Shown here piece after piece: positions 1 to 64,000 of a stretch of 64,000 nucleotides of DNA; position 1 is the stretch's first letter; every line of letters starts with the position of its first letter. The notes beneath the pieces were generated by a model. It was not told the DNA's origin. It saw only the letters and a program-made list of their open reading frames with translations, and did not search any database. The translations under genes were made by a program, and so were the position numbers. The DNA is from Akkermansia muciniphila (GTDB lineage: Bacteria > Pseudomonadota > Gammaproteobacteria > Burkholderiales > Burkholderiaceae_C), in contig CALQKH020000003.1 in NCBI GenBank assembly GCA_943331105.2, forward strand, positions 186,001-250,000, given 5' to 3'.

Positions 1-75
1 CTGCAGCCTGGCGACAGCGCCAGCGCCGACTTCGGCGTGTTGGGCCGTGTCGACATGATTTTTTCGGAGACGTGA
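1..75 (+). CDS. C-terminal fragment of an upstream gene, possibly 2-keto-4-pentenoate hydratase/FAH-like (partial)
   Basis: Frame 1 is open from base 1 to TGA at 73-75 (LQPGDSASADFGVLGRVDMIFSET*); the LQPGD..ADFG.LG pattern resembles hydratase C-termini. Very short. Confidence 0.35.
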   Translation: MQPGDSASADFGVLGRVDMIFSET

Positions 76-78
76 ACC

Positions 79-1074
79 ATGACAAAACTTAAATTGGCTC
101 TGATCGGCACGGGCGGCACCATCGCAGGCGCTGCCAGCGCTGCATCGGTCAGCACCGACTACAAACCCGCCAGCCTGAGCCTGGCCGCTGTCGTTGACAC
201 CGTGCCAGAACTGGGTCAACGCTATGACGTGGAGGTCTCGCAACCCCTTCAGCTGGCCAGTTATGACGTGCGGCCCGAGCATTGGCTCGATCTGCATGCG
301 GCCGTGATGCAAGCCGTGAACAACCCCGCTGTGGCGGGCATCGTGGTCACGCACGGCACCGACACGCTGGAAGAAACCGCCACCTTTTTGCACCTGAGCG
401 TGGACAGTGACAAACCCATCGTGGTGGTGGGGGCCATGCGCCCGGCCACCGCTTATTCGGCCGATGGTCCGGCCAATTTGCTGGACGCCTGCAGTGTGGC
501 GGCCTGCCCCGGTGCGCGTGGGCGCGGCACCCTCGTGGTCATGAACGGGCGCATCCACTCTGGCCTGTGGGTGGGCAAACGCCATGTGAGCAGTGTGGAA
601 GCTTTTGACAGCCCACTGGCCGGTGCGGTGGGCGAGGTGGCTGACCAGACGGTGCAATGGTTTCGCGCAGCCGGGCGTGCGCCCACAGTGGCTTGGAAAA
701 CACCATCGACATGGCAGCGTGTGGACATTGCGGTGGCTTATGCCGGCGTGGACGAGACCGCGATGCGGGCCTTTGTGGCTGCTGGAGCGCGGGGCATTGT
801 GCATGCCGGTTTGGGCAATGCCAACACGCCCACGGCCTACCGTGCTTTCATGCAGTCTTTGCCCGCGCAAGGCGTGCTGGTGGCACGCTGCGCCCGCTTC
901 ATCACCGGCAGCGTGACACGGGCCAGCGTGTACGCCGATGCGCAGCATGGCATCTTGACCGCAGGACCCCTGCCACCGCACAAGGTGCGCATCGTCATGT
1001 TGTTGGGTCTGGCGCACGGCATGGACGGGCCCGCCATTCAAGACTGGATCGACCAGATTTTGTTGGCAGGCTAA
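79..1074 (+). CDS. L-asparaginase (type II-like)
   Basis: 331 aa; GTGGTIAG N-terminal and VVTHGTDTLEETA active-site motifs. Confidence 0.9.
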   Translation: MTKLKLALIGTGGTIAGAASAASVSTDYKPASLSLAAVVDTVPELGQRYDVEVSQPLQLASYDVRPEHWLDLHAAVMQAVNNPAVAGIVVTHGTDTLEETATFLHLSVDSDKPIVVVGAMRPATAYSADGPANLLDACSVAACPGARGRGTLVVMNGRIHSGLWVGKRHVSSVEAFDSPLAGAVGEVADQTVQWFRAAGRAPTVAWKTPSTWQRVDIAVAYAGVDETAMRAFVAAGARGIVHAGLGNANTPTAYRAFMQSLPAQGVLVARCARFITGSVTRASVYADAQHGILTAGPLPPHKVRIVMLLGLAHGMDGPAIQDWIDQILLAG

Positions 1075-1083
1075 AGGCCCGAT

Positions 1084-2265
1084 TCAACGGGACCGCTGAC
1101 TGAAGTAAAGCACCGTACCGCTCACACTGGCCATGACCATCAGGCCCACAAAGCCAGCACGGTACGTGCCAAACAAACCCGACAAAGCACCGAACATGGG
1201 CGGCCCCAACACCACGCCCAAAAATGTGAAAGCCAAGGTGCCGCCTGTGGCCATGCTGGCCATGCCGGGTGGCGCACGGCGGGCCACTTCGGCCAAATAG
1301 ACGCCGTTCCAGCCAATGGCCGACGCGCCAAAGCAGACCAAAATGGCGATCACCACACCATGCGGCGTGTCGGTGGTCAAAAAGGCAGAGCCCAAAGCAC
1401 AAACAGCCATCATGCTGGCCAAAAGCAGCAACATGGCCCGCGCGCCCAGCCAGCGGTCGGCCACATAACCCCAGGCCACACGACCACCAATGCCACCCAG
1501 CTGGGTCACGGACAAAGCCAAGCCGGCGGCAACCAATCCATACGACAAATCATCGTGCAGAAAGGTGACCAAATAGGTGGTGAGCGACAACTGCACCATC
1601 GAGAACATGAACGAGCAAGAGGCCATGGTGAGCAAGGCTCGGTGCGCCAACACCATGCGGATAGGGTCGATCAAACTGCCCCATCGAATGTGCAGGTCAG
1701 CTTGCCGGTCGCTGTCCAAATCGGCCCGCAAGCTCTGCGACACCAAGGCGCACGCCAAGCACAGTGCGGCCACCACCAACATGCTGAGCTGCCAATCGAT
1801 CAGCAAAGCCAAGGGCGGCACGATCGCGCCCGCCAACATGCTGCCCAAAGGCACGCCGGTTTGTTTGATGGAAAACACCAAAGACATTTGCGCTTTGGGC
1901 GTGGTGCGGGCCAACAGGTGCGAGCTGGCCGGCGTGATGGGGCCATAACCCAGGCCGATGAACACGGCGCCCACAACCATGGCCGGCAACCAAGGCACAG
2001 CGCACAGGGCCAAACCCAAAGCGCAAAGCACAAGTCCCCATTGGCTCACCCGAATGGCACCCATGCGCGCCACGGTGGCGCCACCCATCAAGGTGGCCAC
2101 CATGGCCCCGGCGTAAGTGACTGACACATACAAACCCACAAGTGCAGGAGACACCTGCAGATTTTGCGCGACCACCGGTGCAATCACTGGCAAAGTCAAC
2201 AAGGCCATGGCCACCATGGCCTGGATGACCAGAGTCAGCAGCAAGGGCCACCAGCTTTGCATCAT
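1084..2265 (-). CDS. MFS transporter
   Basis: 393 aa, many hydrophobic helices, MFS-like pattern. Confidence 0.85.
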   Translation of the reverse strand: MMQSWWPLLLTLVIQAMVAMALLTLPVIAPVVAQNLQVSPALVGLYVSVTYAGAMVATLMGGATVARMGAIRVSQWGLVLCALGLALCAVPWLPAMVVGAVFIGLGYGPITPASSHLLARTTPKAQMSLVFSIKQTGVPLGSMLAGAIVPPLALLIDWQLSMLVVAALCLACALVSQSLRADLDSDRQADLHIRWGSLIDPIRMVLAHRALLTMASCSFMFSMVQLSLTTYLVTFLHDDLSYGLVAAGLALSVTQLGGIGGRVAWGYVADRWLGARAMLLLLASMMAVCALGSAFLTTDTPHGVVIAILVCFGASAIGWNGVYLAEVARRAPPGMASMATGGTLAFTFLGVVLGPPMFGALSGLFGTYRAGFVGLMVMASVSGTVLYFSQRSR

Positions 2266-2320
2266 GAAATCTCCCGAACAGGCGAGACGCAGACCCCATG
2301 GCCCTTGCGCAGCGGGTGTA

Positions 2321-3298
2321 TCAATTGGCTTTGACGCCAGCCTTGATCAACAAACCGCCCAGGGTGTCGATTTCGTTTTTGAGGTGGTTGCGCAAAGCTT
2401 CTGGACGCGCTTGGTCAACCGACACAGCCGAAATGCCCATGGCTTCAAGACGCTGGCGCACTTCAGGATCGGTCACCGACTTTTGCAGCGCAGAGGTCAA
2501 CTGGTCGAGCACCGGTTTGGGTGTGCCCTTGGGTGCGTACAAACCAAATGAAATGTTGATGTCAAAACCCTCTACGCCGGCATCGGTGATGGCGGGCACT
2601 TCAGGCAACTGGGGCAGACGAGCCTTGCCTGCTGAGGCATAAGCCTTGATCTTGCCACCCTTGACCGAGGGCACTGTGCCAGAAGTTTGGTCGCACAAAA
2701 TGTCCACTTGGCCGCCCATCAGGTCTGTCAAAGCGGGGCCTGTGCCTTTGTAGGGGATTTCATTGAGCTTGACGTTCAGGGCATTCATCATCATGAGGCC
2801 GCACAAGTGCGAAGCCGAGCCCACACCCGCGTGCGCCAAACTGACTTTGGGTCCGTTGGCTTTCACGTAGGCCACAAATTCGTTCAAATTGCGCGCCGGA
2901 AAATCATTGCGGGTGACGATGACCATGGGGCCGCTGGTGGCGCGGCCAATCGGCTCAAAATCGTCAACCGGGTGGTAAGGCAAACCTTTGTACATGGCCA
3001 CGTTGGTGGCATGGCTCACATGGATCATCAACAAGGTGTAGCCATCGGGTCTGGCACGCGCCACTTTGGCTGTGCCAATGGAACCCGACGCTCCAGCGGT
3101 GTTGTCCACCACGATTTGCTGGCCCAAGTGCTTTTGCATGGCTCCGGCAAAAACCCGGGTGATGGTGTCACCCGGCCCGCCGGCGGCATAGGGCATGACC
3201 ATGGTGATGGCGCGATTGGGAAAGTCTTGTGCCGATACATGCAAGGCCGTGGCTGCCAACATCAGGGCCAAAGCGCTGCGAACAAAACGGAATGTCAT
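2321..3298 (-). CDS. Bug-family (TctC-like) tripartite tricarboxylate transporter substrate-binding protein
   Basis: Signal peptide, then FPNRAITMVMPYAAGGPGDTITR and DNTAGASGSIGTAKVARARPDGYTLL, typical of Bug proteins. Confidence 0.92.
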   Translation of the reverse strand: MTFRFVRSALALMLAATALHVSAQDFPNRAITMVMPYAAGGPGDTITRVFAGAMQKHLGQQIVVDNTAGASGSIGTAKVARARPDGYTLLMIHVSHATNVAMYKGLPYHPVDDFEPIGRATSGPMVIVTRNDFPARNLNEFVAYVKANGPKVSLAHAGVGSASHLCGLMMMNALNVKLNEIPYKGTGPALTDLMGGQVDILCDQTSGTVPSVKGGKIKAYASAGKARLPQLPEVPAITDAGVEGFDINISFGLYAPKGTPKPVLDQLTSALQKSVTDPEVRQRLEAMGISAVSVDQARPEALRNHLKNEIDTLGGLLIKAGVKAN

Positions 3299-3329
3299 GG
3301 CGGTCTCCTTGGGGATTGTGAAAAACGGA

Positions 3330-3977
3330 TCAAGCCAGCAAACGCTGGCGAATGTCTTGGGGGTCCATCACCTGCAAAGGGGCCTCGCCCCCGTCAGGAA
3401 TGCCCACTTGAGTGGCATTGAGCAGCATGGAGACCATGACATAAGTGCCGGACAACACGGTGAGATCGACCACGGCTTGTTCGCCCATGGCCGCGACGGC
3501 CTCTTGCCACAAAGCATCTGGCACGCGGTGATTGAGCGACAACTGAACGCAGTAGTCGTACACCAAGCGTTCGTCGGCTTGCATGCTGGTGGGGCGCTGG
3601 CATTGCTGCAAGTCACGGATGACCGCATCGGACAAACCCGCCTTGCGTGCGATGCGCTCATGGGCCCACCACTCGAATTGCGCGTTCGAAATACGGGCCT
3701 GAATCAAAATGGCAAATTCGTTCAGGCGCTTATTGACCGAGGTGCGAAAACGCAAATAGTCTAAAAAATCAAAAGCGCGACGGGCCATGTCGGGGCTGCG
3801 CAACAGGGCGTTGTAAGGCCCACCCAAAGCAGCACTGGACACTTTGAGGATGTCATCGGCCAAGGGGCGTACTTCGGATGGCAAGTCCTCGTAAGTGATT
3901 TGCGAAAGTCTCTCGGTCATTGGAGTAGGCAAAAAGGGGGACATTAACAACAAGCCCCGCCAGCGACAGTCGCCCAA
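3330..3977 (-). CDS. carboxymuconolactone decarboxylase/AhpD-like family protein
   Basis: FEWWAHERIARKAGLSDAVI pattern typical of CMD-family proteins; start codon uncertain. Confidence 0.7.
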   Translation of the reverse strand: MGDCRWRGLLLMSPFLPTPMTERLSQITYEDLPSEVRPLADDILKVSSAALGGPYNALLRSPDMARRAFDFLDYLRFRTSVNKRLNEFAILIQARISNAQFEWWAHERIARKAGLSDAVIRDLQQCQRPTSMQADERLVYDYCVQLSLNHRVPDALWQEAVAAMGEQAVVDLTVLSGTYVMVSMLLNATQVGIPDGGEAPLQVMDPQDIRQRLLA

Positions 3978-4060
3978 ATGACTGTCTAAGCACCCCCTAG
4001 ATGAACGGTTTCAGCGACACTGACGTTGGCTCTGTTATTCACCCCTCAATTGGATTGATC

Positions 4061-4759
4061 ATGCTGAAATTTTTCTTCAATGCTGCCCCCAACCCCATGA
4101 AGATCGCCTTGCTGCTGGAAGAGCTGGGCCTGCCTTTTGAAGCCGTGCCCGTCGACACGCGCAAAGGCCAACAATTTGAGCCCGCCTTTTTGGCAGTCAA
4201 CCCCAATGCCAAGGTTCCCGCCATCACCGATGGCGACACCACCGTCTTCGACAGTAATGCCATCTTGTTGTACTTGGCCGACCGCGAACAAAAGTTTGTA
4301 CCCAGTGTGGCCCAAGCCCAAGGGCGAGGTGCAGCCCTGTCTTGGTTGATGTTCATCGCCAGTGGCATTGGGCCGTTTTCAGGCCAATCGGTGCACTTTC
4401 GCCATGCGGCACCAGAGCCCAAAGACTACGCGTTGAACCGCTACGACTTTGAGGCGCACCGCCACTGGACCGTGCTGGAAAAGCACCTGAGCCAACACAC
4501 CTACATGCTGGGCGAGCACTACAGCATCGTGGACATGGCTTTGTGGGGCTGGGCACGTTTGTTGCCCTATGTGTTGGGCACAGGCGAGGCCACTTGGACC
4601 CAATACCCCCACATCAAGCGCCTGCTCGACTTGGTCAATGCGCGCCCAGCTGCTCAGCGTGCCGAGGCGTTTAAAGCGCAGTACACCTTCAAGACAGAAA
4701 TGGACGCAGAAGCCAAGAAGTTCATGTTTCCGCAAAACGAACGTTTGCAAAAGTCATAA
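4061..4759 (+). CDS. glutathione S-transferase family protein
   Basis: Thioredoxin-like N-terminus MLKFFFNAAPNPMKIALLLEELGLPFE and NPNAKVPAITDGD; internal Met of the 4001 ORF chosen as start. Confidence 0.88.
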   Translation: MLKFFFNAAPNPMKIALLLEELGLPFEAVPVDTRKGQQFEPAFLAVNPNAKVPAITDGDTTVFDSNAILLYLADREQKFVPSVAQAQGRGAALSWLMFIASGIGPFSGQSVHFRHAAPEPKDYALNRYDFEAHRHWTVLEKHLSQHTYMLGEHYSIVDMALWGWARLLPYVLGTGEATWTQYPHIKRLLDLVNARPAAQRAEAFKAQYTFKTEMDAEAKKFMFPQNERLQKS

Positions 4760-4768
4760 ATTGACCGC

Positions 4769-5476
4769 ATGAATTTGACGGGCGGTTGGCATTGGCATGT
4801 GCGTGCGTGGCGCTCTCAGGCGCGCTGGGCACCCGCTTGTACGCAGATCGCCGATTGGCTGATGGCGCAAGACATGCCTCGCCAACAATTGGTGCTGATC
4901 GGCGCGAGTGCAGCTTGGATGCTGCCCACGGCTTGGTTGGCCCAATTTGAAGAGGTCCATGCCTGGGACATCGACCCTTGGGCCAAGCCGCTTTTTTATG
5001 CGCGACATGGCCGACACCTGCGGCGCTTGGGAAGAAGATTGCACCTGCATACGGGCGATGGTTTGGCACTGCTGCCTGAACTTGTGCGCACGATGCCTGG
5101 CGCTTTTTTTTGGTTTGACAATGTGCTGGGGCAATTGCGCTTCACGGCCTTGCCTTTGCAAGAGACCACTCACCGATTGGGCCAAATACGGCATCAGATG
5201 AAGGGCGTGGCTTGGGGCAGTTTGCACGATCGCATGTCAGGACCCCGATTGCCTGACCACCCTTGGCCGCAGTCCAAAGCCGCTCTTGCAGGATGGGCGA
5301 TGGAATCCAGCCAAGGCCAAGATTGGCTGCGCAGCATGGGGGCTGTGAGCCCTTGGCTCGACCACCTGACAGAGCAGGTCCTGCCGCAGGGCACACCCGT
5401 GCAATACACCGCATGGCACTTCAAAACGGGCTACGCGCATTGGCTTGAAATGGGTTGGTGTCCGCAAACCCTTTGA
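4769..5476 (+). CDS. hypothetical protein, possibly SAM-methyltransferase-like
   Basis: 235 aa ORF 9 bp after the GST gene; VLIGASAAWMLPTAWL/VHAWDIDPWA loosely resembles a SAM-binding fold. Function not assignable. Confidence 0.55.
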   Translation: MNLTGGWHWHVRAWRSQARWAPACTQIADWLMAQDMPRQQLVLIGASAAWMLPTAWLAQFEEVHAWDIDPWAKPLFYARHGRHLRRLGRRLHLHTGDGLALLPELVRTMPGAFFWFDNVLGQLRFTALPLQETTHRLGQIRHQMKGVAWGSLHDRMSGPRLPDHPWPQSKAALAGWAMESSQGQDWLRSMGAVSPWLDHLTEQVLPQGTPVQYTAWHFKTGYAHWLEMGWCPQTL

Positions 5477-5494
5477 GGATGGCTTGCGCGCCGG

Positions 5495-6382
5495 TCACTT
5501 CAAGCCGGGCGGGCCCTGTTCGAAACTTTGCCCCAAATCCAACAGTTCTTGGGTTTCAATGACCGCGTTCAGACCATCGAAGTCCAGCATCTGGCCCTGC
5601 CAAGGCAGGGTCGTCTGATGCGTGTGCAAGCTGGCGTAGTAGCCTTGAAGCGTGTGCAGCACTGCCCGTGCCGTGCCGCCCGGAAAGATCACGATCTTGA
5701 ATCCGCGCGCACCCAACTCGGCCGCGCTTTGCACCGGCGTCTTGCCGCCTTCCACCATGTTGGCCAAAAGCGGCACACGCTTTGCAAACTGTGCGCAGGC
5801 GCGGTTCATCTGTTCGTCCGAGCGCAGGGCTTCGATGAACAAGGCATCGACGCCGCATTCCAGATAGCGCTCGGCCCGCTCCAGCGCTGCATCCAGCCCC
5901 TCCACCGCCACCGCGTCGGTGCGCGCCAAAATCAGGGTATTGGGGTCGTGCCGTGCATCGAGTGCGGCGCGCAGCTTGCCCTGCATCTCTGCTACCGGCA
6001 CCACGCCTTTGCCATCCAGGTGGCCGCAGCGTTTGGGGAAAGTCTGGTCTTCGATCTGGATCATCGCGGCCCCGGCACGTTCAAAATCGCGCACGGTGCG
6101 TTGGGTGTTGAGCGCATTCCCAAAGCCGGTGTCTGCATCCACGATCACAGGAATGTTCACCCGGTCGGTGATGTGGGCCAGGGTCTGCGCCACTTCGGTG
6201 GCGGTGGTCAGACCGATGTCGGAGCGGCCCAAGCGGGTGTAGGCAATGGATGCACCAGAAAGGTAAACCGCTTCGAAACCAGCCTGTTGCGCCACCAGCG
6301 CGGTGAGCGCGTCGTAAACACCGGGGGCGAGCAAGGCCTGCTCTTGTTGCAGGCGCTGGGCCAAAGTGTTGAGCTGGCTCAT
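5495..6382 (-). CDS. isocitrate lyase/PEP-mutase superfamily C-C lyase (2-methylisocitrate/2,3-dimethylmalate lyase-like)
   Basis: VDADTGFGNALN and PKRCGHLDGKGVVPVAEM (KRCGH lyase signature). Start set at 6382 (MSQLNTLAQ), 4-bp overlap with the upstream gene; the 586-aa ORF call is over-extended. Confidence 0.85.
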   Translation of the reverse strand: MSQLNTLAQRLQQEQALLAPGVYDALTALVAQQAGFEAVYLSGASIAYTRLGRSDIGLTTATEVAQTLAHITDRVNIPVIVDADTGFGNALNTQRTVRDFERAGAAMIQIEDQTFPKRCGHLDGKGVVPVAEMQGKLRAALDARHDPNTLILARTDAVAVEGLDAALERAERYLECGVDALFIEALRSDEQMNRACAQFAKRVPLLANMVEGGKTPVQSAAELGARGFKIVIFPGGTARAVLHTLQGYYASLHTHQTTLPWQGQMLDFDGLNAVIETQELLDLGQSFEQGPPGLK

Positions 6383-7779
6383 GGCGTGTCCTTCAAAAGT
6401 TGTTGCGCGGTATGCGCCGCAATGTGACCACCTGCGATGGCGCTGAGCAAACCGTTGCCCGATAAATAGCCCCATACCGCTTGGCCCGACACACCCCGTG
6501 CAGCGCCGCCTGCGGCCAGCAGGTTGGGCAAAGGCGTACCGTCTTGGCGCAAGACTCGGGTGTGTGCATCGATGTCCAAACCACCCTGCGTGTGAAACAA
6601 AGCGCCCGTAACCTTGATGGCATGAAAAGGGGCTTGCAAGGCGCGTTGGAAAGTTCGGCCCGTGACCGCATCGGTGCCGGGCTCCACCGCATGCAAAGTG
6701 ACTCGCAAGGCTTCGGACGGGCAACCGATCAAGCGCGCCAGTTCGTTTGCGTCTTCGGCGTGTTGCACGGCACCCGCACCTTGCGCCGCCACAAAGTCCG
6801 GGAACTCTTGCGCAAAATTCAGGAGCGCATCGTCGAACACATTCCAGGCCACACCACCGGGCTGCGCCAACACATGCACCGCCGCTTCGGAATAGCCCTG
6901 GGTTTCGTCGTGAAAGCGTTGGCCTTGGGCGTTGATCTGCACACCGCCTTCCATCATCAGCGCCCATGAAATCAAAGCACCTTGTGGTACCGCCCATGAG
7001 CCGTGGCCTTGGTACGCGCCCAGGTCGGCCAGACCTGCGCCGAGTTGTTGACCCCATGCAATCGCACTGCCATCGTTGCCAACATGGCCTGCATAAGTGG
7101 CATCGGCCATCTCGGGCAGCATCTCTTGGACCATGGCCGTGGCCCCACCAAAACCGTTGCAAGCCAGCAGCACCCCATCGCAACGGATGCGCTCGATCTG
7201 ACCATCGGGCCTGACAAAACCCACGCCGTGAATGCGCTGCGTGTCGTCTGCCCACAGCTCGGTCACTTGCGCTTGCGTGAGCACCACCACGCCTGCGGCG
7301 TCGGCTGCCGCTTGCAAGCGGCTCATCAGACCGGCGCCGGTTTTTTCGGGCACGGCGTGCATGCGGTGAGCGCTGTGGCCTGGGTACAAAAAGTTGTCCA
7401 GCACCTGCCAGGGCAGGCCATGGTGCGTGGCCAGCGCATCCATGGCGGGGCCGATGCTGTGGGCATAAGCTTGCACCAAATGCGGCGCAGCTTGGCCGTG
7501 GGCCTTGGCTTGAATGTCAGCCGCAAACTGCACCACGCTGTCGCTGATGCCTTGGACCTGTTGCGCCTGCGTGCCAGGTGCCGGAATGAAACCCGAAGAC
7601 AAAGCCGTAGAGCCTGCTGCAAACACATCGCGCTCCAACACCACGCAGTCCACACCCAAGCGGGTCAAGGCCAGCGCGGCCGTGAGACCACAAGCGCCTG
7701 CACCCACGATCACCACCGGTGTGTGGTCCAGGGCTTGCAACTCGCTCGCAGGCAGAACTTGCGGCACTGGCGCGCTCAT
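6379..7779 (-). CDS. FAD-dependent oxidoreductase (fumarate reductase/3-ketosteroid dehydrogenase flavoprotein-like)
   Basis: VVIVGAGACGLTAALALTRLGVDCVVLER dinucleotide-binding motif and C-terminal LLAAGGAARGVSG. Confidence 0.85.
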   Translation of the reverse strand: MSAPVPQVLPASELQALDHTPVVIVGAGACGLTAALALTRLGVDCVVLERDVFAAGSTALSSGFIPAPGTQAQQVQGISDSVVQFAADIQAKAHGQAAPHLVQAYAHSIGPAMDALATHHGLPWQVLDNFLYPGHSAHRMHAVPEKTGAGLMSRLQAAADAAGVVVLTQAQVTELWADDTQRIHGVGFVRPDGQIERIRCDGVLLACNGFGGATAMVQEMLPEMADATYAGHVGNDGSAIAWGQQLGAGLADLGAYQGHGSWAVPQGALISWALMMEGGVQINAQGQRFHDETQGYSEAAVHVLAQPGGVAWNVFDDALLNFAQEFPDFVAAQGAGAVQHAEDANELARLIGCPSEALRVTLHAVEPGTDAVTGRTFQRALQAPFHAIKVTGALFHTQGGLDIDAHTRVLRQDGTPLPNLLAAGGAARGVSGQAVWGYLSGNGLLSAIAGGHIAAHTAQQLLKDTP

Positions 7780-7783
7780 GGCT

Positions 7784-8386
7784 TCAGCCCAGTTGTTTCA
7801 AAAAAGTGGCACTGTCCATCACATCGCCCACCGAGGCCATATCGGCCAAGGACGCCTGGTGCGCGGCTTCACTGAAGGCGGCACAACCGTCTGACAAAAC
7901 AATGGCGTGGTAGTCGCGCACATGGGCGTCGCGCACCGTGCTGGCCACGCCGCCGTTGGTGACGATGCCGCAAACCACCAAGGTGTCGATGCCCGATTTT
8001 TTGAGTACCCAGTCGAGCTGCGTGTTGAAGAAGGCTGAATACGCCACCTTGAACACCGACACATCGACCAGTGGCGCGAGCAGGTCCACATTGGCCTGGC
8101 CCCGGCTACCCGGCGCAAAGTCGCCCTTGCGCAAAAATGGGCGGCGCTCTTTCAGGTGCGCCGAAATCATGGGTTCGCCCTGCGCATCGGGCCACAGGGT
8201 GAACAAACTGGCTGTGACCAAACCGCCATGGGCTTTGATGGCACGCGCCACCGGGGCCATGCGCTCGGGCAGCTTCACCGCCTCAGCGCTCAAGGTGTTG
8301 CCCCGGGCATAAGCGCCGTCGGGTGCCAAAAAATCGTTTTGCAGGTCCACCATGACCATGCCAAGTTTCGCGTTCTTCAAGTTCAT
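7784..8386 (-). CDS. isochorismatase-fold hydrolase family protein
   Basis: MVDLQNDFLAPDGAYARG N-terminus and LVVCGIVTNGGVASTVRDA. The usual catalytic Cys position is Gly. Confidence 0.85.
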   Translation of the reverse strand: MNLKNAKLGMVMVDLQNDFLAPDGAYARGNTLSAEAVKLPERMAPVARAIKAHGGLVTASLFTLWPDAQGEPMISAHLKERRPFLRKGDFAPGSRGQANVDLLAPLVDVSVFKVAYSAFFNTQLDWVLKKSGIDTLVVCGIVTNGGVASTVRDAHVRDYHAIVLSDGCAAFSEAAHQASLADMASVGDVMDSATFLKQLG

Positions 8387-10455
8387 GCTGCGCGCTCCAC
8401 CAACAAGTTGCCCAATTTGTCCACACGGCCTTCAAACCCGGGTTCGAGCCAAACAGTGGTGTCGGGCTGCTCCAAGATCGCTGGACCTTGCACCACGGTG
8501 CCCACGGGCAGGCTCAAGCGCTCATAGCGCTGCGCCGTCCACCATTGGCCCTGGTGGTAAACCTGCTGCTCACCCACCGGGGCGGTGCGGCCCTCGCCCT
8601 GCGGAGCCAGCACCGCCAAGTCAAACTTGGGACGCCGTCCGATGCGGGCATAACGCAGGTTCATCACGCGGATCACCGGGCCTTGCAGCACACGACCAAA
8701 AGCGTGTTGGTAAGCGGCCTCAAACGCGGCCAGCAAACCGGCAGCATTCAATTGCTCGCGTTTCACCGGGACTTGCAGCGTGTGCGTCTGGCCCATGTAG
8801 AGCATGTCAAAGCTGATGACTTCGTCCACCCGCACAAAGTTCACCCCGGCGGAATCGAGACGCAACTGGCAGGCCTCGGCCAGGCCATCCACGCGTTCCA
8901 ACAATGAAGGCCAGGCCACATCGGCCAAAGCCACATTCAAGGTTTGCACCGCGTCGTGGCGCATGTCGGCCATCACGCAACCCAGCGCCGAGGTGACGCC
9001 CGGGTAACGCGGCACGATGCCGGTGGTCACTCCCACCTCGCGCATCATGGCGCAAACATGCAGGCCGCCGCCGCCGCCAAAAGGCATGTAGGCGAACTGG
9101 CGCGGATCGTGGCCGCGCTCGATCGACACCACGCGGATCGCGCCTGCCATGCGGGCATTGGCCACCGTCAAAACCGCTTCGGCCGCCGCCAGCGCCGTCA
9201 AACCCAAGGGCTCGGCCACATGCTGGGCAATCGCTTTTTCGGACAAGCCCGAATCGAGCTTTTGCAACAAGCCGCCGCCCAAAGGCCGGTCGGCCGCAAT
9301 GCGGCCCAGCAGCACATTGGCATCGGTCACCGTGGGGCGGGTGTTGCCGCGCCCGTAACAAGCCGGGCCGGGGATGCTGCCGGCCGACTCGGGGCCCACT
9401 TGGAGCATGCCGCCCGCATCGACCGAGGCGATCGAGCCGCCACCTGCGCCGATGGTCTCGATCTGGATCATGGGCGAGCGCACCACCAGTCCGAATTCGA
9501 TGGAGGTTTGCGCGGCCAGTGCCGCTTCGCCCCCGGCCACCAGCGACACGTCAAACGAGGTGCCGCCGATGTCGCCAGTAATGACGTTTTCAAAACCCGA
9601 AGCGCGGGCAATTTCGGCGCAAGCCATCACGCCCGCCGCCGGGCCGGACAGCGCGGTGCGCACCGGCACATCGCAGGCCGTCTCGCGGGACATCACGCCG
9701 CCATTGCTTTGCACAATCAGCAACTCACCGCCAAAGCCTTGGGCACGCAAGTCGCCATCGAGGCGCTGCAAATAGCTGCCCACCACGGGCTGCAAAGCGG
9801 CGTTGAGTGTGGCTGTGGAGCAGCGCTCAAACTCACGAATCTCGGGCAGCACTTCACTCGCAGCCGTCACATAGCTGTTGGGCCAGATCTCGCGGACTGC
9901 GGCCACTGCGGCTTGTTCGTTGGCCGGGTTGGCATAGGCGTGCACAAAAAAAACACACACCGCCTCGCAGCCTTCGGCCAGCAGCGCGCGGGCTTGTTCG
10001 CGCACCTGGTCCAGATTCACAGGCGTGTGCAATTGGCCATCGGCCAGCACACGCTCGTCCACCTCCAAACGCCAGGCACGGGGCACCACCGGCGTGTAAC
10101 TGCCGCGCAGGCCCCAGGTTTGCGGGCGGTCGCGGCGGCGCATCTCCAAAACATCGCGAAAACCCCGTGTGGTGATGATGCCGGTGCTGGCGATCTTGCG
10201 TTCCAGCAAGGCGTTGGTACCCACGGTGGTGCCATGCACGATGGTGGCAATGTCTTTGGCACCTTCAGCCCCCGTGTTGCCAGTGACTTTGGCGATGCCG
10301 TTCATGAAACCCCGGGCTTCTTCGCCCCGGGTCGAGGGCACTTTCACGATGCGGGCCTGGCCGGTTTTTTCGTCCAGCACAAACAGGTCGGTAAACGTAC
10401 CGCCCACGTCCACACCCACCACCCAATGCGGCTGATTCACTGCTGCCTCGCTCAT
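8383..10455 (-). CDS. hydantoinase A/oxoprolinase family protein (HyuA-like)
   Basis: GVDVGGTFTDLFVLDEKTG start and GDIGGTSFDVSLV. Confidence 0.92.
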   Translation of the reverse strand: MSEAAVNQPHWVVGVDVGGTFTDLFVLDEKTGQARIVKVPSTRGEEARGFMNGIAKVTGNTGAEGAKDIATIVHGTTVGTNALLERKIASTGIITTRGFRDVLEMRRRDRPQTWGLRGSYTPVVPRAWRLEVDERVLADGQLHTPVNLDQVREQARALLAEGCEAVCVFFVHAYANPANEQAAVAAVREIWPNSYVTAASEVLPEIREFERCSTATLNAALQPVVGSYLQRLDGDLRAQGFGGELLIVQSNGGVMSRETACDVPVRTALSGPAAGVMACAEIARASGFENVITGDIGGTSFDVSLVAGGEAALAAQTSIEFGLVVRSPMIQIETIGAGGGSIASVDAGGMLQVGPESAGSIPGPACYGRGNTRPTVTDANVLLGRIAADRPLGGGLLQKLDSGLSEKAIAQHVAEPLGLTALAAAEAVLTVANARMAGAIRVVSIERGHDPRQFAYMPFGGGGGLHVCAMMREVGVTTGIVPRYPGVTSALGCVMADMRHDAVQTLNVALADVAWPSLLERVDGLAEACQLRLDSAGVNFVRVDEVISFDMLYMGQTHTLQVPVKREQLNAAGLLAAFEAAYQHAFGRVLQGPVIRVMNLRYARIGRRPKFDLAVLAPQGEGRTAPVGEQQVYHQGQWWTAQRYERLSLPVGTVVQGPAILEQPDTTVWLEPGFEGRVDKLGNLLVERAA

Positions 10456-12143
10456 GCTTGTTCCTTGGTGTAACCCAGTGCGCTGTCTTTGGCACGGTCT
10501 TGTGCCGAGCGCTCATCTGGCGATCCCCAGCCACCGCCACCCGGCGTTTGCAGGCGCACACGGTCGCCCTTTTTCAGATGAATGCCCAGCATCTTGGACA
10601 CCATGGGTGGGGTTTTCCACTCGCCGTTTTGGCAGTACTCAAACACATTGGGCAGCGCAGGCTGGCCGCCATGAATGCCCTTGGGCGCAGACTTGCCGCG
10701 CTCGCCAAAAATGAAGGCCTCGGCGCTGTCTTCGAGCAATTCAATTTCGTAAATCGCACCCAAGCCACCCCGGTGCTGGCCATCGCCGCCCGAGCCGGGG
10801 CGCAAGGCCCACTGCGTGAAGCGCACCGGGTAGGCCGCTTCCAGAATCTCCATGGGCGGGATCGTGGCAGTCGAGATGGGCGCGTTGCCGTGTGACAGGC
10901 CGTCGCCATCCGAATGGCCGCCGTGACCACCGCCAAAAAAGCTGAACATCACCCAGCGCTGGCCTTTGCGCTTGTCGTCGGTGCGGTGGCCGGCAATCGA
11001 CAAGGCGTTGATGGTGCCGTAGGCATGGGCAACCGCCCGCTGCGGGTCGGCCAGGGCCGTGGCGCTGAAAATCACATCGATCATGCGCAAAATGGTTTCG
11101 GTGTAGCCGCCCACCGGGCGCGGGCGCGAAGCGCTGATGACCAAACCATCGGGAATCACAAAATCCACTGCATCGAGGACACCCGCGTTGGCGGGCACAT
11201 CGGGGAACACATGCTTCAAGGCCACATAACAAGCGGCCACCGCAGTAGCGCGTGAGATGTTCACCGGACCCGCGCATTGCGCCGAGGTGCGTGAAAAGTC
11301 CAGCGTCAACCGGTCACCGGCCACGGTCATGTCGAGTGCAATCGTCAGCAGTTCGTCTTTCACGCCGTCGTTGTCCAGCACGTCTTCAAAGCTGTAACGG
11401 CCATCGGGCAGGCTGGCGATGTGCGAACGCATCAAACGCACTGCGCGGCTGCGCAGCTCTACCAAGGCTTGTGCCACTTTGGCGTCGCCGTATTCGTCCA
11501 GCAGTCCGTCCAGGCGCCGTGCGCCCAATTCGAGCGCTGCCAACTGACCGTTCAGGTCGCCCCACAGGCTATCGGGCAATCGGGTGTTGGCCCGCAAAAT
11601 GGCCAGCACATCATCGTCCAGCACACCGCCGCGCAAGATCCGCACCGGCGGAATCTGCACCGCTTCTTGCCAGCACTCGGTGGCGGCTGGGTTGTAGTTG
11701 CCGGGCACCGCGCCGCCCACGTCGTGCCAGTGCGCAGCAGACGCCAAAAAGCAATACAACTGACCATTGCGAAAGCAAGGTTTGACCAGCTTGAAGTCGT
11801 TGGCATGCGTGCCACCTTCATACGGGTCGTTGAATAACCATACATCACCCGGCTGCATGCCGCCGCGCTCAGCCGCCACACGCATGGCCGCCCGCACCGC
11901 AAAAGCCATGGCACCTACAAACACCGGCAAGCCCGATTTGCCTTGGATCAGGGTGTCGCCGGTGACGGCGTCGTACAAGCCGTGGCAAGCGTCGTGCGCC
12001 TCGGCAATGATGGGGTTGAAGGCGCTGCGGTAGAGCGTCGCGTCCATCTCGTCGGCAATTTGTTCAAGCCGGCCGCGCAACACGGCCAAAGTCACGGGGT
12101 CCATGGCTGTCGCGGCAGGAGAAAGAGAATCGATCGGGTTCAT
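10452..12143 (-). CDS. hydantoinase B/oxoprolinase family protein (HyuB-like)
   Basis: DPVTLAVLRGRLEQIADEMDATLYRSAFNPIIAE, FNDPYEGGTHANDFKLV and C-terminal TPGGGGWGSP. Confidence 0.93.
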   Translation of the reverse strand: MNPIDSLSPAATAMDPVTLAVLRGRLEQIADEMDATLYRSAFNPIIAEAHDACHGLYDAVTGDTLIQGKSGLPVFVGAMAFAVRAAMRVAAERGGMQPGDVWLFNDPYEGGTHANDFKLVKPCFRNGQLYCFLASAAHWHDVGGAVPGNYNPAATECWQEAVQIPPVRILRGGVLDDDVLAILRANTRLPDSLWGDLNGQLAALELGARRLDGLLDEYGDAKVAQALVELRSRAVRLMRSHIASLPDGRYSFEDVLDNDGVKDELLTIALDMTVAGDRLTLDFSRTSAQCAGPVNISRATAVAACYVALKHVFPDVPANAGVLDAVDFVIPDGLVISASRPRPVGGYTETILRMIDVIFSATALADPQRAVAHAYGTINALSIAGHRTDDKRKGQRWVMFSFFGGGHGGHSDGDGLSHGNAPISTATIPPMEILEAAYPVRFTQWALRPGSGGDGQHRGGLGAIYEIELLEDSAEAFIFGERGKSAPKGIHGGQPALPNVFEYCQNGEWKTPPMVSKMLGIHLKKGDRVRLQTPGGGGWGSPDERSAQDRAKDSALGYTKEQA

Positions 12144-12643
12144 GCGGGCTTTCTTCTTCGAAGCAGGGGCAACAAGCCGCCTGCATCGACCATGTCCATT
12201 AAAAAATCAGGTATCGGCGCACAGTCCAGACGCTGACCACAGGCGCGCATCACCACAGGCCCGTCGCCATCAAATCGCACCGCAATCCGTTCGTCTGCTT
12301 GGATTTGATCGGCTTCAGGGCATGTCAAAAGCAAAAGCCCCAAATTGAAAGCATTGCGAAAATAAAGGCCGCTGTAGGAAGGCGCAATCACCGCAGCCAA
12401 GCCCAGATGGCGCAGCACGCCAGAGGCCTGCTCGCGGGAAGAACCGATGCCAAAGTTGGCTCCGGCCACGATCACATCGCCCGCCCGAACGCCGGTAGCA
12501 AAGTCGCTTCGTACCGCCTCCAGGCAGTGCTGGGCAATGACATCCAGACCGTGCTTCATGTAAGCACCAGGGGCCAAGGCATCGGTGTCCACGTCAGCAC
12601 CCAGACGCCACACCTTGGCGTTGTCAAATGCGCGCTGCGTCAT
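12140..12643 (-). CDS. 3-isopropylmalate dehydratase small subunit-like (aconitase swivel domain)
   Basis: FGIGSSREQASGVLRHLGLAAVIAPSYSGLYFRNAFNLG; LeuD-family signature. Confidence 0.88.
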   Translation of the reverse strand: MTQRAFDNAKVWRLGADVDTDALAPGAYMKHGLDVIAQHCLEAVRSDFATGVRAGDVIVAGANFGIGSSREQASGVLRHLGLAAVIAPSYSGLYFRNAFNLGLLLLTCPEADQIQADERIAVRFDGDGPVVMRACGQRLDCAPIPDFLMDMVDAGGLLPLLRRRKPA

Positions 12644-13920
12644 GCCATCACCTCGCGTGCATCGGTGATGCGTCCGCGCAAAGCAGAAGCCGCGACCGTG
12701 TAGGGCGAGGCCAAATACACATTCACACTGGCAGGACCCATGCGGCCTTTGAAGTTGCGCGCGGTGGTCGAGATCACAGTAGAGCCTTCAGGGAAAGTGG
12801 CACCGTAGCCCGCACACGCGCCACAGCTGTTGGGCAGCACCGTGGCCCCGGCGTCCAGCAAGGTTTGCATCACACCTTCTTGCGTGGCCTGCGCTTGTTC
12901 ACGGGCACTGGCGGGGGCCACCATCAGCTGCACACCCTGGGCCACATGCTTGCCTTTGAGCACCGAAGCTGCGGCGCGCAGGTCATCGAGTTTGGCGCCC
13001 GTGCAGGCACCGATGTAAGCGATATTGGGCAGCACATCAGCGAATGCGCCCACATCCCTTGTGTTGGCAGGGCTGTGCGGAGCCGCCACTTGGGGACTCA
13101 GGGCCGATGCGTCAAACCTGTAATCCTCAAATTCAGCGTCATCATCCGAGCACCACTGTTCGGCATTCACCAAATCAGCATCGCTCACGCCCACGCCGCG
13201 CAGGTATTGCAAGGTGGTGGTGTCGGCCGCAATCAAACCAACTTGCGCACCCATCTCGGCGCTCATATTGGACAGCGTCATGCGCTCGGCCATGGACAGC
13301 GCCTGGACCGCAGGACCGGCAAATTCGACCGCTTGGTATTGACCGCCGTTCATGCCAAAACGCCCCACCATGTGCAGCATCATGTCTTTGGCCGACACGC
13401 CCGATTGCAATCGGCCCGACCAGTGCATGCGCAAGGTACGCGGCACTTGCAGCCAAATTTGACCCGTCGCGCACACACCCAGCATTTCGGTGGCTCCGAT
13501 GCCAAACATGTAGCAGCCAAATGCACCGCCAGTGGGCGAGTGGGAATCCCCACCCACACACAACATGCCAGGCTTCAGATGACCCCGCTCGGGCAGCACC
13601 ACATGGCAAATGCCCTCGCTGTCGATGACGTGCGGCAATTGCCAGGTTTTGGCGGTGTCCCGGGTGATTTGGATGATCTTTTGGGCATCCGCGTCTTGGG
13701 CGGGTACATAGTGGTCGAGCACCAAAACGACTTTGTTTTTGTCCCAGATCTCAGCGCCCAGTTCGTCCAGCATGGGCTTCAAGCGACGAGGTCCTGACGA
13801 GTCATGGAACATGGCCAGATCGACCTTGCAGGTGACCAACTCACCGACCGCCACATGGCTTCGCCCGGCTGCACGGGCGATCAGCTTTTGGGCCAATGTT
13901 TGTGCAGGGTGTTGGCTCAT
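12640..13920 (-). CDS. 3-isopropylmalate dehydratase large subunit-like (aconitase/LeuC family)
   Basis: YIGACTGAKLDDLRAAASVLKG and LPNSCGACAGYG Fe-S cysteine motifs; GGDSHSPTGGAFG. Confidence 0.9.
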   Translation of the reverse strand: MSQHPAQTLAQKLIARAAGRSHVAVGELVTCKVDLAMFHDSSGPRRLKPMLDELGAEIWDKNKVVLVLDHYVPAQDADAQKIIQITRDTAKTWQLPHVIDSEGICHVVLPERGHLKPGMLCVGGDSHSPTGGAFGCYMFGIGATEMLGVCATGQIWLQVPRTLRMHWSGRLQSGVSAKDMMLHMVGRFGMNGGQYQAVEFAGPAVQALSMAERMTLSNMSAEMGAQVGLIAADTTTLQYLRGVGVSDADLVNAEQWCSDDDAEFEDYRFDASALSPQVAAPHSPANTRDVGAFADVLPNIAYIGACTGAKLDDLRAAASVLKGKHVAQGVQLMVAPASAREQAQATQEGVMQTLLDAGATVLPNSCGACAGYGATFPEGSTVISTTARNFKGRMGPASVNVYLASPYTVAASALRGRITDAREVMA

Positions 13921-14942
13921 TCAGGCTTGGCTCCTGCATACTGAACCACAGCCCGCCAACGCACAATTTCGCTGTCAACAAAGCGGGCAAACTCTTCGGG
14001 GCTGTTGCCCACGGGCGTGGCCCCTTCGTTTTCAATGCGGCGCCTGACCTCGGGCGACTGCACAGCGGCTCGCGCTGCATCGGCCAAGCGTTTGGTCAAT
14101 TCAGGGCTCATGCGGCCGGGACCGAACAGACCAAACCAAGCGCTCGACTCGTACCCGGGCAAACTTTCGCCAATGGCTTGCACCTCTGGGTAAGCTGGCA
14201 AACGTTTGGCACTGGTAACGCCCAGCGCCTTGAGCTTGCCCGCCTTGATGTGCGCTTGCACATTGCCCACGGCTGCGAACATCAAATCCACTTGACCGGC
14301 CAAGACGTCTTGGACCGCTGGGGCGGTACCGCGATAAGGGATATTGACAATGAACACGCCCGACTGCATCTTGAAAGCATCACCAGCCATGTGCAGCGAC
14401 GAACCCAAAGCGCCAATCGCAAAGTTGAGTTGTCCAGGCTTGGACTTGGCCAACGCAATCAGCTCTTTGATGTTGTTCGCAGGCACTTTGGGGTGAGCCA
14501 CAAGCACCGAGGGCGATGTCGACACCATGGTCAAGGGCGTGAAGTCCTTCACCGGGTCAAAGGGCAGGCTGGGGTACAAAGAGGCATTGATGGCGTGGCT
14601 GGTAAAACTCATCAGCAGCGTATTCCCGTCCGGTGCCGCTTTGGCCACGGTGTCTGCAGCCAAGTTGCCGCCTGCTCCAGGGCGATTTTCCACCACCACC
14701 GTACGGCCCAGCTGAGGACCCAACACCTGAGCCAGTGTGCGCGCCATCGTATCGGTCGTGCCGCCAGCGGGAGCACCCACCAAAATTCGGATGGGCGGTT
14801 GCGACTGGGCTTGCGCACAACCCGCAAAGGCCAAGGCCGCACCCAAGGTCAATAAACGGCGAGAAATCATGGGACTTGTTGGCATGAAAACTCCTTTGAA
14901 AAAGAGAAGATGAATGGGATTGAGGTTGAACAGCACGGGCAT
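13917..14942 (-). CDS. Bug-family substrate-binding protein
   Basis: QPPIRILVGAPAGGTTDTMARTLA and VVENRPGAGGNLAADTVAKAAPDGNTLL. True start is possibly 14885 (MPTSPMISRR). Confidence 0.92.
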   Translation of the reverse strand: MPVLFNLNPIHLLFFKGVFMPTSPMISRRLLTLGAALAFAGCAQAQSQPPIRILVGAPAGGTTDTMARTLAQVLGPQLGRTVVVENRPGAGGNLAADTVAKAAPDGNTLLMSFTSHAINASLYPSLPFDPVKDFTPLTMVSTSPSVLVAHPKVPANNIKELIALAKSKPGQLNFAIGALGSSLHMAGDAFKMQSGVFIVNIPYRGTAPAVQDVLAGQVDLMFAAVGNVQAHIKAGKLKALGVTSAKRLPAYPEVQAIGESLPGYESSAWFGLFGPGRMSPELTKRLADAARAAVQSPEVRRRIENEGATPVGNSPEEFARFVDSEIVRWRAVVQYAGAKPE

Positions 14943-14962
14943 TCAAATGGTTTGACCATGGG

Positions 14963-15673
14963 TCACATGCCCAGGTAAGCCTGCCTGAGGGTGTCGCTGG
15001 CCAACAATTCGCCAGGTGTTCCACTGAAGCGAATATGTCCGTTTTCCATCACATAAGCACGGTCAGAAATGTCCAGGGATTGGCCCACGTTTTGTTCCAC
15101 CAATAAAATCGACAAACCGGTGCTGCGCAGTTGAGAAATAAGGCCAAACAACTCTTCGACCAACAACGGTGACAAGCCCAGAGATGGCTCATCCAAAATC
15201 AGCAAACGCGGCTCGGCCATCAATCCTCGGCCAATGGCGAGCATTTGCTGTTCGCCACCACTCAAGGTGCCTGCCAACTGGCTGACGCGCTCTTTGAGGC
15301 GCGGAAAGGTTTCGTAAACCTTGTCCAAGTTCTGAAGGCGTCGCGCTCGTCCCCGCGTGAAGGCTCCCAGCTCCAGGTTTTCGTGAACGCTCAAGTTCGG
15401 AAACACCTTGCGGCCTTCAGGCACATGAATCAGGCCACGAACCACCACTTGGCGGGAATGCAAACCGGTGATGTCATGCCCGTCAAACTGCACCTGCCCA
15501 GCGCGCGTGGCCACCAAACCGCTCAGGGTCAAATTGAGCGTGGTCTTGCCTGCACCGTTGCTACCCAGCAGCGCCACCAATTCACCCGGCATCACATGCA
15601 AATCGACACCGCGCAAGACTTCGACCACGCCGTAGCCTGACTTGATGCCTTGGACATTCAAGAGGGCGCTCAT
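14963..15673 (-). CDS. branched-chain amino acid-type ABC transporter ATP-binding protein (LivF-like)
   Basis: Walker A GSNGAGKTT, signature LSGGEQQML, Walker B LLILDEPSLGL. Confidence 0.92.
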   Translation of the reverse strand: MSALLNVQGIKSGYGVVEVLRGVDLHVMPGELVALLGSNGAGKTTLNLTLSGLVATRAGQVQFDGHDITGLHSRQVVVRGLIHVPEGRKVFPNLSVHENLELGAFTRGRARRLQNLDKVYETFPRLKERVSQLAGTLSGGEQQMLAIGRGLMAEPRLLILDEPSLGLSPLLVEELFGLISQLRSTGLSILLVEQNVGQSLDISDRAYVMENGHIRFSGTPGELLASDTLRQAYLGM

Positions 15674-16455
15674 ACCGTGGACTCCTGTGCAACATGCGCT
15701 GATTGACTTTGAGCCGCGCTCTTTTGCAAACGCTCCGCCGTGCCATGGCCCAAATAGGCCTCCACAACGGCTTGGTTGCGGGTGACCTCGGCGGGAGTGC
15801 CTTGGGCAATCAGTTGTCCTTGCGCCAGCACCCAGACCTCTTGCGCCAGGCTCATCACAGCTTGCATGACGTGCTCGATCATCAGCACCGTCACGCCGCT
15901 TTGGGCAATGCCTTGCACCACTGGGATCATCTCGGCAATTTCTTGAGGGTTCAGGCCTGCCAGCACCTCGTCGAGCAGCAACAAGCGTGGACGCGTAGCC
16001 AGTGCACGCGCCAGCTCCAAGCGTTTGCGGCCAGCCACCGTCAGGTCGCTGGCCAGCTTGTCCAGCTGTGGGCTCAGGCCTACTTGTTGGGCGACCGATT
16101 CGGCAAATTCAAGCGCCTTCGCGCGGCCTGGCAAATGCAAGTGGGCTCCCACCGCGATGTTCTCACGCACGGTTTGCGCCGCAAAGGGCTGCACGATCTG
16201 GAAAGTACGTGTCAGGCCCATGCGGGCATTCAGATGCGGCGGCTGGCCCGTGATCTCTTGACCGGCAAACACCACACGACCCGTATCCGGTGTCAAAAAG
16301 CCCGACATGAGCGCGAACAAAGTCGTCTTGCCCGCGCCGTTGGGCCCAATCAAGGCGCTCAGACGCCCTTGCGTCACCGACAGGCTCACGTTTTGCACGG
16401 CCTTCAAGCCGCCAAAGGACTTGTCCACGCCCTCGATCTGCAGCAGCGTGCTCAT
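15670..16455 (-). CDS. ABC transporter ATP-binding protein (LivG-like)
   Basis: GPNGAGKTTLFALMSGFL, MGLTRTFQIVQPF; start at 16455 (MSTLLQIEGVDKSF), 4-bp overlap with livM-like. Confidence 0.9.
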   Translation of the reverse strand: MSTLLQIEGVDKSFGGLKAVQNVSLSVTQGRLSALIGPNGAGKTTLFALMSGFLTPDTGRVVFAGQEITGQPPHLNARMGLTRTFQIVQPFAAQTVRENIAVGAHLHLPGRAKALEFAESVAQQVGLSPQLDKLASDLTVAGRKRLELARALATRPRLLLLDEVLAGLNPQEIAEMIPVVQGIAQSGVTVLMIEHVMQAVMSLAQEVWVLAQGQLIAQGTPAEVTRNQAVVEAYLGHGTAERLQKSAAQSQSAHVAQESTV

Positions 16456-17429
16456 GATTTGTCTCCATCCGACTTGCTCCCGCGCAACCATTGCAACGGC
16501 GTGATGGTGCCCAGCCCCGCAATGCCGCGCGGCAAGAACATCACGATCACGATCAGCACCACGCCATAAATGACCATGTTGATGCCCGGAAGTTGCCCAA
16601 ACAAATTGCGCGTGACATCGGCCAAGATGTGCAGGCTCACCGCGCCCAAGAGCGGGCCCCACAACGTGCCCATGCCGCCCACAATCGCCCCCACCAAGGC
16701 CTCGACCGAGGTGTGCGCCCCAAAGGCGATGCCCGGGTCGATGTACTGGAACACCTGCACATAAAACGCACCGCCTGCGCCCATCAGGCCGCCGGACAAC
16801 ACGGTGGCGATCAGCTTGACGCTGAAAGGGTTCACGCCAATGGCGCGGGCCGCGTCTTCGTTGTCTCGCACCGCCTGCAAGTAAGCGCCAAAGCGAGAGT
16901 GACGCAGCCACGCGGTGATGCACAGCGCCAGCGTGACCAAGCCCAGCATGAGCCAGATGAAACCGGCGCGGCTGCCAAATTGCATGTTCGCAGTCGACTC
17001 TTTGAGCGGCAGCATCATGCCCACACCCGCCCCGGTAAAGGGCACCGAGGTGGCCAAAATGCGGAACACCTCAGCAAAGGCCAGCGTGACCAGCGCGAAG
17101 TATGAGCCCTTGAGGCCATAGCGGAATGAGGCCGCGCCCACAAAGGCCCCCACACCCGACGCAAACACCATGGCCAGCGGCAAAGCGACCCAGGGGCTCA
17201 GGCCCCACTGCATTTGCGCGATGGCCTGCACGTATGCGCCCGTGCCAAAAAACAGCGCATGGCCAAACGAAAACTGTCCACCAAAACCACCCAGCACGTT
17301 CCACGCCTGCGACAACAGACACGCGTACAAAGACGTCATGACGAAGTTGAGCATCACGCCCGAATCGGTGAACAAGGGCACCGCCCCCACCAGCACCACA
17401 AACAGCACGATGTTGCGAAAGTCTTTCAT
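16452..17429 (-). CDS. ABC transporter permease (LivM-like)
   Basis: Hydrophobic permease; WNVLGGFGGQFSFGHALFFGTGAY. Confidence 0.9.
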   Translation of the reverse strand: MKDFRNIVLFVVLVGAVPLFTDSGVMLNFVMTSLYACLLSQAWNVLGGFGGQFSFGHALFFGTGAYVQAIAQMQWGLSPWVALPLAMVFASGVGAFVGAASFRYGLKGSYFALVTLAFAEVFRILATSVPFTGAGVGMMLPLKESTANMQFGSRAGFIWLMLGLVTLALCITAWLRHSRFGAYLQAVRDNEDAARAIGVNPFSVKLIATVLSGGLMGAGGAFYVQVFQYIDPGIAFGAHTSVEALVGAIVGGMGTLWGPLLGAVSLHILADVTRNLFGQLPGINMVIYGVVLIVIVMFLPRGIAGLGTITPLQWLRGSKSDGDKS

Positions 17430-18298
17430 GCCTTCGCTCCAAAAAATCCTTGTGGCCTCAGCAAAAGCACCGCAATGAAAATCACAAAAATACCCACTTG
17501 ACCCAGGGACTCACCCAGCAGCAAACCGCCCAGCGACTCGACCACACCAATGAGCAAACCACCGAGCAAAGCCCCGGTAAAACTGCCCATGCCGCCCAAC
17601 ACCACGATGGTGAAGGCCACCAGCACAAAGCCGTTGCCCACTTGCGGGTTCACGTAATAGGCCGGCATCAAAAAGCAGGCTGCAGCGCCCAAACTGGCCA
17701 GGCCCAAACCAAAACACATGGCATACACATGGTCCACATCGATGCCCATCAAACGTGCGCCTTGCTTTTCTTTGGAGACAGCGCGGATGGCGCGGCCTAA
17801 ATCGGTTTTTTCCACAATCAGTAAGAGCACAGCCGACACCACCAGTGCGCCAGCAAAGGACACCAGTTTGGGCAGTGCAATGAAGGCCGGGCCGATCTCG
17901 ACCGTGGTCAAGGTGTAAGAGGTCTCGATGGTGCGGGTGTCGGATTTGAAAAACAGCAGCGCCAGGTTTTCGAGCACGATCGAGAGGCCCAGCGTGACCA
18001 ACAAAATGTTTTCGTCCTTGCCGTGGCTGGCGCGGTTGATGACACCGCGTTGCAGCGCATACCCCAGAAAAAACATGGCCGGCACCATGATGGGCAGGGC
18101 CATGTAGGGATCGACCCCGAACTGTTGCTTCAACATGTACACGCCATACAGCGCCACCATCAATGACGCGCCATGCGCAAAATTGATGATGTGCAATACG
18201 CCATAAATGAGCGTGAGGCCCAGTGCGATCAGCGCATACACGGCACCTGTGGTGATGCCGTTGAGCATCGAAGGAAACAGGATGTTGAAGTCCAGCAT
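17426..18298 (-). CDS. ABC transporter permease (LivH-like)
   Basis: NGITTGAVYALIALGLTLIYGVLHIINFAHG, a LivH hallmark. Confidence 0.93.
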   Translation of the reverse strand: MLDFNILFPSMLNGITTGAVYALIALGLTLIYGVLHIINFAHGASLMVALYGVYMLKQQFGVDPYMALPIMVPAMFFLGYALQRGVINRASHGKDENILLVTLGLSIVLENLALLFFKSDTRTIETSYTLTTVEIGPAFIALPKLVSFAGALVVSAVLLLIVEKTDLGRAIRAVSKEKQGARLMGIDVDHVYAMCFGLGLASLGAAACFLMPAYYVNPQVGNGFVLVAFTIVVLGGMGSFTGALLGGLLIGVVESLGGLLLGESLGQVGIFVIFIAVLLLRPQGFFGAKA

Positions 18299-18322
18299 CG
18301 GGGTCTTTCAGGTCTGCGCAGT

Positions 18323-19525
18323 TCAGCCCTTGAGCGGGAAAATCGGCTCAATCTCGCGGTAGTCGCGCGGCACAATCACCTTGATGTCGCCTTTGTGGAC
18401 CTGGGTCATCAAAGGCTGTGCGCCCATGTTCTGGCCATTGACAAACTGCGTGGGGCCGTAGGGCATGATGTGGTTGGCGAACTTGCTCGCAGCCAGGGCG
18501 TCGATGATGGCGGCGCGGTCGGTGGACTTGGCGCGTTCGATCGCATCGGCCAACAAGCTCATGGCGGTGTAGGTCATGAACACTTCGTAGCTGAAGAACT
18601 GACCCTGTGCTTCCACGCGTTTGCGCAACTCGGCCGAGCGTTTGTCACGTGGATTGAACCAGTGGTTGCAGTCGATGATGCCGTTGGCCGCATCAGGAAA
18701 CTCCTTGACGAACTTGTAGCTAGAAGCCGCGCCGCCCAGCACCGAGTAAATGGCTTTGGGCGTGATTTTTTGCTGCTGCAAGGTGCGCACCAACAAGGCG
18801 TATTCGTTGTAGTAGTTGGCCGGGATCAGGATGTCGGGGTTGACCTGCTTGATGCGCAGCGCGATGTTGTTGAAGTCACGCGTAGGGTTGGCGTGTTTGA
18901 TGATTTCTTTGACTTCGTAACCATAGCCGGGCAGCTCTTTGGCCAGCAAGTTAGCCGTGCCTGTGCCGAACAGCGACTCTTCGTGCACGATCATCACCGT
19001 ACGGGCGGGCTTGCCTGCGGCCGTGTTCAAAACGTGCAGGCTGGACACGGCCACTTCGGCGCATTTTCTGTAACCGGGGCCAAAGCGGAAAGTGTTTTTC
19101 AAGCCGCGCTCGACGATTTGGTCAGCCACGCCCACATCCACCACATGGGGCAGGTTGTATTTGGCTGCGGCTTGGGTGGTGGCCAAGCAAATGGCCGAGG
19201 CAAATGCCCCCACCACAGCACTGACACCCGCTTCATTCATCTTTTCAATTTCGGCTGCACCCGCTTGGGGGTTGGACTGCGCATCTCCCAGCATGGCTTC
19301 AATCTTGGCACCGCCCAAAGACTTGATGCCGCCAGCTTTGTTGATGTCTTCAATGGCCATCATCGCGCCCAAGCGACACTGCTGGCCCGAATAAGCCAAG
19401 GCACCGGTGACGGGGTGCAGCACACCCACTTTGATGGTTTTGGGCTGAGCGCCCCCCACCAACGGAAAAGCGAGCGCCGAGGCCGCAGCAGCGGACTGGC
19501 CCATGAAAGTGCGACGTGAGGTCAT
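18323..19525 (-). CDS. ABC transporter substrate-binding protein (LivK-like)
   Basis: TSRRTFMGQSAAAASALAFPLVGGAQ signal; KVGVLHPVTGALAYSGQQ. Start at 19525 preferred over 19582. Confidence 0.9.
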   Translation of the reverse strand: MTSRRTFMGQSAAAASALAFPLVGGAQPKTIKVGVLHPVTGALAYSGQQCRLGAMMAIEDINKAGGIKSLGGAKIEAMLGDAQSNPQAGAAEIEKMNEAGVSAVVGAFASAICLATTQAAAKYNLPHVVDVGVADQIVERGLKNTFRFGPGYRKCAEVAVSSLHVLNTAAGKPARTVMIVHEESLFGTGTANLLAKELPGYGYEVKEIIKHANPTRDFNNIALRIKQVNPDILIPANYYNEYALLVRTLQQQKITPKAIYSVLGGAASSYKFVKEFPDAANGIIDCNHWFNPRDKRSAELRKRVEAQGQFFSYEVFMTYTAMSLLADAIERAKSTDRAAIIDALAASKFANHIMPYGPTQFVNGQNMGAQPLMTQVHKGDIKVIVPRDYREIEPIFPLKG

Positions 19526-19545
19526 GAGAACATCCTTTAAGTAGG

Positions 19546-20349
19546 TCAATGAAAGTTGGCGGACAGCTCTTGGCTTACCCACACCTTGGCATCGATGCTG
19601 CCAACGCGGGATAACTGCATCTGGTATTCATACCGGTCCGGTCGGTACAAGCCATGCAGCCATTGGACGGGACGTTCGTCCACGTCATAAATCAAACGCC
19701 GCACCGCCAGCAAGGCCGATCCGACGGACACATCCAGATGCTGGGCCATGCCCACATCGGCCAGACGGGCCGAAATGGTTTGCTCGGCTCGGCCCACCTT
19801 GACGCCCGACTCTTCGAGGAGCACCAAAATGGGTTTTTGCGCCAGTTCACGCTTGCCAAAACCCGAAGAAATTGAATCGGGCACCCAGGTGGTGATGTGT
19901 GACAAGGGACCTTCGGGCGTGCTGCGCACGCGCTCGGCTTTTTGCACCAGAGCCGCGCTGTGCAGCTTGAGCGCAGCGGCCACGTCCACCGGGGCCCGCA
20001 TGCACTCCACGCTGAGCACCTTCACCTTGGTGCGCATACCCATGGTGACCAAGTTCTCCAGCAAACCCGTCAGGCGTGCCTGCTGGCCCGTGGCCATGGT
20101 CGAGGCTTGCATGTGCACCTCTTGCGCACGCGCCGAAACGGGCCGTGTACCGCGCCCGGGCTCGCGCTGAATCAAGCCTTCTTCGGCCAGCTGGGACAAG
20201 GCCCGCCGAACCGTGACACGCGCCACACCAAATTGACCCATCAAAGCCATCTCGCCCGGCAAGCCATGGTCAAAGCGACCTTCGCGCAATTGCTCACGCA
20301 GCACCAGATAGATCTGGTGGTACTTGGGCAAAGGCAGATGGGCATCCAT
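19546..20349 (-). CDS. GntR-family transcriptional regulator (UTRA/HutC type)
   Basis: PKYHQIYLVLREQLREGRFDHGLPGEMALMGQFGVARVTVRRALSQLAEEGLIQREPGRGT wHTH. Start at 20349 (MDAHLPLPKYHQ). Confidence 0.92.
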   Translation of the reverse strand: MDAHLPLPKYHQIYLVLREQLREGRFDHGLPGEMALMGQFGVARVTVRRALSQLAEEGLIQREPGRGTRPVSARAQEVHMQASTMATGQQARLTGLLENLVTMGMRTKVKVLSVECMRAPVDVAAALKLHSAALVQKAERVRSTPEGPLSHITTWVPDSISSGFGKRELAQKPILVLLEESGVKVGRAEQTISARLADVGMAQHLDVSVGSALLAVRRLIYDVDERPVQWLHGLYRPDRYEYQMQLSRVGSIDAKVWVSQELSANFH

Positions 20350-20374
20350 GATCTTGATGATTAAACAGTCCCAT

Positions 20375-20392
20375 TGTCCTGTCAATAGGACA
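20375..20392. promoter_or_regulatory. candidate GntR operator: TGTCCT-gtcaat-AGGACA inverted repeat
   Basis: Perfect 6-6-6 inverted repeat 26 bp upstream of the preferred gntR start; the related direct repeat ATAGAACATT lies at 20407-20416. Confidence 0.5.
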
Positions 20393-20475
20393 TTCAAGTC
20401 TTATGCATAGAACATTTAATCAGTAGTTTCCCTAGGTTCACACGCTTTGGGGCTGCTGCCCTCACGCCCAAAGCT

Positions 20476-22035
20476 TCAGGCATACCGCAAGCGCAAATCC
20501 CTCTTGAGCAGTTTGCCACTCGGGTTTTTGGGCAGCGTGTCGGTGAACACCACGCGCTTGGGGCACTTGAAGCCAGCCATGTGCTCTGCGCAGTGCGCGA
20601 TCACCGCCGCCTCGTCCAACGTTTGCCCGACCTTGACCACCACCACCGCCGTCACGGCCTCGACCCACTTGGGGTCGGGCAAGCCGATCACCGCCACCTC
20701 GCTGACTTGCGGCAGGCGGTAGATCATTTCTTCGACCTCGCGGCTGGCCACGTTTTCGCCACCGGACTTGATCATGTCCTTCTTGCGGTCCACCACGGTG
20801 ATGTAGCCCTCCTCGTCGATGAGCCCCAAATCACCGCTGTGGAACCAATCGCCCTCAAACGAAGCTTTCGTGCGCTCGTCGTCGTGGAAATAGCCCAGCA
20901 TCAGGTGTGGCGAGCGGTGAACGATCTCACCCACTTCGCCCACGGCCACGTCCTCCATGGCGTCGTTCACCACGCGGGTCTCGACGTTGCGCACCGCCTT
21001 GCCGCACGAGCCGGGTTTGCGCAGCTGGTCTTCTGGGCCAAGCATGGTGGCCAATGGCGCAATTTCGGTTTGGCCGTACAGGTTCCACAAACGCACATTC
21101 GGCAGGCGTGCTGCCAGCTCTTTCAGCACCTCCACCGGCATGATGGACGCACCGTAGTAGCCTTTGGCCAGTTGGACAAGCTTGGCCGGGTCCAGTAAAG
21201 GCGAGCGCAGCAACGCGATCCAAACCGTGGGCGGCGCAAAAAAACTGGTGATGCCGAACTTTTCGAGCATCGGCAGCAGGTTGTCGGGCGTGGGCTTGGC
21301 CGTGATCACATTGGTGCTGCCCATGTAAATGGCCGGGCCAAAGAACACATCAAGCTGGGCGCAGTGGTAGAGCGGCAGCGCGTGCAGGGCCACATCGGCC
21401 TCGGCAATTTCGGCATCGATCACGCAGCTGACGTACTGCCACAGCACCGCATCGTGCGTGAGCTGTGCACCTTTGGGCGAGGACTCGGTGCCGCTGGTGT
21501 AGACAATTTGCGCCACGTCGTAGCTGCCCAATTGCACATCGGGCAGCTCTTCTTGGCAGGCGGCCAGCGTGTCAAAACTGTGCATGCCCGCCACCGGCTG
21601 GCTCGGGTCTTCGGAGGGCAGCCAGATGAACTGCTCGACTTTCGTATCCAGCTTGCTGGCGGCCTGCGCCAGCTCGGCCAGGCCGCTGTCGGTGGCCAAG
21701 GTTTTGGCACCCGCGTGCCGCAAGATGTAGGCGACTTCTTCAGACTTGAGCATGAAGTTGATCGGCACCATGACCGCGCCTCGGCGGGCCAGCGCAAATC
21801 GCAAAGCGGCAAAACCGTGCGAGTTGCGGGCCAGCACCGCCACTTTCTCACCCTCGGCCACGCCCATGCGGGCCAGGCCTGCTGCCAGGCGCGTCACCAG
21901 CGCATCGAATTCGGCATAGGTCCAGGTCGTTGCACCGCACACGATACCGGTTTTAGCAGGCAAACGGACCGCGGTGCGGCGCAAAGCATCGGCAATGGTC
22001 TGGCGGCGAACGGCGGGGTGAAGGGTGGCGGACAT
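20476..22035 (-). CDS. AMP-dependent acyl-CoA synthetase/ligase
   Basis: IVYTSGTESSPKGAQLTHD and NLYGQTEIAPLATML; C-terminal PKNPSGKLLKRDL. Confidence 0.92.
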   Translation of the reverse strand: MSATLHPAVRRQTIADALRRTAVRLPAKTGIVCGATTWTYAEFDALVTRLAAGLARMGVAEGEKVAVLARNSHGFAALRFALARRGAVMVPINFMLKSEEVAYILRHAGAKTLATDSGLAELAQAASKLDTKVEQFIWLPSEDPSQPVAGMHSFDTLAACQEELPDVQLGSYDVAQIVYTSGTESSPKGAQLTHDAVLWQYVSCVIDAEIAEADVALHALPLYHCAQLDVFFGPAIYMGSTNVITAKPTPDNLLPMLEKFGITSFFAPPTVWIALLRSPLLDPAKLVQLAKGYYGASIMPVEVLKELAARLPNVRLWNLYGQTEIAPLATMLGPEDQLRKPGSCGKAVRNVETRVVNDAMEDVAVGEVGEIVHRSPHLMLGYFHDDERTKASFEGDWFHSGDLGLIDEEGYITVVDRKKDMIKSGGENVASREVEEMIYRLPQVSEVAVIGLPDPKWVEAVTAVVVVKVGQTLDEAAVIAHCAEHMAGFKCPKRVVFTDTLPKNPSGKLLKRDLRLRYA

Positions 22036-22056
22036 GCTGAGGACTCCTGGATCGAT

Positions 22057-22680
22057 ATGATCAGCAGATTGAACATCAGACCCGCGAGATTTCCATTGGC
22101 ACTTCCCCCACCCTCTCCCCGCAAACTGTCACACACGCGCACCGTGGTGTACCAAGGCTATGACCGCGAAGACGGCCTGTGGGACATCGAAGCGCAGCTG
22201 ACCGACGTCAAGACCTTCGGCTTCCAGGTGCCCAACGAACGGCTTTTCCCAGGGGATGAGCCGATCCATAACCTCAAAATCCGCGTCACACTCGACAACA
22301 AGATGGTCATCCAGGACATCGCGACCTCCATGGACAACATTCCCCATCCCGAATGCGTCGGCGCGCCACACGGCATGCACAAGCTCATCGGCTGCACCAT
22401 GGGCCCGGGCTGGCGCAAGGTCATCAACCAGCATGTGGGCGGCACCGAGGGCTGCACCCACCTGCGAGAAATGTTGTTCAATATGGCCACCGCCGCTTAC
22501 CAGACCCTGCCTTCAGGCCAATGGCAGCGCCGCGAACTGGCAGGCCAGCCCCACCCCGAAATGACCCAAGCGCCGTATTTCCTGGGTCAATGCCACAGCT
22601 GGGCCTATGACAGCCCTACGGTACAAAGGGCGTATCCGATGTTTTTCAAGCCGAAGGCGATGGAGGGCACCGGAAACTGA
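22057..22680 (+). CDS. DUF2889 domain-containing protein
   Basis: LSHTRTVVYQGYDREDGLWDIEAQLTDVK...GCTHLREML. The N-terminal part of the 21364 ORF is shadow of the acyl-CoA ligase gene. Confidence 0.85.
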   Translation: MISRLNIRPARFPLALPPPSPRKLSHTRTVVYQGYDREDGLWDIEAQLTDVKTFGFQVPNERLFPGDEPIHNLKIRVTLDNKMVIQDIATSMDNIPHPECVGAPHGMHKLIGCTMGPGWRKVINQHVGGTEGCTHLREMLFNMATAAYQTLPSGQWQRRELAGQPHPEMTQAPYFLGQCHSWAYDSPTVQRAYPMFFKPKAMEGTGN

Positions 22681-22842
22681 GCAGGAGCACGCCTGCGATA
22701 ATCTGCCACCTTCAAAGCGCATCTGCGCTTTTCTTTTACACAGCCTCTGGATCTACACCATGAACCGCTGCACTTTGGCCCTATTTGGGCGTGCTTTGCT
22801 TCGCCTTGACTTCATTCCCTCCGTTAACGCCATGGAGGCCGC

Positions 22843-24180
22843 ATGAGCAAGAAGGTCTTCATCAAAACCTTTGGCTGCCAGATGAACGAGTACGACTCGG
22901 ACAAGATGGCCGATGTGCTGGGCGCAGCACAGGGTTATGAGCCCACACAAGATGTGGATGAGGCCGATTTGATCTTGTTCAACACTTGCTCGGTGCGCGA
23001 GAAGGCGCAAGAAAAAGTGTTCAGCGATCTGGGCCGGGTGCAGCACCTCAAAGCCAAGGGCGTGCTGATTGGTGTGGGCGGTTGCGTGGCCAGCCAGGAG
23101 GGTGCCGAGATCATCAAGCGTGCGCCTTATGTGGACGTGGTGTTTGGCCCGCAGACCCTGCATCGCCTGCCCGAATTGCTGAACGAACGTGAGCGCAAGC
23201 AGCGCCCGCAAGTGGACATCAGCTTCCCCGAGATTGAAAAGTTCGACCACCTGCCGCCCGCCAAGGTGGAAGGCGCCACCGCCTTTGTGTCGATCATGGA
23301 AGGTTGCAGCAAATACTGCAGCTACTGCGTGGTGCCTTACACCCGGGGCGAAGAGGTCTCTCGCCCGTTTGACGATGTGCTGGTCGAAGTGGCCGGGCTG
23401 GCCGCACAGGGCGTGAAAGAGATCACGCTGCTGGGCCAGAACGTGAACGCGTACCGAGGCAAGATGGGCAACACGGCAGACATCGCCGACTTTGCACTGC
23501 TGCTGGAGTACGTGGCCGACATGCCGGGCATCGAGCGCATCCGCTACGTGACCAGCCACCCCAACGAGTTCACACAGCGGTTGATTGACGCGTACGAGAA
23601 GATCCCCAAACTGGTGAGCCATCTGCACCTGCCGGTGCAACACGGCTCGGACCGCATCTTGATGGCCATGAAACGCGGCTACACCGCCATGGAATACAAG
23701 AGCACGATCCGCAAGCTGCGGGCGATCCGCCCCGACATGTCGCTCAGCAGCGATTTCATCGTAGGCTTCCCTGGAGAGACCGAGGACGACTTCAACAAGA
23801 TGATGAAGCTGATCACCGATGTGGGTTTTGACACGAGTTTCAGCTTCATCTTCAGCCCCCGGCCCGGCACGCCTGCGGCCAACCTGCACGACGACACGCC
23901 ACACGCCGAAAAGCTGCGCCGCCTGCACCACCTGCAAGCGACCATCGAAGAAAACGTGCAGCGCATTGGGGACAGCCGTGTGGGCACGGTGCAGCGCATT
24001 TTGGTGGAACGCCCTTCACGCAAGGACGCCGCCGAATTGGCCGGCCGCACCGAGTGCAACCGGGTGGTCAACTTTCCCGGCGGCCCGAACATGGACCGCC
24101 TGATCGGTCAGATGGCCGATGTGCGCATCACGCAAGGCCTGTCGCACTCCCTGCGGGGCGAGTTGGTGATCAAGGACTGA
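22843..24180 (+). CDS. miaB: tRNA-2-methylthio-N6-dimethylallyladenosine synthase
   Basis: [21 protein letters not shown], radical-SAM [28 protein letters not shown] domain. Confidence 0.97.
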
Positions 24181-24194
24181 TCAGCTGGGGGGTT

Positions 24195-24587
24195 TCAGGA
24201 TTCGCGCCCGACTTCGCGGATGTAGCGGCGGTAGTCGCCATGCGGTATGGGTGTGCAGCCCTCCATCGGGCGGTTGTACACATAGGTCTGCACCGGCTGG
24301 CCTTGCAGCGGACCACTGACCACCGACACCAGCTCTCGCCAGTAGTGTGATTCGGCGCGGTCACCGGGCACCACGCCTTCCACCCCATCCAGACGAGCCA
24401 GGTGTGCGTCATTGACTTCATAGACTTCGCCCGTGACGTGGCCTTCTCCTGGCAGCAAGCCGGGGTAACGCCCAAGGTCGAACAAGCGGCCAGGCACTTG
24501 GGCAGGGCCGATGAAGCGGGCACCATGCATTTCGGCTTCCAAGCGCAAACCAGGCATCAGGGTGCCGTAAATAAAGAGGTAAGTCAT
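24195..24587 (-). CDS. gamma-glutamylcyclotransferase family protein
   Basis: MTYLFIYGTLMPGLRLEAEM, GGCT fold start; VYEVNDAHLARLDGVEG. Confidence 0.85.
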   Translation of the reverse strand: MTYLFIYGTLMPGLRLEAEMHGARFIGPAQVPGRLFDLGRYPGLLPGEGHVTGEVYEVNDAHLARLDGVEGVVPGDRAESHYWRELVSVVSGPLQGQPVQTYVYNRPMEGCTPIPHGDYRRYIREVGRES

Positions 24588-24607
24588 CTGTAGATGGCCT
24601 GAGGTGA

Positions 24608-25993
24608 TCAACGCGGCATGCCGGGGAAGCCCCCGCCGCCGCCCATCATGCCTTTCATGGCACCCATGCGTTTCATCATCTTCATCATGCCGCCGCCGGA
24701 CATTTTTTTCATCATGTCCTGCATCTGCTCAAACTCCTTGAGCATGCGGTTGACGTCTTGCACCTGAACGCCCGCGCCCGCTGCAATCCGGCGCTTGCGG
24801 GTGGCTTTGATCAACTCAGGTTTTTTCCTCTCTTGCGGCGTCATGCTGTGGATGATGCCTTGCTTGCGACCAATGTCTTTTTCGACCTTGTCCATGTCCA
24901 TGGATCCGGCCTTGGCCGTCAGCTGGCTGGGCAATTTGTCCATCAAGCTGGACAACCCGCCCATTTGTTTCATCTGTTGGATCTGCGCCAAAAAGTCGTT
25001 CAGATCAAAACTGCCACCGCTTTTGACCTTGGACGCCAGCTTTTGTGCGGCTTCCATGTCCACACCAGCCGTGACTTGTTCGACCAAGGCCACGATGTCG
25101 CCCATGCCCAGCACCCGGCCCGCGTGGCGCTCGGCGTCGAAGACTTCGAGGCCGTCAATCTTTTCGCTGGTACCGGCAAACTTGATGGGCACACCCGTGA
25201 TCTGGCGCACCGACAGAGCAGCTCCACCGCGTGAGTCGCCGTCCAGCTTGGTCAGCACAATGCCGGTGAGCGGCAAGGCGTCGCTGAACGCCTTGGCAGT
25301 GTTGGCCGCGTCCTGACCTTGCATGGCATCCACCACAAACAGGGTTTCAACAGGCTTTAATTCAGCGTGCAGCGCCTTGATCTCCGCCATCAAGGCTTCG
25401 TCAATCGCCAGGCGACCGGCGGTGTCGACCAGCAACACGTCAAAAAAATGCTTGCGGGCGTAGTCAATGGCGGCGCGCGCGATATCGATTGGCTTTTGGT
25501 CAGGCGAGCTGGGGAACCACTCGGCCCCTGCTTGGGCAGTTACAGTCTTGAGCTGCTCAATCGCGGCGGGACGGTAAACGTCCCCCGAGACCGTCAACAC
25601 TTTCTTTTTACGCTTTTCGATCAGGTGCTTGGCCAGCTTGGCGGTGGTGGTGGTTTTACCGGCACCTTGCAGACCGGCCATCAGAATCACGGCGGGCGGC
25701 TGTGCGGCCAGGTTGATGTCCGACACGCCCTCGCCCATGGTGGCCGCCAACTCGCGGTTGACCACCCCCACCAAGGCCTGACCGGGCTTGAGTGAGCCCA
25801 TGACCTCTTGGCCCAGGGCTTTTTCCTTCACACGGGCAATGAAGTCACGCACCACCGGCAAGGCCACATCGGCCTCCAGCAGAGCCATGCGCACCTCGCG
25901 CAGCATGTCCGCCACGTTCGATTCGGTGATGCGGGCCTGTCCGCTGAGGGTCTTGACGAGGCGTGAAAGTTTGTCGGTCAGGGCGGAGGCCAT
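24608..25993 (-). CDS. ffh: signal recognition particle protein Ffh
   Basis: GLQGAGKTTTTAKLAKHL, DTAGRLAIDE, Met-rich C-terminal M domain. Confidence 0.97.
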   Translation of the reverse strand: MASALTDKLSRLVKTLSGQARITESNVADMLREVRMALLEADVALPVVRDFIARVKEKALGQEVMGSLKPGQALVGVVNRELAATMGEGVSDINLAAQPPAVILMAGLQGAGKTTTTAKLAKHLIEKRKKKVLTVSGDVYRPAAIEQLKTVTAQAGAEWFPSSPDQKPIDIARAAIDYARKHFFDVLLVDTAGRLAIDEALMAEIKALHAELKPVETLFVVDAMQGQDAANTAKAFSDALPLTGIVLTKLDGDSRGGAALSVRQITGVPIKFAGTSEKIDGLEVFDAERHAGRVLGMGDIVALVEQVTAGVDMEAAQKLASKVKSGGSFDLNDFLAQIQQMKQMGGLSSLMDKLPSQLTAKAGSMDMDKVEKDIGRKQGIIHSMTPQERKKPELIKATRKRRIAAGAGVQVQDVNRMLKEFEQMQDMMKKMSGGGMMKMMKRMGAMKGMMGGGGGFPGMPR

Positions 25994-26070
25994 GGGGGAA
26001 TCCAGAAAAAACCGGTTCAGCGTGATGGCGAAGCCCCAGTGACTGCGCCCGAAAGGCTAAACTCGGCTCC

Positions 26071-26874
26071 ATGATTTTAGCGAGTGCGCCTTTCTGGACG
26101 CTGCCCTTCTCGGCATTGGCAGCATTGACCTATGCTTTGCCCGCCCTGGTGCCCAGTCGCCTGAGCGATGTGCATGCCCGCCGCCTACTCTGGCTGGCTT
26201 GGGCAATGCATGCCGTCAGTTTGCTGGCCCTCCTGATGGGCCCCGTGCGCTTCGGTTTTGCGCCAGCTTTGTCGGTCACCGCTTGGTTGGTGGTCACGGC
26301 TTACATGATCGAGACCCAGTTTTTCCCCAAATTCAAAGCCCGTTGGGCAATGGGTTGTTTGGGTTCTGTCACCGTGGCGCTGGCTTGGTTCTTTCCGGGC
26401 ACGCTGCTGACCAGCCAAGCCTCGGCTTGGCTGCCTTTGCACTTTGCTCTGGGTTTGTCGGCCTACGGCATGTTTGCGGCTGCTGTGGTGCATGCCTGGA
26501 TGATGACCCGCACCGAGCAAGACATTCGCCAAGCGCACGAAGGGTCCAGCGGCTTGCCTTTGTTGACGCTGGAGCGCCTGACTTTCCGTTTTGTGACTGC
26601 TGGCTTTTTGCTGCTGACGGCAACCTTGGTCGCCGGCGCCCTGTTTGGTGAAGCCCTCTATGGCCAAGGTCATACCGAATGGCGTTGGGATCACAAACGG
26701 GTGTTCGCTTTGTTGTCATGGCTGACTTTCGCCACTTTGTTGGTGGGCCGTAGCCAATGGGGATGGCGTGGTCGACGCGCCGTGCGGGTGCTCTACATCG
26801 GCGCAGGTTTGTTGTTGCTTTCTTACGCAGGTTCGCGGTTTGTCTTGGAAGTCTTGATTGGGCGCGCTGTATGA
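26071..26874 (+). CDS. cytochrome c assembly/CcsA-like inner membrane protein (YpjD-like)
   Basis: Multi-helix protein with LPLHFALGLSAYGMFAAA and WRWDHKRVFALLSWLTF; next to ffh. Confidence 0.8.
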   Translation: MILASAPFWTLPFSALAALTYALPALVPSRLSDVHARRLLWLAWAMHAVSLLALLMGPVRFGFAPALSVTAWLVVTAYMIETQFFPKFKARWAMGCLGSVTVALAWFFPGTLLTSQASAWLPLHFALGLSAYGMFAAAVVHAWMMTRTEQDIRQAHEGSSGLPLLTLERLTFRFVTAGFLLLTATLVAGALFGEALYGQGHTEWRWDHKRVFALLSWLTFATLLVGRSQWGWRGRRAVRVLYIGAGLLLLSYAGSRFVLEVLIGRAV

Positions 26875-27107
26875 AATACCTGATTTGGCTGCTGGTCATA
26901 TTGGCCGCGATTTGGGCTTTCAAGCGCAGCCGAAGAGCCGTCAACCCACCCGCCGAAAAGGCGACGCCCCCCGCTGGCCCCGCCAACATGGTGGGCTGCG
27001 CCCATTGCGGGCTTCATTTACCGCAAGAAGAAGCTGTCACCGGGGAAAAAGGCCTGTACTGCAGCACCGAGCACCGGGCAGCTGCTCTGGACCGTAACCC
27101 TGCTTGA
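26871..27107 (+). CDS. small membrane-anchored zinc-ribbon-like protein (PP0621 family-like)
   Basis: MKYLIWLLVILAAIWAFKRSRR... MVGCAHCGLHLPQEEAV...GLYCSTEHR; 4-bp overlap with the upstream gene. Confidence 0.75.
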   Translation: MKYLIWLLVILAAIWAFKRSRRAVNPPAEKATPPAGPANMVGCAHCGLHLPQEEAVTGEKGLYCSTEHRAAALDRNPA

Positions 27108-27184
27108 ACCCTGTTGGTCTGCTCCTCCGTCCATGCTGCAGAATTTTTTGTCAGCGGCGTTGACCATCCTTGAACGGAGACACC

Positions 27185-27766
27185 ATGTCTTTTCCGTCCG
27201 ATGAACCCACCGCGCTCTGGCAGGATGGTTGGTATGCGCCGGCGCAGCGGATGGACTCCCCCAACTTTGGCGACAGACCCAAAGGAGCATGCATTGATTT
27301 GGTGGTGATCCACTCGATCAGTCTGCCGCCCGGCCAATATGGTGGTCAAGAGGTACAAGACCTGTTCACCAACCAACTGGACTGGGACGCTCACCCTTAT
27401 TTCTCGCAAATGAGGGGCTTGCAGGTGTCCGCTCATTTCTTCATTCGAAGAGATGGCGCCTTGATCCAGTTTGTCAGCGCCAACGACCGGGCTTGGCATG
27501 CCGGACAGTCCGAGTACCGTGGACGGTCCCAATGCAACGACGACTCCATCGGCATTGAACTGGAGGGCCTGGAAGGCGATATCTTCACAGAAGCACAATA
27601 TCTGCAACTGGCACGCCTTTGCCAAGACTTGCGAGGCCCTTACCCCATTGCCCATGTGGCAGGGCATGAACACGTGGCTCCTGAACGCAAGCAAGACCCC
27701 GGGCCCGGTTTTGCTTGGGAACGCTTTAAACAGCTATTGAAATTCCCGGATTCGTACTTTCCCTAG
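27185..27766 (+). CDS. ampD: 1,6-anhydro-N-acetylmuramyl-L-alanine amidase AmpD
   Basis: DLVVIHSISLPPGQYGG...VSAHFFIRRDG...NDDSIGIELEG...GHEHVAPERKQDPGPGF. Start set at 27185. Confidence 0.93.
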   Translation: MSFPSDEPTALWQDGWYAPAQRMDSPNFGDRPKGACIDLVVIHSISLPPGQYGGQEVQDLFTNQLDWDAHPYFSQMRGLQVSAHFFIRRDGALIQFVSANDRAWHAGQSEYRGRSQCNDDSIGIELEGLEGDIFTEAQYLQLARLCQDLRGPYPIAHVAGHEHVAPERKQDPGPGFAWERFKQLLKFPDSYFP

Positions 27767-27780
27767 GAATTTAAAGCCAC

Positions 27781-27809
27781 AGTTGGAAAAAAATATTTTT
27801 CAACTTTTT
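27781..27809 (+). terminator. probable intrinsic terminator downstream of ampD
   Basis: AGTTGGAAAAA-aata-TTTTTCAACT stem with one bulge, followed by TTTT; AT-rich. Confidence 0.45.
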
Positions 27810-28035
27810 ACATTTGTGGGGCGGCTCCATGACTTTCAATGGTCAACTTCAAAAGTCAAAACCCTTCTCTTAAAAGCGATTGAAGGACAAAGCTTGTCCA
27901 AGGCCACACCGTTATTGGCTTTGCGTCCAAAAATGCTGTTTTCAAAGCGTTTGCAGTGACTTTTTTCAGCTTATAAAAAAACTCTCAACGACCTGTTTTC
28001 CAGCCATGGCTCGCCAGCGCTCAAAAAGCATCGGT

Positions 28036-28051
28036 ACACTACCTGTAGTGG
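28036..28051. promoter_or_regulatory. NrdR-like box 1 (ACACTACCTGTAGTGG)
   Basis: 12/16 match to an ACACTATATATAGTGT-type NrdR consensus (from memory); 32 bp from box 2. Confidence 0.65.
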
Positions 28052-28052
28052 C

Positions 28053-28081
28053 TTGCAAGGGTCGCAGACACCAGATATAGT
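28053..28081 (+). promoter_or_regulatory. sigma70-type promoter upstream of nrdA
   Basis: TTGCAA (28053-28058), 17-bp spacer, TATAGT (28076-28081); the -10 lies inside NrdR-like box 2. Confidence 0.6.
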
Positions 28082-28083
28082 GT
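28068..28083. promoter_or_regulatory. NrdR-like box 2 (ACACCAGATATAGTGT)
   Basis: 14/16 match to the same consensus, upstream of nrdA. Confidence 0.75.
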
Positions 28084-28169
28084 CTGAAACAAATTTTGAC
28101 AATTGAAGTTACAACCAGGCTCAAGCACTTGTTAACGCCCTAAAACAGACCACAAATTAGAAAAAAACC

Positions 28170-31079
28170 ATGCAAACAGAACTCAACGTTTCATCTTCTG
28201 CATCTGGCCTGATGAACCAGCCCATGTCTGACCGTGCGGGCCAACCCTCCACGCAAAGCCTGAACCAATACCAAATCATTCGTCGCAACGGTGCGGTCGT
28301 TCCTTTTGAGCCCAGCAAAATTGCAGTAGCCCTGATGAAAGCCTTTTTGGCTGTGCACGGCACACAAGGTGCCGCATCGGCCAGCGTGCGAGAAGTGGTC
28401 GAAGAATTGACACAAAACGTGGTTCGCGCACTGATGCGCTCACGTCCTGGCGGCGGTACGTTTCACATCGAAGACGTGCAAGACCAAGTCGAGTTGGGCC
28501 TGATGCGCAGCAGCAACCATGAGGTAGCGCGCGCTTATGTGCTTTACCGTGAGCGCCGTACCCAAGAGCGTGCCCAGCAAACTCAACAATCCACGCAGGC
28601 CACCCAAGAACCTGCGTTACACGTCATCGACCGCGGCCAACGCGTCGTCCTTGATCTGGGTTACCTCAAATCACTCATGGTCAATGCTTGCGCTGGCTTG
28701 GGCAAAGATGTGAGCCCCGAACCCATCGTCGCCGAAACCATGCGCAACCTGTACGACGGCGTGCCCATGGAAGAGGTTTACAAGGCGTCCATTTTGGCGT
28801 CGCGCACCCTGATCGAAAAAGACCCGGATTACACCTACGTGACCGCCCGTTTGCTGATGCACACCATTGCCAAGGAGATTTTGGGCAAGGAAGTACCTCA
28901 GAGCCAGATGGCCGAGGCGTACATCAACTACTTTCCTCAGTTCATCAAAAAAGGGGTTGAAAACGACCTGCTCGATGAAAAGCTGCTGCAATTCGACCTG
29001 AAGCAATTGGCCGCAGCCCTCAAGCCCGAACGTGATTTGCAATTTGATTACCTGGGCCTGCAAACCCTGTATGACCGCTACTTCTTGCACGTGCGCAAAA
29101 CACGCATCGAGATGCCGCAGGCTTTCTTCATGCGCGTCGCCATGGGCTTGTCCCTCAACGAAATCAACCGTGAAGCCCGCGCCATCGAGTTCTACGAGGT
29201 CCTGTCGTCGTTCGATTTCATGTCGTCTACGCCCACCTTGTTCAACAGCGGTACTTTGCGCTCGCAACTTTCAAGCTGCTACCTGACCACCGTGCCCGAC
29301 GACTTGGGCGGCATTTATGACGCCATCAAGGAAAACGCCTTGCTGTCTAAATTTGCGGGTGGTTTGGGCAACGACTGGACACCCGTGCGTGCCATGGGCG
29401 CCCACATCAAAGGCACCAACGGCGAATCACAAGGTGTGGTGCCGTTCCTGAAGGTGGTCAACGACACCGCTGTCGCGGTCAACCAGGGCGGCAAGCGCAA
29501 GGGCGCGGTCTGCGCCTACCTTGAAACCTGGCACCTGGACATCGAAGAGTTCCTGGAGTTGCGCAAGAACACCGGCGATGACCGCCGCCGCACGCACGAC
29601 ATGAACTCGGCCAATTGGATTCCTGACCTGTTCATGCGCCGAGTCATGGAAAAAGGCACTTGGACCTTGTTCTCGCCTTCAGACGTACCCGATCTGCACG
29701 ACCTGTTCGGCCTGGCATTCGAAAAAGCCTATGTGGCTTATGAACAAAAAGCAGAGCGCGGCGAGATCAAGCCCAGCAAAACCATCCCAGCCACCGACCT
29801 GTGGCGCAAGATGCTGTCCATGCTGTTCGAAACCGGCCACCCCTGGATCACTTTCAAGGACCCTTGCAACGTGCGCTCACCCCAGCAGCACGTTGGCGTG
29901 GTGCACTCGTCTAACTTGTGCACCGAGATCACGCTCAACACCAGCGACACCGAGACCGCCGTCTGCAACTTGGGCTCAGTGAACCTGTCGCGCCACCTCA
30001 AGGACGGCGCGAACGGCAAAGTGATCGACCACGACAAGTTGAAGAAAACCATCACGATTGCCATGCGCATGTTGGACAACGTGATTGACATCAACTACTA
30101 CGCCGTCAAGAAGGCCCGTGACTCCAACATGCGCCACCGACCTGTGGGGCTCGGTTTGATGGGTTTCCAAGACGCACTGTACGAGATGCGCACACCTTAT
30201 GCGTCTCAGGCTGCTGTGGAATTCGCGGACCAATCGATGGAAGCGATTTGCTACTACGCCTACTGGGCATCCACTGAGTTGGCCAAAGAGCGCGGCCAAT
30301 ACGCCACTTACAAAGGCTCTTTGTGGGACCAAGGCATCTTGCCTTTGGACACGCTGAAACTGTTGGAGCGTGAGCGCGGTGGTTATGTGGAGGTTGACCG
30401 TTCATCCACTCTCGACTGGGACGCCTTGCGCCAAAAAATCGCCTCCGACGGCATGCGCAATTCCAACTGTGTAGCCATTGCGCCTACGGCCACCATCTCC
30501 AACATCATCGGGGTTGACGCCTCCATCGAGCCTTGCTTTGGCAACTTGTCGGTCAAGTCCAACTTGTCGGGCGAATTCACCGTGATCAACGGCTACTTGG
30601 TGCGTGATCTCAAGCGCTTGGGCCTGTGGGACGATGTGATGGTCATGGACCTGAAACACTTTGACGGTTCACTGCGCCCGATCGACCGTGTGCCCCAAGA
30701 AATCAAGTCGCTGTACGCCACCGCCTTTGAAGTCGAAACCACTTGGTTGGTAGAAGCTGCAGCGCGTCGCCAGAAATGGATCGACCAAGCCCAGTCTCTC
30801 AACATTTACATGGCTGGCGCATCGGGTAAAAAACTTGACGATACCTACAAACTGGCTTGGCTGCGTGGTCTTAAAACCACCTATTACCTGCGCACATCCA
30901 GCGCCACGCAAGTTGAAAAATCTACGGTGAATGCGGGCTCGCACAACGCCGTGTCATCCTCAGGCATGAACGCCGCGGAATCTGCAGCAGCAGCGTCTCA
31001 AGCGTCCATGAGCACATCGCCAGCAACCGACGTCAAGTTTGTGGCCATTGACGATGTGAGCTGCGAGGCTTGTCAGTGA
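28170..31079 (+). CDS. nrdA: ribonucleoside-diphosphate reductase subunit alpha
   Basis: N-terminal ATP-cone; NLCTEITLNTS, NCVAIAPTATISNIIG; C-terminal CEACQ. Confidence 0.97.
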   Translation: MQTELNVSSSASGLMNQPMSDRAGQPSTQSLNQYQIIRRNGAVVPFEPSKIAVALMKAFLAVHGTQGAASASVREVVEELTQNVVRALMRSRPGGGTFHIEDVQDQVELGLMRSSNHEVARAYVLYRERRTQERAQQTQQSTQATQEPALHVIDRGQRVVLDLGYLKSLMVNACAGLGKDVSPEPIVAETMRNLYDGVPMEEVYKASILASRTLIEKDPDYTYVTARLLMHTIAKEILGKEVPQSQMAEAYINYFPQFIKKGVENDLLDEKLLQFDLKQLAAALKPERDLQFDYLGLQTLYDRYFLHVRKTRIEMPQAFFMRVAMGLSLNEINREARAIEFYEVLSSFDFMSSTPTLFNSGTLRSQLSSCYLTTVPDDLGGIYDAIKENALLSKFAGGLGNDWTPVRAMGAHIKGTNGESQGVVPFLKVVNDTAVAVNQGGKRKGAVCAYLETWHLDIEEFLELRKNTGDDRRRTHDMNSANWIPDLFMRRVMEKGTWTLFSPSDVPDLHDLFGLAFEKAYVAYEQKAERGEIKPSKTIPATDLWRKMLSMLFETGHPWITFKDPCNVRSPQQHVGVVHSSNLCTEITLNTSDTETAVCNLGSVNLSRHLKDGANGKVIDHDKLKKTITIAMRMLDNVIDINYYAVKKARDSNMRHRPVGLGLMGFQDALYEMRTPYASQAAVEFADQSMEAICYYAYWASTELAKERGQYATYKGSLWDQGILPLDTLKLLERERGGYVEVDRSSTLDWDALRQKIASDGMRNSNCVAIAPTATISNIIGVDASIEPCFGNLSVKSNLSGEFTVINGYLVRDLKRLGLWDDVMVMDLKHFDGSLRPIDRVPQEIKSLYATAFEVETTWLVEAAARRQKWIDQAQSLNIYMAGASGKKLDDTYKLAWLRGLKTTYYLRTSSATQVEKSTVNAGSHNAVSSSGMNAAESAAAASQASMSTSPATDVKFVAIDDVSCEACQ

Positions 31080-31087
31080 TTTGAAAC

Positions 31088-31123
31088 GCATCGCACTTGG
31101 CTGTGATTGGCCAAATGCGATGC
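31088..31123 (+). other. nrdA-nrdB intercistronic hairpin
   Basis: GCATCGCACTTGGC-tgtgattg-GCCAAATGCGATGC: 14-nt arms with one mismatch; no T-tract follows. Confidence 0.6.
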
Positions 31124-31173
31124 AATAGCACAACACTTCTTGTGGGTTGTTCGTCATAAAACGCATCACTGCT

Positions 31174-31201
31174 TTGCAATTTGTTGGCAAGCTTTCATAA
31201 T
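31174..31201 (+). promoter_or_regulatory. possible internal promoter upstream of nrdB
   Basis: TTGCAA - 16 bp - CATAAT; weak match, 18 bp upstream of the nrdB ATG. Confidence 0.3.
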
Positions 31202-31219
31202 TTAAGAACTGGAATTTTT

Positions 31220-32362
31220 ATGCTCTCTTGGGACGATCAAGTCAAACCTGCTTTGCAACCCGCAATGCCTCCATTTTCTGGCGCAGACGCCTCTGCTGCC
31301 ATGGCATCGCCGTCCTCGACTTCTGGTTCCACAACAGCAGCGCCTCGTCGCATGAATGCAGCAGACAAGCGCATCATCAACGGCCAGACCGACGTCAACC
31401 AGTTGGTGCCGTTCAAATACAAATGGGCTTGGGAAAAATACCTGGCCACTTGCGCCAACCACTGGATGCCGCAAGAAATCAACATGACCCGCGACATCGC
31501 CTTGTGGAAAGACCCCAACGGTCTGACCGAAGACGAGCGCCGAATGGTCAAGCGCAACCTCGGTTTCTTTGTCACCGCAGACTCTTTGGCGGCCAACAAC
31601 ATCACATTAGGCACCTACCGCCACATCACAGCACCTGAGTGCCGCCAGTTTTTGCTGCGCCAAGCCTTCGAAGAAGCGATTCACACCCACGCGTACCAAT
31701 ACATCACCGAGTCATTGGGTCTGGACGAAAGCGAAATCTTCAACGCTTACAACGAAGTCAAATCCATCCGTGACAAGGACGAGTTCCTGATCCCGTTCAT
31801 CAACGTGATCATGGATCCCAACTTCAAGACCGGCACACAAGAATCCGATCAGACGCTTCTCAAGTCTTTGATCGTTTTCGCTTGCCTGATGGAAGGCCTG
31901 TTCTTTTACGTGGGTTTCACGCAAATTTTGGCCTTGGGTCGCCAAAACAAGATGACGGGTGCTGCTGAGCAGTACCAGTACATTTTGCGCGACGAATCCA
32001 TGCATTGCAATTTCGGCATTGACATGATCAACACCATCAAGCATGAAAATCCACAGCTGTGGACCGCCGAGTTCAAAGCTGAAATCAAAGAATTGTTCTT
32101 GCATGCGGTTGAATTGGAATACCGATATGCCGAGGACACCATGCCACGCGGCGTATTGGGCATGAACGCCTCCATGTTCAAAGGCTACTTGCGTTACATT
32201 GCCAATCGCCGCGCCACTCAGATCGGTTTGGAGGCGCTCTTCCCCAATGAAGAGAATCCATTCCCATGGATGAGCGAAATGATTGACTTGAAGAAAGAGC
32301 GAAATTTCTTCGAGACGCGAGTCATCGAGTACCAAACCGGTGGGGCTTTGTCCTGGGATTGA
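31220..32362 (+). CDS. nrdB: ribonucleoside-diphosphate reductase subunit beta
   Basis: LSWDDQ start; [11 protein letters not shown] and [14 protein letters not shown] metal-ligand motifs. Confidence 0.95.
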
Positions 32363-32396
32363 TCTTCTGAACACCCCCTCAATGCGCCCTCTCTTC

Positions 32397-32443
32397 AAGC
32401 CACACACCGCATTGCCTTCGGGCCATGCGCGTTGTGGCTTTTC
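32397..32443 (+). terminator. intrinsic terminator downstream of nrdB
   Basis: AAGCCACA-cac-CGCAT-t-GCC-TTCG-GGC-c-ATGCG-cgt-TGTGGCTT then TTCT; stacked stems capped by a c(UUCG)g tetraloop. Confidence 0.65.
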
Positions 32444-32554
32444 TGTGTTCATGGTGTTGAGTTCTTGCTCAGCGCCATGGATCGCTTTGTGCAATCCAAC
32501 AAGCACCAAGCGTTCCCTTTCCGTTGAGTTCTCAACTTGATCAAGGAGAAAATC

Positions 32555-33079
32555 ATGGCAACTGCAAAAAAAGTAGCGGCAAAAAAAGCTGCTCCCGCAA
32601 AGAAGGCCGTTTCGGCCGCGAAACCTGCCGCTAAAAAAGTAGCTGCAGCCAAGAAACCAGCCGCTAAAAAAGCTGCGCCAGCTAAAAAAGCTGCTCCTGC
32701 CAAAAAAGCAGTCGCAGCCAAAAAGCCAGCAGCTAAAAAAGCAGCGCCCGCCAAAAAAGCAGCACCTGCTAAAAAAGTAGCCGCAGCCAAAAAGCCAGCA
32801 GCTAAAAAAGCAGCGCCCGCTAAAAAAGCAGCCGCAGCCAAAAAACCAGCGGCTAAAAAAGCAGCCCCCGCCAAAAAAGCAGCCCCCGCTAAGAAAGCAG
32901 CAGCCAAAAAAACTGCAGCCAAGAAGCCAGCTGCCAAAAAAGCGGTCGTGAAAAAAGCAGCCAAAAAACCAGCAGCAAAGAAGGCATCCAAAGCACCCGC
33001 TGCCCCTACTGCCCCTGCTGCACAAACGACTTTGAATCCACAAGCTGCCTGGCCGTTCCCTTCGGCCGCCAAGCCCTGA
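32555..33079 (+). CDS. histone H1-like Lys/Ala/Pro-rich DNA-binding protein
   Basis: MATAKKVAAKKAAPAKK... low-complexity PAKKAAAAKKPAAKK repeats throughout. Confidence 0.88.
   Translation: MATAKKVAAKKAAPAKKAVSAAKPAAKKVAAAKKPAAKKAAPAKKAAPAKKAVAAKKPAAKKAAPAKKAAPAKKVAAAKKPAAKKAAPAKKAAAAKKPAAKKAAPAKKAAPAKKAAAKKTAAKKPAAKKAVVKKAAKKPAAKKASKAPAAPTAPAAQTTLNPQAAWPFPSAAKP
32570..32990 (+). repeat. degenerate tandem repeats encoding (P)AAKKAAPAKK units
   Basis: Recurring gcagccaaaaagccagcagctaaaaaagcagcgcccgc-like blocks inside the H1-like gene. Confidence 0.8.
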
Positions 33080-33102
33080 TTCAACCGTCTGGCGTTAGCC
33101 AC

Positions 33103-33136
33103 AAAGCCCATCACTGGCAACAGTGGTGGGCTTTTT
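33103..33136 (+). terminator. intrinsic terminator downstream of the H1-like gene
   Basis: AAAGCCCATCACTG-GCAA-CAGTGGTGGGCTTTTT: near-perfect stem (one G-T) plus T-tract. Confidence 0.85.
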
Positions 33137-33171
33137 CAATGAATGATCGTCACGAGTCAGGTCGCTATAAC

Positions 33172-34017
33172 TCAAGGATAAAAGTTCAATAACCGGTAGT
33201 GGCTGAACACCAGTGAAGGATCGACTCTGACAGTCAGGGACCCATTCCAAACTTGGCCTGGTGACAAAGTCTCCGGCGCTTGCACTTCGTCAGGCAAGAA
33301 AATGCGACGAGCCACGGGGTTATTGGACCCGTCCAGCAATGTCAACTCCAAGGACGTCGTGGCCACGGTTAAGGGACCCGTGTTGCGAAGCGACCAATTC
33401 AACACGAATGATTGACCACTTTGCGCAAAACTCGCGCCCTCAATCTCCAAGGCTTTAGCGTTCATCCAAGGCTTCAATTGGCAATGAAGTGGGCGACATA
33501 AGCTTTCCAAAACAGGCTGACTGTTGGGCCACAAAGCAGCCATGGCGTGACGCTGGAAAAAGAAAAATTGCCCCATCAACAACAAAGCCAAGGCTGCCGC
33601 TGTGGCGTACTGCAACAAACGCGTTGGCGCTGGACCTGTTTCTTCAGGCCCTCGCACGGAGGGCTCATGCGTTGGAACTTGTGGTTTGAATGTGGCCAGC
33701 GCCTCAGAAAAGTCCATCAAGTCAGCGCTGACACCAGGGTCGAGTGTTGAAGCGGGACCCGAACGGTCCTCTCTCAGCAAAAGATCATCCAACGCCACTC
33801 GGCTGACCGGCTGGGCCAAAACTGGATCGGTGGCTTGGGCACCCAATCTGTCAGAGGCATGCGCCAGCAGAACCGGAGAGGCCGGCACATCCAAACCCGT
33901 GCCATTGAAAACCTCTTGGCACTTTCCGCAGCGAAGCCAACCATGGGCGGCTTGGATTTGAGCCGCATCTAATGCGTAGACAGTAGCGCAAGAGGGGCAA
34001 CGAATGATCCTGGTCAT
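33172..34017 (-). CDS. zinc-ribbon DUF3426 domain protein
   Basis: MTRIIRCPSCATVYALDAAQIQAAHGWLRCGKCQEVFNG zinc ribbon; transmembrane segment; DUF3426-like C-terminus. Confidence 0.85.
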   Translation of the reverse strand: MTRIIRCPSCATVYALDAAQIQAAHGWLRCGKCQEVFNGTGLDVPASPVLLAHASDRLGAQATDPVLAQPVSRVALDDLLLREDRSGPASTLDPGVSADLMDFSEALATFKPQVPTHEPSVRGPEETGPAPTRLLQYATAAALALLLMGQFFFFQRHAMAALWPNSQPVLESLCRPLHCQLKPWMNAKALEIEGASFAQSGQSFVLNWSLRNTGPLTVATTSLELTLLDGSNNPVARRIFLPDEVQAPETLSPGQVWNGSLTVRVDPSLVFSHYRLLNFYP

Positions 34018-34047
34018 GGAACGATTGTAGTCAGCCTCAGACCGCTG

Positions 34048-34938
34048 TCATGCTGGGTGGGACACACCTGTCATCAATATCCAGCCGTCTTGGGTATCGC
34101 TCACTTCGAGGAGAATCCAAGGGGCATAGGCAGCCTTCAACTCGTCAGCTTGACGTTCCAGAATACCGGCCAAAACCAAGGATCCGCCGGCCGCCACATG
34201 GGCGCACAACAGAGGTGCCAGAACCCGTAGCGGTGTGGCCAAAATGTTGGCCAAGACTGTTTGGTATTGGCCCTGGGCCTTGTCCGGCAGTCCGGCTCGC
34301 AAAACCACATGGTTGGCGACTGCGTTCAAATCGGTGGCGATCACAGCTGCTTCATCGATATCAACGGCATCGATGTCGGTAGCGCCGTACTTGGCCGCAC
34401 CGATCGCCAAAATACCGGAACCGCAACCGTAATCCAAAACACGTTGGTCTTGCACACCATTCTGTGCAATCCACCGCAGACACATGCGGGTGGTCGGGTG
34501 AGTGCCCGTGCCAAAAGCCAAGCCCGGGTCAAGCCGGATGATCTGACGGGCTTGCGCAGGTGGCTCATGCCAAGTTGGAACAATCCAGAAATCAGAGGTG
34601 ACCTCGACCGGTGCAAACTGCGACTGCGTCAAACGCACCCAATCTTGGTCCTCGAGCGTCTGAACCCCTAGCAACTGGCAATCTTCAAAAAAATCTTGCG
34701 CTGAGAGCAAAACAGCGGCTTCTTTGGCTGCAGCTTCTTGTGCGAACAAAGCCACCATGCGGGAGCGCTGCCAACCGTCTTTGGGTGGCGGCATGCCCGG
34801 CTCGCCAAATAAAGCCTGCTCAGCGGGTGTTTGGGCGTCCGCGTCCTCAACGGAAACACTCAAGGCATCCAGCGCATCGAGCGCATCGCTCAACACATCG
34901 ACCCGGTCTTCGGGACACAACAGGCTCAGTTCGTACAT
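34048..34938 (-). CDS. prmA: ribosomal protein L11 methyltransferase
   Basis: RLDPGLAFGTGTHPTTRMCLRWI and VLDYGCGSGILAIGAAKYGA. Confidence 0.95.
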   Translation of the reverse strand: MYELSLLCPEDRVDVLSDALDALDALSVSVEDADAQTPAEQALFGEPGMPPPKDGWQRSRMVALFAQEAAAKEAAVLLSAQDFFEDCQLLGVQTLEDQDWVRLTQSQFAPVEVTSDFWIVPTWHEPPAQARQIIRLDPGLAFGTGTHPTTRMCLRWIAQNGVQDQRVLDYGCGSGILAIGAAKYGATDIDAVDIDEAAVIATDLNAVANHVVLRAGLPDKAQGQYQTVLANILATPLRVLAPLLCAHVAAGGSLVLAGILERQADELKAAYAPWILLEVSDTQDGWILMTGVSHPA

Positions 34939-34944
34939 ATGTGA

Positions 34945-36294
34945 TCAGCGTTTGCGCTGGCTCAGCCAGTGTTCCAAATAATGGATATTGGTACCGCCTT
35001 GCATGAACTTGGCATCCACCATCAACTCTCGGTGCAGTGGAATGTTGGTGTGAATACCCTCAATCACCGTCTCGTTCAAAGCAGTTTGCATGCGGGCCAA
35101 GGCTTGTTCGCGCGTATCGCCGTGCACAATCAATTTGCCAATCATGGAGTCGTAGTTGGGTGGCACAAAATAGTTGTTGTACACATGAGAGTCCACCCGA
35201 ACACCTGGCCCACCAGGCATATGCCATGAGGTGACGCGACCGGGCGAGGGTGTGAACTTAAACGGATCTTCGGCATTGATCCGACATTCGATCGCATGGC
35301 CGCGAATCTCAATTTGGCGCTGTGTGAAAGGCAGTTTTTCGCCAGCAGCCACCATGATCTGGGTCTTCACAATGTCCACGCCCGTGACCCACTCGGTCAC
35401 CGGGTGCTCCACCTGCACACGGGTGTTCATCTCGATGAAATAAAACTCACCGTTCTCATAGAGGAACTCGAAGGTACCTGCGCCCCGGTAATTGATCTTC
35501 TTGCAAGCGGCAACGCAGCGGTCGCCAATCTTGTCAATCAACTTGCGGGCAATGCCAGGCGCTGGCGCTTCTTCGATCACTTTCTGGTGACGGCGCTGCA
35601 TCGAGCAATCGCGCTCACCCAAGTACACCGCATTGCGGTGCTTGTCCGCGATGATTTGAATTTCAACATGACGTGGGTTTTGCAAAAACTTTTCCATGTA
35701 GACCGCAGGATTGCCAAAAGCCGCACCGGCTTCCGCTTTGGTCATCTGCACCGCATTGATCAATGCAGCCTCGGTGTGCACCACACGCATGCCGCGGCCA
35801 CCGCCACCGCCTGCGGCCTTGATGATGACCGGGTAGCCCACAGACTTGGCAATGCGCCGCACCTGTACCGGGTCGTCGGGCAACTCACCCTCAGAACCAG
35901 GCACACAGGGCACGCCAGCCCGGATCATGGCCTGTTTGGCCGAGACCTTGTCGCCCATGATGCGAATGGATTCAGGTGTGGGGCCGATGAATTGGAAACC
36001 GCTCTTTTCCACCCGCTCCGCAAAATCGGCGTTTTCACTCAAAAAACCATAGCCAGGGTGGATAGCTTCTGCATCGGTCACTTCAGCTGCCGAAATGATG
36101 GCCGGCATGTTGAGGTAACTCAAAGCTGACGAGGCGGGCCCAATGCAAACCGCTTCTTCTGCCAATTTGACGTACTTGGCCTCTTTGTCGGCCTCGGAAT
36201 AGACCATCACCGCCTTGACACCCAACTCGCGGCAAGCGCGTTGAATACGCAGGGCGATCTCGCCACGGTTGGCGACCAGGATTTTCTTGAACAT
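34945..36294 (-). CDS. accC: acetyl-CoA carboxylase biotin carboxylase subunit
   Basis: [51 protein letters not shown]. Confidence 0.97.
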
Positions 36295-36309
36295 GAAATC
36301 CCCGATGCT

Positions 36310-36762
36310 TTATTCGACGATGAAAAGAGGCTGACCGTATTCCACGGCTTGGCCGTTTTCACACAGGATCTGAGTGACGGTGCCGGACTTATCGGATTCG
36401 ATTTCGTTGAGGATCTTCATCGCCTCGATGATGCAAAGGGTGTCGCCTTCTTTGACCACGGAGCCAATTTGAATGAAAGGTGCAGAGCCAGGGCTCGATG
36501 AACGGTAAAAAGTACCCACCATTGGCGATTTCACCGCGTGGCCAGCGGCCGCTTCGGCCACCACAGGAGTCTCTGCAACGGGAGCAGCAGCAACCGCCAC
36601 GGGTGCAGCCATGACAGGCGCGGCTTGTTGGAGCACCACGGGTGCAGCGACGCCCATGCTTTTGACAATGCGTACCTTGCCTTCAGCTTCGGTGATCTCC
36701 AACTCGGAAACATTCGAGTCAGACACCAAATCAATCAGTGTTTTAAGTTTGCGCAAATCCAT
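36310..36762 (-). CDS. accB: acetyl-CoA carboxylase biotin carboxyl carrier protein
   Basis: [35 protein letters not shown] biotinyl motif. Confidence 0.96.
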
Positions 36763-36923
36763 AAGATCCTCCGATGCCTGAAATACATGTAATGGATCGA
36801 ATTTACACTAAATTTCAATAAAGCCCCGCAAAATTATCTGTTCTTCACTGTCTAAGTACCCATCAAAGGCTACAGAACCACCATTCGGTGCCGTTCATCG
36901 GAGAGGCGACGACGTCAAGGCAT

Positions 36924-37484
36924 TCAGGCGGCAGCCGCACGCCATTGGCTGAGATCATCATCTGTGAGTTGCCCCATCTTTTGTCGCCAAATGCTGCCAT
37001 CTGCCTTGAAAAATACCGTAAATGGCAAACCACCCACCGCATTACCCAAAGATTTGGCCAAGTTTGTGCCTTCCAAACCAGCCAAACCAACCGGAAATGC
37101 CAAAGGTTGTCGCTCCAGAAAGCGACGCACGGCACTGGGCTGATCGATGGCCAAAGCCACCACTTGATGACCATTCGGGTTGTTCTCGCGCCAAAAGGCA
37201 TTGATCATGGGCAACTCTTCAATACAAGGCGGGCACCAAGTGGCCCAAAAATTCAAAATCAAGGGTTTACCCCTGAATTGAGCCATGCTCAAGCCCTGGC
37301 CTGCCGGGGTTTCAAACTGTTGCAGCCACAAGGGATGGCTGGCGACTTGGGCCACAGGTTCAGGCTCATAACGCCACAGGGCCAAACCAACGCCAGCCAC
37401 AGCAGCAGCCGCACCAGCACCCCAAATCAAATGACGCCTGGAAGCATCTGCATTGCGATTGTTCATGGTTTGATTTTCTTTCAT
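36924..37484 (-). CDS. TlpA-family thioredoxin-like protein
   Basis: FRGKPLILNFWATWCPPCIEELPMI (WCPPC). Confidence 0.92.
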   Translation of the reverse strand: MKENQTMNNRNADASRRHLIWGAGAAAAVAGVGLALWRYEPEPVAQVASHPLWLQQFETPAGQGLSMAQFRGKPLILNFWATWCPPCIEELPMINAFWRENNPNGHQVVALAIDQPSAVRRFLERQPLAFPVGLAGLEGTNLAKSLGNAVGGLPFTVFFKADGSIWRQKMGQLTDDDLSQWRAAAA

Positions 37485-38065
37485 GCCGCCAGCAGGCGCT
37501 TTAATGCGGCCAAATTCCCCCGGGGCGAGCGGCCTTGCAGATCGGGCAGCAAAGCTCCGCGCAGATCATCCAAGTCGTAGATTCGCAGGTGCACACCCAC
37601 ATCTTCGTTCAAGGCTTCACAAAAACTGTGCAGGCTCAAAACCTCGACATCGTCGCCGTGAAGGCCGCGAACGGTTTGCGCTTCATAGCGCTGGTTTTGG
37701 TTGATCAAGGCGATCTCGGCCGATTTAGGATCGTCGCAAAACAAGGCCAAATCCACGTCGCACAGGCGTGTGGCCCACCCTTGCCAAACCGCCCCACCCA
37801 AGTGCGGACGGAATTCACTCAGGCGTTCCATCCAAACCTGCGCCAATTCGCGCAAAGCCAACAACTCGGTGGGCTGCGTGTCGGCGCAAAACAAGGCGAT
37901 GTAGTCGCGCACCTCAGCCTCTACCACGTCATTGGTAGGCAAAGCCGTGCGCGCGGACAGGCCCAGCTCTTTCAGGGCGCGGTGCTTAGCCGGGCCAAAG
38001 GCCAAGCCTTCCTCCACCACCAGACGGGCGGCGGTAGCGGCAATTTCAAGGGCAAGATCGTTCAT
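37481..38065 (-). CDS. hypothetical protein
   Basis: 194 aa; 4-bp overlap with the tlpA-like gene; no motif recognised. Confidence 0.7.
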   Translation of the reverse strand: MNDLALEIAATAARLVVEEGLAFGPAKHRALKELGLSARTALPTNDVVEAEVRDYIALFCADTQPTELLALRELAQVWMERLSEFRPHLGGAVWQGWATRLCDVDLALFCDDPKSAEIALINQNQRYEAQTVRGLHGDDVEVLSLHSFCEALNEDVGVHLRIYDLDDLRGALLPDLQGRSPRGNLAALKRLLAA

Positions 38066-38132
38066 GCGGCAGATTGTGCCTGCCTGGATCGCCCCGAATG
38101 AAAAACGCCTTGCGGCCGCCTAAAATCAGACC

Positions 38133-39500
38133 ATGCATATACATATCTTGGGCATTTGTGGCACCTTCATGGGGGGCCTGGCCGCGCTGGCCCGCGAGGC
38201 AGGGCATCGGGTCACCGGCTGCGACGCGGGCGTTTACCCGCCCATGAGTGACCAACTGCGGGCTTTGGGCATCGAGCTCATCGAGGGTTTTGACGCCGAC
38301 CAGATGACCCTCCAACCCGACATGTACGTGGTGGGCAACGTGGTCAGCCGCGCCCGGCTGGCCGACGGCAGCCCCAAATTTCCGCTGATGGAAGCGATTC
38401 TGGAAGCCGGTGCGCCCTACACCAGCGGACCCCAGTGGCTGTCCGAACATGTGCTGCAAGGCCGCCATGTGCTGGCGGTGGCGGGCACGCACGGCAAAAC
38501 CACCACCACCTCGATGCTGGCCTGGGTGCTGGAACAGGCCGGGCTGCAACCGGGCTTTCTGGTCGGTGGCGTGCCGCTCAACTTTGGCTTGTCGGCCCGG
38601 CTGGGCGGAGGTCAATATTTCGTCATCGAAGCGGACGAATACGACACCGCCTTTTTCGACAAGCGCAGCAAGTTTGTGCACTACCGCCCGCGCACCGCCA
38701 TCCTGAACAACTTGGAATTCGACCACGCCGACATTTTTGACGACCTGGCCGCCATTGAGCGCCAGTTTCACCACCTGGTACGCACCGTGCCCGGCTCGGG
38801 CCGGGTGGTGGTCAACGGCCTGGAAGAAAGCCTGACCCGCGTGCTGGCGCAAGGCTGCTGGAGTGAAGTGCGCACATTTGGCAGCGCCGTCAGCGACTTT
38901 GTGGCCGAAGGCGAACCCTCCAGCTTCAAAGTGCTGCAGGCTGGCCAGCCTGTTGCCGAAGTGCAATGGGCGATAGGCGGCGTGCACAACCAGCTCAATG
39001 CACTGGCTGCCATCGCCGCTGCCGAGCATGTGGGGGTGAGTCCGGCTGTGGCGGCGCAAGCGCTGGCCAGCTTTGAAAACGTCAAACGCCGCATGGAAGT
39101 GCGCGGCAAAGTGAACGGCATCACCGTTTACGACGACTTCGCCCACCACCCCACGGCCATTCGCACCACCGTCAACGGGCTACGCCGTCAGGTGGGTGAT
39201 GCACGCATCCTGGCCATCTTCGAGCCGCGCAGCAACACCATGAAGCTCGGCACCATGAAAGCCCAGCTGCCCTGGAGTCTGGAAGAAGCCGATCTGGCGT
39301 TTTGTCACTCGGGCGGTTTGGGTTGGGACGCCCAAGCCACGCTAGGGCCTATGGGTGATACAGCGCAAGTGGGCGCCAACATCGACGAAGTGATTGCCCA
39401 AGTGCTGGCTCAAGTGCAGCCCGGCGACCACCTGCTGTGCATGAGCAATGGGGGCTTTGGTGGCATTCACGCCAAGCTGCTCACGGCCCTCAACGGCTGA
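38133..39500 (+). CDS. mpl: UDP-N-acetylmuramate:L-alanyl-gamma-D-glutamyl-meso-diaminopimelate ligase
   Basis: MHIHILGICGTFMGGLAALAREAGHRVTGCD; AGTHGKTTTTSML; Mpl-type Mur ligase. Confidence 0.95.
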   Translation: MHIHILGICGTFMGGLAALAREAGHRVTGCDAGVYPPMSDQLRALGIELIEGFDADQMTLQPDMYVVGNVVSRARLADGSPKFPLMEAILEAGAPYTSGPQWLSEHVLQGRHVLAVAGTHGKTTTTSMLAWVLEQAGLQPGFLVGGVPLNFGLSARLGGGQYFVIEADEYDTAFFDKRSKFVHYRPRTAILNNLEFDHADIFDDLAAIERQFHHLVRTVPGSGRVVVNGLEESLTRVLAQGCWSEVRTFGSAVSDFVAEGEPSSFKVLQAGQPVAEVQWAIGGVHNQLNALAAIAAAEHVGVSPAVAAQALASFENVKRRMEVRGKVNGITVYDDFAHHPTAIRTTVNGLRRQVGDARILAIFEPRSNTMKLGTMKAQLPWSLEEADLAFCHSGGLGWDAQATLGPMGDTAQVGANIDEVIAQVLAQVQPGDHLLCMSNGGFGGIHAKLLTALNG

Positions 39501-40617
39501 GTGAACGACGCGCCTTCACCGCATCCGACAGCACCTGCAAAACGCCTTCGCTGTCGTCCCAGCCAATGCAGGCGTCTGTGATGCTCTGACCGTAAGTCAG
39601 CTTGGAGACCTCGTGCTGACCGGGTGTGAATTTCTGGGCACCATCTTTCAGGTGGCTTTCAACCATGACGCCAAACACTTGGCGTGATCCACCGTTGATT
39701 TGCGCGGCGATGTCTTTGGCCACATCGATCTGCCGCTCGTGCTTTTTACTGCTGTTGGCGTGGCTGCAATCGACCATCAAGCTGGCGGGAAGTTTGGCGG
39801 CCTCCAATTCCTTGCAGGCAGCGGCCACACTTTCGGCGTCGTAGTTGGGCGCTTTGCCACCGCGCAAGATCACATGGCAGTCTTGGTTGCCTTGGGTCTG
39901 CACGATGGCGACCTGACCGTTCTTGTGCACCGACAAAAAATGGTGACCACGGGCAGCGGCCTGGATCGCGTCGGTCGCGATTTTGATGTTGCCGTCGGTA
40001 CCGTTCTTGAAGCCAATGGGGGCTGACAAGCCCGAAGCCAACTCGCGGTGCACCTGGCTTTCGGTCGTGCGGGCACCGATGGCACCCCAGCTGATGAGGT
40101 CACCAATGTACTGGGGCGAGATCACGTCCAAGAACTCGCTGCCAGCAGGCAGGCCTTGGCGGTTGATCTCGATCAACAACTGGCGTGCGATGCGCAGGCC
40201 TTCGTCGATCCGATAGCTCTCGTCCAAATAGGGGTCGTTGATCAGGCCCTTCCAGCCCACAGTGGTGCGCGGTTTTTCGAAGTACACGCGCATCACGATC
40301 TCCAAAGAGTCCGCGTATTTGTCACGCAGCGGCTTCAAGCGGCGAGCGTAGTCTAAGGCCGCTGCCGGGTCGTGGATAGAGCAAGGACCCATGATGACCA
40401 ACAAGCGGTCGTCTTGGCCATGCACGATCTTCTGAATGGCTTTGCGGGTTTGGGAAATAAGGGTCTCGGTGGCCGTGCCAGCAATCGGGAAAAACCGAAT
40501 CAAATGTTCTGGCGGTGGGAGCACGGTGATGTCCTTGATGCGTTCGTCGTCGGTCTGACCTTTGCGGTCGGCGGCATTCGGATACCAGCTCTCGGGGGCT
40601 GCGGTTTTGGCGTTCAT
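39490..40617 (-). CDS. aroG: 3-deoxy-7-phosphoheptulonate (DAHP) synthase, class I AroG/F/H type
   Basis: VIMGPCSIHDPAAALDYA; MRVYFEKPRTTVGWKGLINDP; MVDCSHANSSKKHERQ. Confidence 0.93.
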   Translation of the reverse strand: MNAKTAAPESWYPNAADRKGQTDDERIKDITVLPPPEHLIRFFPIAGTATETLISQTRKAIQKIVHGQDDRLLVIMGPCSIHDPAAALDYARRLKPLRDKYADSLEIVMRVYFEKPRTTVGWKGLINDPYLDESYRIDEGLRIARQLLIEINRQGLPAGSEFLDVISPQYIGDLISWGAIGARTTESQVHRELASGLSAPIGFKNGTDGNIKIATDAIQAAARGHHFLSVHKNGQVAIVQTQGNQDCHVILRGGKAPNYDAESVAAACKELEAAKLPASLMVDCSHANSSKKHERQIDVAKDIAAQINGGSRQVFGVMVESHLKDGAQKFTPGQHEVSKLTYGQSITDACIGWDDSEGVLQVLSDAVKARRSLSR

Positions 40618-40645
40618 CGTGAAGTCCTCAATTGAAAAACAGGTG

Positions 40646-40679
40646 AAAAAAAACCGCCGGGCTTTGGGGCTCCGGCGGT
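40646..40679 (-). terminator. attenuator terminator in the DAHP synthase leader
   Basis: Minus strand: ACCGCCGG-AGCCCCAAAGC-CCGGCGGT followed by a T-run, 29 nt before the aroG ATG. Confidence 0.88.
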
Positions 40680-40701
40680 GTGTATCGAGATATTCGGGTG
40701 C

Positions 40702-40776
40702 TTATGCGCTCGCCTCTCGTCCGCCGGGGACTGAGAACCAAAAGTAAAAAAAGTAAAAAGCAAAGCGGGAAGTCAT
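40702..40776 (-). CDS. aromatic-amino-acid-rich leader peptide of the DAHP synthase gene
   Basis: Minus strand: ATG ACT TCC CGC TTT GCT TTT TAC TTT TTT TAC TTT TGG TTC TCA GTC CCC GGC GGA CGA GAG GCG AGC GCA TAA = MTSRFAFYFFYFWFSVPGGREASA*; 9 of residues 5-14 are aromatic. Confidence 0.88.
   Translation of the reverse strand: MTSRFAFYFFYFWFSVPGGREASA
40721..40727 (-). promoter_or_regulatory. antiterminator arm in the leader ORF
   Basis: RNA CCGGCGG here is complementary to CCGCCGG of the terminator 5' arm (40672-40678), so the two pairings compete. Confidence 0.75.
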
Positions 40777-40783
40777 GGGATTC

Positions 40784-40789
40784 AATGTA
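40784..40789 (-). promoter_or_regulatory. candidate extended -10 element (TGC TACATT) for leader-aroG
   Basis: Only 7 nt separate TACATT from the leader ATG; no clear -35 seen. Confidence 0.35.
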
Positions 40790-40854
40790 GCACAGCTTGA
40801 TGACGGTTCATGACAGAGGCATCCGGGGACAAACCCGAAGCCCCATTTTCAGAA

Positions 40855-42315
40855 TCAGGCCGTGCCCCCAACCGTGAGTCCATCGATGCGCAAGGTGGGT
40901 TGGCCCACACCCACTGGCACGCTCTGGCCCTCCTTGCCGCAGGTGCCCACCCCCGAGTCGAGCTTCATGTCGTTGCCGATCATGCTGATCTTTTTGAGCG
41001 ACTCAGGGCCGCTGCCAATCAGCGTCGCGCCTTTGACAGGGTATTGAATTTTGCCGTTTTCCACCCAATAGGCTTGGCTGGCCGAGAACACAAATTTGCC
41101 GCTGGTGATGTCTACCTGCCCACCTGCGAAGTTGGTGGCATACAGGCCTTTTTTGATGCTGGCCACAATTTCTTCGGGGCTCTTGTCGCCGCCCAGCATG
41201 TAAGTGTTGGTCATGCGCGGCATGGGCACATGGGCATAGCTTTCGCGGCGGCCGTTGCCCGTGGGCTTGACACCCATCAAGCGGGCGTTCATCGAATCTT
41301 GGATGTAGCCACGCAAGATGCCGTCTTCAATCAACACGTTCTTTTGGCTGGCATGGCCTTCGTCGTCCACATTGAGCGAGCCACGGCGGTCGGCCATGGT
41401 GCCGTCGTCCAGTACTGTGACGCCTTTGGCTGCTACGCGCTGACCGATGCGGCCGCTGAAGGCACTCGAGCCCTTGCGGTTGAAATCCCCCTCCAAGCCA
41501 TGGCCCACAGCTTCGTGCAACAGCACACCGGGCCAGCCATTGCCCAGCACCACCGTCATCTCGCCTGCAGGCGCAGGGCGGGCTTCGAGGTTGATGAGCG
41601 CGGCTGAGACGGCTTCTTGCACATAGGTCTCGACCATGCCGTCGTCAAAGTAGGCCAGGCCAAAGCGGCCACCGCCGCCTGCGCTGCCCACTTCACGGCG
41701 GCCGTTTTGCTCGGCAATCACCGTCACCGACAGACGGATCAAGGGGCGCACATCCGCAGCCAAGGTGCCGTCGGCGCGGGCCACCATGACCACGTCGTAC
41801 TCGGTCGCCAAACCGGCCATCACCTGCACCACTCGCGGGTCTTTGGCCCGGGCGATTTTCTCAACACGGCCGAGCAAGTTCACCTTGGCGGTGCTGTCCA
41901 AAGTGGACATCGGATCGAGCGAGGGATAGAGCGAACGGCTGGCCGAAATTTTGCGCGTGGGCACCTTGATGCGTTTGTTTTGCGTGGCCTGCCCGATGGT
42001 GCGGACCGTCATGGCCGCGTCCATCAAAGAGGCCACGGAGATATCGTCTGAGTAAGCAAAGGCTGTTTTTTCACCAGACACCGCACGCACACCGACACCT
42101 TGGTCAATGCTGAAGCTGCCGGTCTTGACAATGCCCTCCTCCAAGCTCCAACCCTCAGAGCGGGTGTACTGAAAATACAAGTCGGCGTCATCAACTTGGT
42201 GCGCCTGGATGGCGGATAGCGCTCGACTCAGGTGGCTTTCATCCAAGCCAAAGGGTTCAAGCAAGAGGGACCGGGCCGTGGCCAAGCGTTCGATGGTGGG
42301 TTCGCGTGAAATCAT
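40855..42315 (-). CDS. tldD: metalloprotease TldD
   Basis: [48 protein letters not shown]. Start could be 42324. Confidence 0.95.
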
Positions 42316-42414
42316 GGAACACATTGTAGGCAGGCTTCAAGACCCTTGCCCAAGCAGGTGGGGCCACTTTGGGTTCGCATGGCTTGGCAGCCTAAGGGAC
42401 GCATTGCCCAAGTC

Positions 42415-43302
42415 TCAGCGCTGGCGCATCAGTTGAATGAGTGCCGCATCGTCCAACTGGTCCCAGCCCTGAGCCATCGCCTGTGCAAACAGGTCCCGCG
42501 CCAAACGGCCCAGTGGTGGGTCGTACGCCACTTCATCAGCAGCAGAAACGGCCAAACCCGTGTCCTTGGCCAGCAAACTGACGTGCGCTCGGGGTTCAAA
42601 GTCTCCGGCCAAAGCCCGTCGCATGCGGTCAGTACCTATCCAACTTTGACCACTGGAAGCCTCAATGACCGACATGGTCACAGCCGGGTCCAGCCCCAAA
42701 CGCTCTGCTAAAGCCAAAGCCTCGGCTGCCCCTGCCAAGTTGACGGCGGCCAGCAGGTTGTTGACCAATTTGGTGCGCGCGCCATCCCCCGCCCGAACGC
42801 CCACGCGAAACACCTGCTGACTCAAAGCCTGGAGCAAATTCTGGCTCCGCTGCCAGACGGGCTCAGAACAGGCCACCATCAGGCTCATGGACCCTTGTCT
42901 GGCCCGCAACGGGCCACCCGACATGGGCGCGTCAATGCAATCTACGCCACGTTGTGCCAAACGTTCGGCTTGGTCTTGCACGGTCTTGGGTCCCAAAGTG
43001 GGGCACAACATGACCGTTTGACCTGGCTTGAGGTCAAAACCCGCGCCATCAGCACCCCATAAAACAGCTTCGGTTTGGGCCGCATCCACCACGGCAATCA
43101 ACATCACTCCGTCAGGTGCCAAACTGCGGACAGCTTGCACAGGCGACGCAAATGACAACGCACCCTCAGCCACAGCCTTGGCTTGGGCCTGCACATCCGT
43201 GTCATGAACACCCACCGACCAAGCCAATTCGCGCAGCCGGGCCAACATGGCACCGCCCATATTGCCTGCACCAACGACCACCACAGATAATGAATTGCTC
43301 AT
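42415..43302 (-). CDS. NAD(P)-dependent 3-hydroxyisobutyrate dehydrogenase-like oxidoreductase
   Basis: VVVVGAGNMGGAMLARL; CIDAPMSGGPLRARQGSM; KLVNNLL. Confidence 0.88.
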   Translation of the reverse strand: MSNSLSVVVVGAGNMGGAMLARLRELAWSVGVHDTDVQAQAKAVAEGALSFASPVQAVRSLAPDGVMLIAVVDAAQTEAVLWGADGAGFDLKPGQTVMLCPTLGPKTVQDQAERLAQRGVDCIDAPMSGGPLRARQGSMSLMVACSEPVWQRSQNLLQALSQQVFRVGVRAGDGARTKLVNNLLAAVNLAGAAEALALAERLGLDPAVTMSVIEASSGQSWIGTDRMRRALAGDFEPRAHVSLLAKDTGLAVSAADEVAYDPPLGRLARDLFAQAMAQGWDQLDDAALIQLMRQR

Positions 43303-44480
43303 GTTTGTACCAGTTGTTTCGATTTGGCAATCGACATCAAAATGCCCAAGGCCAAGCCCAAAGTGACCATGGCTGTTCCACCGTAACTGATGAAGGGCAA
43401 AGGCACACCGACCACCGGCAAAATGCCGCTGACCATGCCCATATTGACGAACGCGTAAGTGAAAAATATGGTGGCCATGCTGCCGGCCAGCAAGCGGCTA
43501 AACAATGTGGGCGCCTGCATCGCAATGACCAAGGCGCGGTAGATCAAAAAGAAAAAACACGTCAGCAGGACCAAGCCCCCAAGCAGTCCAAACTCTTCAC
43601 CCAAGGCCGCAAAAATGAAGTCAGTGGTGCGCTCTGGAATGAACTCCAAGTGGGTTTGCGTTCCCTGCATGAAACCCTTGCCCCACAGACCTCCTGAACC
43701 AATCGCGATCATGCCCTGAATGATGTGGAAACCTTTGCCCAATGGATCTCGCCCGGGATCCAGCAAGGTACAAACCCTTTGCCGTTGGTACTCGTGCAAC
43801 ACATGCCAATCAACGCCCGGCTTGCACAAGCTGGGCTCCATGATCACCAAAACAACAATACCGACAACGCCCGAAAAAACAGGCGGCAAAATCCAACGCC
43901 AATTCAAACCTGCGAAAAAAATCACCGCCAAACCAGCAGCCAGCACCAGCAAAGAGGTTCCCAAATCGGGTTGTTTCATGATCAAGCCAACAGGGACCAG
44001 CAAAATCAGCAGCGCGATAGCGAAATCAGACATCCGCAGCTGTCCTTCGCGCTTTTGAAACCATGCGGCCAACATCAGCGGTAAAGCAATTTTCAGAATC
44101 TCGCTGGGCTGAATCACCACCCCCAAATTGATCCAACGGGTTGAGCCTTTCTTGGTGATGCCAAAAAGCGCCACAGCCACCAGCAACAGCACGCCAACCG
44201 CATAAATAGGCAAGGCCCAAGCCATCATTTTGGAGGGTGGAATTTGCGCCACCACCATCAAGATCACACCTGCTATCAGCATGTTGCGGCCATGGTCAAC
44301 AAAACGGGTACCGTGGTCAAAACCGGCTGAGTACATCACCAAAAGACCCAAGCCCACCAACAAACCCACAGCCATGGCCAGTGGGCCATCAAAGCCCTCA
44401 AACAAGCGCCAAACTTGCTGGAGCAACGTAGGCTTTTGAAAAACAGAACCCTTGGCCAAGGGTGGTTGTCGGGCAATCAT
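43299..44480 (-). CDS. rodA: rod shape-determining protein RodA (SEDS family)
   Basis: GSTRWINLGVVIQPSEILKIALPLMLAAW; KQPDLGTSLLVLAAG; GVPLPFISYGGTAMVTLGLALGILMS. Confidence 0.92.
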   Translation of the reverse strand: MIARQPPLAKGSVFQKPTLLQQVWRLFEGFDGPLAMAVGLLVGLGLLVMYSAGFDHGTRFVDHGRNMLIAGVILMVVAQIPPSKMMAWALPIYAVGVLLLVAVALFGITKKGSTRWINLGVVIQPSEILKIALPLMLAAWFQKREGQLRMSDFAIALLILLVPVGLIMKQPDLGTSLLVLAAGLAVIFFAGLNWRWILPPVFSGVVGIVVLVIMEPSLCKPGVDWHVLHEYQRQRVCTLLDPGRDPLGKGFHIIQGMIAIGSGGLWGKGFMQGTQTHLEFIPERTTDFIFAALGEEFGLLGGLVLLTCFFFLIYRALVIAMQAPTLFSRLLAGSMATIFFTYAFVNMGMVSGILPVVGVPLPFISYGGTAMVTLGLALGILMSIAKSKQLVQT

Positions 44481-44493
44481 AAAGAGCAATGAT

Positions 44494-45498
44494 TCAGGCG
44501 AACTCGCCTTTGGGGTCACGGCCCATCAAGGCCTGCACCGCCTCTTGCGGGCTGCACGCCCCATCCAGCAAGGCCACCACTGCAGCGGTGATCGGCATGT
44601 CAACGTCCAGCAACTGGGCCCTTTGCATCACTGTGCGGGCACTGTAGACGCCTTCCGCTACGTGCCCCAAAGAGGACACGGCTTGCGCCAAAGTTTGTCC
44701 TTGCGCCAAGAGCAAGCCAACTTTTCGGTTGCGGCTCAAATCACCCGTGGCTGTCAACACCAAATCACCCAAACCGGACAAGCCCATAAAAGTGTCGGCC
44801 TGCGCCCCAAGGGCTATGCCCAAACGGGTCATCTCTGCCAATCCCCGGGTGATCAGGGCAGCCCTTGCGTTGAGGCCTAAATTCAAACCATCGCACAGGC
44901 CGGTGGCAATGGCCAAAACATTCTTCACCGCACCACCCACCTCCACACCCACCATGTCTTGGTTGGCATAAACGCGCAAGGAAGGGCCATGGAATGCGTT
45001 CACCATCGCATCGCGCACGCCGGCATGGGGGCTGGCGGCGACCAACGCTGTTGGTTGTTGGCGGGCCACTTCCAGCGCAAAACTGGGGCCACTCAAAGCC
45101 CCCGCTTGGAGCTTGGGCGCCACTTGCGCTTGAACCTCGTGCGGCATCAGACCCGTACCCGACTCAAAACCCTTGCACAGCCAAGCGACTGGCGCATCCG
45201 CACCAGCCAAAGACGTCAAGACGTCCCTCAAACCAGCCATCGGTGTGGCCACCACCACCAAACGAGGCGCATTGCCAAGCCATCCAGTGCTGGCGAGTGG
45301 CTCAGATGAAATCCGAACAGACTCCGGCAAACGAACACCGGGTAGATAGCGGTTGTTTTCACGGGACTGCTGCATGGCGAGCGCCTGCGCCTCATCCCGA
45401 ACATGCAGAACCACCTGATGACCTGCTGGGTGGCGGTTGGCCGCCAAGGCCATGGCGGTGCCCCAAGCGCCGGCACCAATCACGCTGATGTGCATCAC
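44494..45498 (-). CDS. gpsA: glycerol-3-phosphate dehydrogenase [NAD(P)+]
   Basis: [59 protein letters not shown]. Confidence 0.95.
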
Positions 45499-45522
45499 GG
45501 GGTGTCCGGCTAAATCATCTCT

Positions 45523-46002
45523 TTATTGGGGCAAAGAACCGGCTTGCTCTGCCTGTTGCAATTGCTGCTGCTCGTACATGGCTTGGAAGTTGATTTCGGC
45601 CAGATGCACGGGCGGAAAACCTGCACGAGTGATCAAGTCGGCCACGTTGCCACGCAGATACGGGTAAACGATTTGTGGGCAGGCGATGCCCATGACAGGA
45701 CCCATTTGCTCTTCGGGGAGATGGCGAATTTCGAAAATACCACCCTGTTTGCACTCCACCAAAAACACCGTCTTATCATCGATTTTGGTGTGCACAGTGG
45801 CCATGACACAGACTTCAAAAACACCATCAGCCACGGGTGTGGCTTCAACGCCCAACTGAATGTCCACGCTGGGTTGTTGTTGATCGAGCAAGATGGCCGG
45901 TGAGTTGGGCTGCTCCAATGAAGCCTCTTTCAAGTAGACACGCTGGATCTGAAAAACAGGCGCTTGAACTTCGGTGTTGGAGGTGGCTGCGGTATCGGTC
46001 AT
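45523..46002 (-). CDS. secB: protein-export chaperone SecB
   Basis: [53 protein letters not shown]. Confidence 0.96.
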
Positions 46003-46123
46003 GGTATTTCTTTGAAAAAAAGCCTCGGGAAGATCCCGGACAAATAAAAATGGAGATTATGAGGGAAGCACGGTGGGCACAGCGTCCAAAAACGCGGCCC
46101 CATACAAAGCGATAAGCCTGAAG

Positions 46124-46384
46124 TCAGGCCGCTTGCAACAAGGCTTGGAGGCCACCTTTGGCATCCAGCGCCATCAGATCATCACAGCCGCCCACATGGG
46201 TGGCACCAATGAAAATTTGGGGCACTGTGCGGCGACCTGTGGTTTGCATCATGAAATCGCGTTGCACCGGATCGGTGTCGATGCGAATTTCTTCGATTTG
46301 CTCAACGCCTTTGGCCTTGAGGATTTGCTTGGCACGTGTGCAATAAGGGCAGACGGCTGTGGTGTACATCTTGACGGCTTGCAT
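46124..46384 (-). CDS. grxC: glutaredoxin 3
   Basis: VKMYTTAVCPYCTRAKQILKAKG; RRTVPQIFIGATHVGGCDDL. Confidence 0.95.
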   Translation of the reverse strand: MQAVKMYTTAVCPYCTRAKQILKAKGVEQIEEIRIDTDPVQRDFMMQTTGRRTVPQIFIGATHVGGCDDLMALDAKGGLQALLQAA

Positions 46385-46427
46385 ATCGGAACCTTGGGTT
46401 ATGGGTCAATATAAATTGAGGGGAAAA

Positions 46428-46829
46428 TCAGGCTTTTTCGGTGGGCATGCTGGCCGCCACCCAAGCACGAAGGCCACCAGACAAGGATTGGACATTGTCA
46501 TAGCCCAACTTGCGCGCTGCCGCAGCGGCCCGAGATGAACGCGCACCCACTTGACACACCATGATCACATGGGTGGACTTGTTCTTGACCAACTGGGCCA
46601 ATTTTTCGTCGACCTGGGCCAAAGGCAAATTTTTGGCACCGATGACATGGCCACGCGCGAACTCATCGGGCTCACACACATCGATCACCACCGCCTTTTC
46701 GCGGTTCATCAGTTGCACCATGGCTTGGGGATCCAAGCCACTGCCTTTGGTCAACGCAGGCAACATCAAAGCGACGCCCGAGGCCACAGCCACCAACAAC
46801 AACATCCAGTTTTCGAGGAGAAAGTTCAC
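46428..46829 (-). CDS. rhodanese-like domain protein
   Basis: VVIDVCEPDEFARGHVIGAKNLPL; VMVCQVGARSSRAA. Confidence 0.92.
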   Translation of the reverse strand: MNFLLENWMLLLVAVASGVALMLPALTKGSGLDPQAMVQLMNREKAVVIDVCEPDEFARGHVIGAKNLPLAQVDEKLAQLVKNKSTHVIMVCQVGARSSRAAAAARKLGYDNVQSLSGGLRAWVAASMPTEKA

Positions 46830-46943
46830 AAATCAGACCTTTTGGGGCAAAAAAAACAAAGGCCTGTCAGTAGGCCGCCAGCCCGGATTCTAAAATGGAC
46901 AGCTTAAACCTTGTCTTCACACCCTAAAGCGCCCTTTATCACC

Positions 46944-47687
46944 ATGTACAAAATTGTTCTCATTCGCCATGGCGAGTCCACTTGGAACCTGGAAAACCGA
47001 TTCACGGGCTGGACCGATGTGGACCTGACCCCTACCGGGGTGAGCCAAGCCATGTCGGCAGGCCAACTGCTCAAAGCCGAAGGGTGGGACTTTGATGTCT
47101 GCTTCACATCGGTGCTCAAACGGGCCATTCACACACTGTGGTTCGCTCTGGACGAAATGGACCGCACTTGGCTGCCCGTGGTCAAGGATTACCGCCTGAA
47201 CGAGCGCCATTACGGCGCTTTGCAAGGCCTCAACAAAGCCGACATGGCCAAAAAATTTGGCGAAGACCAAGTCTTGGCTTGGCGACGCAGCTACGACACA
47301 CCGCCCCCCGCTCTGGAGGCCAGTGACCCCCGTTGCGAACGGGGTGACCGCCGTTATGCCCATGTTGAACCCCATAAACTGCCCCTGACCGAATGCCTCA
47401 AAGACACCGTGGCCAGGGTGCTGCCCTGCTGGAATGACACCATTGCCCCTCGCATTCGGAATGGCGAACGCATCCTGATTGCAGCGCATGGCAACTCGAT
47501 CCGGGCTTTGATCAAATACCTCGACAACGTCTCAGAACAAGACATCGTGGGGCTCAATATCCCCAACGGGATCCCCTTAGTGTACGAATTGGATGCCGAG
47601 CTCAAGCCAATTGGTCACTACTACTTGGGAGACGCGCAAGCTGCTGCCCACGCCGCCGCCGCGGTGGCCAGCCAAGCTAAAGGTTGA
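46944..47687 (+). CDS. gpmA: 2,3-bisphosphoglycerate-dependent phosphoglycerate mutase
   Basis: [46 protein letters not shown]. Confidence 0.97.
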
Positions 47688-47785
47688 GCTTTCGGGGTCT
47701 TTACAGGAAATTACAGGCCACGCCCGTCGCTTCAGGGCTTGCGGGTGTATATTGATTTGACCTTCACCGAACACGCACACGCACC

Positions 47786-49234
47786 ATGGGATACAAACTC
47801 AAGATCGCCGGATGGCTCAGCATTGGCGCCTTGGCGGGCGCGCTGACCACTGTTTCATTGCAAACCGTGGCGCGTGGCAACATGGCTCCGCTGCCCTTAG
47901 AAGAGCTGCAGCAATTGGCAGCCGTTTTCGGCATGGTCAAAAGCGATTACGTAGAGCCAGTCGACGAGCGCAAACTCATCACCGAAGCCATCTCCGGCAT
48001 GGTGGCCAGCCTGGACCCCCACTCGCAGTATTTCGACAAAAAAAGTTTCAAAGAGTTTTCTGAAGGCACGTCCGGAAAATTTGTGGGTGTGGGCATCGAG
48101 ATCAGCCAAGAAGACGGTGTCGTCAAAATCGTCTCTCCGATCGAAGGCTCGCCGGCTGACCGAGCAGGCCTCAAAACCAACGACCTGATCACCAAAGTCG
48201 ATGACACGCCCCTCAAGGGCTTGCCTTTGAGTGAAGCGGTCAAACGCATGCGTGGCGAACCCAAAACCAAGGTGGTTCTGACGGTTTTCCGCAAGTCCGA
48301 AAACCGCACCTTTCCGGTCACCATCATCCGTGAAGAGATCAAGACCCAATCGGTCAAGTCCAAGCTGATCGAGCCGGGCTATGGCTGGATCAGGGTTTCT
48401 CAGTTCCAGGAACGCACCGTGGAGGACTTCGCTCGCAAGATCGAAGAAATGTACAAACAAGACCCCTTGATCAAAGGCATGGTGCTTGATTTGCGCAACG
48501 ATCCGGGCGGTCTGCTGGACGCGGCGGTGGCCCTGTCTGCAGCCTTTTTGCCAGACAACGTCACTGTGGTCACCACCAACGGACAGCTTGAAGAGAGCAA
48601 GTTCACCTACAAGGCGTCCCCCCAGTTTTGGCGGCGCAACAGCACCAATGACCCGATCACCCGCATGACCCAAGCCACCAACGGTGCCTTGAAAAAAGTA
48701 CCCTTGGTGGTGCTGGTCAACGAAGGCTCTGCATCGGCCAGCGAAATCGTGGCGGGTGCCTTGCAAGACTACAAGCGGGCCACCCTGATGGGCAGCCAGA
48801 CCTTTGGCAAAGGTTCGGTGCAAACCGTGCGCCAACTCGGCCCCGATACGGCACTGAAAATCACGACGGCCCGCTACTACACCCCCAGTGGTCGAGCCAT
48901 TCAAGCCAAAGGCATCGTGCCTGACGTGATGCTCGATGAAACCGAAACGGGCAATGTGTTTGCGGCCCTGCGCACCCGCGAAGCCGACTTGCAAAAGCAC
49001 TTGTCCAATGGCCGGGAAGCGGAAGAAAAGAAAGACCCTGCCCGCGAGCAAGCCCGCGAAGAAGCCATGAAAAAACTGGAAGAAGAGTCGCGCAAACCCT
49101 TGGCAGAGCGTCGCTTGCCCGAGTTCGGCTCTGACAAAGACTTTCAGTTGGCTCAAGCCATAAGGCAACTCAAGGGCCAGCCGGTCAAGGCCAGTACAAC
49201 CTTAGCAGAGCGCAAAGTCGAGAAAAAAGACTGA
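47786..49234 (+). CDS. ctpA: S41-family C-terminal processing peptidase
   Basis: PDZ domain GVGIEISQEDGVVKIVSPIEGSPADRAG; VNEGSASASEIVAGALQDYKRA...GKGSVQT. Confidence 0.93.
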   Translation: MGYKLKIAGWLSIGALAGALTTVSLQTVARGNMAPLPLEELQQLAAVFGMVKSDYVEPVDERKLITEAISGMVASLDPHSQYFDKKSFKEFSEGTSGKFVGVGIEISQEDGVVKIVSPIEGSPADRAGLKTNDLITKVDDTPLKGLPLSEAVKRMRGEPKTKVVLTVFRKSENRTFPVTIIREEIKTQSVKSKLIEPGYGWIRVSQFQERTVEDFARKIEEMYKQDPLIKGMVLDLRNDPGGLLDAAVALSAAFLPDNVTVVTTNGQLEESKFTYKASPQFWRRNSTNDPITRMTQATNGALKKVPLVVLVNEGSASASEIVAGALQDYKRATLMGSQTFGKGSVQTVRQLGPDTALKITTARYYTPSGRAIQAKGIVPDVMLDETETGNVFAALRTREADLQKHLSNGREAEEKKDPAREQAREEAMKKLEEESRKPLAERRLPEFGSDKDFQLAQAIRQLKGQPVKASTTLAERKVEKKD

Positions 49235-49260
49235 TCCGTTGCCTCGGATGGATACCCTGA

Positions 49261-50016
49261 ATGGATGACACCCAACTGCTGCGTTACTCGCGGCACATTT
49301 TGCTCAACGAATTGGGCATTGACGGTCAGGAGCAACTCCTGGCCTCTCATGCTTTGGTCATCGGAGCGGGTGGCTTGGGTTCACCAGTTGCCTTGTATTT
49401 GGGCAGTGCTGGGGTGGGGCGCATCACGGTGGTGGACCACGACGAAGTGGACGCCACCAACTTGCAACGACAAATTGCCCATACGCTGGACCGCGTGGGT
49501 CAATTCAAGGCCGAATCCGTGCGCACTGCCATCGCACAGATCAACCCGGACGTCACCGTCAATGCGGTCACCCAACGGGCCGACCAGGCCCTGTTGAACA
49601 CCTTGGTGCCGCAAGCCGATGTGGTGATCGACTGCTGCGACAACTTTGAAACGCGTCAGGCTGTCAACATGGCCTGCGTGGTCCACCGCAAACCCTTGGT
49701 CTCTGGGGCGGCTATCCGAATGGACGGCCAAGTGTCTGTGTATGACAGCACCCAAACCGATGCACCTTGCTACGCCTGCATTTTCCCGCCCGAAGAAACA
49801 CCCGAAGAAACCCGGTGCGCCACCATGGGCGTGTTCGCGCCGTTGGTGGGCATCATCGGCACCGTACAGGCCGCAGAAGCCCTCAAGATCTTGAGCGGCA
49901 TGGGCAGCCACATGGCTGGGCGCTTGCTCATGCTCGATGGGCGTGAACTGTCTTGGACCGATATCCGCATGCAACGCAACCCGGATTGCACAGTGTGCGC
50001 CTCTGCCAGAGCCTGA
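49261..50016 (+). CDS. ThiF/MoeB/HesA-family adenylyltransferase
   Basis: LLRYSRHILLNELGIDGQEQLLASHALVIGAGGLGSPVALYLGSAGVG; zinc CYACIFP...CTVC. Confidence 0.93.
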   Translation: MDDTQLLRYSRHILLNELGIDGQEQLLASHALVIGAGGLGSPVALYLGSAGVGRITVVDHDEVDATNLQRQIAHTLDRVGQFKAESVRTAIAQINPDVTVNAVTQRADQALLNTLVPQADVVIDCCDNFETRQAVNMACVVHRKPLVSGAAIRMDGQVSVYDSTQTDAPCYACIFPPEETPEETRCATMGVFAPLVGIIGTVQAAEALKILSGMGSHMAGRLLMLDGRELSWTDIRMQRNPDCTVCASARA

Positions 50017-50019
50017 AGA

Positions 50020-50529
50020 CTATTGGCCCGGATTGCCTTGGCACGGGCCGTGAAAACGTCTGAAGACTGGGGGGGACATCGCAGCTTCAGATGCTGCAAA
50101 CACCCCTTTTTTCTCTTTTTGGGCTGCGCGTTGCAAGGCCGCATAAGGGCCACGACCTGTTTTAAAACGGTAAGCCCAAGCCATGCCAGACCGCGCCATC
50201 TCCGCGCCGACATCGACCCCGACCACCGTCAAGCGCCCCACTTGACGACCGTAGTTGTCGAAACCCAGATCCGTGACCTGAACCGACTTGCGCAGGGTCA
50301 GGCGAATCATCGCGTCTCGTGAGGCCATGCCACCGGGCTGGCAGATCTCCGGAGCATCGATGCCATCGATGCGCAATATGACCGGCTCTGTTTGCCCGGA
50401 CCGCACCAACAAAACCGTATCGCCGTCCATCACCCAACTCACCCAAGCAGGCCAGATCTCGGCGGCATGCAGCCCACTGACGCTGGACAAACACCAAACG
50501 ATCCAAAAAGCGCGCATGCTTTTCATCAA
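50020..50529 (-). CDS. thermonuclease (SNase)-like secreted nuclease
   Basis: WVMDGDTVLLV, LRIDGIDAPEICQPGG, MARSGMAWAYR. Confidence 0.85.
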   Translation of the reverse strand: MMKSMRAFWIVWCLSSVSGLHAAEIWPAWVSWVMDGDTVLLVRSGQTEPVILRIDGIDAPEICQPGGMASRDAMIRLTLRKSVQVTDLGFDNYGRQVGRLTVVGVDVGAEMARSGMAWAYRFKTGRGPYAALQRAAQKEKKGVFAASEAAMSPPVFRRFHGPCQGNPGQ

Positions 50530-50796
50530 CGGGGCTTGGCACGCTGGCCTAGGCTTTGAAGGTCTTTAGGCCCATACGGACTCAGGCTACCCCAAAGCGC
50601 ATGCGTTTGGATCTGCAAAGGAGCCAAAGCTTGGTACAGGTCGTCGATGAAAAACAGACCTTGCGAAGGTATCAGGGGCATCAGGGTTTTCAGGGATGAT
50701 GGTTGAGGAGAACAACGGTTCAAAACAGGATTACATTTTGGCTTGATTTACCCATTCTTTCGACCCCTTGGGGCCCCACATATTCAGGAGACTTTG

Positions 50797-51777
50797 ATGC
50801 CTATTTTTCAACGCTCGCCACGCCTGGGATGGCTCTTGGCCCTGGCCGCCTTGTCCATGTCTGTGCTGACCCCTGGGGTTGGGGCTCAAGACAAACCACC
50901 CCTGAAAATATTGGTCGGTTTTCCGCCTGGTGGTTCTGCCGATGTGTTGGCCCGCATGGTGGCCGATGCGCTGAAAGACGACTTTGGCCCCATCGTGGTA
51001 GACAACAAACCGGGCGCAGGCGGGCGCATCGCCTTGAACATGGTGAAGGCCGCCAAACCCGATGGCCAGACCGTGATCATCTTGCCCAGCGGCCCCATGG
51101 TCTTGTTTCCCCACGTCTACAAAAAGCTCGATTACGACGCCGTGAAAGACTTCACACCCATTTCTCAAATCGCCAGATTTCAGTTTGGTGTGGTCTCTGG
51201 CCCCGCCAGCAACGTGAAAACCGTGGCCGAGATGGTGGCCAAAGCCAAATCAGACCCCAACTCTGCCAGCTATGGCACACCGGGCGCGGGCACCCTGCCC
51301 CACTTCATGGGCGTGTTGATGGAGCAATCGGCGGGCGTCAACCTCAACCACATCCCTTTCCAAGGCGGTGCACCGGCCAACACCGCTTTGTTGGGGGGGC
51401 ACATCGGTTACAAATTTGACGTGGTGTCTGAAACTGCGGAAATGCACAGGGCAGGCAAAGTCCGCATCATCGCCGTGACCGGTAACCAACGCGACCCCCA
51501 GGTACCGGAAGTGCCCACCCTCAGGGAGTCGGGCGTCAACATGGACGCCACGGCCTGGTTTGCGATGTACGGCCCAGCGGGTCTCAGGGGTGAAACCCTG
51601 GCCCGATTGGAAAAATCCATGATGAAAATCGCGCGCGATCCCGCCACGAAAGACAAGATGGTCAAACTTGGCTATGAGGTCATTGGCTCCAAATCCAGTG
51701 ATTTGGCAGCAGCACAGCGCGCGGACTTGGCCCGCTGGGAAAAACCCATCAAAGCCACAGGCGTGCAACTGGACTGA
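50797..51777 (+). CDS. Bug-family substrate-binding protein
   Basis: KPPLKILVGFPPGGSADVLARMVADAL; DNKPGAGGRIALNMVKAAKPDGQTV. Confidence 0.92.
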   Translation: MPIFQRSPRLGWLLALAALSMSVLTPGVGAQDKPPLKILVGFPPGGSADVLARMVADALKDDFGPIVVDNKPGAGGRIALNMVKAAKPDGQTVIILPSGPMVLFPHVYKKLDYDAVKDFTPISQIARFQFGVVSGPASNVKTVAEMVAKAKSDPNSASYGTPGAGTLPHFMGVLMEQSAGVNLNHIPFQGGAPANTALLGGHIGYKFDVVSETAEMHRAGKVRIIAVTGNQRDPQVPEVPTLRESGVNMDATAWFAMYGPAGLRGETLARLEKSMMKIARDPATKDKMVKLGYEVIGSKSSDLAAAQRADLARWEKPIKATGVQLD

Positions 51778-51781
51778 ACAC

Positions 51782-53122
51782 ATGACAACCACGAGCACCC
51801 CACGCCCCAACATCATCTTCATCGTGGCCGATGACCTCGGCTTTGCCGATCTGGGCTGCTATGGCGGCCGCGACGCACAGTTCGGCAAGGTCTCGCCCGT
51901 GCTCGACCAGTTGGCTGCAGGCGGCCTCAAGTTCACACAAGGTTACGCCAACTCGCCCGTGTGCTCGCCCACCCGCTTTGCACTGATGACTGCGCGATAC
52001 CAGTACCGCCTGCGCGGGGGGGCTGACGAGCCGATCAACAGCAAAAGCAAGGGCAGCAAAGTGCTGGGCCTGCCGCCAGAGCACCCCACACTGCCCTCGC
52101 TGCTCAAGGCCAGCGGGTACCGCACCGCCCTGATTGGCAAATGGCACTTGGGCTATCCACCCCACTTCAGCCCGATCAAATCGGGCTATGAAGAATTTTT
52201 TGGCCCCATGTCGGGCGGGGTTGACTACTTCACCCACGCCAGCAACAACGGCACGCACGACCTCTACACCAACGAAGAAGAAAAGCACGAAGACGGCTAC
52301 CTGACCGACCTGATCTCGCACAAGGCGGTGGACTTTGTTCACCGCATGGCCCCCGGTGCCGCGCAGGGTACGCCCTTCTTTTTGAGCCTGCACTACACCG
52401 CGCCACACTGGCCCTGGGAAACGCGTGAAGACCATGCGCTGGCGCAAGAGGTCAAGGACAACCTGTTCCACCTGCACGGCGGCAACATCCACACCTACCA
52501 CCGCATGATCCACCACATGGACGAAGGCATTGGTTGGTTGGTGGACGCGCTCAAAAAGACGGGCCAGCTCGACAACACCCTGATCGTTTTCACCAGCGAC
52601 AACGGCGGCGAGCGCTTTTCCGACAACTGGCCCTTGGTGGGCGGCAAGATGGACCTGACGGAAGGCGGCATCCGCGTGCCGTGGATTGCACATTGGCCCG
52701 CTGTCATCGCTCCCGGAGGCACCTCCACCCAACACTGCATGACCATGGACTGGTCGGCCACCATGGTGGAGCTGGCAGGCGCAAAGCCCGATGCAGACCA
52801 CCCGTTTGACGGCGTGTCGCTCGCGCCCGTGCTGCGCGATGCCCAGCACCAGTTTGAGCGACCGCTTTACTGGCGCATGAACCACCGGGGCCAACGCGCC
52901 CTGCGCATGGGCGACTACAAATACCTGCGGGTGGACGGCAACGAATACCTCTTCAACATTCCGGCCGACGAGCGCGAGCGCGCCAACCTAGGCAAGCACC
53001 AGCCTGAGACACTGAAAAGGCTGCGCGAGGCTTGGGAAGCGTGGGACGCCACCGTGCCGGTCATCCCCGAAGACGCCACCGTCAGTTTGGGCTACTCGGT
53101 CAAAGACATGCCGCAGCGCTGA
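51782..53122 (+). CDS. sulfatase (arylsulfatase-like), Cys-type formylglycine motif
   Basis: PNIIFIVADDLGFADLGCYGG; CSPTRFALMTAR; GKWHLG. Starts 4 bp after the bug stop. Confidence 0.92.
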   Translation: MTTTSTPRPNIIFIVADDLGFADLGCYGGRDAQFGKVSPVLDQLAAGGLKFTQGYANSPVCSPTRFALMTARYQYRLRGGADEPINSKSKGSKVLGLPPEHPTLPSLLKASGYRTALIGKWHLGYPPHFSPIKSGYEEFFGPMSGGVDYFTHASNNGTHDLYTNEEEKHEDGYLTDLISHKAVDFVHRMAPGAAQGTPFFLSLHYTAPHWPWETREDHALAQEVKDNLFHLHGGNIHTYHRMIHHMDEGIGWLVDALKKTGQLDNTLIVFTSDNGGERFSDNWPLVGGKMDLTEGGIRVPWIAHWPAVIAPGGTSTQHCMTMDWSATMVELAGAKPDADHPFDGVSLAPVLRDAQHQFERPLYWRMNHRGQRALRMGDYKYLRVDGNEYLFNIPADERERANLGKHQPETLKRLREAWEAWDATVPVIPEDATVSLGYSVKDMPQR

Positions 53123-53142
53123 AGCGGCGGCTAAGATCGGGC

Positions 53143-54828
53143 ATGCCTGACCTGGAACGCTATTTAACTTTTCGCCAGTGGCCCCGTCTGACTGGTCCTT
53201 TGGCCCGCACCGAGGTGCTGGCCGGGCTGACCGTGGCACTGGTCATGATTCCCCAAGCGGTGGCCTATGCAGGTCTGGCGGGCATGCCCTTGGTCACGGG
53301 GCTCTACACCTGTCTGATTCCCGCTTTGCTGGCCGTGCTGTTTGGCAGTGCCAACCGCTTATCAGTGGGCCCTGCTGCACTCACTTGCGTGTTGATTGGG
53401 GCTTCGCTGACTGGCATGGCCGAGCCCGGCTCACCCGAATGGGTGGCGCTGGCGGTATGGTTGTCGCTGCTATCGGGGGCCATTCAGTTGTTACTGGGTC
53501 TGGGGCATTACGGCTGGTTGATCAACCTGGTCAGCGCCCCGGTGATGATGGGCTTCACCCAAGCCGCGTCTTTGCTGATCATGGCCTCGCAGGTCCCCGG
53601 ACTGCTGGGCGTCAAAGCCTGGAGCTGGGATGTGCAGACCTGGCCTGTATGGCTCAGCGGCTGGCCTGCGTGGTTTGGGCTGGGCAGTTTGGCCGTGCTC
53701 TTGCTGCTGCGGCATTTCAAGCCACGCTGGCCTGGCATCATGATCGTCATGGGTGTGGCATCGGCCATCGCCTATGCCACCGATTACCAAGACCACGGCA
53801 CCGTGGTGGGCTTGTTGCCTTCGGGCCTGCCCGACTTTTACTGGCCAGCTTGGCCGGGACTGGACACCCTTAACCAGCTTTGGGTTCCCGCCATGGTGAT
53901 CGCCCTGGTGAGCTTTCTGGAGACGGCATCGAGCGCCCGCATCGAATGCCGGCGCGATGGCAAGCGCTGGGACGACAGCACCGAACTCTTCAGCCAAGGC
54001 CTGGCCAAAATTGCTTCGGCGTTTTCAGGCAGTTTTGCCACCAGCACCTCGTTTTCGCGCTCCGCCCTCATGCTCTATGCCGGAGCGCGCTCGGGCTGGG
54101 CGGTGGTGGCCTCAGTGGGCTTTGTGCTGCTGGCTTTGCTCTTGCTCATGCCCGCGCTGCAGTTCGTGCCGCGCTCGGTCATGTCGGCGGCGGTGATTGT
54201 GGCGGTGCTGAACTTGTTCCAGCCCCGACAGTTTTTAAGTCTCTGGCGCGTGGGCCGCATCGAGACCATGACAGCGGGCATCACTTTTGCCATGACCTTG
54301 TTGACGGCACCACGCATTTACTGGGGCGTGATGACCGGCGTGCTGGTGGGGCTGAGTCACTTTTTGCACACCCGCTTGCACCCGCGCATCATCGAAGTGG
54401 GCCTGCACCCCGACGGCAGCCTGCGCGATCGGCATCTGTGGAAACTACCGCCACTCGCGCCGCATCTGTATGCGCTTCGCATGGACGCCGAACTGGACTT
54501 TGCCGCAGCCAACGAATTTGACCGCGCCATCACCGACCACTTGGCCCAGCACACCGATGTGAAACATGTGGCCCTGTTTGCACAACCCATCAACCGCATC
54601 GATGTGACCGGTGTGGAAACCTTTGGCCAGTTGCACCGCCAACTGGCCAGCCGGGGCATCACGCTGCACATCAGCGGCATCAAGCTGCCGGTTGAGACCA
54701 CCTTACGCCGTGCTGGTGAACTGACTGAAAACCAGCACCTCAAGCTCTACCGCACCGATGCCGAAGCCTTGCAGGCGCTCAAAGAGCTGGACCCGCTGCC
54801 AGCCGACATCAGCGCTGCTGCCATCTGA
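53143..54828 (+). CDS. SulP-family inorganic anion (sulfate) transporter with STAS domain
   Basis: TVALVMIPQAVAYAGLAGMPLVTGLYTCLIPALLAVLFGSANRLSVGPAA; C-terminal STAS with INRIDVTGVETF. Confidence 0.92.
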   Translation: MPDLERYLTFRQWPRLTGPLARTEVLAGLTVALVMIPQAVAYAGLAGMPLVTGLYTCLIPALLAVLFGSANRLSVGPAALTCVLIGASLTGMAEPGSPEWVALAVWLSLLSGAIQLLLGLGHYGWLINLVSAPVMMGFTQAASLLIMASQVPGLLGVKAWSWDVQTWPVWLSGWPAWFGLGSLAVLLLLRHFKPRWPGIMIVMGVASAIAYATDYQDHGTVVGLLPSGLPDFYWPAWPGLDTLNQLWVPAMVIALVSFLETASSARIECRRDGKRWDDSTELFSQGLAKIASAFSGSFATSTSFSRSALMLYAGARSGWAVVASVGFVLLALLLLMPALQFVPRSVMSAAVIVAVLNLFQPRQFLSLWRVGRIETMTAGITFAMTLLTAPRIYWGVMTGVLVGLSHFLHTRLHPRIIEVGLHPDGSLRDRHLWKLPPLAPHLYALRMDAELDFAAANEFDRAITDHLAQHTDVKHVALFAQPINRIDVTGVETFGQLHRQLASRGITLHISGIKLPVETTLRRAGELTENQHLKLYRTDAEALQALKELDPLPADISAAAI

Positions 54829-54834
54829 AGCGCA

Positions 54835-55308
54835 TCAACCAGGAATTTCGGCCTCGACCAAAAAAGCCAGCAATTGCAAGGACTCCTGCCAGCCCAAACA
54901 ACAAGCCTCGGGAGGAATCGGATCGGGAATACCCGTCTGCTCGATGTTCACCTCGGTGCCCACCGAGACCGTTTGAAAGCGGATGGTGGTGACCATCTGG
55001 CCCGACAAATCGGCAGCATCAAAGCGGTCGGTGTGGCTGAGTAATTCAGCGGGGCGAAACTCCAGAAACTTTCCACCAAAGCTGTGCGATTGGCCATTGC
55101 TCAAGTTGGTGAATGACATCCGGTAAACACCACCAACACGGGCATCCATCTCATGCACGCGGCCCGTGAATCCATGGGGCGGCAACCACTTGGCCATCGC
55201 ATCAGGATCGATGAAGGCGCGAAAAACGCGCTGTGCAGGCGCACGAAAAACACGTTGAAATTTGACGGTATGGGGCACGGTTTTTCCTAAGGATCGGCAT
55301 TTTGCCAA
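54835..55308 (-). CDS. SRPBCC/AHSA1-family protein
   Basis: RVFRAPAQRVFRAFIDPDAMAKWLPPHGFTG. An earlier-than-real start is possible. Confidence 0.88.
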   Translation of the reverse strand: MAKCRSLGKTVPHTVKFQRVFRAPAQRVFRAFIDPDAMAKWLPPHGFTGRVHEMDARVGGVYRMSFTNLSNGQSHSFGGKFLEFRPAELLSHTDRFDAADLSGQMVTTIRFQTVSVGTEVNIEQTGIPDPIPPEACCLGWQESLQLLAFLVEAEIPG

Positions 55309-55311
55309 GGA

Positions 55312-56268
55312 TCAGGCCAACGCCTTTTCAAACTCAGACAAGCGCTTGTAAATCGAGCGCAGCTCGGTGATGTCGGTCCAGCGCTCGATGAGGTAAGAAA
55401 AGGCGTCGTTCACTTTGTTGAAGGCATTGCTCACCTGCTGGATGACCCCCAAAGTGATCAAGCCTGTGAAGAGCGATGGCCCCATCAAGAGGAAAGGAAA
55501 GATCACCATCATCTGGCTGTACAAATTGCTCCACAGGTGAAAGTAAGCGTAATGGTTGAACAGCCGGAAATTGTTCAGCCGCACCCCCATGAACAACTCC
55601 AGCACGGTGGGCAAATGCATGCGGCTGCGCTCGTCTTCGGCGAACACCAAATCCTTGCGCAAGGCGGCTTCGGTTTTCTGGTTGTTGTACTCCAGCCCAG
55701 GCAGGCGAATGCCCACAAACCACGAAATGACTGTGCCGCCCAGGGCCGTGACCAGTGCCACCCAAAACAGCGAGCCCTCAAACTGCAACCAGGCAATGGC
55801 CATGCCCGCGGACAAAGCCCACAAAATCGGAATGAAGGACACCAGCGTGAGCAGCGCACGCACCAAGCCCAGACCTAAGTTTTCGGTCTGGCGGGCAAAG
55901 CGCATGCAATCTTCCTGAATGCGCTGCGAAGCCCCCTCCACCGTCGCCTCAGTGCGTTGCCAGCGCGGCAGGTAGGACTCGGTCATGGCCTGACGCCAGC
56001 GAAAAGCGAAGTGAGAGGCCAGATACGTCTCGAGGCTGCGCAGCAGCATGAAGGGAAACGCAATCCACGCGAACTGCAGCATGAAGCCCCAGAACTTCTC
56101 CAGCCCGCCAGCTTGTTCTGGCTTTTGCAGCAGGTCATAAAACTCGCCGTACCAAGCGTTGAGCTTGACCGTCTGCTGCACGGTGATGAACACCAGTGCC
56201 ACCAAGACCAACAAACCACCCCAGGCCCACAAAGCCCAGCGGCGTGAGAGAAAAAAACTTCGGAACAT
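55312..56268 (-). CDS. SbmA/BacA-like family transporter
   Basis: FITVQQTVKLNAWYGEFYDLLQKP; RWRQAMTESYLPRWQ; RIQEDCMRFARQTENL. Confidence 0.85.
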   Translation of the reverse strand: MFRSFFLSRRWALWAWGGLLVLVALVFITVQQTVKLNAWYGEFYDLLQKPEQAGGLEKFWGFMLQFAWIAFPFMLLRSLETYLASHFAFRWRQAMTESYLPRWQRTEATVEGASQRIQEDCMRFARQTENLGLGLVRALLTLVSFIPILWALSAGMAIAWLQFEGSLFWVALVTALGGTVISWFVGIRLPGLEYNNQKTEAALRKDLVFAEDERSRMHLPTVLELFMGVRLNNFRLFNHYAYFHLWSNLYSQMMVIFPFLLMGPSLFTGLITLGVIQQVSNAFNKVNDAFSYLIERWTDITELRSIYKRLSEFEKALA

Positions 56269-56281
56269 GGGGTCTACTTAT

Positions 56282-56731
56282 TCAGGGGTTGACGCTGTCC
56301 ACCGTCTCGGTCTTGAAGTCGGCGGGCAGGACGACTTCGAGCAACTCCAGATCCTCGCTGTGGCCCAGTTCACGGTGGCGAATGCCTGGCGGCTGGTGCA
56401 CACAAGAGCCGGCCTCCAGCCGAACGGCACCCTGGCCCTCGTATTCAAACTCGATCCAGCCTTTGAGCACATAGACCAGCTGGAACTCGGTGTGGTGCAA
56501 ATGCGGCTGGCTGGAAAAATCATGTCCCCCTGCGGCGCGGATCACACTGGCCGTGACACGGCCCTGGGTGGCCTCCTTGAGCCCCAAATCACGGTACTCA
56601 AAAAACGAGCGCAGACCACGCTCGAACTGCGCATCTTTGGCGTGCGTCACCACAAAACCTTGCGTTGTCATCGGCATCTCCTGGGTCACTGAATTCATTT
56701 GCAAACAGTCAAGCATCCTAAGGCCAGTCAA
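56282..56731 (-). CDS. cupin-domain protein
   Basis: LHHTEFQLVYVLKGWIEFEYEGQGAVRLEAGSCVHQPPGIRH. Confidence 0.85.
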   Translation of the reverse strand: MTGLRMLDCLQMNSVTQEMPMTTQGFVVTHAKDAQFERGLRSFFEYRDLGLKEATQGRVTASVIRAAGGHDFSSQPHLHHTEFQLVYVLKGWIEFEYEGQGAVRLEAGSCVHQPPGIRHRELGHSEDLELLEVVLPADFKTETVDSVNP

Positions 56732-56793
56732 GTGGAAAGGCTGTCACCCTGAAACATCGCCATTGAATCAACAGCAGCAAGCACTTGCGTCTT

Positions 56794-57507
56794 CTAGCCA
56801 ACCCCGTCCATCAATCCTCGCAAATTCAACACCTCGATCCAGCCGCGCCCCAGTTTCAAAACGCCATCGCCTTCCAGCGCTTTAAGAGCAATGGAGGCCT
56901 TCGGACGACTGATACCGCAGCTGGCAGCTATTTGGTCATGCGTAGCGACGACGACGGCACGACCGTCGGAGCGGCTGGGCAAATCAGCCGCCATGCGCGC
57001 CAAGCCAGCACAAAGCCGGGTTTGCACGCCTCTTGCAGCCCAACTGCGCTCCCGTGCTTGAACCTCTCGCAGTCGCTGACCGAGAAAACGCACCAGCATC
57101 AGCAGCAAGCCCTGATCGTTCAGCAAACAAGCCTCAATGTCTTTCAATGGCAGCCATTGAATGGTGCTGGGCTCTCCCACCACCAAGTCGCTGCCGCTGG
57201 GCAGCTGGTTGAACATGTAAGACAGAAAAGCCATTTCACCCGCGCGAAACGAGATCGGAACGATTTGGCCACCTTGAACGCCCGGCACGTGAACCACGGC
57301 ATCGAGCCGACCGCTCATGACGAAGGGCAATTGCGCCACGCGATCCCCCGCTTTGAACAAGCTGACGCCAGCTTCAAAGCGGTGCAGCGGTCTGCTCTTG
57401 AGGGCCATTGGTTGCGCCAGAGCGTTCACAAACTTGCGGCCCAATTGACGGCTTTGCAAAAGTTCTGCAGCGATGCGATCACTGGAATGCAGTTGATTAA
57501 GGGTCAT
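56794..57507 (-). CDS. Crp/Fnr-family transcriptional regulator
   Basis: Cyclic-nucleotide-type domain FEAGVSLFKAGDRVAQLPFVMSGRL; HTH THDQIAASCGISRPKASIALKALEGDG. Confidence 0.88.
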   Translation of the reverse strand: MTLNQLHSSDRIAAELLQSRQLGRKFVNALAQPMALKSRPLHRFEAGVSLFKAGDRVAQLPFVMSGRLDAVVHVPGVQGGQIVPISFRAGEMAFLSYMFNQLPSGSDLVVGEPSTIQWLPLKDIEACLLNDQGLLLMLVRFLGQRLREVQARERSWAARGVQTRLCAGLARMAADLPSRSDGRAVVVATHDQIAASCGISRPKASIALKALEGDGVLKLGRGWIEVLNLRGLMDGVG

Positions 57508-57564
57508 CCCTGTATTGTTCCCGAAGATACTGAAGCGTGCTCCAGACCGGCACATGATCGTTTT

Positions 57565-57590
57565 ATTCGCAAATGGCCTTCAACGCGAAT
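57565..57590. promoter_or_regulatory. candidate operator ATTCGC-N14-GCGAAT in the crp/fnr-bug divergent region
   Basis: Perfect 6-bp inverted repeat between divergent starts. Confidence 0.35.
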
Positions 57591-57603
57591 ACGCCCACAT
57601 CCA

Positions 57604-57619
57604 ATGCTGACTGCAGCAT
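57604..57619. promoter_or_regulatory. candidate operator ATGCTG-actg-CAGCAT
   Basis: Perfect 6-4-6 palindrome, 16 bp upstream of the bug start; half-site spacing like FNR-type sites. Confidence 0.4.
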
Positions 57620-57635
57620 CCTTGAAAGGATCATC

Positions 57636-58604
57636 ATGTTGAATCGTCGCCACTGCTTGACCTACATCGGAATCAGCGCTGTCGCAGGCCTCTCGCACAG
57701 CCTGGCCTTCGCGCAAGGCAAACCCCTGAAAATCCTCGTGGGTTACCCCGCCGGGGGGGCTGTGGATGTGGTGGCTCGCCAAGTCGGTGAGGAGCTTCGT
57801 GCCGCAGGCTACAACGCGATCATAGAAAACCGCACGGGTGCCGCTGGACAACTGGCCACCGAGGCCATGCTGGCCGCACCCGCCGACGGCAGCACGATTG
57901 TGATGATGCCAGGGGGCAATGCGACGATCTTCCCGCATGTCTATCCCAAACTGCGTTATGCGATGAGCGATCTCGCACCGCTGGCAGGTGTTTGCTCTTT
58001 CCAGTTTGCTTTGGGTGTCGGGCCGGGCACACCCGCCAAAACACTCAAGGAATTTGTCGATTGGGCCAAGGCCAACCCTGGCAAAGCCAGCTACGGCACG
58101 CCAGGCGCTGGCACGGCCATGCACTTCATGGGTGTGATGTTTGGGCGCAAGGCTGGCATCGATTTTCAGCATGTGCCCTATCGCGGCGGTGCAGCGGCGA
58201 TGACGGATATTTTGGGCGGAACGATTCCCGCCCTTTCCACGACGCTGCCCAACCTGGTGACGCATCACAAGTCCGGCAAACTTCGCATTCTTGCCTTCAG
58301 CGGCGACAAGGCTTTGCCGGGCCTGCCGGGTGTACCCACCTTCAAAGAGCAGGGCTACCCTGAATTACAACTCACCGAAGTGTTTGCGTTTTTTGCATCG
58401 AGCAAAACATCCAAAGCGGTCCAACTTGAACTGGAAGCAGCGATATCAGCTGCGGCGCGCAGCCCACGCTTGGTCGCTGCCATTGAAAAGCTGGAGTTTG
58501 ATTCTGACGTCAGGTCTTCTGCTGATTTGGCGCGCCATCTCAAAGAAGATTTTGAACGCTGGGGCCCTGTCATCAAAGCCACGGGGTACACCGCAGACAA
58601 CTGA
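57636..58604 (+). CDS. Bug-family substrate-binding protein
   Basis: KPLKILVGYPAGGAVDVVARQVGEELR; IENRTGAAGQLATEAMLAAPADGSTIV. Confidence 0.92.
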   Translation: MLNRRHCLTYIGISAVAGLSHSLAFAQGKPLKILVGYPAGGAVDVVARQVGEELRAAGYNAIIENRTGAAGQLATEAMLAAPADGSTIVMMPGGNATIFPHVYPKLRYAMSDLAPLAGVCSFQFALGVGPGTPAKTLKEFVDWAKANPGKASYGTPGAGTAMHFMGVMFGRKAGIDFQHVPYRGGAAAMTDILGGTIPALSTTLPNLVTHHKSGKLRILAFSGDKALPGLPGVPTFKEQGYPELQLTEVFAFFASSKTSKAVQLELEAAISAAARSPRLVAAIEKLEFDSDVRSSADLARHLKEDFERWGPVIKATGYTADN

Positions 58605-58637
58605 TGCACATCCATTCGCTAACCTGGGTGACACGAT

Positions 58638-60209
58638 TTGAAACGACCTAATATTTTGCTGATCATGAGCGATCAGCACCGCGCTGATTGCTTCGGATTC
58701 GAAGGGCGCCGGGTACAGACACCGCATCTTGATTTGCTGGCTCGGCAAGGCACGCGATTCACCCAATGCATCACACCCAATGTGGTGTGCATGCCCTCAA
58801 GAAGCGCCATCTTGACCGGTATGCTGCCACTGACCAGTGGAGTGCACGACAACGGCATCGACCTGGACGAGTCCATCGCGGCGGGAGGCTTTGCGGGATC
58901 ACTGAGCAAAGCGGGCTACAACACCCGATTCATCGGCAAGGCGCATTTTTCAAGCAACCATTCCTACGCCAACCGTCCAACCGGTCGCTGCGAGAACATT
59001 CCCAGTTCGCATCTGTTTGCAGACGATTGGCGAGGCCCTTACATGGGCTTTCAGCAAGTCGAGTTGATGCAGTTGGGACACAACTACTGGCTTCCTGAGG
59101 CCAGTCCCGGCGGCTTGCACTATGAGCGTTGGTACCACCGCGATGGCTTGGGTGCCATGAAAAACGCCCTGTACAGCCAGCGTCTTGACCCGCAACCGCA
59201 GGCTGCACAAACGCACAACAGCGCCCTGCCCACGGTTTGGCACAACAGCACTTGGGTGGGAGACCGCACGGTCGATTACATCGCTGAACAAGGGCGTCTT
59301 CAACGACAAGCCGCCGATGCACAAGCGACAGCACAACCGTTCTGCGCGTGGGTGTCGATGGCAGACCCGCATCACCCTTTTGATGCACCTGCGCCCTGGT
59401 GTTGGATGCATCGGCCAGATGAGGTGGATCTGCCACCGCATCGGCTTCGAGATTTGGACAAACGCCCTTGGTGGCACAGAGCCGCACTGGAAAACACGCC
59501 CGGTGGCACACCAGAAAGCCGAAAAGTACGCGAGGAATACTCGCGGATGCCACCGCAAACCGACGCTCCGTTGCGAGAAATCATTGCCAATTACTACGGC
59601 ATGATTTCTTTGGTGGACCACCAAGTGGGGCGAATCTTGTCTGCGCTGGACGATGCTGGCTTGGCTGACAACACGCTCGTGGTGTTCACTTCTGACCACG
59701 GGGAATTTCTGGGCGATCATGGCCTCATGCTCAAAGGCCCGATGCATTACGAAGGCCTGCTGCGCGTCGGATTGATCATGCGCGGCCCCGGTATCGCCGC
59801 CGATCAAAAGAACGACCAACCCGTATCCACTTTGGATCTGGCAGCGACCTTTGGTGACTATGCAGCCACACCTGTACCTTCTGCCGTGCACAGCCAGAGC
59901 CTGCGTCCGCTGCTCACCGGCTTGGGGCCTGCAGAGCGCGATCACGCTTTCAACGAATGGCGATTGGGCCCATCGCGATGTGGTGTCGCCTTGGACTTGC
60001 GCACAGTGCGCACCCGCAGCGCCAAGCTGACGTTTGAATTGGCCAGTGGGGTCGGTGAAATGTATGACCTGAGCAACGACCCCCATGAATGCGTCAACCT
60101 GTTTGACGCTCCGAAGCATCGCGGCTTGCGTGAGGAGTTGATGCAACGGCTCATGAGCCGACCGGACGATATCCGCAACCCACTGCCAGACCCCGTTGGC
60201 CCTGCCTAA
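58638..60209 (+). CDS. sulfatase, Cys-type
   Basis: PNILLIMSDQHRADCFGFEG; CMPSRSAILTGMLP. Confidence 0.92.
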   Translation: MKRPNILLIMSDQHRADCFGFEGRRVQTPHLDLLARQGTRFTQCITPNVVCMPSRSAILTGMLPLTSGVHDNGIDLDESIAAGGFAGSLSKAGYNTRFIGKAHFSSNHSYANRPTGRCENIPSSHLFADDWRGPYMGFQQVELMQLGHNYWLPEASPGGLHYERWYHRDGLGAMKNALYSQRLDPQPQAAQTHNSALPTVWHNSTWVGDRTVDYIAEQGRLQRQAADAQATAQPFCAWVSMADPHHPFDAPAPWCWMHRPDEVDLPPHRLRDLDKRPWWHRAALENTPGGTPESRKVREEYSRMPPQTDAPLREIIANYYGMISLVDHQVGRILSALDDAGLADNTLVVFTSDHGEFLGDHGLMLKGPMHYEGLLRVGLIMRGPGIAADQKNDQPVSTLDLAATFGDYAATPVPSAVHSQSLRPLLTGLGPAERDHAFNEWRLGPSRCGVALDLRTVRTRSAKLTFELASGVGEMYDLSNDPHECVNLFDAPKHRGLREELMQRLMSRPDDIRNPLPDPVGPA

Positions 60210-60218
60210 GGGCATTGC

Positions 60219-61652
60219 ATGATGCCTTTCAACACGCTGCTTCTTTTGACCGACGAGCAAGATGCGCATGCCTTGGGCTGCGCTGGGCACCCTTTCATCA
60301 AGACCCCGCATCTGGATGCCCTGGCTGCCCGTGGCACGCGATTCACCCAAGCCCTCACCCCTTCACCCATCTGCGTCCCCGCACGGGCCGCGCTGGCCAC
60401 AGGACGCTGGGTGCATGACATCGCCTATTGGGACAACGCCATGGGCTACGACGGGCGTATCCCAGGTTGGGGGCACGCTCTGCAAACTGCTGGCCACTGC
60501 GTCGAGTCGATGGGCAAATTGCACTATGTCAACGCCACTGCACCCACTGGCTTTACCAAGCAGCACGATCCTTTGCATCTGGCCGATGGCATCGGTCAGG
60601 TCTGGGGCTCGGTCCGAAACCCCTTGCCCAGCACGCCCCGCCCATCGCGGCTGTTCACCGAACTCGGTGCTGGGGAGTCCAGCTACAACCGGTACGACAT
60701 CTCGTCGGCAGAGCACGCAGCGCAGTGGCTGCAAGCCAAGGCCGCCGAAAAAGATGCCGCGCCGTGGACCTTGTTCGTCGGTTTCGTCGCGCCACATTTT
60801 CCATTGGTCGTGCCCCAGCGCTTCCTAGATGCCATCGACATCGATGCCATTGCCGAACCACGGTTGCATCCGCTGAGCGGCTACCAGCGACACCCGTGGG
60901 TGCAGCGGCATGCGGATTTTTCAAATGCAGACGACGAGTTGGGCACGCCTGAGCGCCGCCGCTTGGCTTTGGCTTGTTATTACGCATTGACATGCTTCAT
61001 GGACGAGCAAATCGGCAAAGTTCTGCAAGCGCTTGGGCAAACCGGTTTGCAAGCATCCACCCGCGTGATCATGAGCAGCGATCATGGCGACAACCAAGGT
61101 GCGCGCGGAATGTGGAACAAATCGACGCTCTACCGCGAAGCCACTCATATTCCTTTGATCTTGGCTGGGCCGGGAATCCCGAAGGGCAAAGTCTGCGCAA
61201 CCCAAGTCAACCTGGTCGATATCGCCCCGACCGTACTCGACAACGCGAACCTGCCCGCAGACCCCACGCTGCCGGGCCGATCGCTGGTGGCGATCGCCAA
61301 CGAGACAGATGATCCAGAGCGCATCGGCTTCAGCGAATACCACGCTGTGGGCTCGCCCAGCGCAGCCTATCTGTTGCGACAAGGCCAGTGGGCGTATCAC
61401 CACTACGTGGGCTACGAACCAGAATTGTTTGACATCGCGGCCGACCCGGGCCAAAGCGTGAACCTGGCTGCGCACGAAGGCTATCGGTCGATACGTGAAC
61501 ACATGGCATCGCTCCTGCATCAAATGCTCGACCCAGGGGCCACCGACCAGCGCGCCAAGGCCGATCAAGACGCACTGGTCGCCCGATTCGGCGGCCGCGA
61601 AGCCGCTTTGGGCAAAGGCCCCATGGGCGCAAGCCCGGTACCGTCGCGCTGA
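60219..61652 (+). CDS. sulfatase, Cys-type (choline-sulfatase/phosphonate monoester hydrolase-like)
   Basis: LLLLTDEQDAHALGCAGH; CVPARAALATGRW; SSDHGDNQGARGMWNKSTLYREATHIPLI. Confidence 0.9.
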   Translation: MMPFNTLLLLTDEQDAHALGCAGHPFIKTPHLDALAARGTRFTQALTPSPICVPARAALATGRWVHDIAYWDNAMGYDGRIPGWGHALQTAGHCVESMGKLHYVNATAPTGFTKQHDPLHLADGIGQVWGSVRNPLPSTPRPSRLFTELGAGESSYNRYDISSAEHAAQWLQAKAAEKDAAPWTLFVGFVAPHFPLVVPQRFLDAIDIDAIAEPRLHPLSGYQRHPWVQRHADFSNADDELGTPERRRLALACYYALTCFMDEQIGKVLQALGQTGLQASTRVIMSSDHGDNQGARGMWNKSTLYREATHIPLILAGPGIPKGKVCATQVNLVDIAPTVLDNANLPADPTLPGRSLVAIANETDDPERIGFSEYHAVGSPSAAYLLRQGQWAYHHYVGYEPELFDIAADPGQSVNLAAHEGYRSIREHMASLLHQMLDPGATDQRAKADQDALVARFGGREAALGKGPMGASPVPSR

Positions 61653-61877
61653 CGGCCAACCAGCACAACACGCTCCGGCGAGCGGCTTCTTGGACGGGTT
61701 CATTCAAAAGGGTCATCGGCACAACTCTTGGTCATATGAGACGCGCCGGGCAACCGTATTTCAAGCAACCCAGCAATTCTGGCCCTATCGTATACCCAGC
61801 ACTCAATATGAGCTATAAAGAAAACAATAGTCATGAAGTGTTCACTCATCCAGAGTGATTATTCCAATTTGCGATGG

Positions 61878-61905
61878 TTGACTTCAAAATTTTCGTTACT
61901 ACAAT
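61878..61905 (+). promoter_or_regulatory. sigma70-type promoter for brnTA
   Basis: TTGACT - 16 bp - TACAAT, ending 12 bp before the brnT ATG. Confidence 0.7.
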
Positions 61906-61917
61906 AAATGAACCGAA

Positions 61918-62214
61918 ATGCACATACTTTGGGATCCCGAAAAACGGCAAACCAATTTGGACAAGCACGGTTTGGACTTCATTGATGCGGTGATGGTGCT
62001 GGACAGCAAGTATCGACTGGACGTGAAGAGTGTTCGAAACCTTGAACTGCGGACCCAAGCCTTTGCCTATTTGTTTGATGTGCTGGCTGTTCTGACGGTG
62101 GTGTATGTCTCGCGACAAAGGGCGATGCGGATCATCAGCTTCAGGCTCGCCAGTGAAGAAGAAAGGACCGCATACCATGACTGGCTCAAAAACGACTTCA
62201 ACGACCCTCGATGA
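61918..62214 (+). CDS. brnT: BrnT-family ribonuclease toxin
   Basis: MHILWDPEKRQTNLDKHGLDFIDAVMVL...RAMRIISFRLASEEER. Confidence 0.88.
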   Translation: MHILWDPEKRQTNLDKHGLDFIDAVMVLDSKYRLDVKSVRNLELRTQAFAYLFDVLAVLTVVYVSRQRAMRIISFRLASEEERTAYHDWLKNDFNDPR

Positions 62215-62515
62215 ATTGCGCGCAGCCTCGGCCCAAGGCAAAAGCAAAACGCAGAAAAGCCAAGTTCAGGCCTCAGCGCCCTATGTATGGGACGGCCAAA
62301 ATGAAAATGAGCGCCCACTGGCGCGTGAAGAAATGCAGGTCGGCATTGAGACCTACCGCCGCCAAAGAGGACGCCCCACCGGCAGCGATAAGGAATCCAC
62401 CACCATCCGGATAGATCGCGATGTGCTGGCCGCCTTTCGCGCTGGCGGCCCTGGCTGGCAAACCCGCATGAACACCGCGCTGCGCGATTGGCTCAAGATG
62501 CAATCGCCAATTTGA
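62177..62515 (+). CDS. brnA: BrnA-family antitoxin
   Basis: STTIRIDRDVLAAFRAGGPGWQTRMNTALRDWLK; overlaps the brnT 3' end. Confidence 0.9.
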   Translation: MTGSKTTSTTLDELRAASAQGKSKTQKSQVQASAPYVWDGQNENERPLAREEMQVGIETYRRQRGRPTGSDKESTTIRIDRDVLAAFRAGGPGWQTRMNTALRDWLKMQSPI

Positions 62516-62596
62516 GACTCAGACCTTCTAAAACAGTTTTCAACTTGTTGACGTCAACCGAATACTGGTTCCCACAGAGTCCGTATTGGATCTGCA

Positions 62597-63412
62597 TCAA
62601 CAGGTAACGATCCACCCCTCCAGCGGGTCGCAGTCGGGCAAGCCATATTGCGGGTGCCCGGCTTCGTGCTGCAGCTGCGCCCAGGCCGCTTGCATCAGGC
62701 ACAGGGTGGCGTCCAGCGCATCTCCGCTGGCATCATCGGCCAAGCGGCCCAGCAAGGCGTTGCTGGCCACCAGGCGCAGGCCCAGGCGGGTTTGGCCGCG
62801 CTCCAGGGCGCTCAGCAGTTCACGCCGGGCCAACAGACGCTCAGGCGTTTGTTTGGCTTTGTCGTCGCTTTTGTAGCTGGTGTTGCCCAAAACCTCTCGG
62901 GCCAGCAGGCCGGGGTAGGCTTCCAGCGCCACACGGCGGGCATCGCCCACGCACAGGCCAGGCAGGTGCACGCCTGCTTGGCGCAACAGGGGCACGCCCG
63001 CGTGCAGCATGTAGGCCACGGGTGGGTTGACCCATTTCATGGAGGGGCTGGAGCCTGCGGGTCGGTCGGCGGCGCGGTGCGCAAACTTGCCGCCTGCGGG
63101 GCGGGCGTTGCAAAACGCCGCAAACTGTTCGCGAATCTGGGCACGCTCCAGTGCGCAGTAATTGTCCATGCAGGCAGCCCAGTCGGTGGGCCAGCCGAGC
63201 GTTTCGACCAGCTCGCGTGGCAGGCCAAAAGGCAGGTCAAAGCCGCCCACCCAGTCGGCAGGCTGCGCCAGCCATGTGCCAAAGGCCGTCAGGGTGTCAA
63301 AGGTGAGCAGGGCTTGCAGCTGCACCCTGCCCTGGCGGGCCTGGCCCTGCGCCAGCACGATGGGCTTGCGTTTGGAGGGGCTGCTGGAGAAGTCGCAGCC
63401 AATGAGCTGCAT
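62597..63412 (-). CDS. DUF429 domain-containing protein
   Basis: MQLIGCDFSSSPSKRKPIV; GGFDLPFGLPRELV; ALDATLCLMQAAWA. Confidence 0.82.
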   Translation of the reverse strand: MQLIGCDFSSSPSKRKPIVLAQGQARQGRVQLQALLTFDTLTAFGTWLAQPADWVGGFDLPFGLPRELVETLGWPTDWAACMDNYCALERAQIREQFAAFCNARPAGGKFAHRAADRPAGSSPSMKWVNPPVAYMLHAGVPLLRQAGVHLPGLCVGDARRVALEAYPGLLAREVLGNTSYKSDDKAKQTPERLLARRELLSALERGQTRLGLRLVASNALLGRLADDASGDALDATLCLMQAAWAQLQHEAGHPQYGLPDCDPLEGWIVTC

Positions 63413-63416
63413 GTTG

Positions 63417-63839
63417 TCAGGCGCGGCCGATGATGGACGCGGTGGCCATCAGCTCTTCAAGTAAGGCCAGTGAGACTTTGCCCGAGACGTTGTACGGGTC
63501 CAGCTCGGCCCGTTCGGAGTATTTGAGCAAGATGTTGGTGTTGACGCGTGATGCGTCCACCTGGCCCATGGTCCAGCCGCCAAAACGACGCTCTGAAATT
63601 TCTTCGTAATGCAGCAAAACCACATCTTTGTGACGCGCATCTTTTTGGATGTGGCCATACAACTCGCTCACAGCGCTGCGTCCGCCTTCGATGGCTTGCA
63701 AAAAGATACCGCCGCCATAACAAAGGATGCCAGTGATGCCGGTGCTGGGGTTGAACTGGCGCGAGCGCGCCAAAATGGCTTCGATGGTTTCAGGACGTTC
63801 ATCCACCACACGGCTGGCGTAAAGCAGGCGTACCAACAT
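63417..63839 (-). CDS. BLUF-domain blue-light sensor protein (single domain)
   Basis: MLVRLLYASR...NPSTGITGILCYGGGIFLQAIEGG...RRFGGWTMGQVD; conserved Tyr, Asn, Gln, Trp and Met positions present. ATG at 63839 preferred over TTG at 63845. Confidence 0.92.
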   Translation of the reverse strand: MLVRLLYASRVVDERPETIEAILARSRQFNPSTGITGILCYGGGIFLQAIEGGRSAVSELYGHIQKDARHKDVVLLHYEEISERRFGGWTMGQVDASRVNTNILLKYSERAELDPYNVSGKVSLALLEELMATASIIGRA

Positions 63840-63841
63840 GG

Positions 63842-64000
63842 TCAATCCTTTTTGGGAATCAATGACAAAAATTCGCGGCGCAGGTTCGGGTCTTTGAGAA
63901 AGGCACCGCGCATGACCGAGTTGATCATCTTGCTGTCCATGTCTTTCACGCCGCGCCAGCCCATGCAGTAATGGCTAGCTTCCATGACGATGGCTAAACC
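63842..64000 (-). CDS. folE: GTP cyclohydrolase I, C-terminal part (5' end beyond the window)
   Basis: Reverse-complement reading GLAIVMEASHYCMGWRGVKDMDSKMINSVMRGAFLKDPNLRREFLSLIPKKD*. Confidence 0.85.
   Translation of the reverse strand, partial: GLAIVMEASHYCMGWRGVKDMDSKMINSVMRGAFLKDPNLRREFLSLIPKKD

Follow-up and report, generated by a model that had tools for sequence, protein, structure and literature searches.

DAHP synthase gates carbon into all of the aromatic amino acids, and in E. coli the genes for this enzyme are regulated not by attenuation but by the TyrR and TrpR repressors. The attenuator of E. coli pheA (pheL) consists of a Phe-rich leader peptide and a terminator/antiterminator switch, but controls pheA and carries Phe codons only. 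Multivalent attenuators, where a single leader carries codons for more than one end product of a common pathway, are found at ilvGMEDA and thrABC, though for branched-chain amino acids or Thr/Ile and for other genes. A leader peptide with mixed aromatic codons, acting by ribosome stalling, is present before a DAHP synthase gene in C. glutamicum, where the aroR attenuator of aroF was tested experimentally (Neshat et al. 2014, as cited in PMC11802643; PMC4046766). According to these published descriptions, this actinobacterial system has no reported Trp codon and is reported to respond to Phe only. Attenuators have also been predicted before DAHP synthase genes in gammaproteobacteria, namely at Shewanella aroF, listed as sensing Tyr-tRNA (PMC2659441), and at Vibrio aroA-tyrA (PMC1173090), but these represent a different element from the one described here.

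The window examined is a 64000 bp stretch of a Limnohabitans-like genome (relatives with 92–97% AroG identity are mostly Limnohabitans). Its aroG gene (coordinates 39490–40617, minus strand) encodes a 375 aa 3-deoxy-7-phosphoheptulonate (DAHP) synthase (NCBIfam TIGR00034 aroFGH, E value 3.9e-165), the nearest solved structures being Phe-sensitive DAHP synthases, and is preceded by the Shine-Dalgarno sequence GAGGA (40629–40625, minus strand). At its 3′ end, aroG converges with mpl (plus strand, ending at 39500), and the coding ends overlap by 11 bp (39490–39500). A second DAHP synthase encoded in the same genome (L082:1483-2559) shares 57% identity with AroG, and as no aromatic leader was found in its upstream region, only one of the two isoenzymes seems to be under leader control.

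Upstream of aroG, an ORF for a 24 aa leader peptide (MTSRFAFYFFYFWFSVPGGREASA; 40702–40776, minus strand) was read from ATG to TAA. A sequence-only reading had counted nine aromatic residues in ten in this minus-strand peptide, and re-reading gave the same result, with codons 5–14 (40735–40764, minus strand) encoding FAFYFFYFWF, that is 6 Phe, 2 Tyr and 1 Trp. The last four residues, YFWF, are the most conserved. When the upstream regions were shuffled using a first-order Markov (dinucleotide) model and the best ORF of 9–45 codons in each shuffle was scored, seven or more aromatic residues in ten were obtained in 0 of 1800 shuffles, ruling out a chance ORF. Among 50 unique cores from the home family, the dN/dS of the aromatic core was approximately 0.07, a rough value because the synonymous rate is saturated. 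Synonymous swaps that keep the residue were seen in the same cores (TAC 33 versus TAT 16), with TTT/TTC and TAT/TAC interchanging freely while the amino acids stay. The aromatic core is conserved as protein under purifying selection, and aroG is thus preceded by a short ORF that is conserved as protein and in which codons for the pathway's end products abound.

The G+C-rich hairpin and T-run that had been noted before the aroG start codon are present, and form an intrinsic terminator, ACCGCCGGAGCCCCAAAGCCCGGCGGT (40646–40679, minus strand), in which the stem ACCGCCGG...CCGGCGGT (40679–40653) is followed by U8 (40653–40646). The genome has a single occurrence of this pattern, located between the leader ORF and the gene as in known attenuators. 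The seven consensus stem pairs were kept in 46 of 46 aligned relatives, and one pair was broken in one relative. As the leader is preceded by a co-oriented tldD gene in the window and at most loci of the home family, the hairpin could in principle be the terminator of tldD and the aromatic ORF a coincidence. However, the ORF is conserved both as protein and by position and was not matched in any of the 1800 shuffles, and the leader is kept at loci where no motif for the TldD C-terminus was seen in the upstream DNA covered, which often spanned only a few hundred bases (at least nine loci of the home family, and 58 of 76 outside it). This explanation was rejected, its probability being negligible.

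The leader ORF also contains the 5′ half of an antiterminator (segment 2; 40715–40727, minus strand), made up of CCGGCGG (40727–40721) and CGAGA (40719–40715), the former being, as the sequence-only reading had pointed out, the exact complement of CCGCCGG in the 5′ arm of the terminator. The 3′ half (40672–40690, minus strand) is formed by UCUCG (40690–40686) and CCGCCGG (40678–40672), and as the latter doubles as the terminator 5′ arm (segment 3), the two structures are mutually exclusive. In the window, the antiterminator was calculated at -21.8 kcal/mol versus -18.4 kcal/mol for the terminator stem, and was preferred in folding calculations when the transcript ends after segment 3. In the home family, RNAalifold recovered only the terminator and no covariation was seen, because the core is invariant there; the signal came from comparison between families.

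Within the leader ORF, a putative protector (segment 1:2) hairpin (40710–40741, minus strand; -14.0 kcal/mol) is the least certain part of the attenuator, as it was only weakly better than shuffled sequences across relatives (mean z of -0.84 and -0.59). Some other form of translation-coupled control, for example Rho- or protein-dependent, with the leader merely setting ribosome traffic, would be consistent with so weak a protector, but is highly improbable given the strong intrinsic terminator, complete with U tract, of virtually all relatives and the antiterminator core that matches it.

Comparison of families separates selection on the RNA from selection on codons. The core GGCGG occurs at the segment 2 site in most leaders, but is read in three reading frames depending on the family. 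In most of the home family it is in frame 0 (GGRE), in families f4, f7, f10, f12, f19, f22, f31 and f43 it is in frame 2 (PLADREG, PLAEEG or QAVGRR), and in f3 and f9 it is in frame 1 (RRR-type); L019, L023 and L057 are home-family leaders with natural frame shifts. It is therefore the RNA, and not the peptide, that is conserved in the tail of the leader, and this frame-switching core tells RNA-level from codon-level selection. By family, the terminator arm CCGCCAG tends to go with CTGGCGG in the leader, and CCGCCGG with CCGGCGG. The bases preceding the core in leader and terminator were C/C in 76 loci, T/T in 26 and A/A in 1 (n=144, with relatedness ignored), but discordant bases, which leave a core of 5–6 bp, were common (41 of 144). 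Exact matches between the leader and the terminator arm averaged 6.4 nt, compared with 4.4 nt when the leader codons were shuffled.

A predicted extended -10 promoter (TGC-TACATT; 40784–40792, minus strand), conserved as TGTGCTACATT, is located just ahead of the leader ORF. In the home family, 89 of 91 leaders had their best -10 hexamer 6–8 nt upstream of the ATG, as had 37 of 76 leaders elsewhere, a spacing that places the predicted transcription start at or adjoining the leader ATG (approximately 40777–40776) and predicts a leaderless mRNA. No Shine-Dalgarno sequence was found upstream of the leader ATG in 160 of 167 leaders, a Shine-Dalgarno-like 4-mer being present there in 7 and before aroG in 127 of the 167. 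The leader mRNA is, on this sequence evidence, probably leaderless. A consensus scan of the window for sigma-70 promoters and terminators picked up neither the leader promoter nor the hairpin, the bulge and loop being the probable reason in the case of the hairpin. A similar arrangement is described for Sinorhizobium meliloti trpL (rnTrpL), where the leader transcript starts with the leader ORF's own ATG and is thus leaderless (PMC7298713), but this is an alphaproteobacterial system with Trp codons only, at trpE(G).

Taken together, it is very probable that aroG is controlled by a ribosome-mediated transcription attenuator, in which stalling on codons 5–14 determines the choice between antiterminator and terminator. 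Its anatomy, conservation, frame-switching core, spacing and folding preferences are observed, while from the sequence we infer termination and stalling in the cell, the leaderless mRNA and the tRNAs that are relevant. Transcription would begin at the leader ATG or immediately beside it, with a ribosome translating the 24 codons of the leader as it follows RNA polymerase closely. When charged Phe- and Tyr-tRNA, and here also Trp-tRNA, are scarce, the ribosome would stall on codons 5–14 with its front edge short of CCGGCGG, which would pair with CCGCCGG once that is transcribed, and with the antiterminator formed the polymerase would continue into aroG. When the aromatic tRNAs are charged, the ribosome would reach the stop codon and mask CCGGCGG, leaving CCGCCGG to pair with the second CCGGCGG to form the terminator, followed by U8, and transcription would end before aroG.

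The position of the control codons agrees with this mechanism. The distance from the last aromatic codon to the core was 11–15 nt in 130 of 154 leaders, which roughly equals the span between the A site and the leading edge of a ribosome, so that in folding calculations a stall on the aromatic codons leaves the antiterminator free. Transcripts ending just past the terminator 5′ arm were folded at equilibrium with an assumed ribosome footprint removed (149 loci), and the predicted probability of the antiterminator was 0.98 with a stall at the middle aromatic codon and 0.91 at the last, falling to 0.11 two codons further on and to 0.00 at the stop codon. Predicted behaviour was alike within and outside the home family, and in the window the switch occurred at codons 13–15. 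Thus, in these calculations stalling frees the 5′ half of the antiterminator and passage of the ribosome covers it. This fit of the aromatic run to the geometry of codon stalling also bears on whether the leader might instead be an arrest peptide of the TnaC/SecM type, with a free aromatic amino acid or metabolite sensed by the nascent chain in the exit tunnel. The order YFWFS is kept in the home family beyond plain aromatic content, in favour of such a peptide, but between families the aromatic order varies freely and the tail shifts its reading frame. Nascent-chain arrest is very unlikely, and was rejected as the main mechanism in favour of attenuation by codon stalling.

The distribution of the element was examined at increasing distance. 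Among 80 orthologous loci from close relatives, 2 were cut off and left out, and all 78 with enough upstream DNA encoded an aromatic leader with the same terminator downstream of it. A covariance model of 147 positions, built from an alignment of the leader region, matched 137 of 399 Burkholderiales genomes (E ≤ 0.01), approximately 100 of the matches being full length and the remainder mostly bare terminators. In 90 of 90 full-length or near-full-length matches that were fetched, aroG (58–100% identity) was directly downstream. No aromatic leader was found upstream of 60 further DAHP synthase loci, which were orthologues mostly from genomes without a full-length match together with paralogues, indicating that the element is patchy across the order yet specific; among these control loci, aroG lacks the element in many families of Burkholderiales. 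As the aromatic run and the competing stems were conserved in order and spacing at aroG orthologues, their loss in relatives, which would have spoken against the original proposal, was not found. Outside Burkholderiales, when 232 genomes were searched at the level of the class, two full-length matches turned up, both at aroG and in one family. These leaders (L263, MNAARASFYFWYYFPKPLAEEGLRSP, and L264) use the PLAEEG frame, and may reflect horizontal transfer together with aroG or an older origin.

No Rfam family matched the window. Phe_leader (RF01859) was the sole Rfam attenuator family giving full-length matches at these leaders, in two relatives, but the scores of 30.8 and 30.0 bits place the aroG leader outside Phe_leader by that family's gathering threshold of 55 bits. 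None of the NCBIfam and Pfam models matched five representative leader peptides, and no report of an aroG leader element in Burkholderiales was found in the open-access literature. The aroG leader is a real, well-conserved and uncatalogued family of classical ribosome-mediated attenuation. To judge by its sequence it works in a pheL/trpL-like manner, with every attenuator feature that can be examined at this level other than a clearly supported protector hairpin. The initial proposal of attenuation by the pheA/trp/his logic is thus strongly supported, all of its elements being preserved at aroG orthologues with the expected order and spacing.

The further suggestion that one gene senses the whole aromatic pool fared less evenly. 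Phe codons are present in 167 of 167 leaders and Tyr codons in 162, but Trp codons are found in only 107 (absent from 36%), in 78 of 91 home-family leaders versus 29 of 76 outside; these leader counts exclude L116, where the wrong ORF had been picked. In C. glutamicum, aroF with its AroR leader (Phe-Tyr-Phe) is reported to respond to Phe and not to Tyr (PMC11802643). On the residue counts and this precedent, a Phe/Tyr sensor is the safe reading. There is close to an even chance that the attenuator is in effect a sensor of Phe, or of Phe and Tyr, with little contribution from the Trp codon and perhaps from Tyr; several home-family lineages have Ala, Phe, Ser or Gly in place of Trp, and AroG itself is closest to Phe-sensitive enzymes. 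However, the Tyr that opens YFWF hardly ever changes (pN 0.015), and 42 of 50 unique home-family cores retain Trp, which lies in the stretch of codons on which stalling leaves the antiterminator free to form. From the sequence, a sensor of all three amino acids is plausible in leaders that have Trp in the YFWF zone. More tentatively, the leaders may form an order-wide leaderless attenuator family in which the first step of the shikimate pathway answers all three aromatic tRNAs via the YFWF switching zone, natural lineages that lost Trp or, rarely, gained His codons being ready-made sensor variants.

In eight leaders (L062, L063, L066, L075, L018, L029, L033 and L049) the Trp codon has been lost with all else kept (FYFAYFFIS, FYFAFSV). 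Two related leaders before aroG (L052:2816-2961 and L056:2819-2966) have His in place of several aromatic codons (FYFWHFHIQH and FYFWHFHLPPH), and in other leaders a single His replaces Tyr. The His codons of L052 and L056 may reflect added sensing of His or drift.

The Trp-less lineages are natural test cases for the sensing of Trp, and the occurrence of natural leaders with and without Trp makes the sensing of each amino acid by a mixed leader directly testable. In many families of Burkholderiales the main aroG gene appears to be under tRNA-charging control via an element that is absent from Rfam, and its conservation across these families strongly suggests that the pathway is switched on when charged aromatic tRNAs are scarce.
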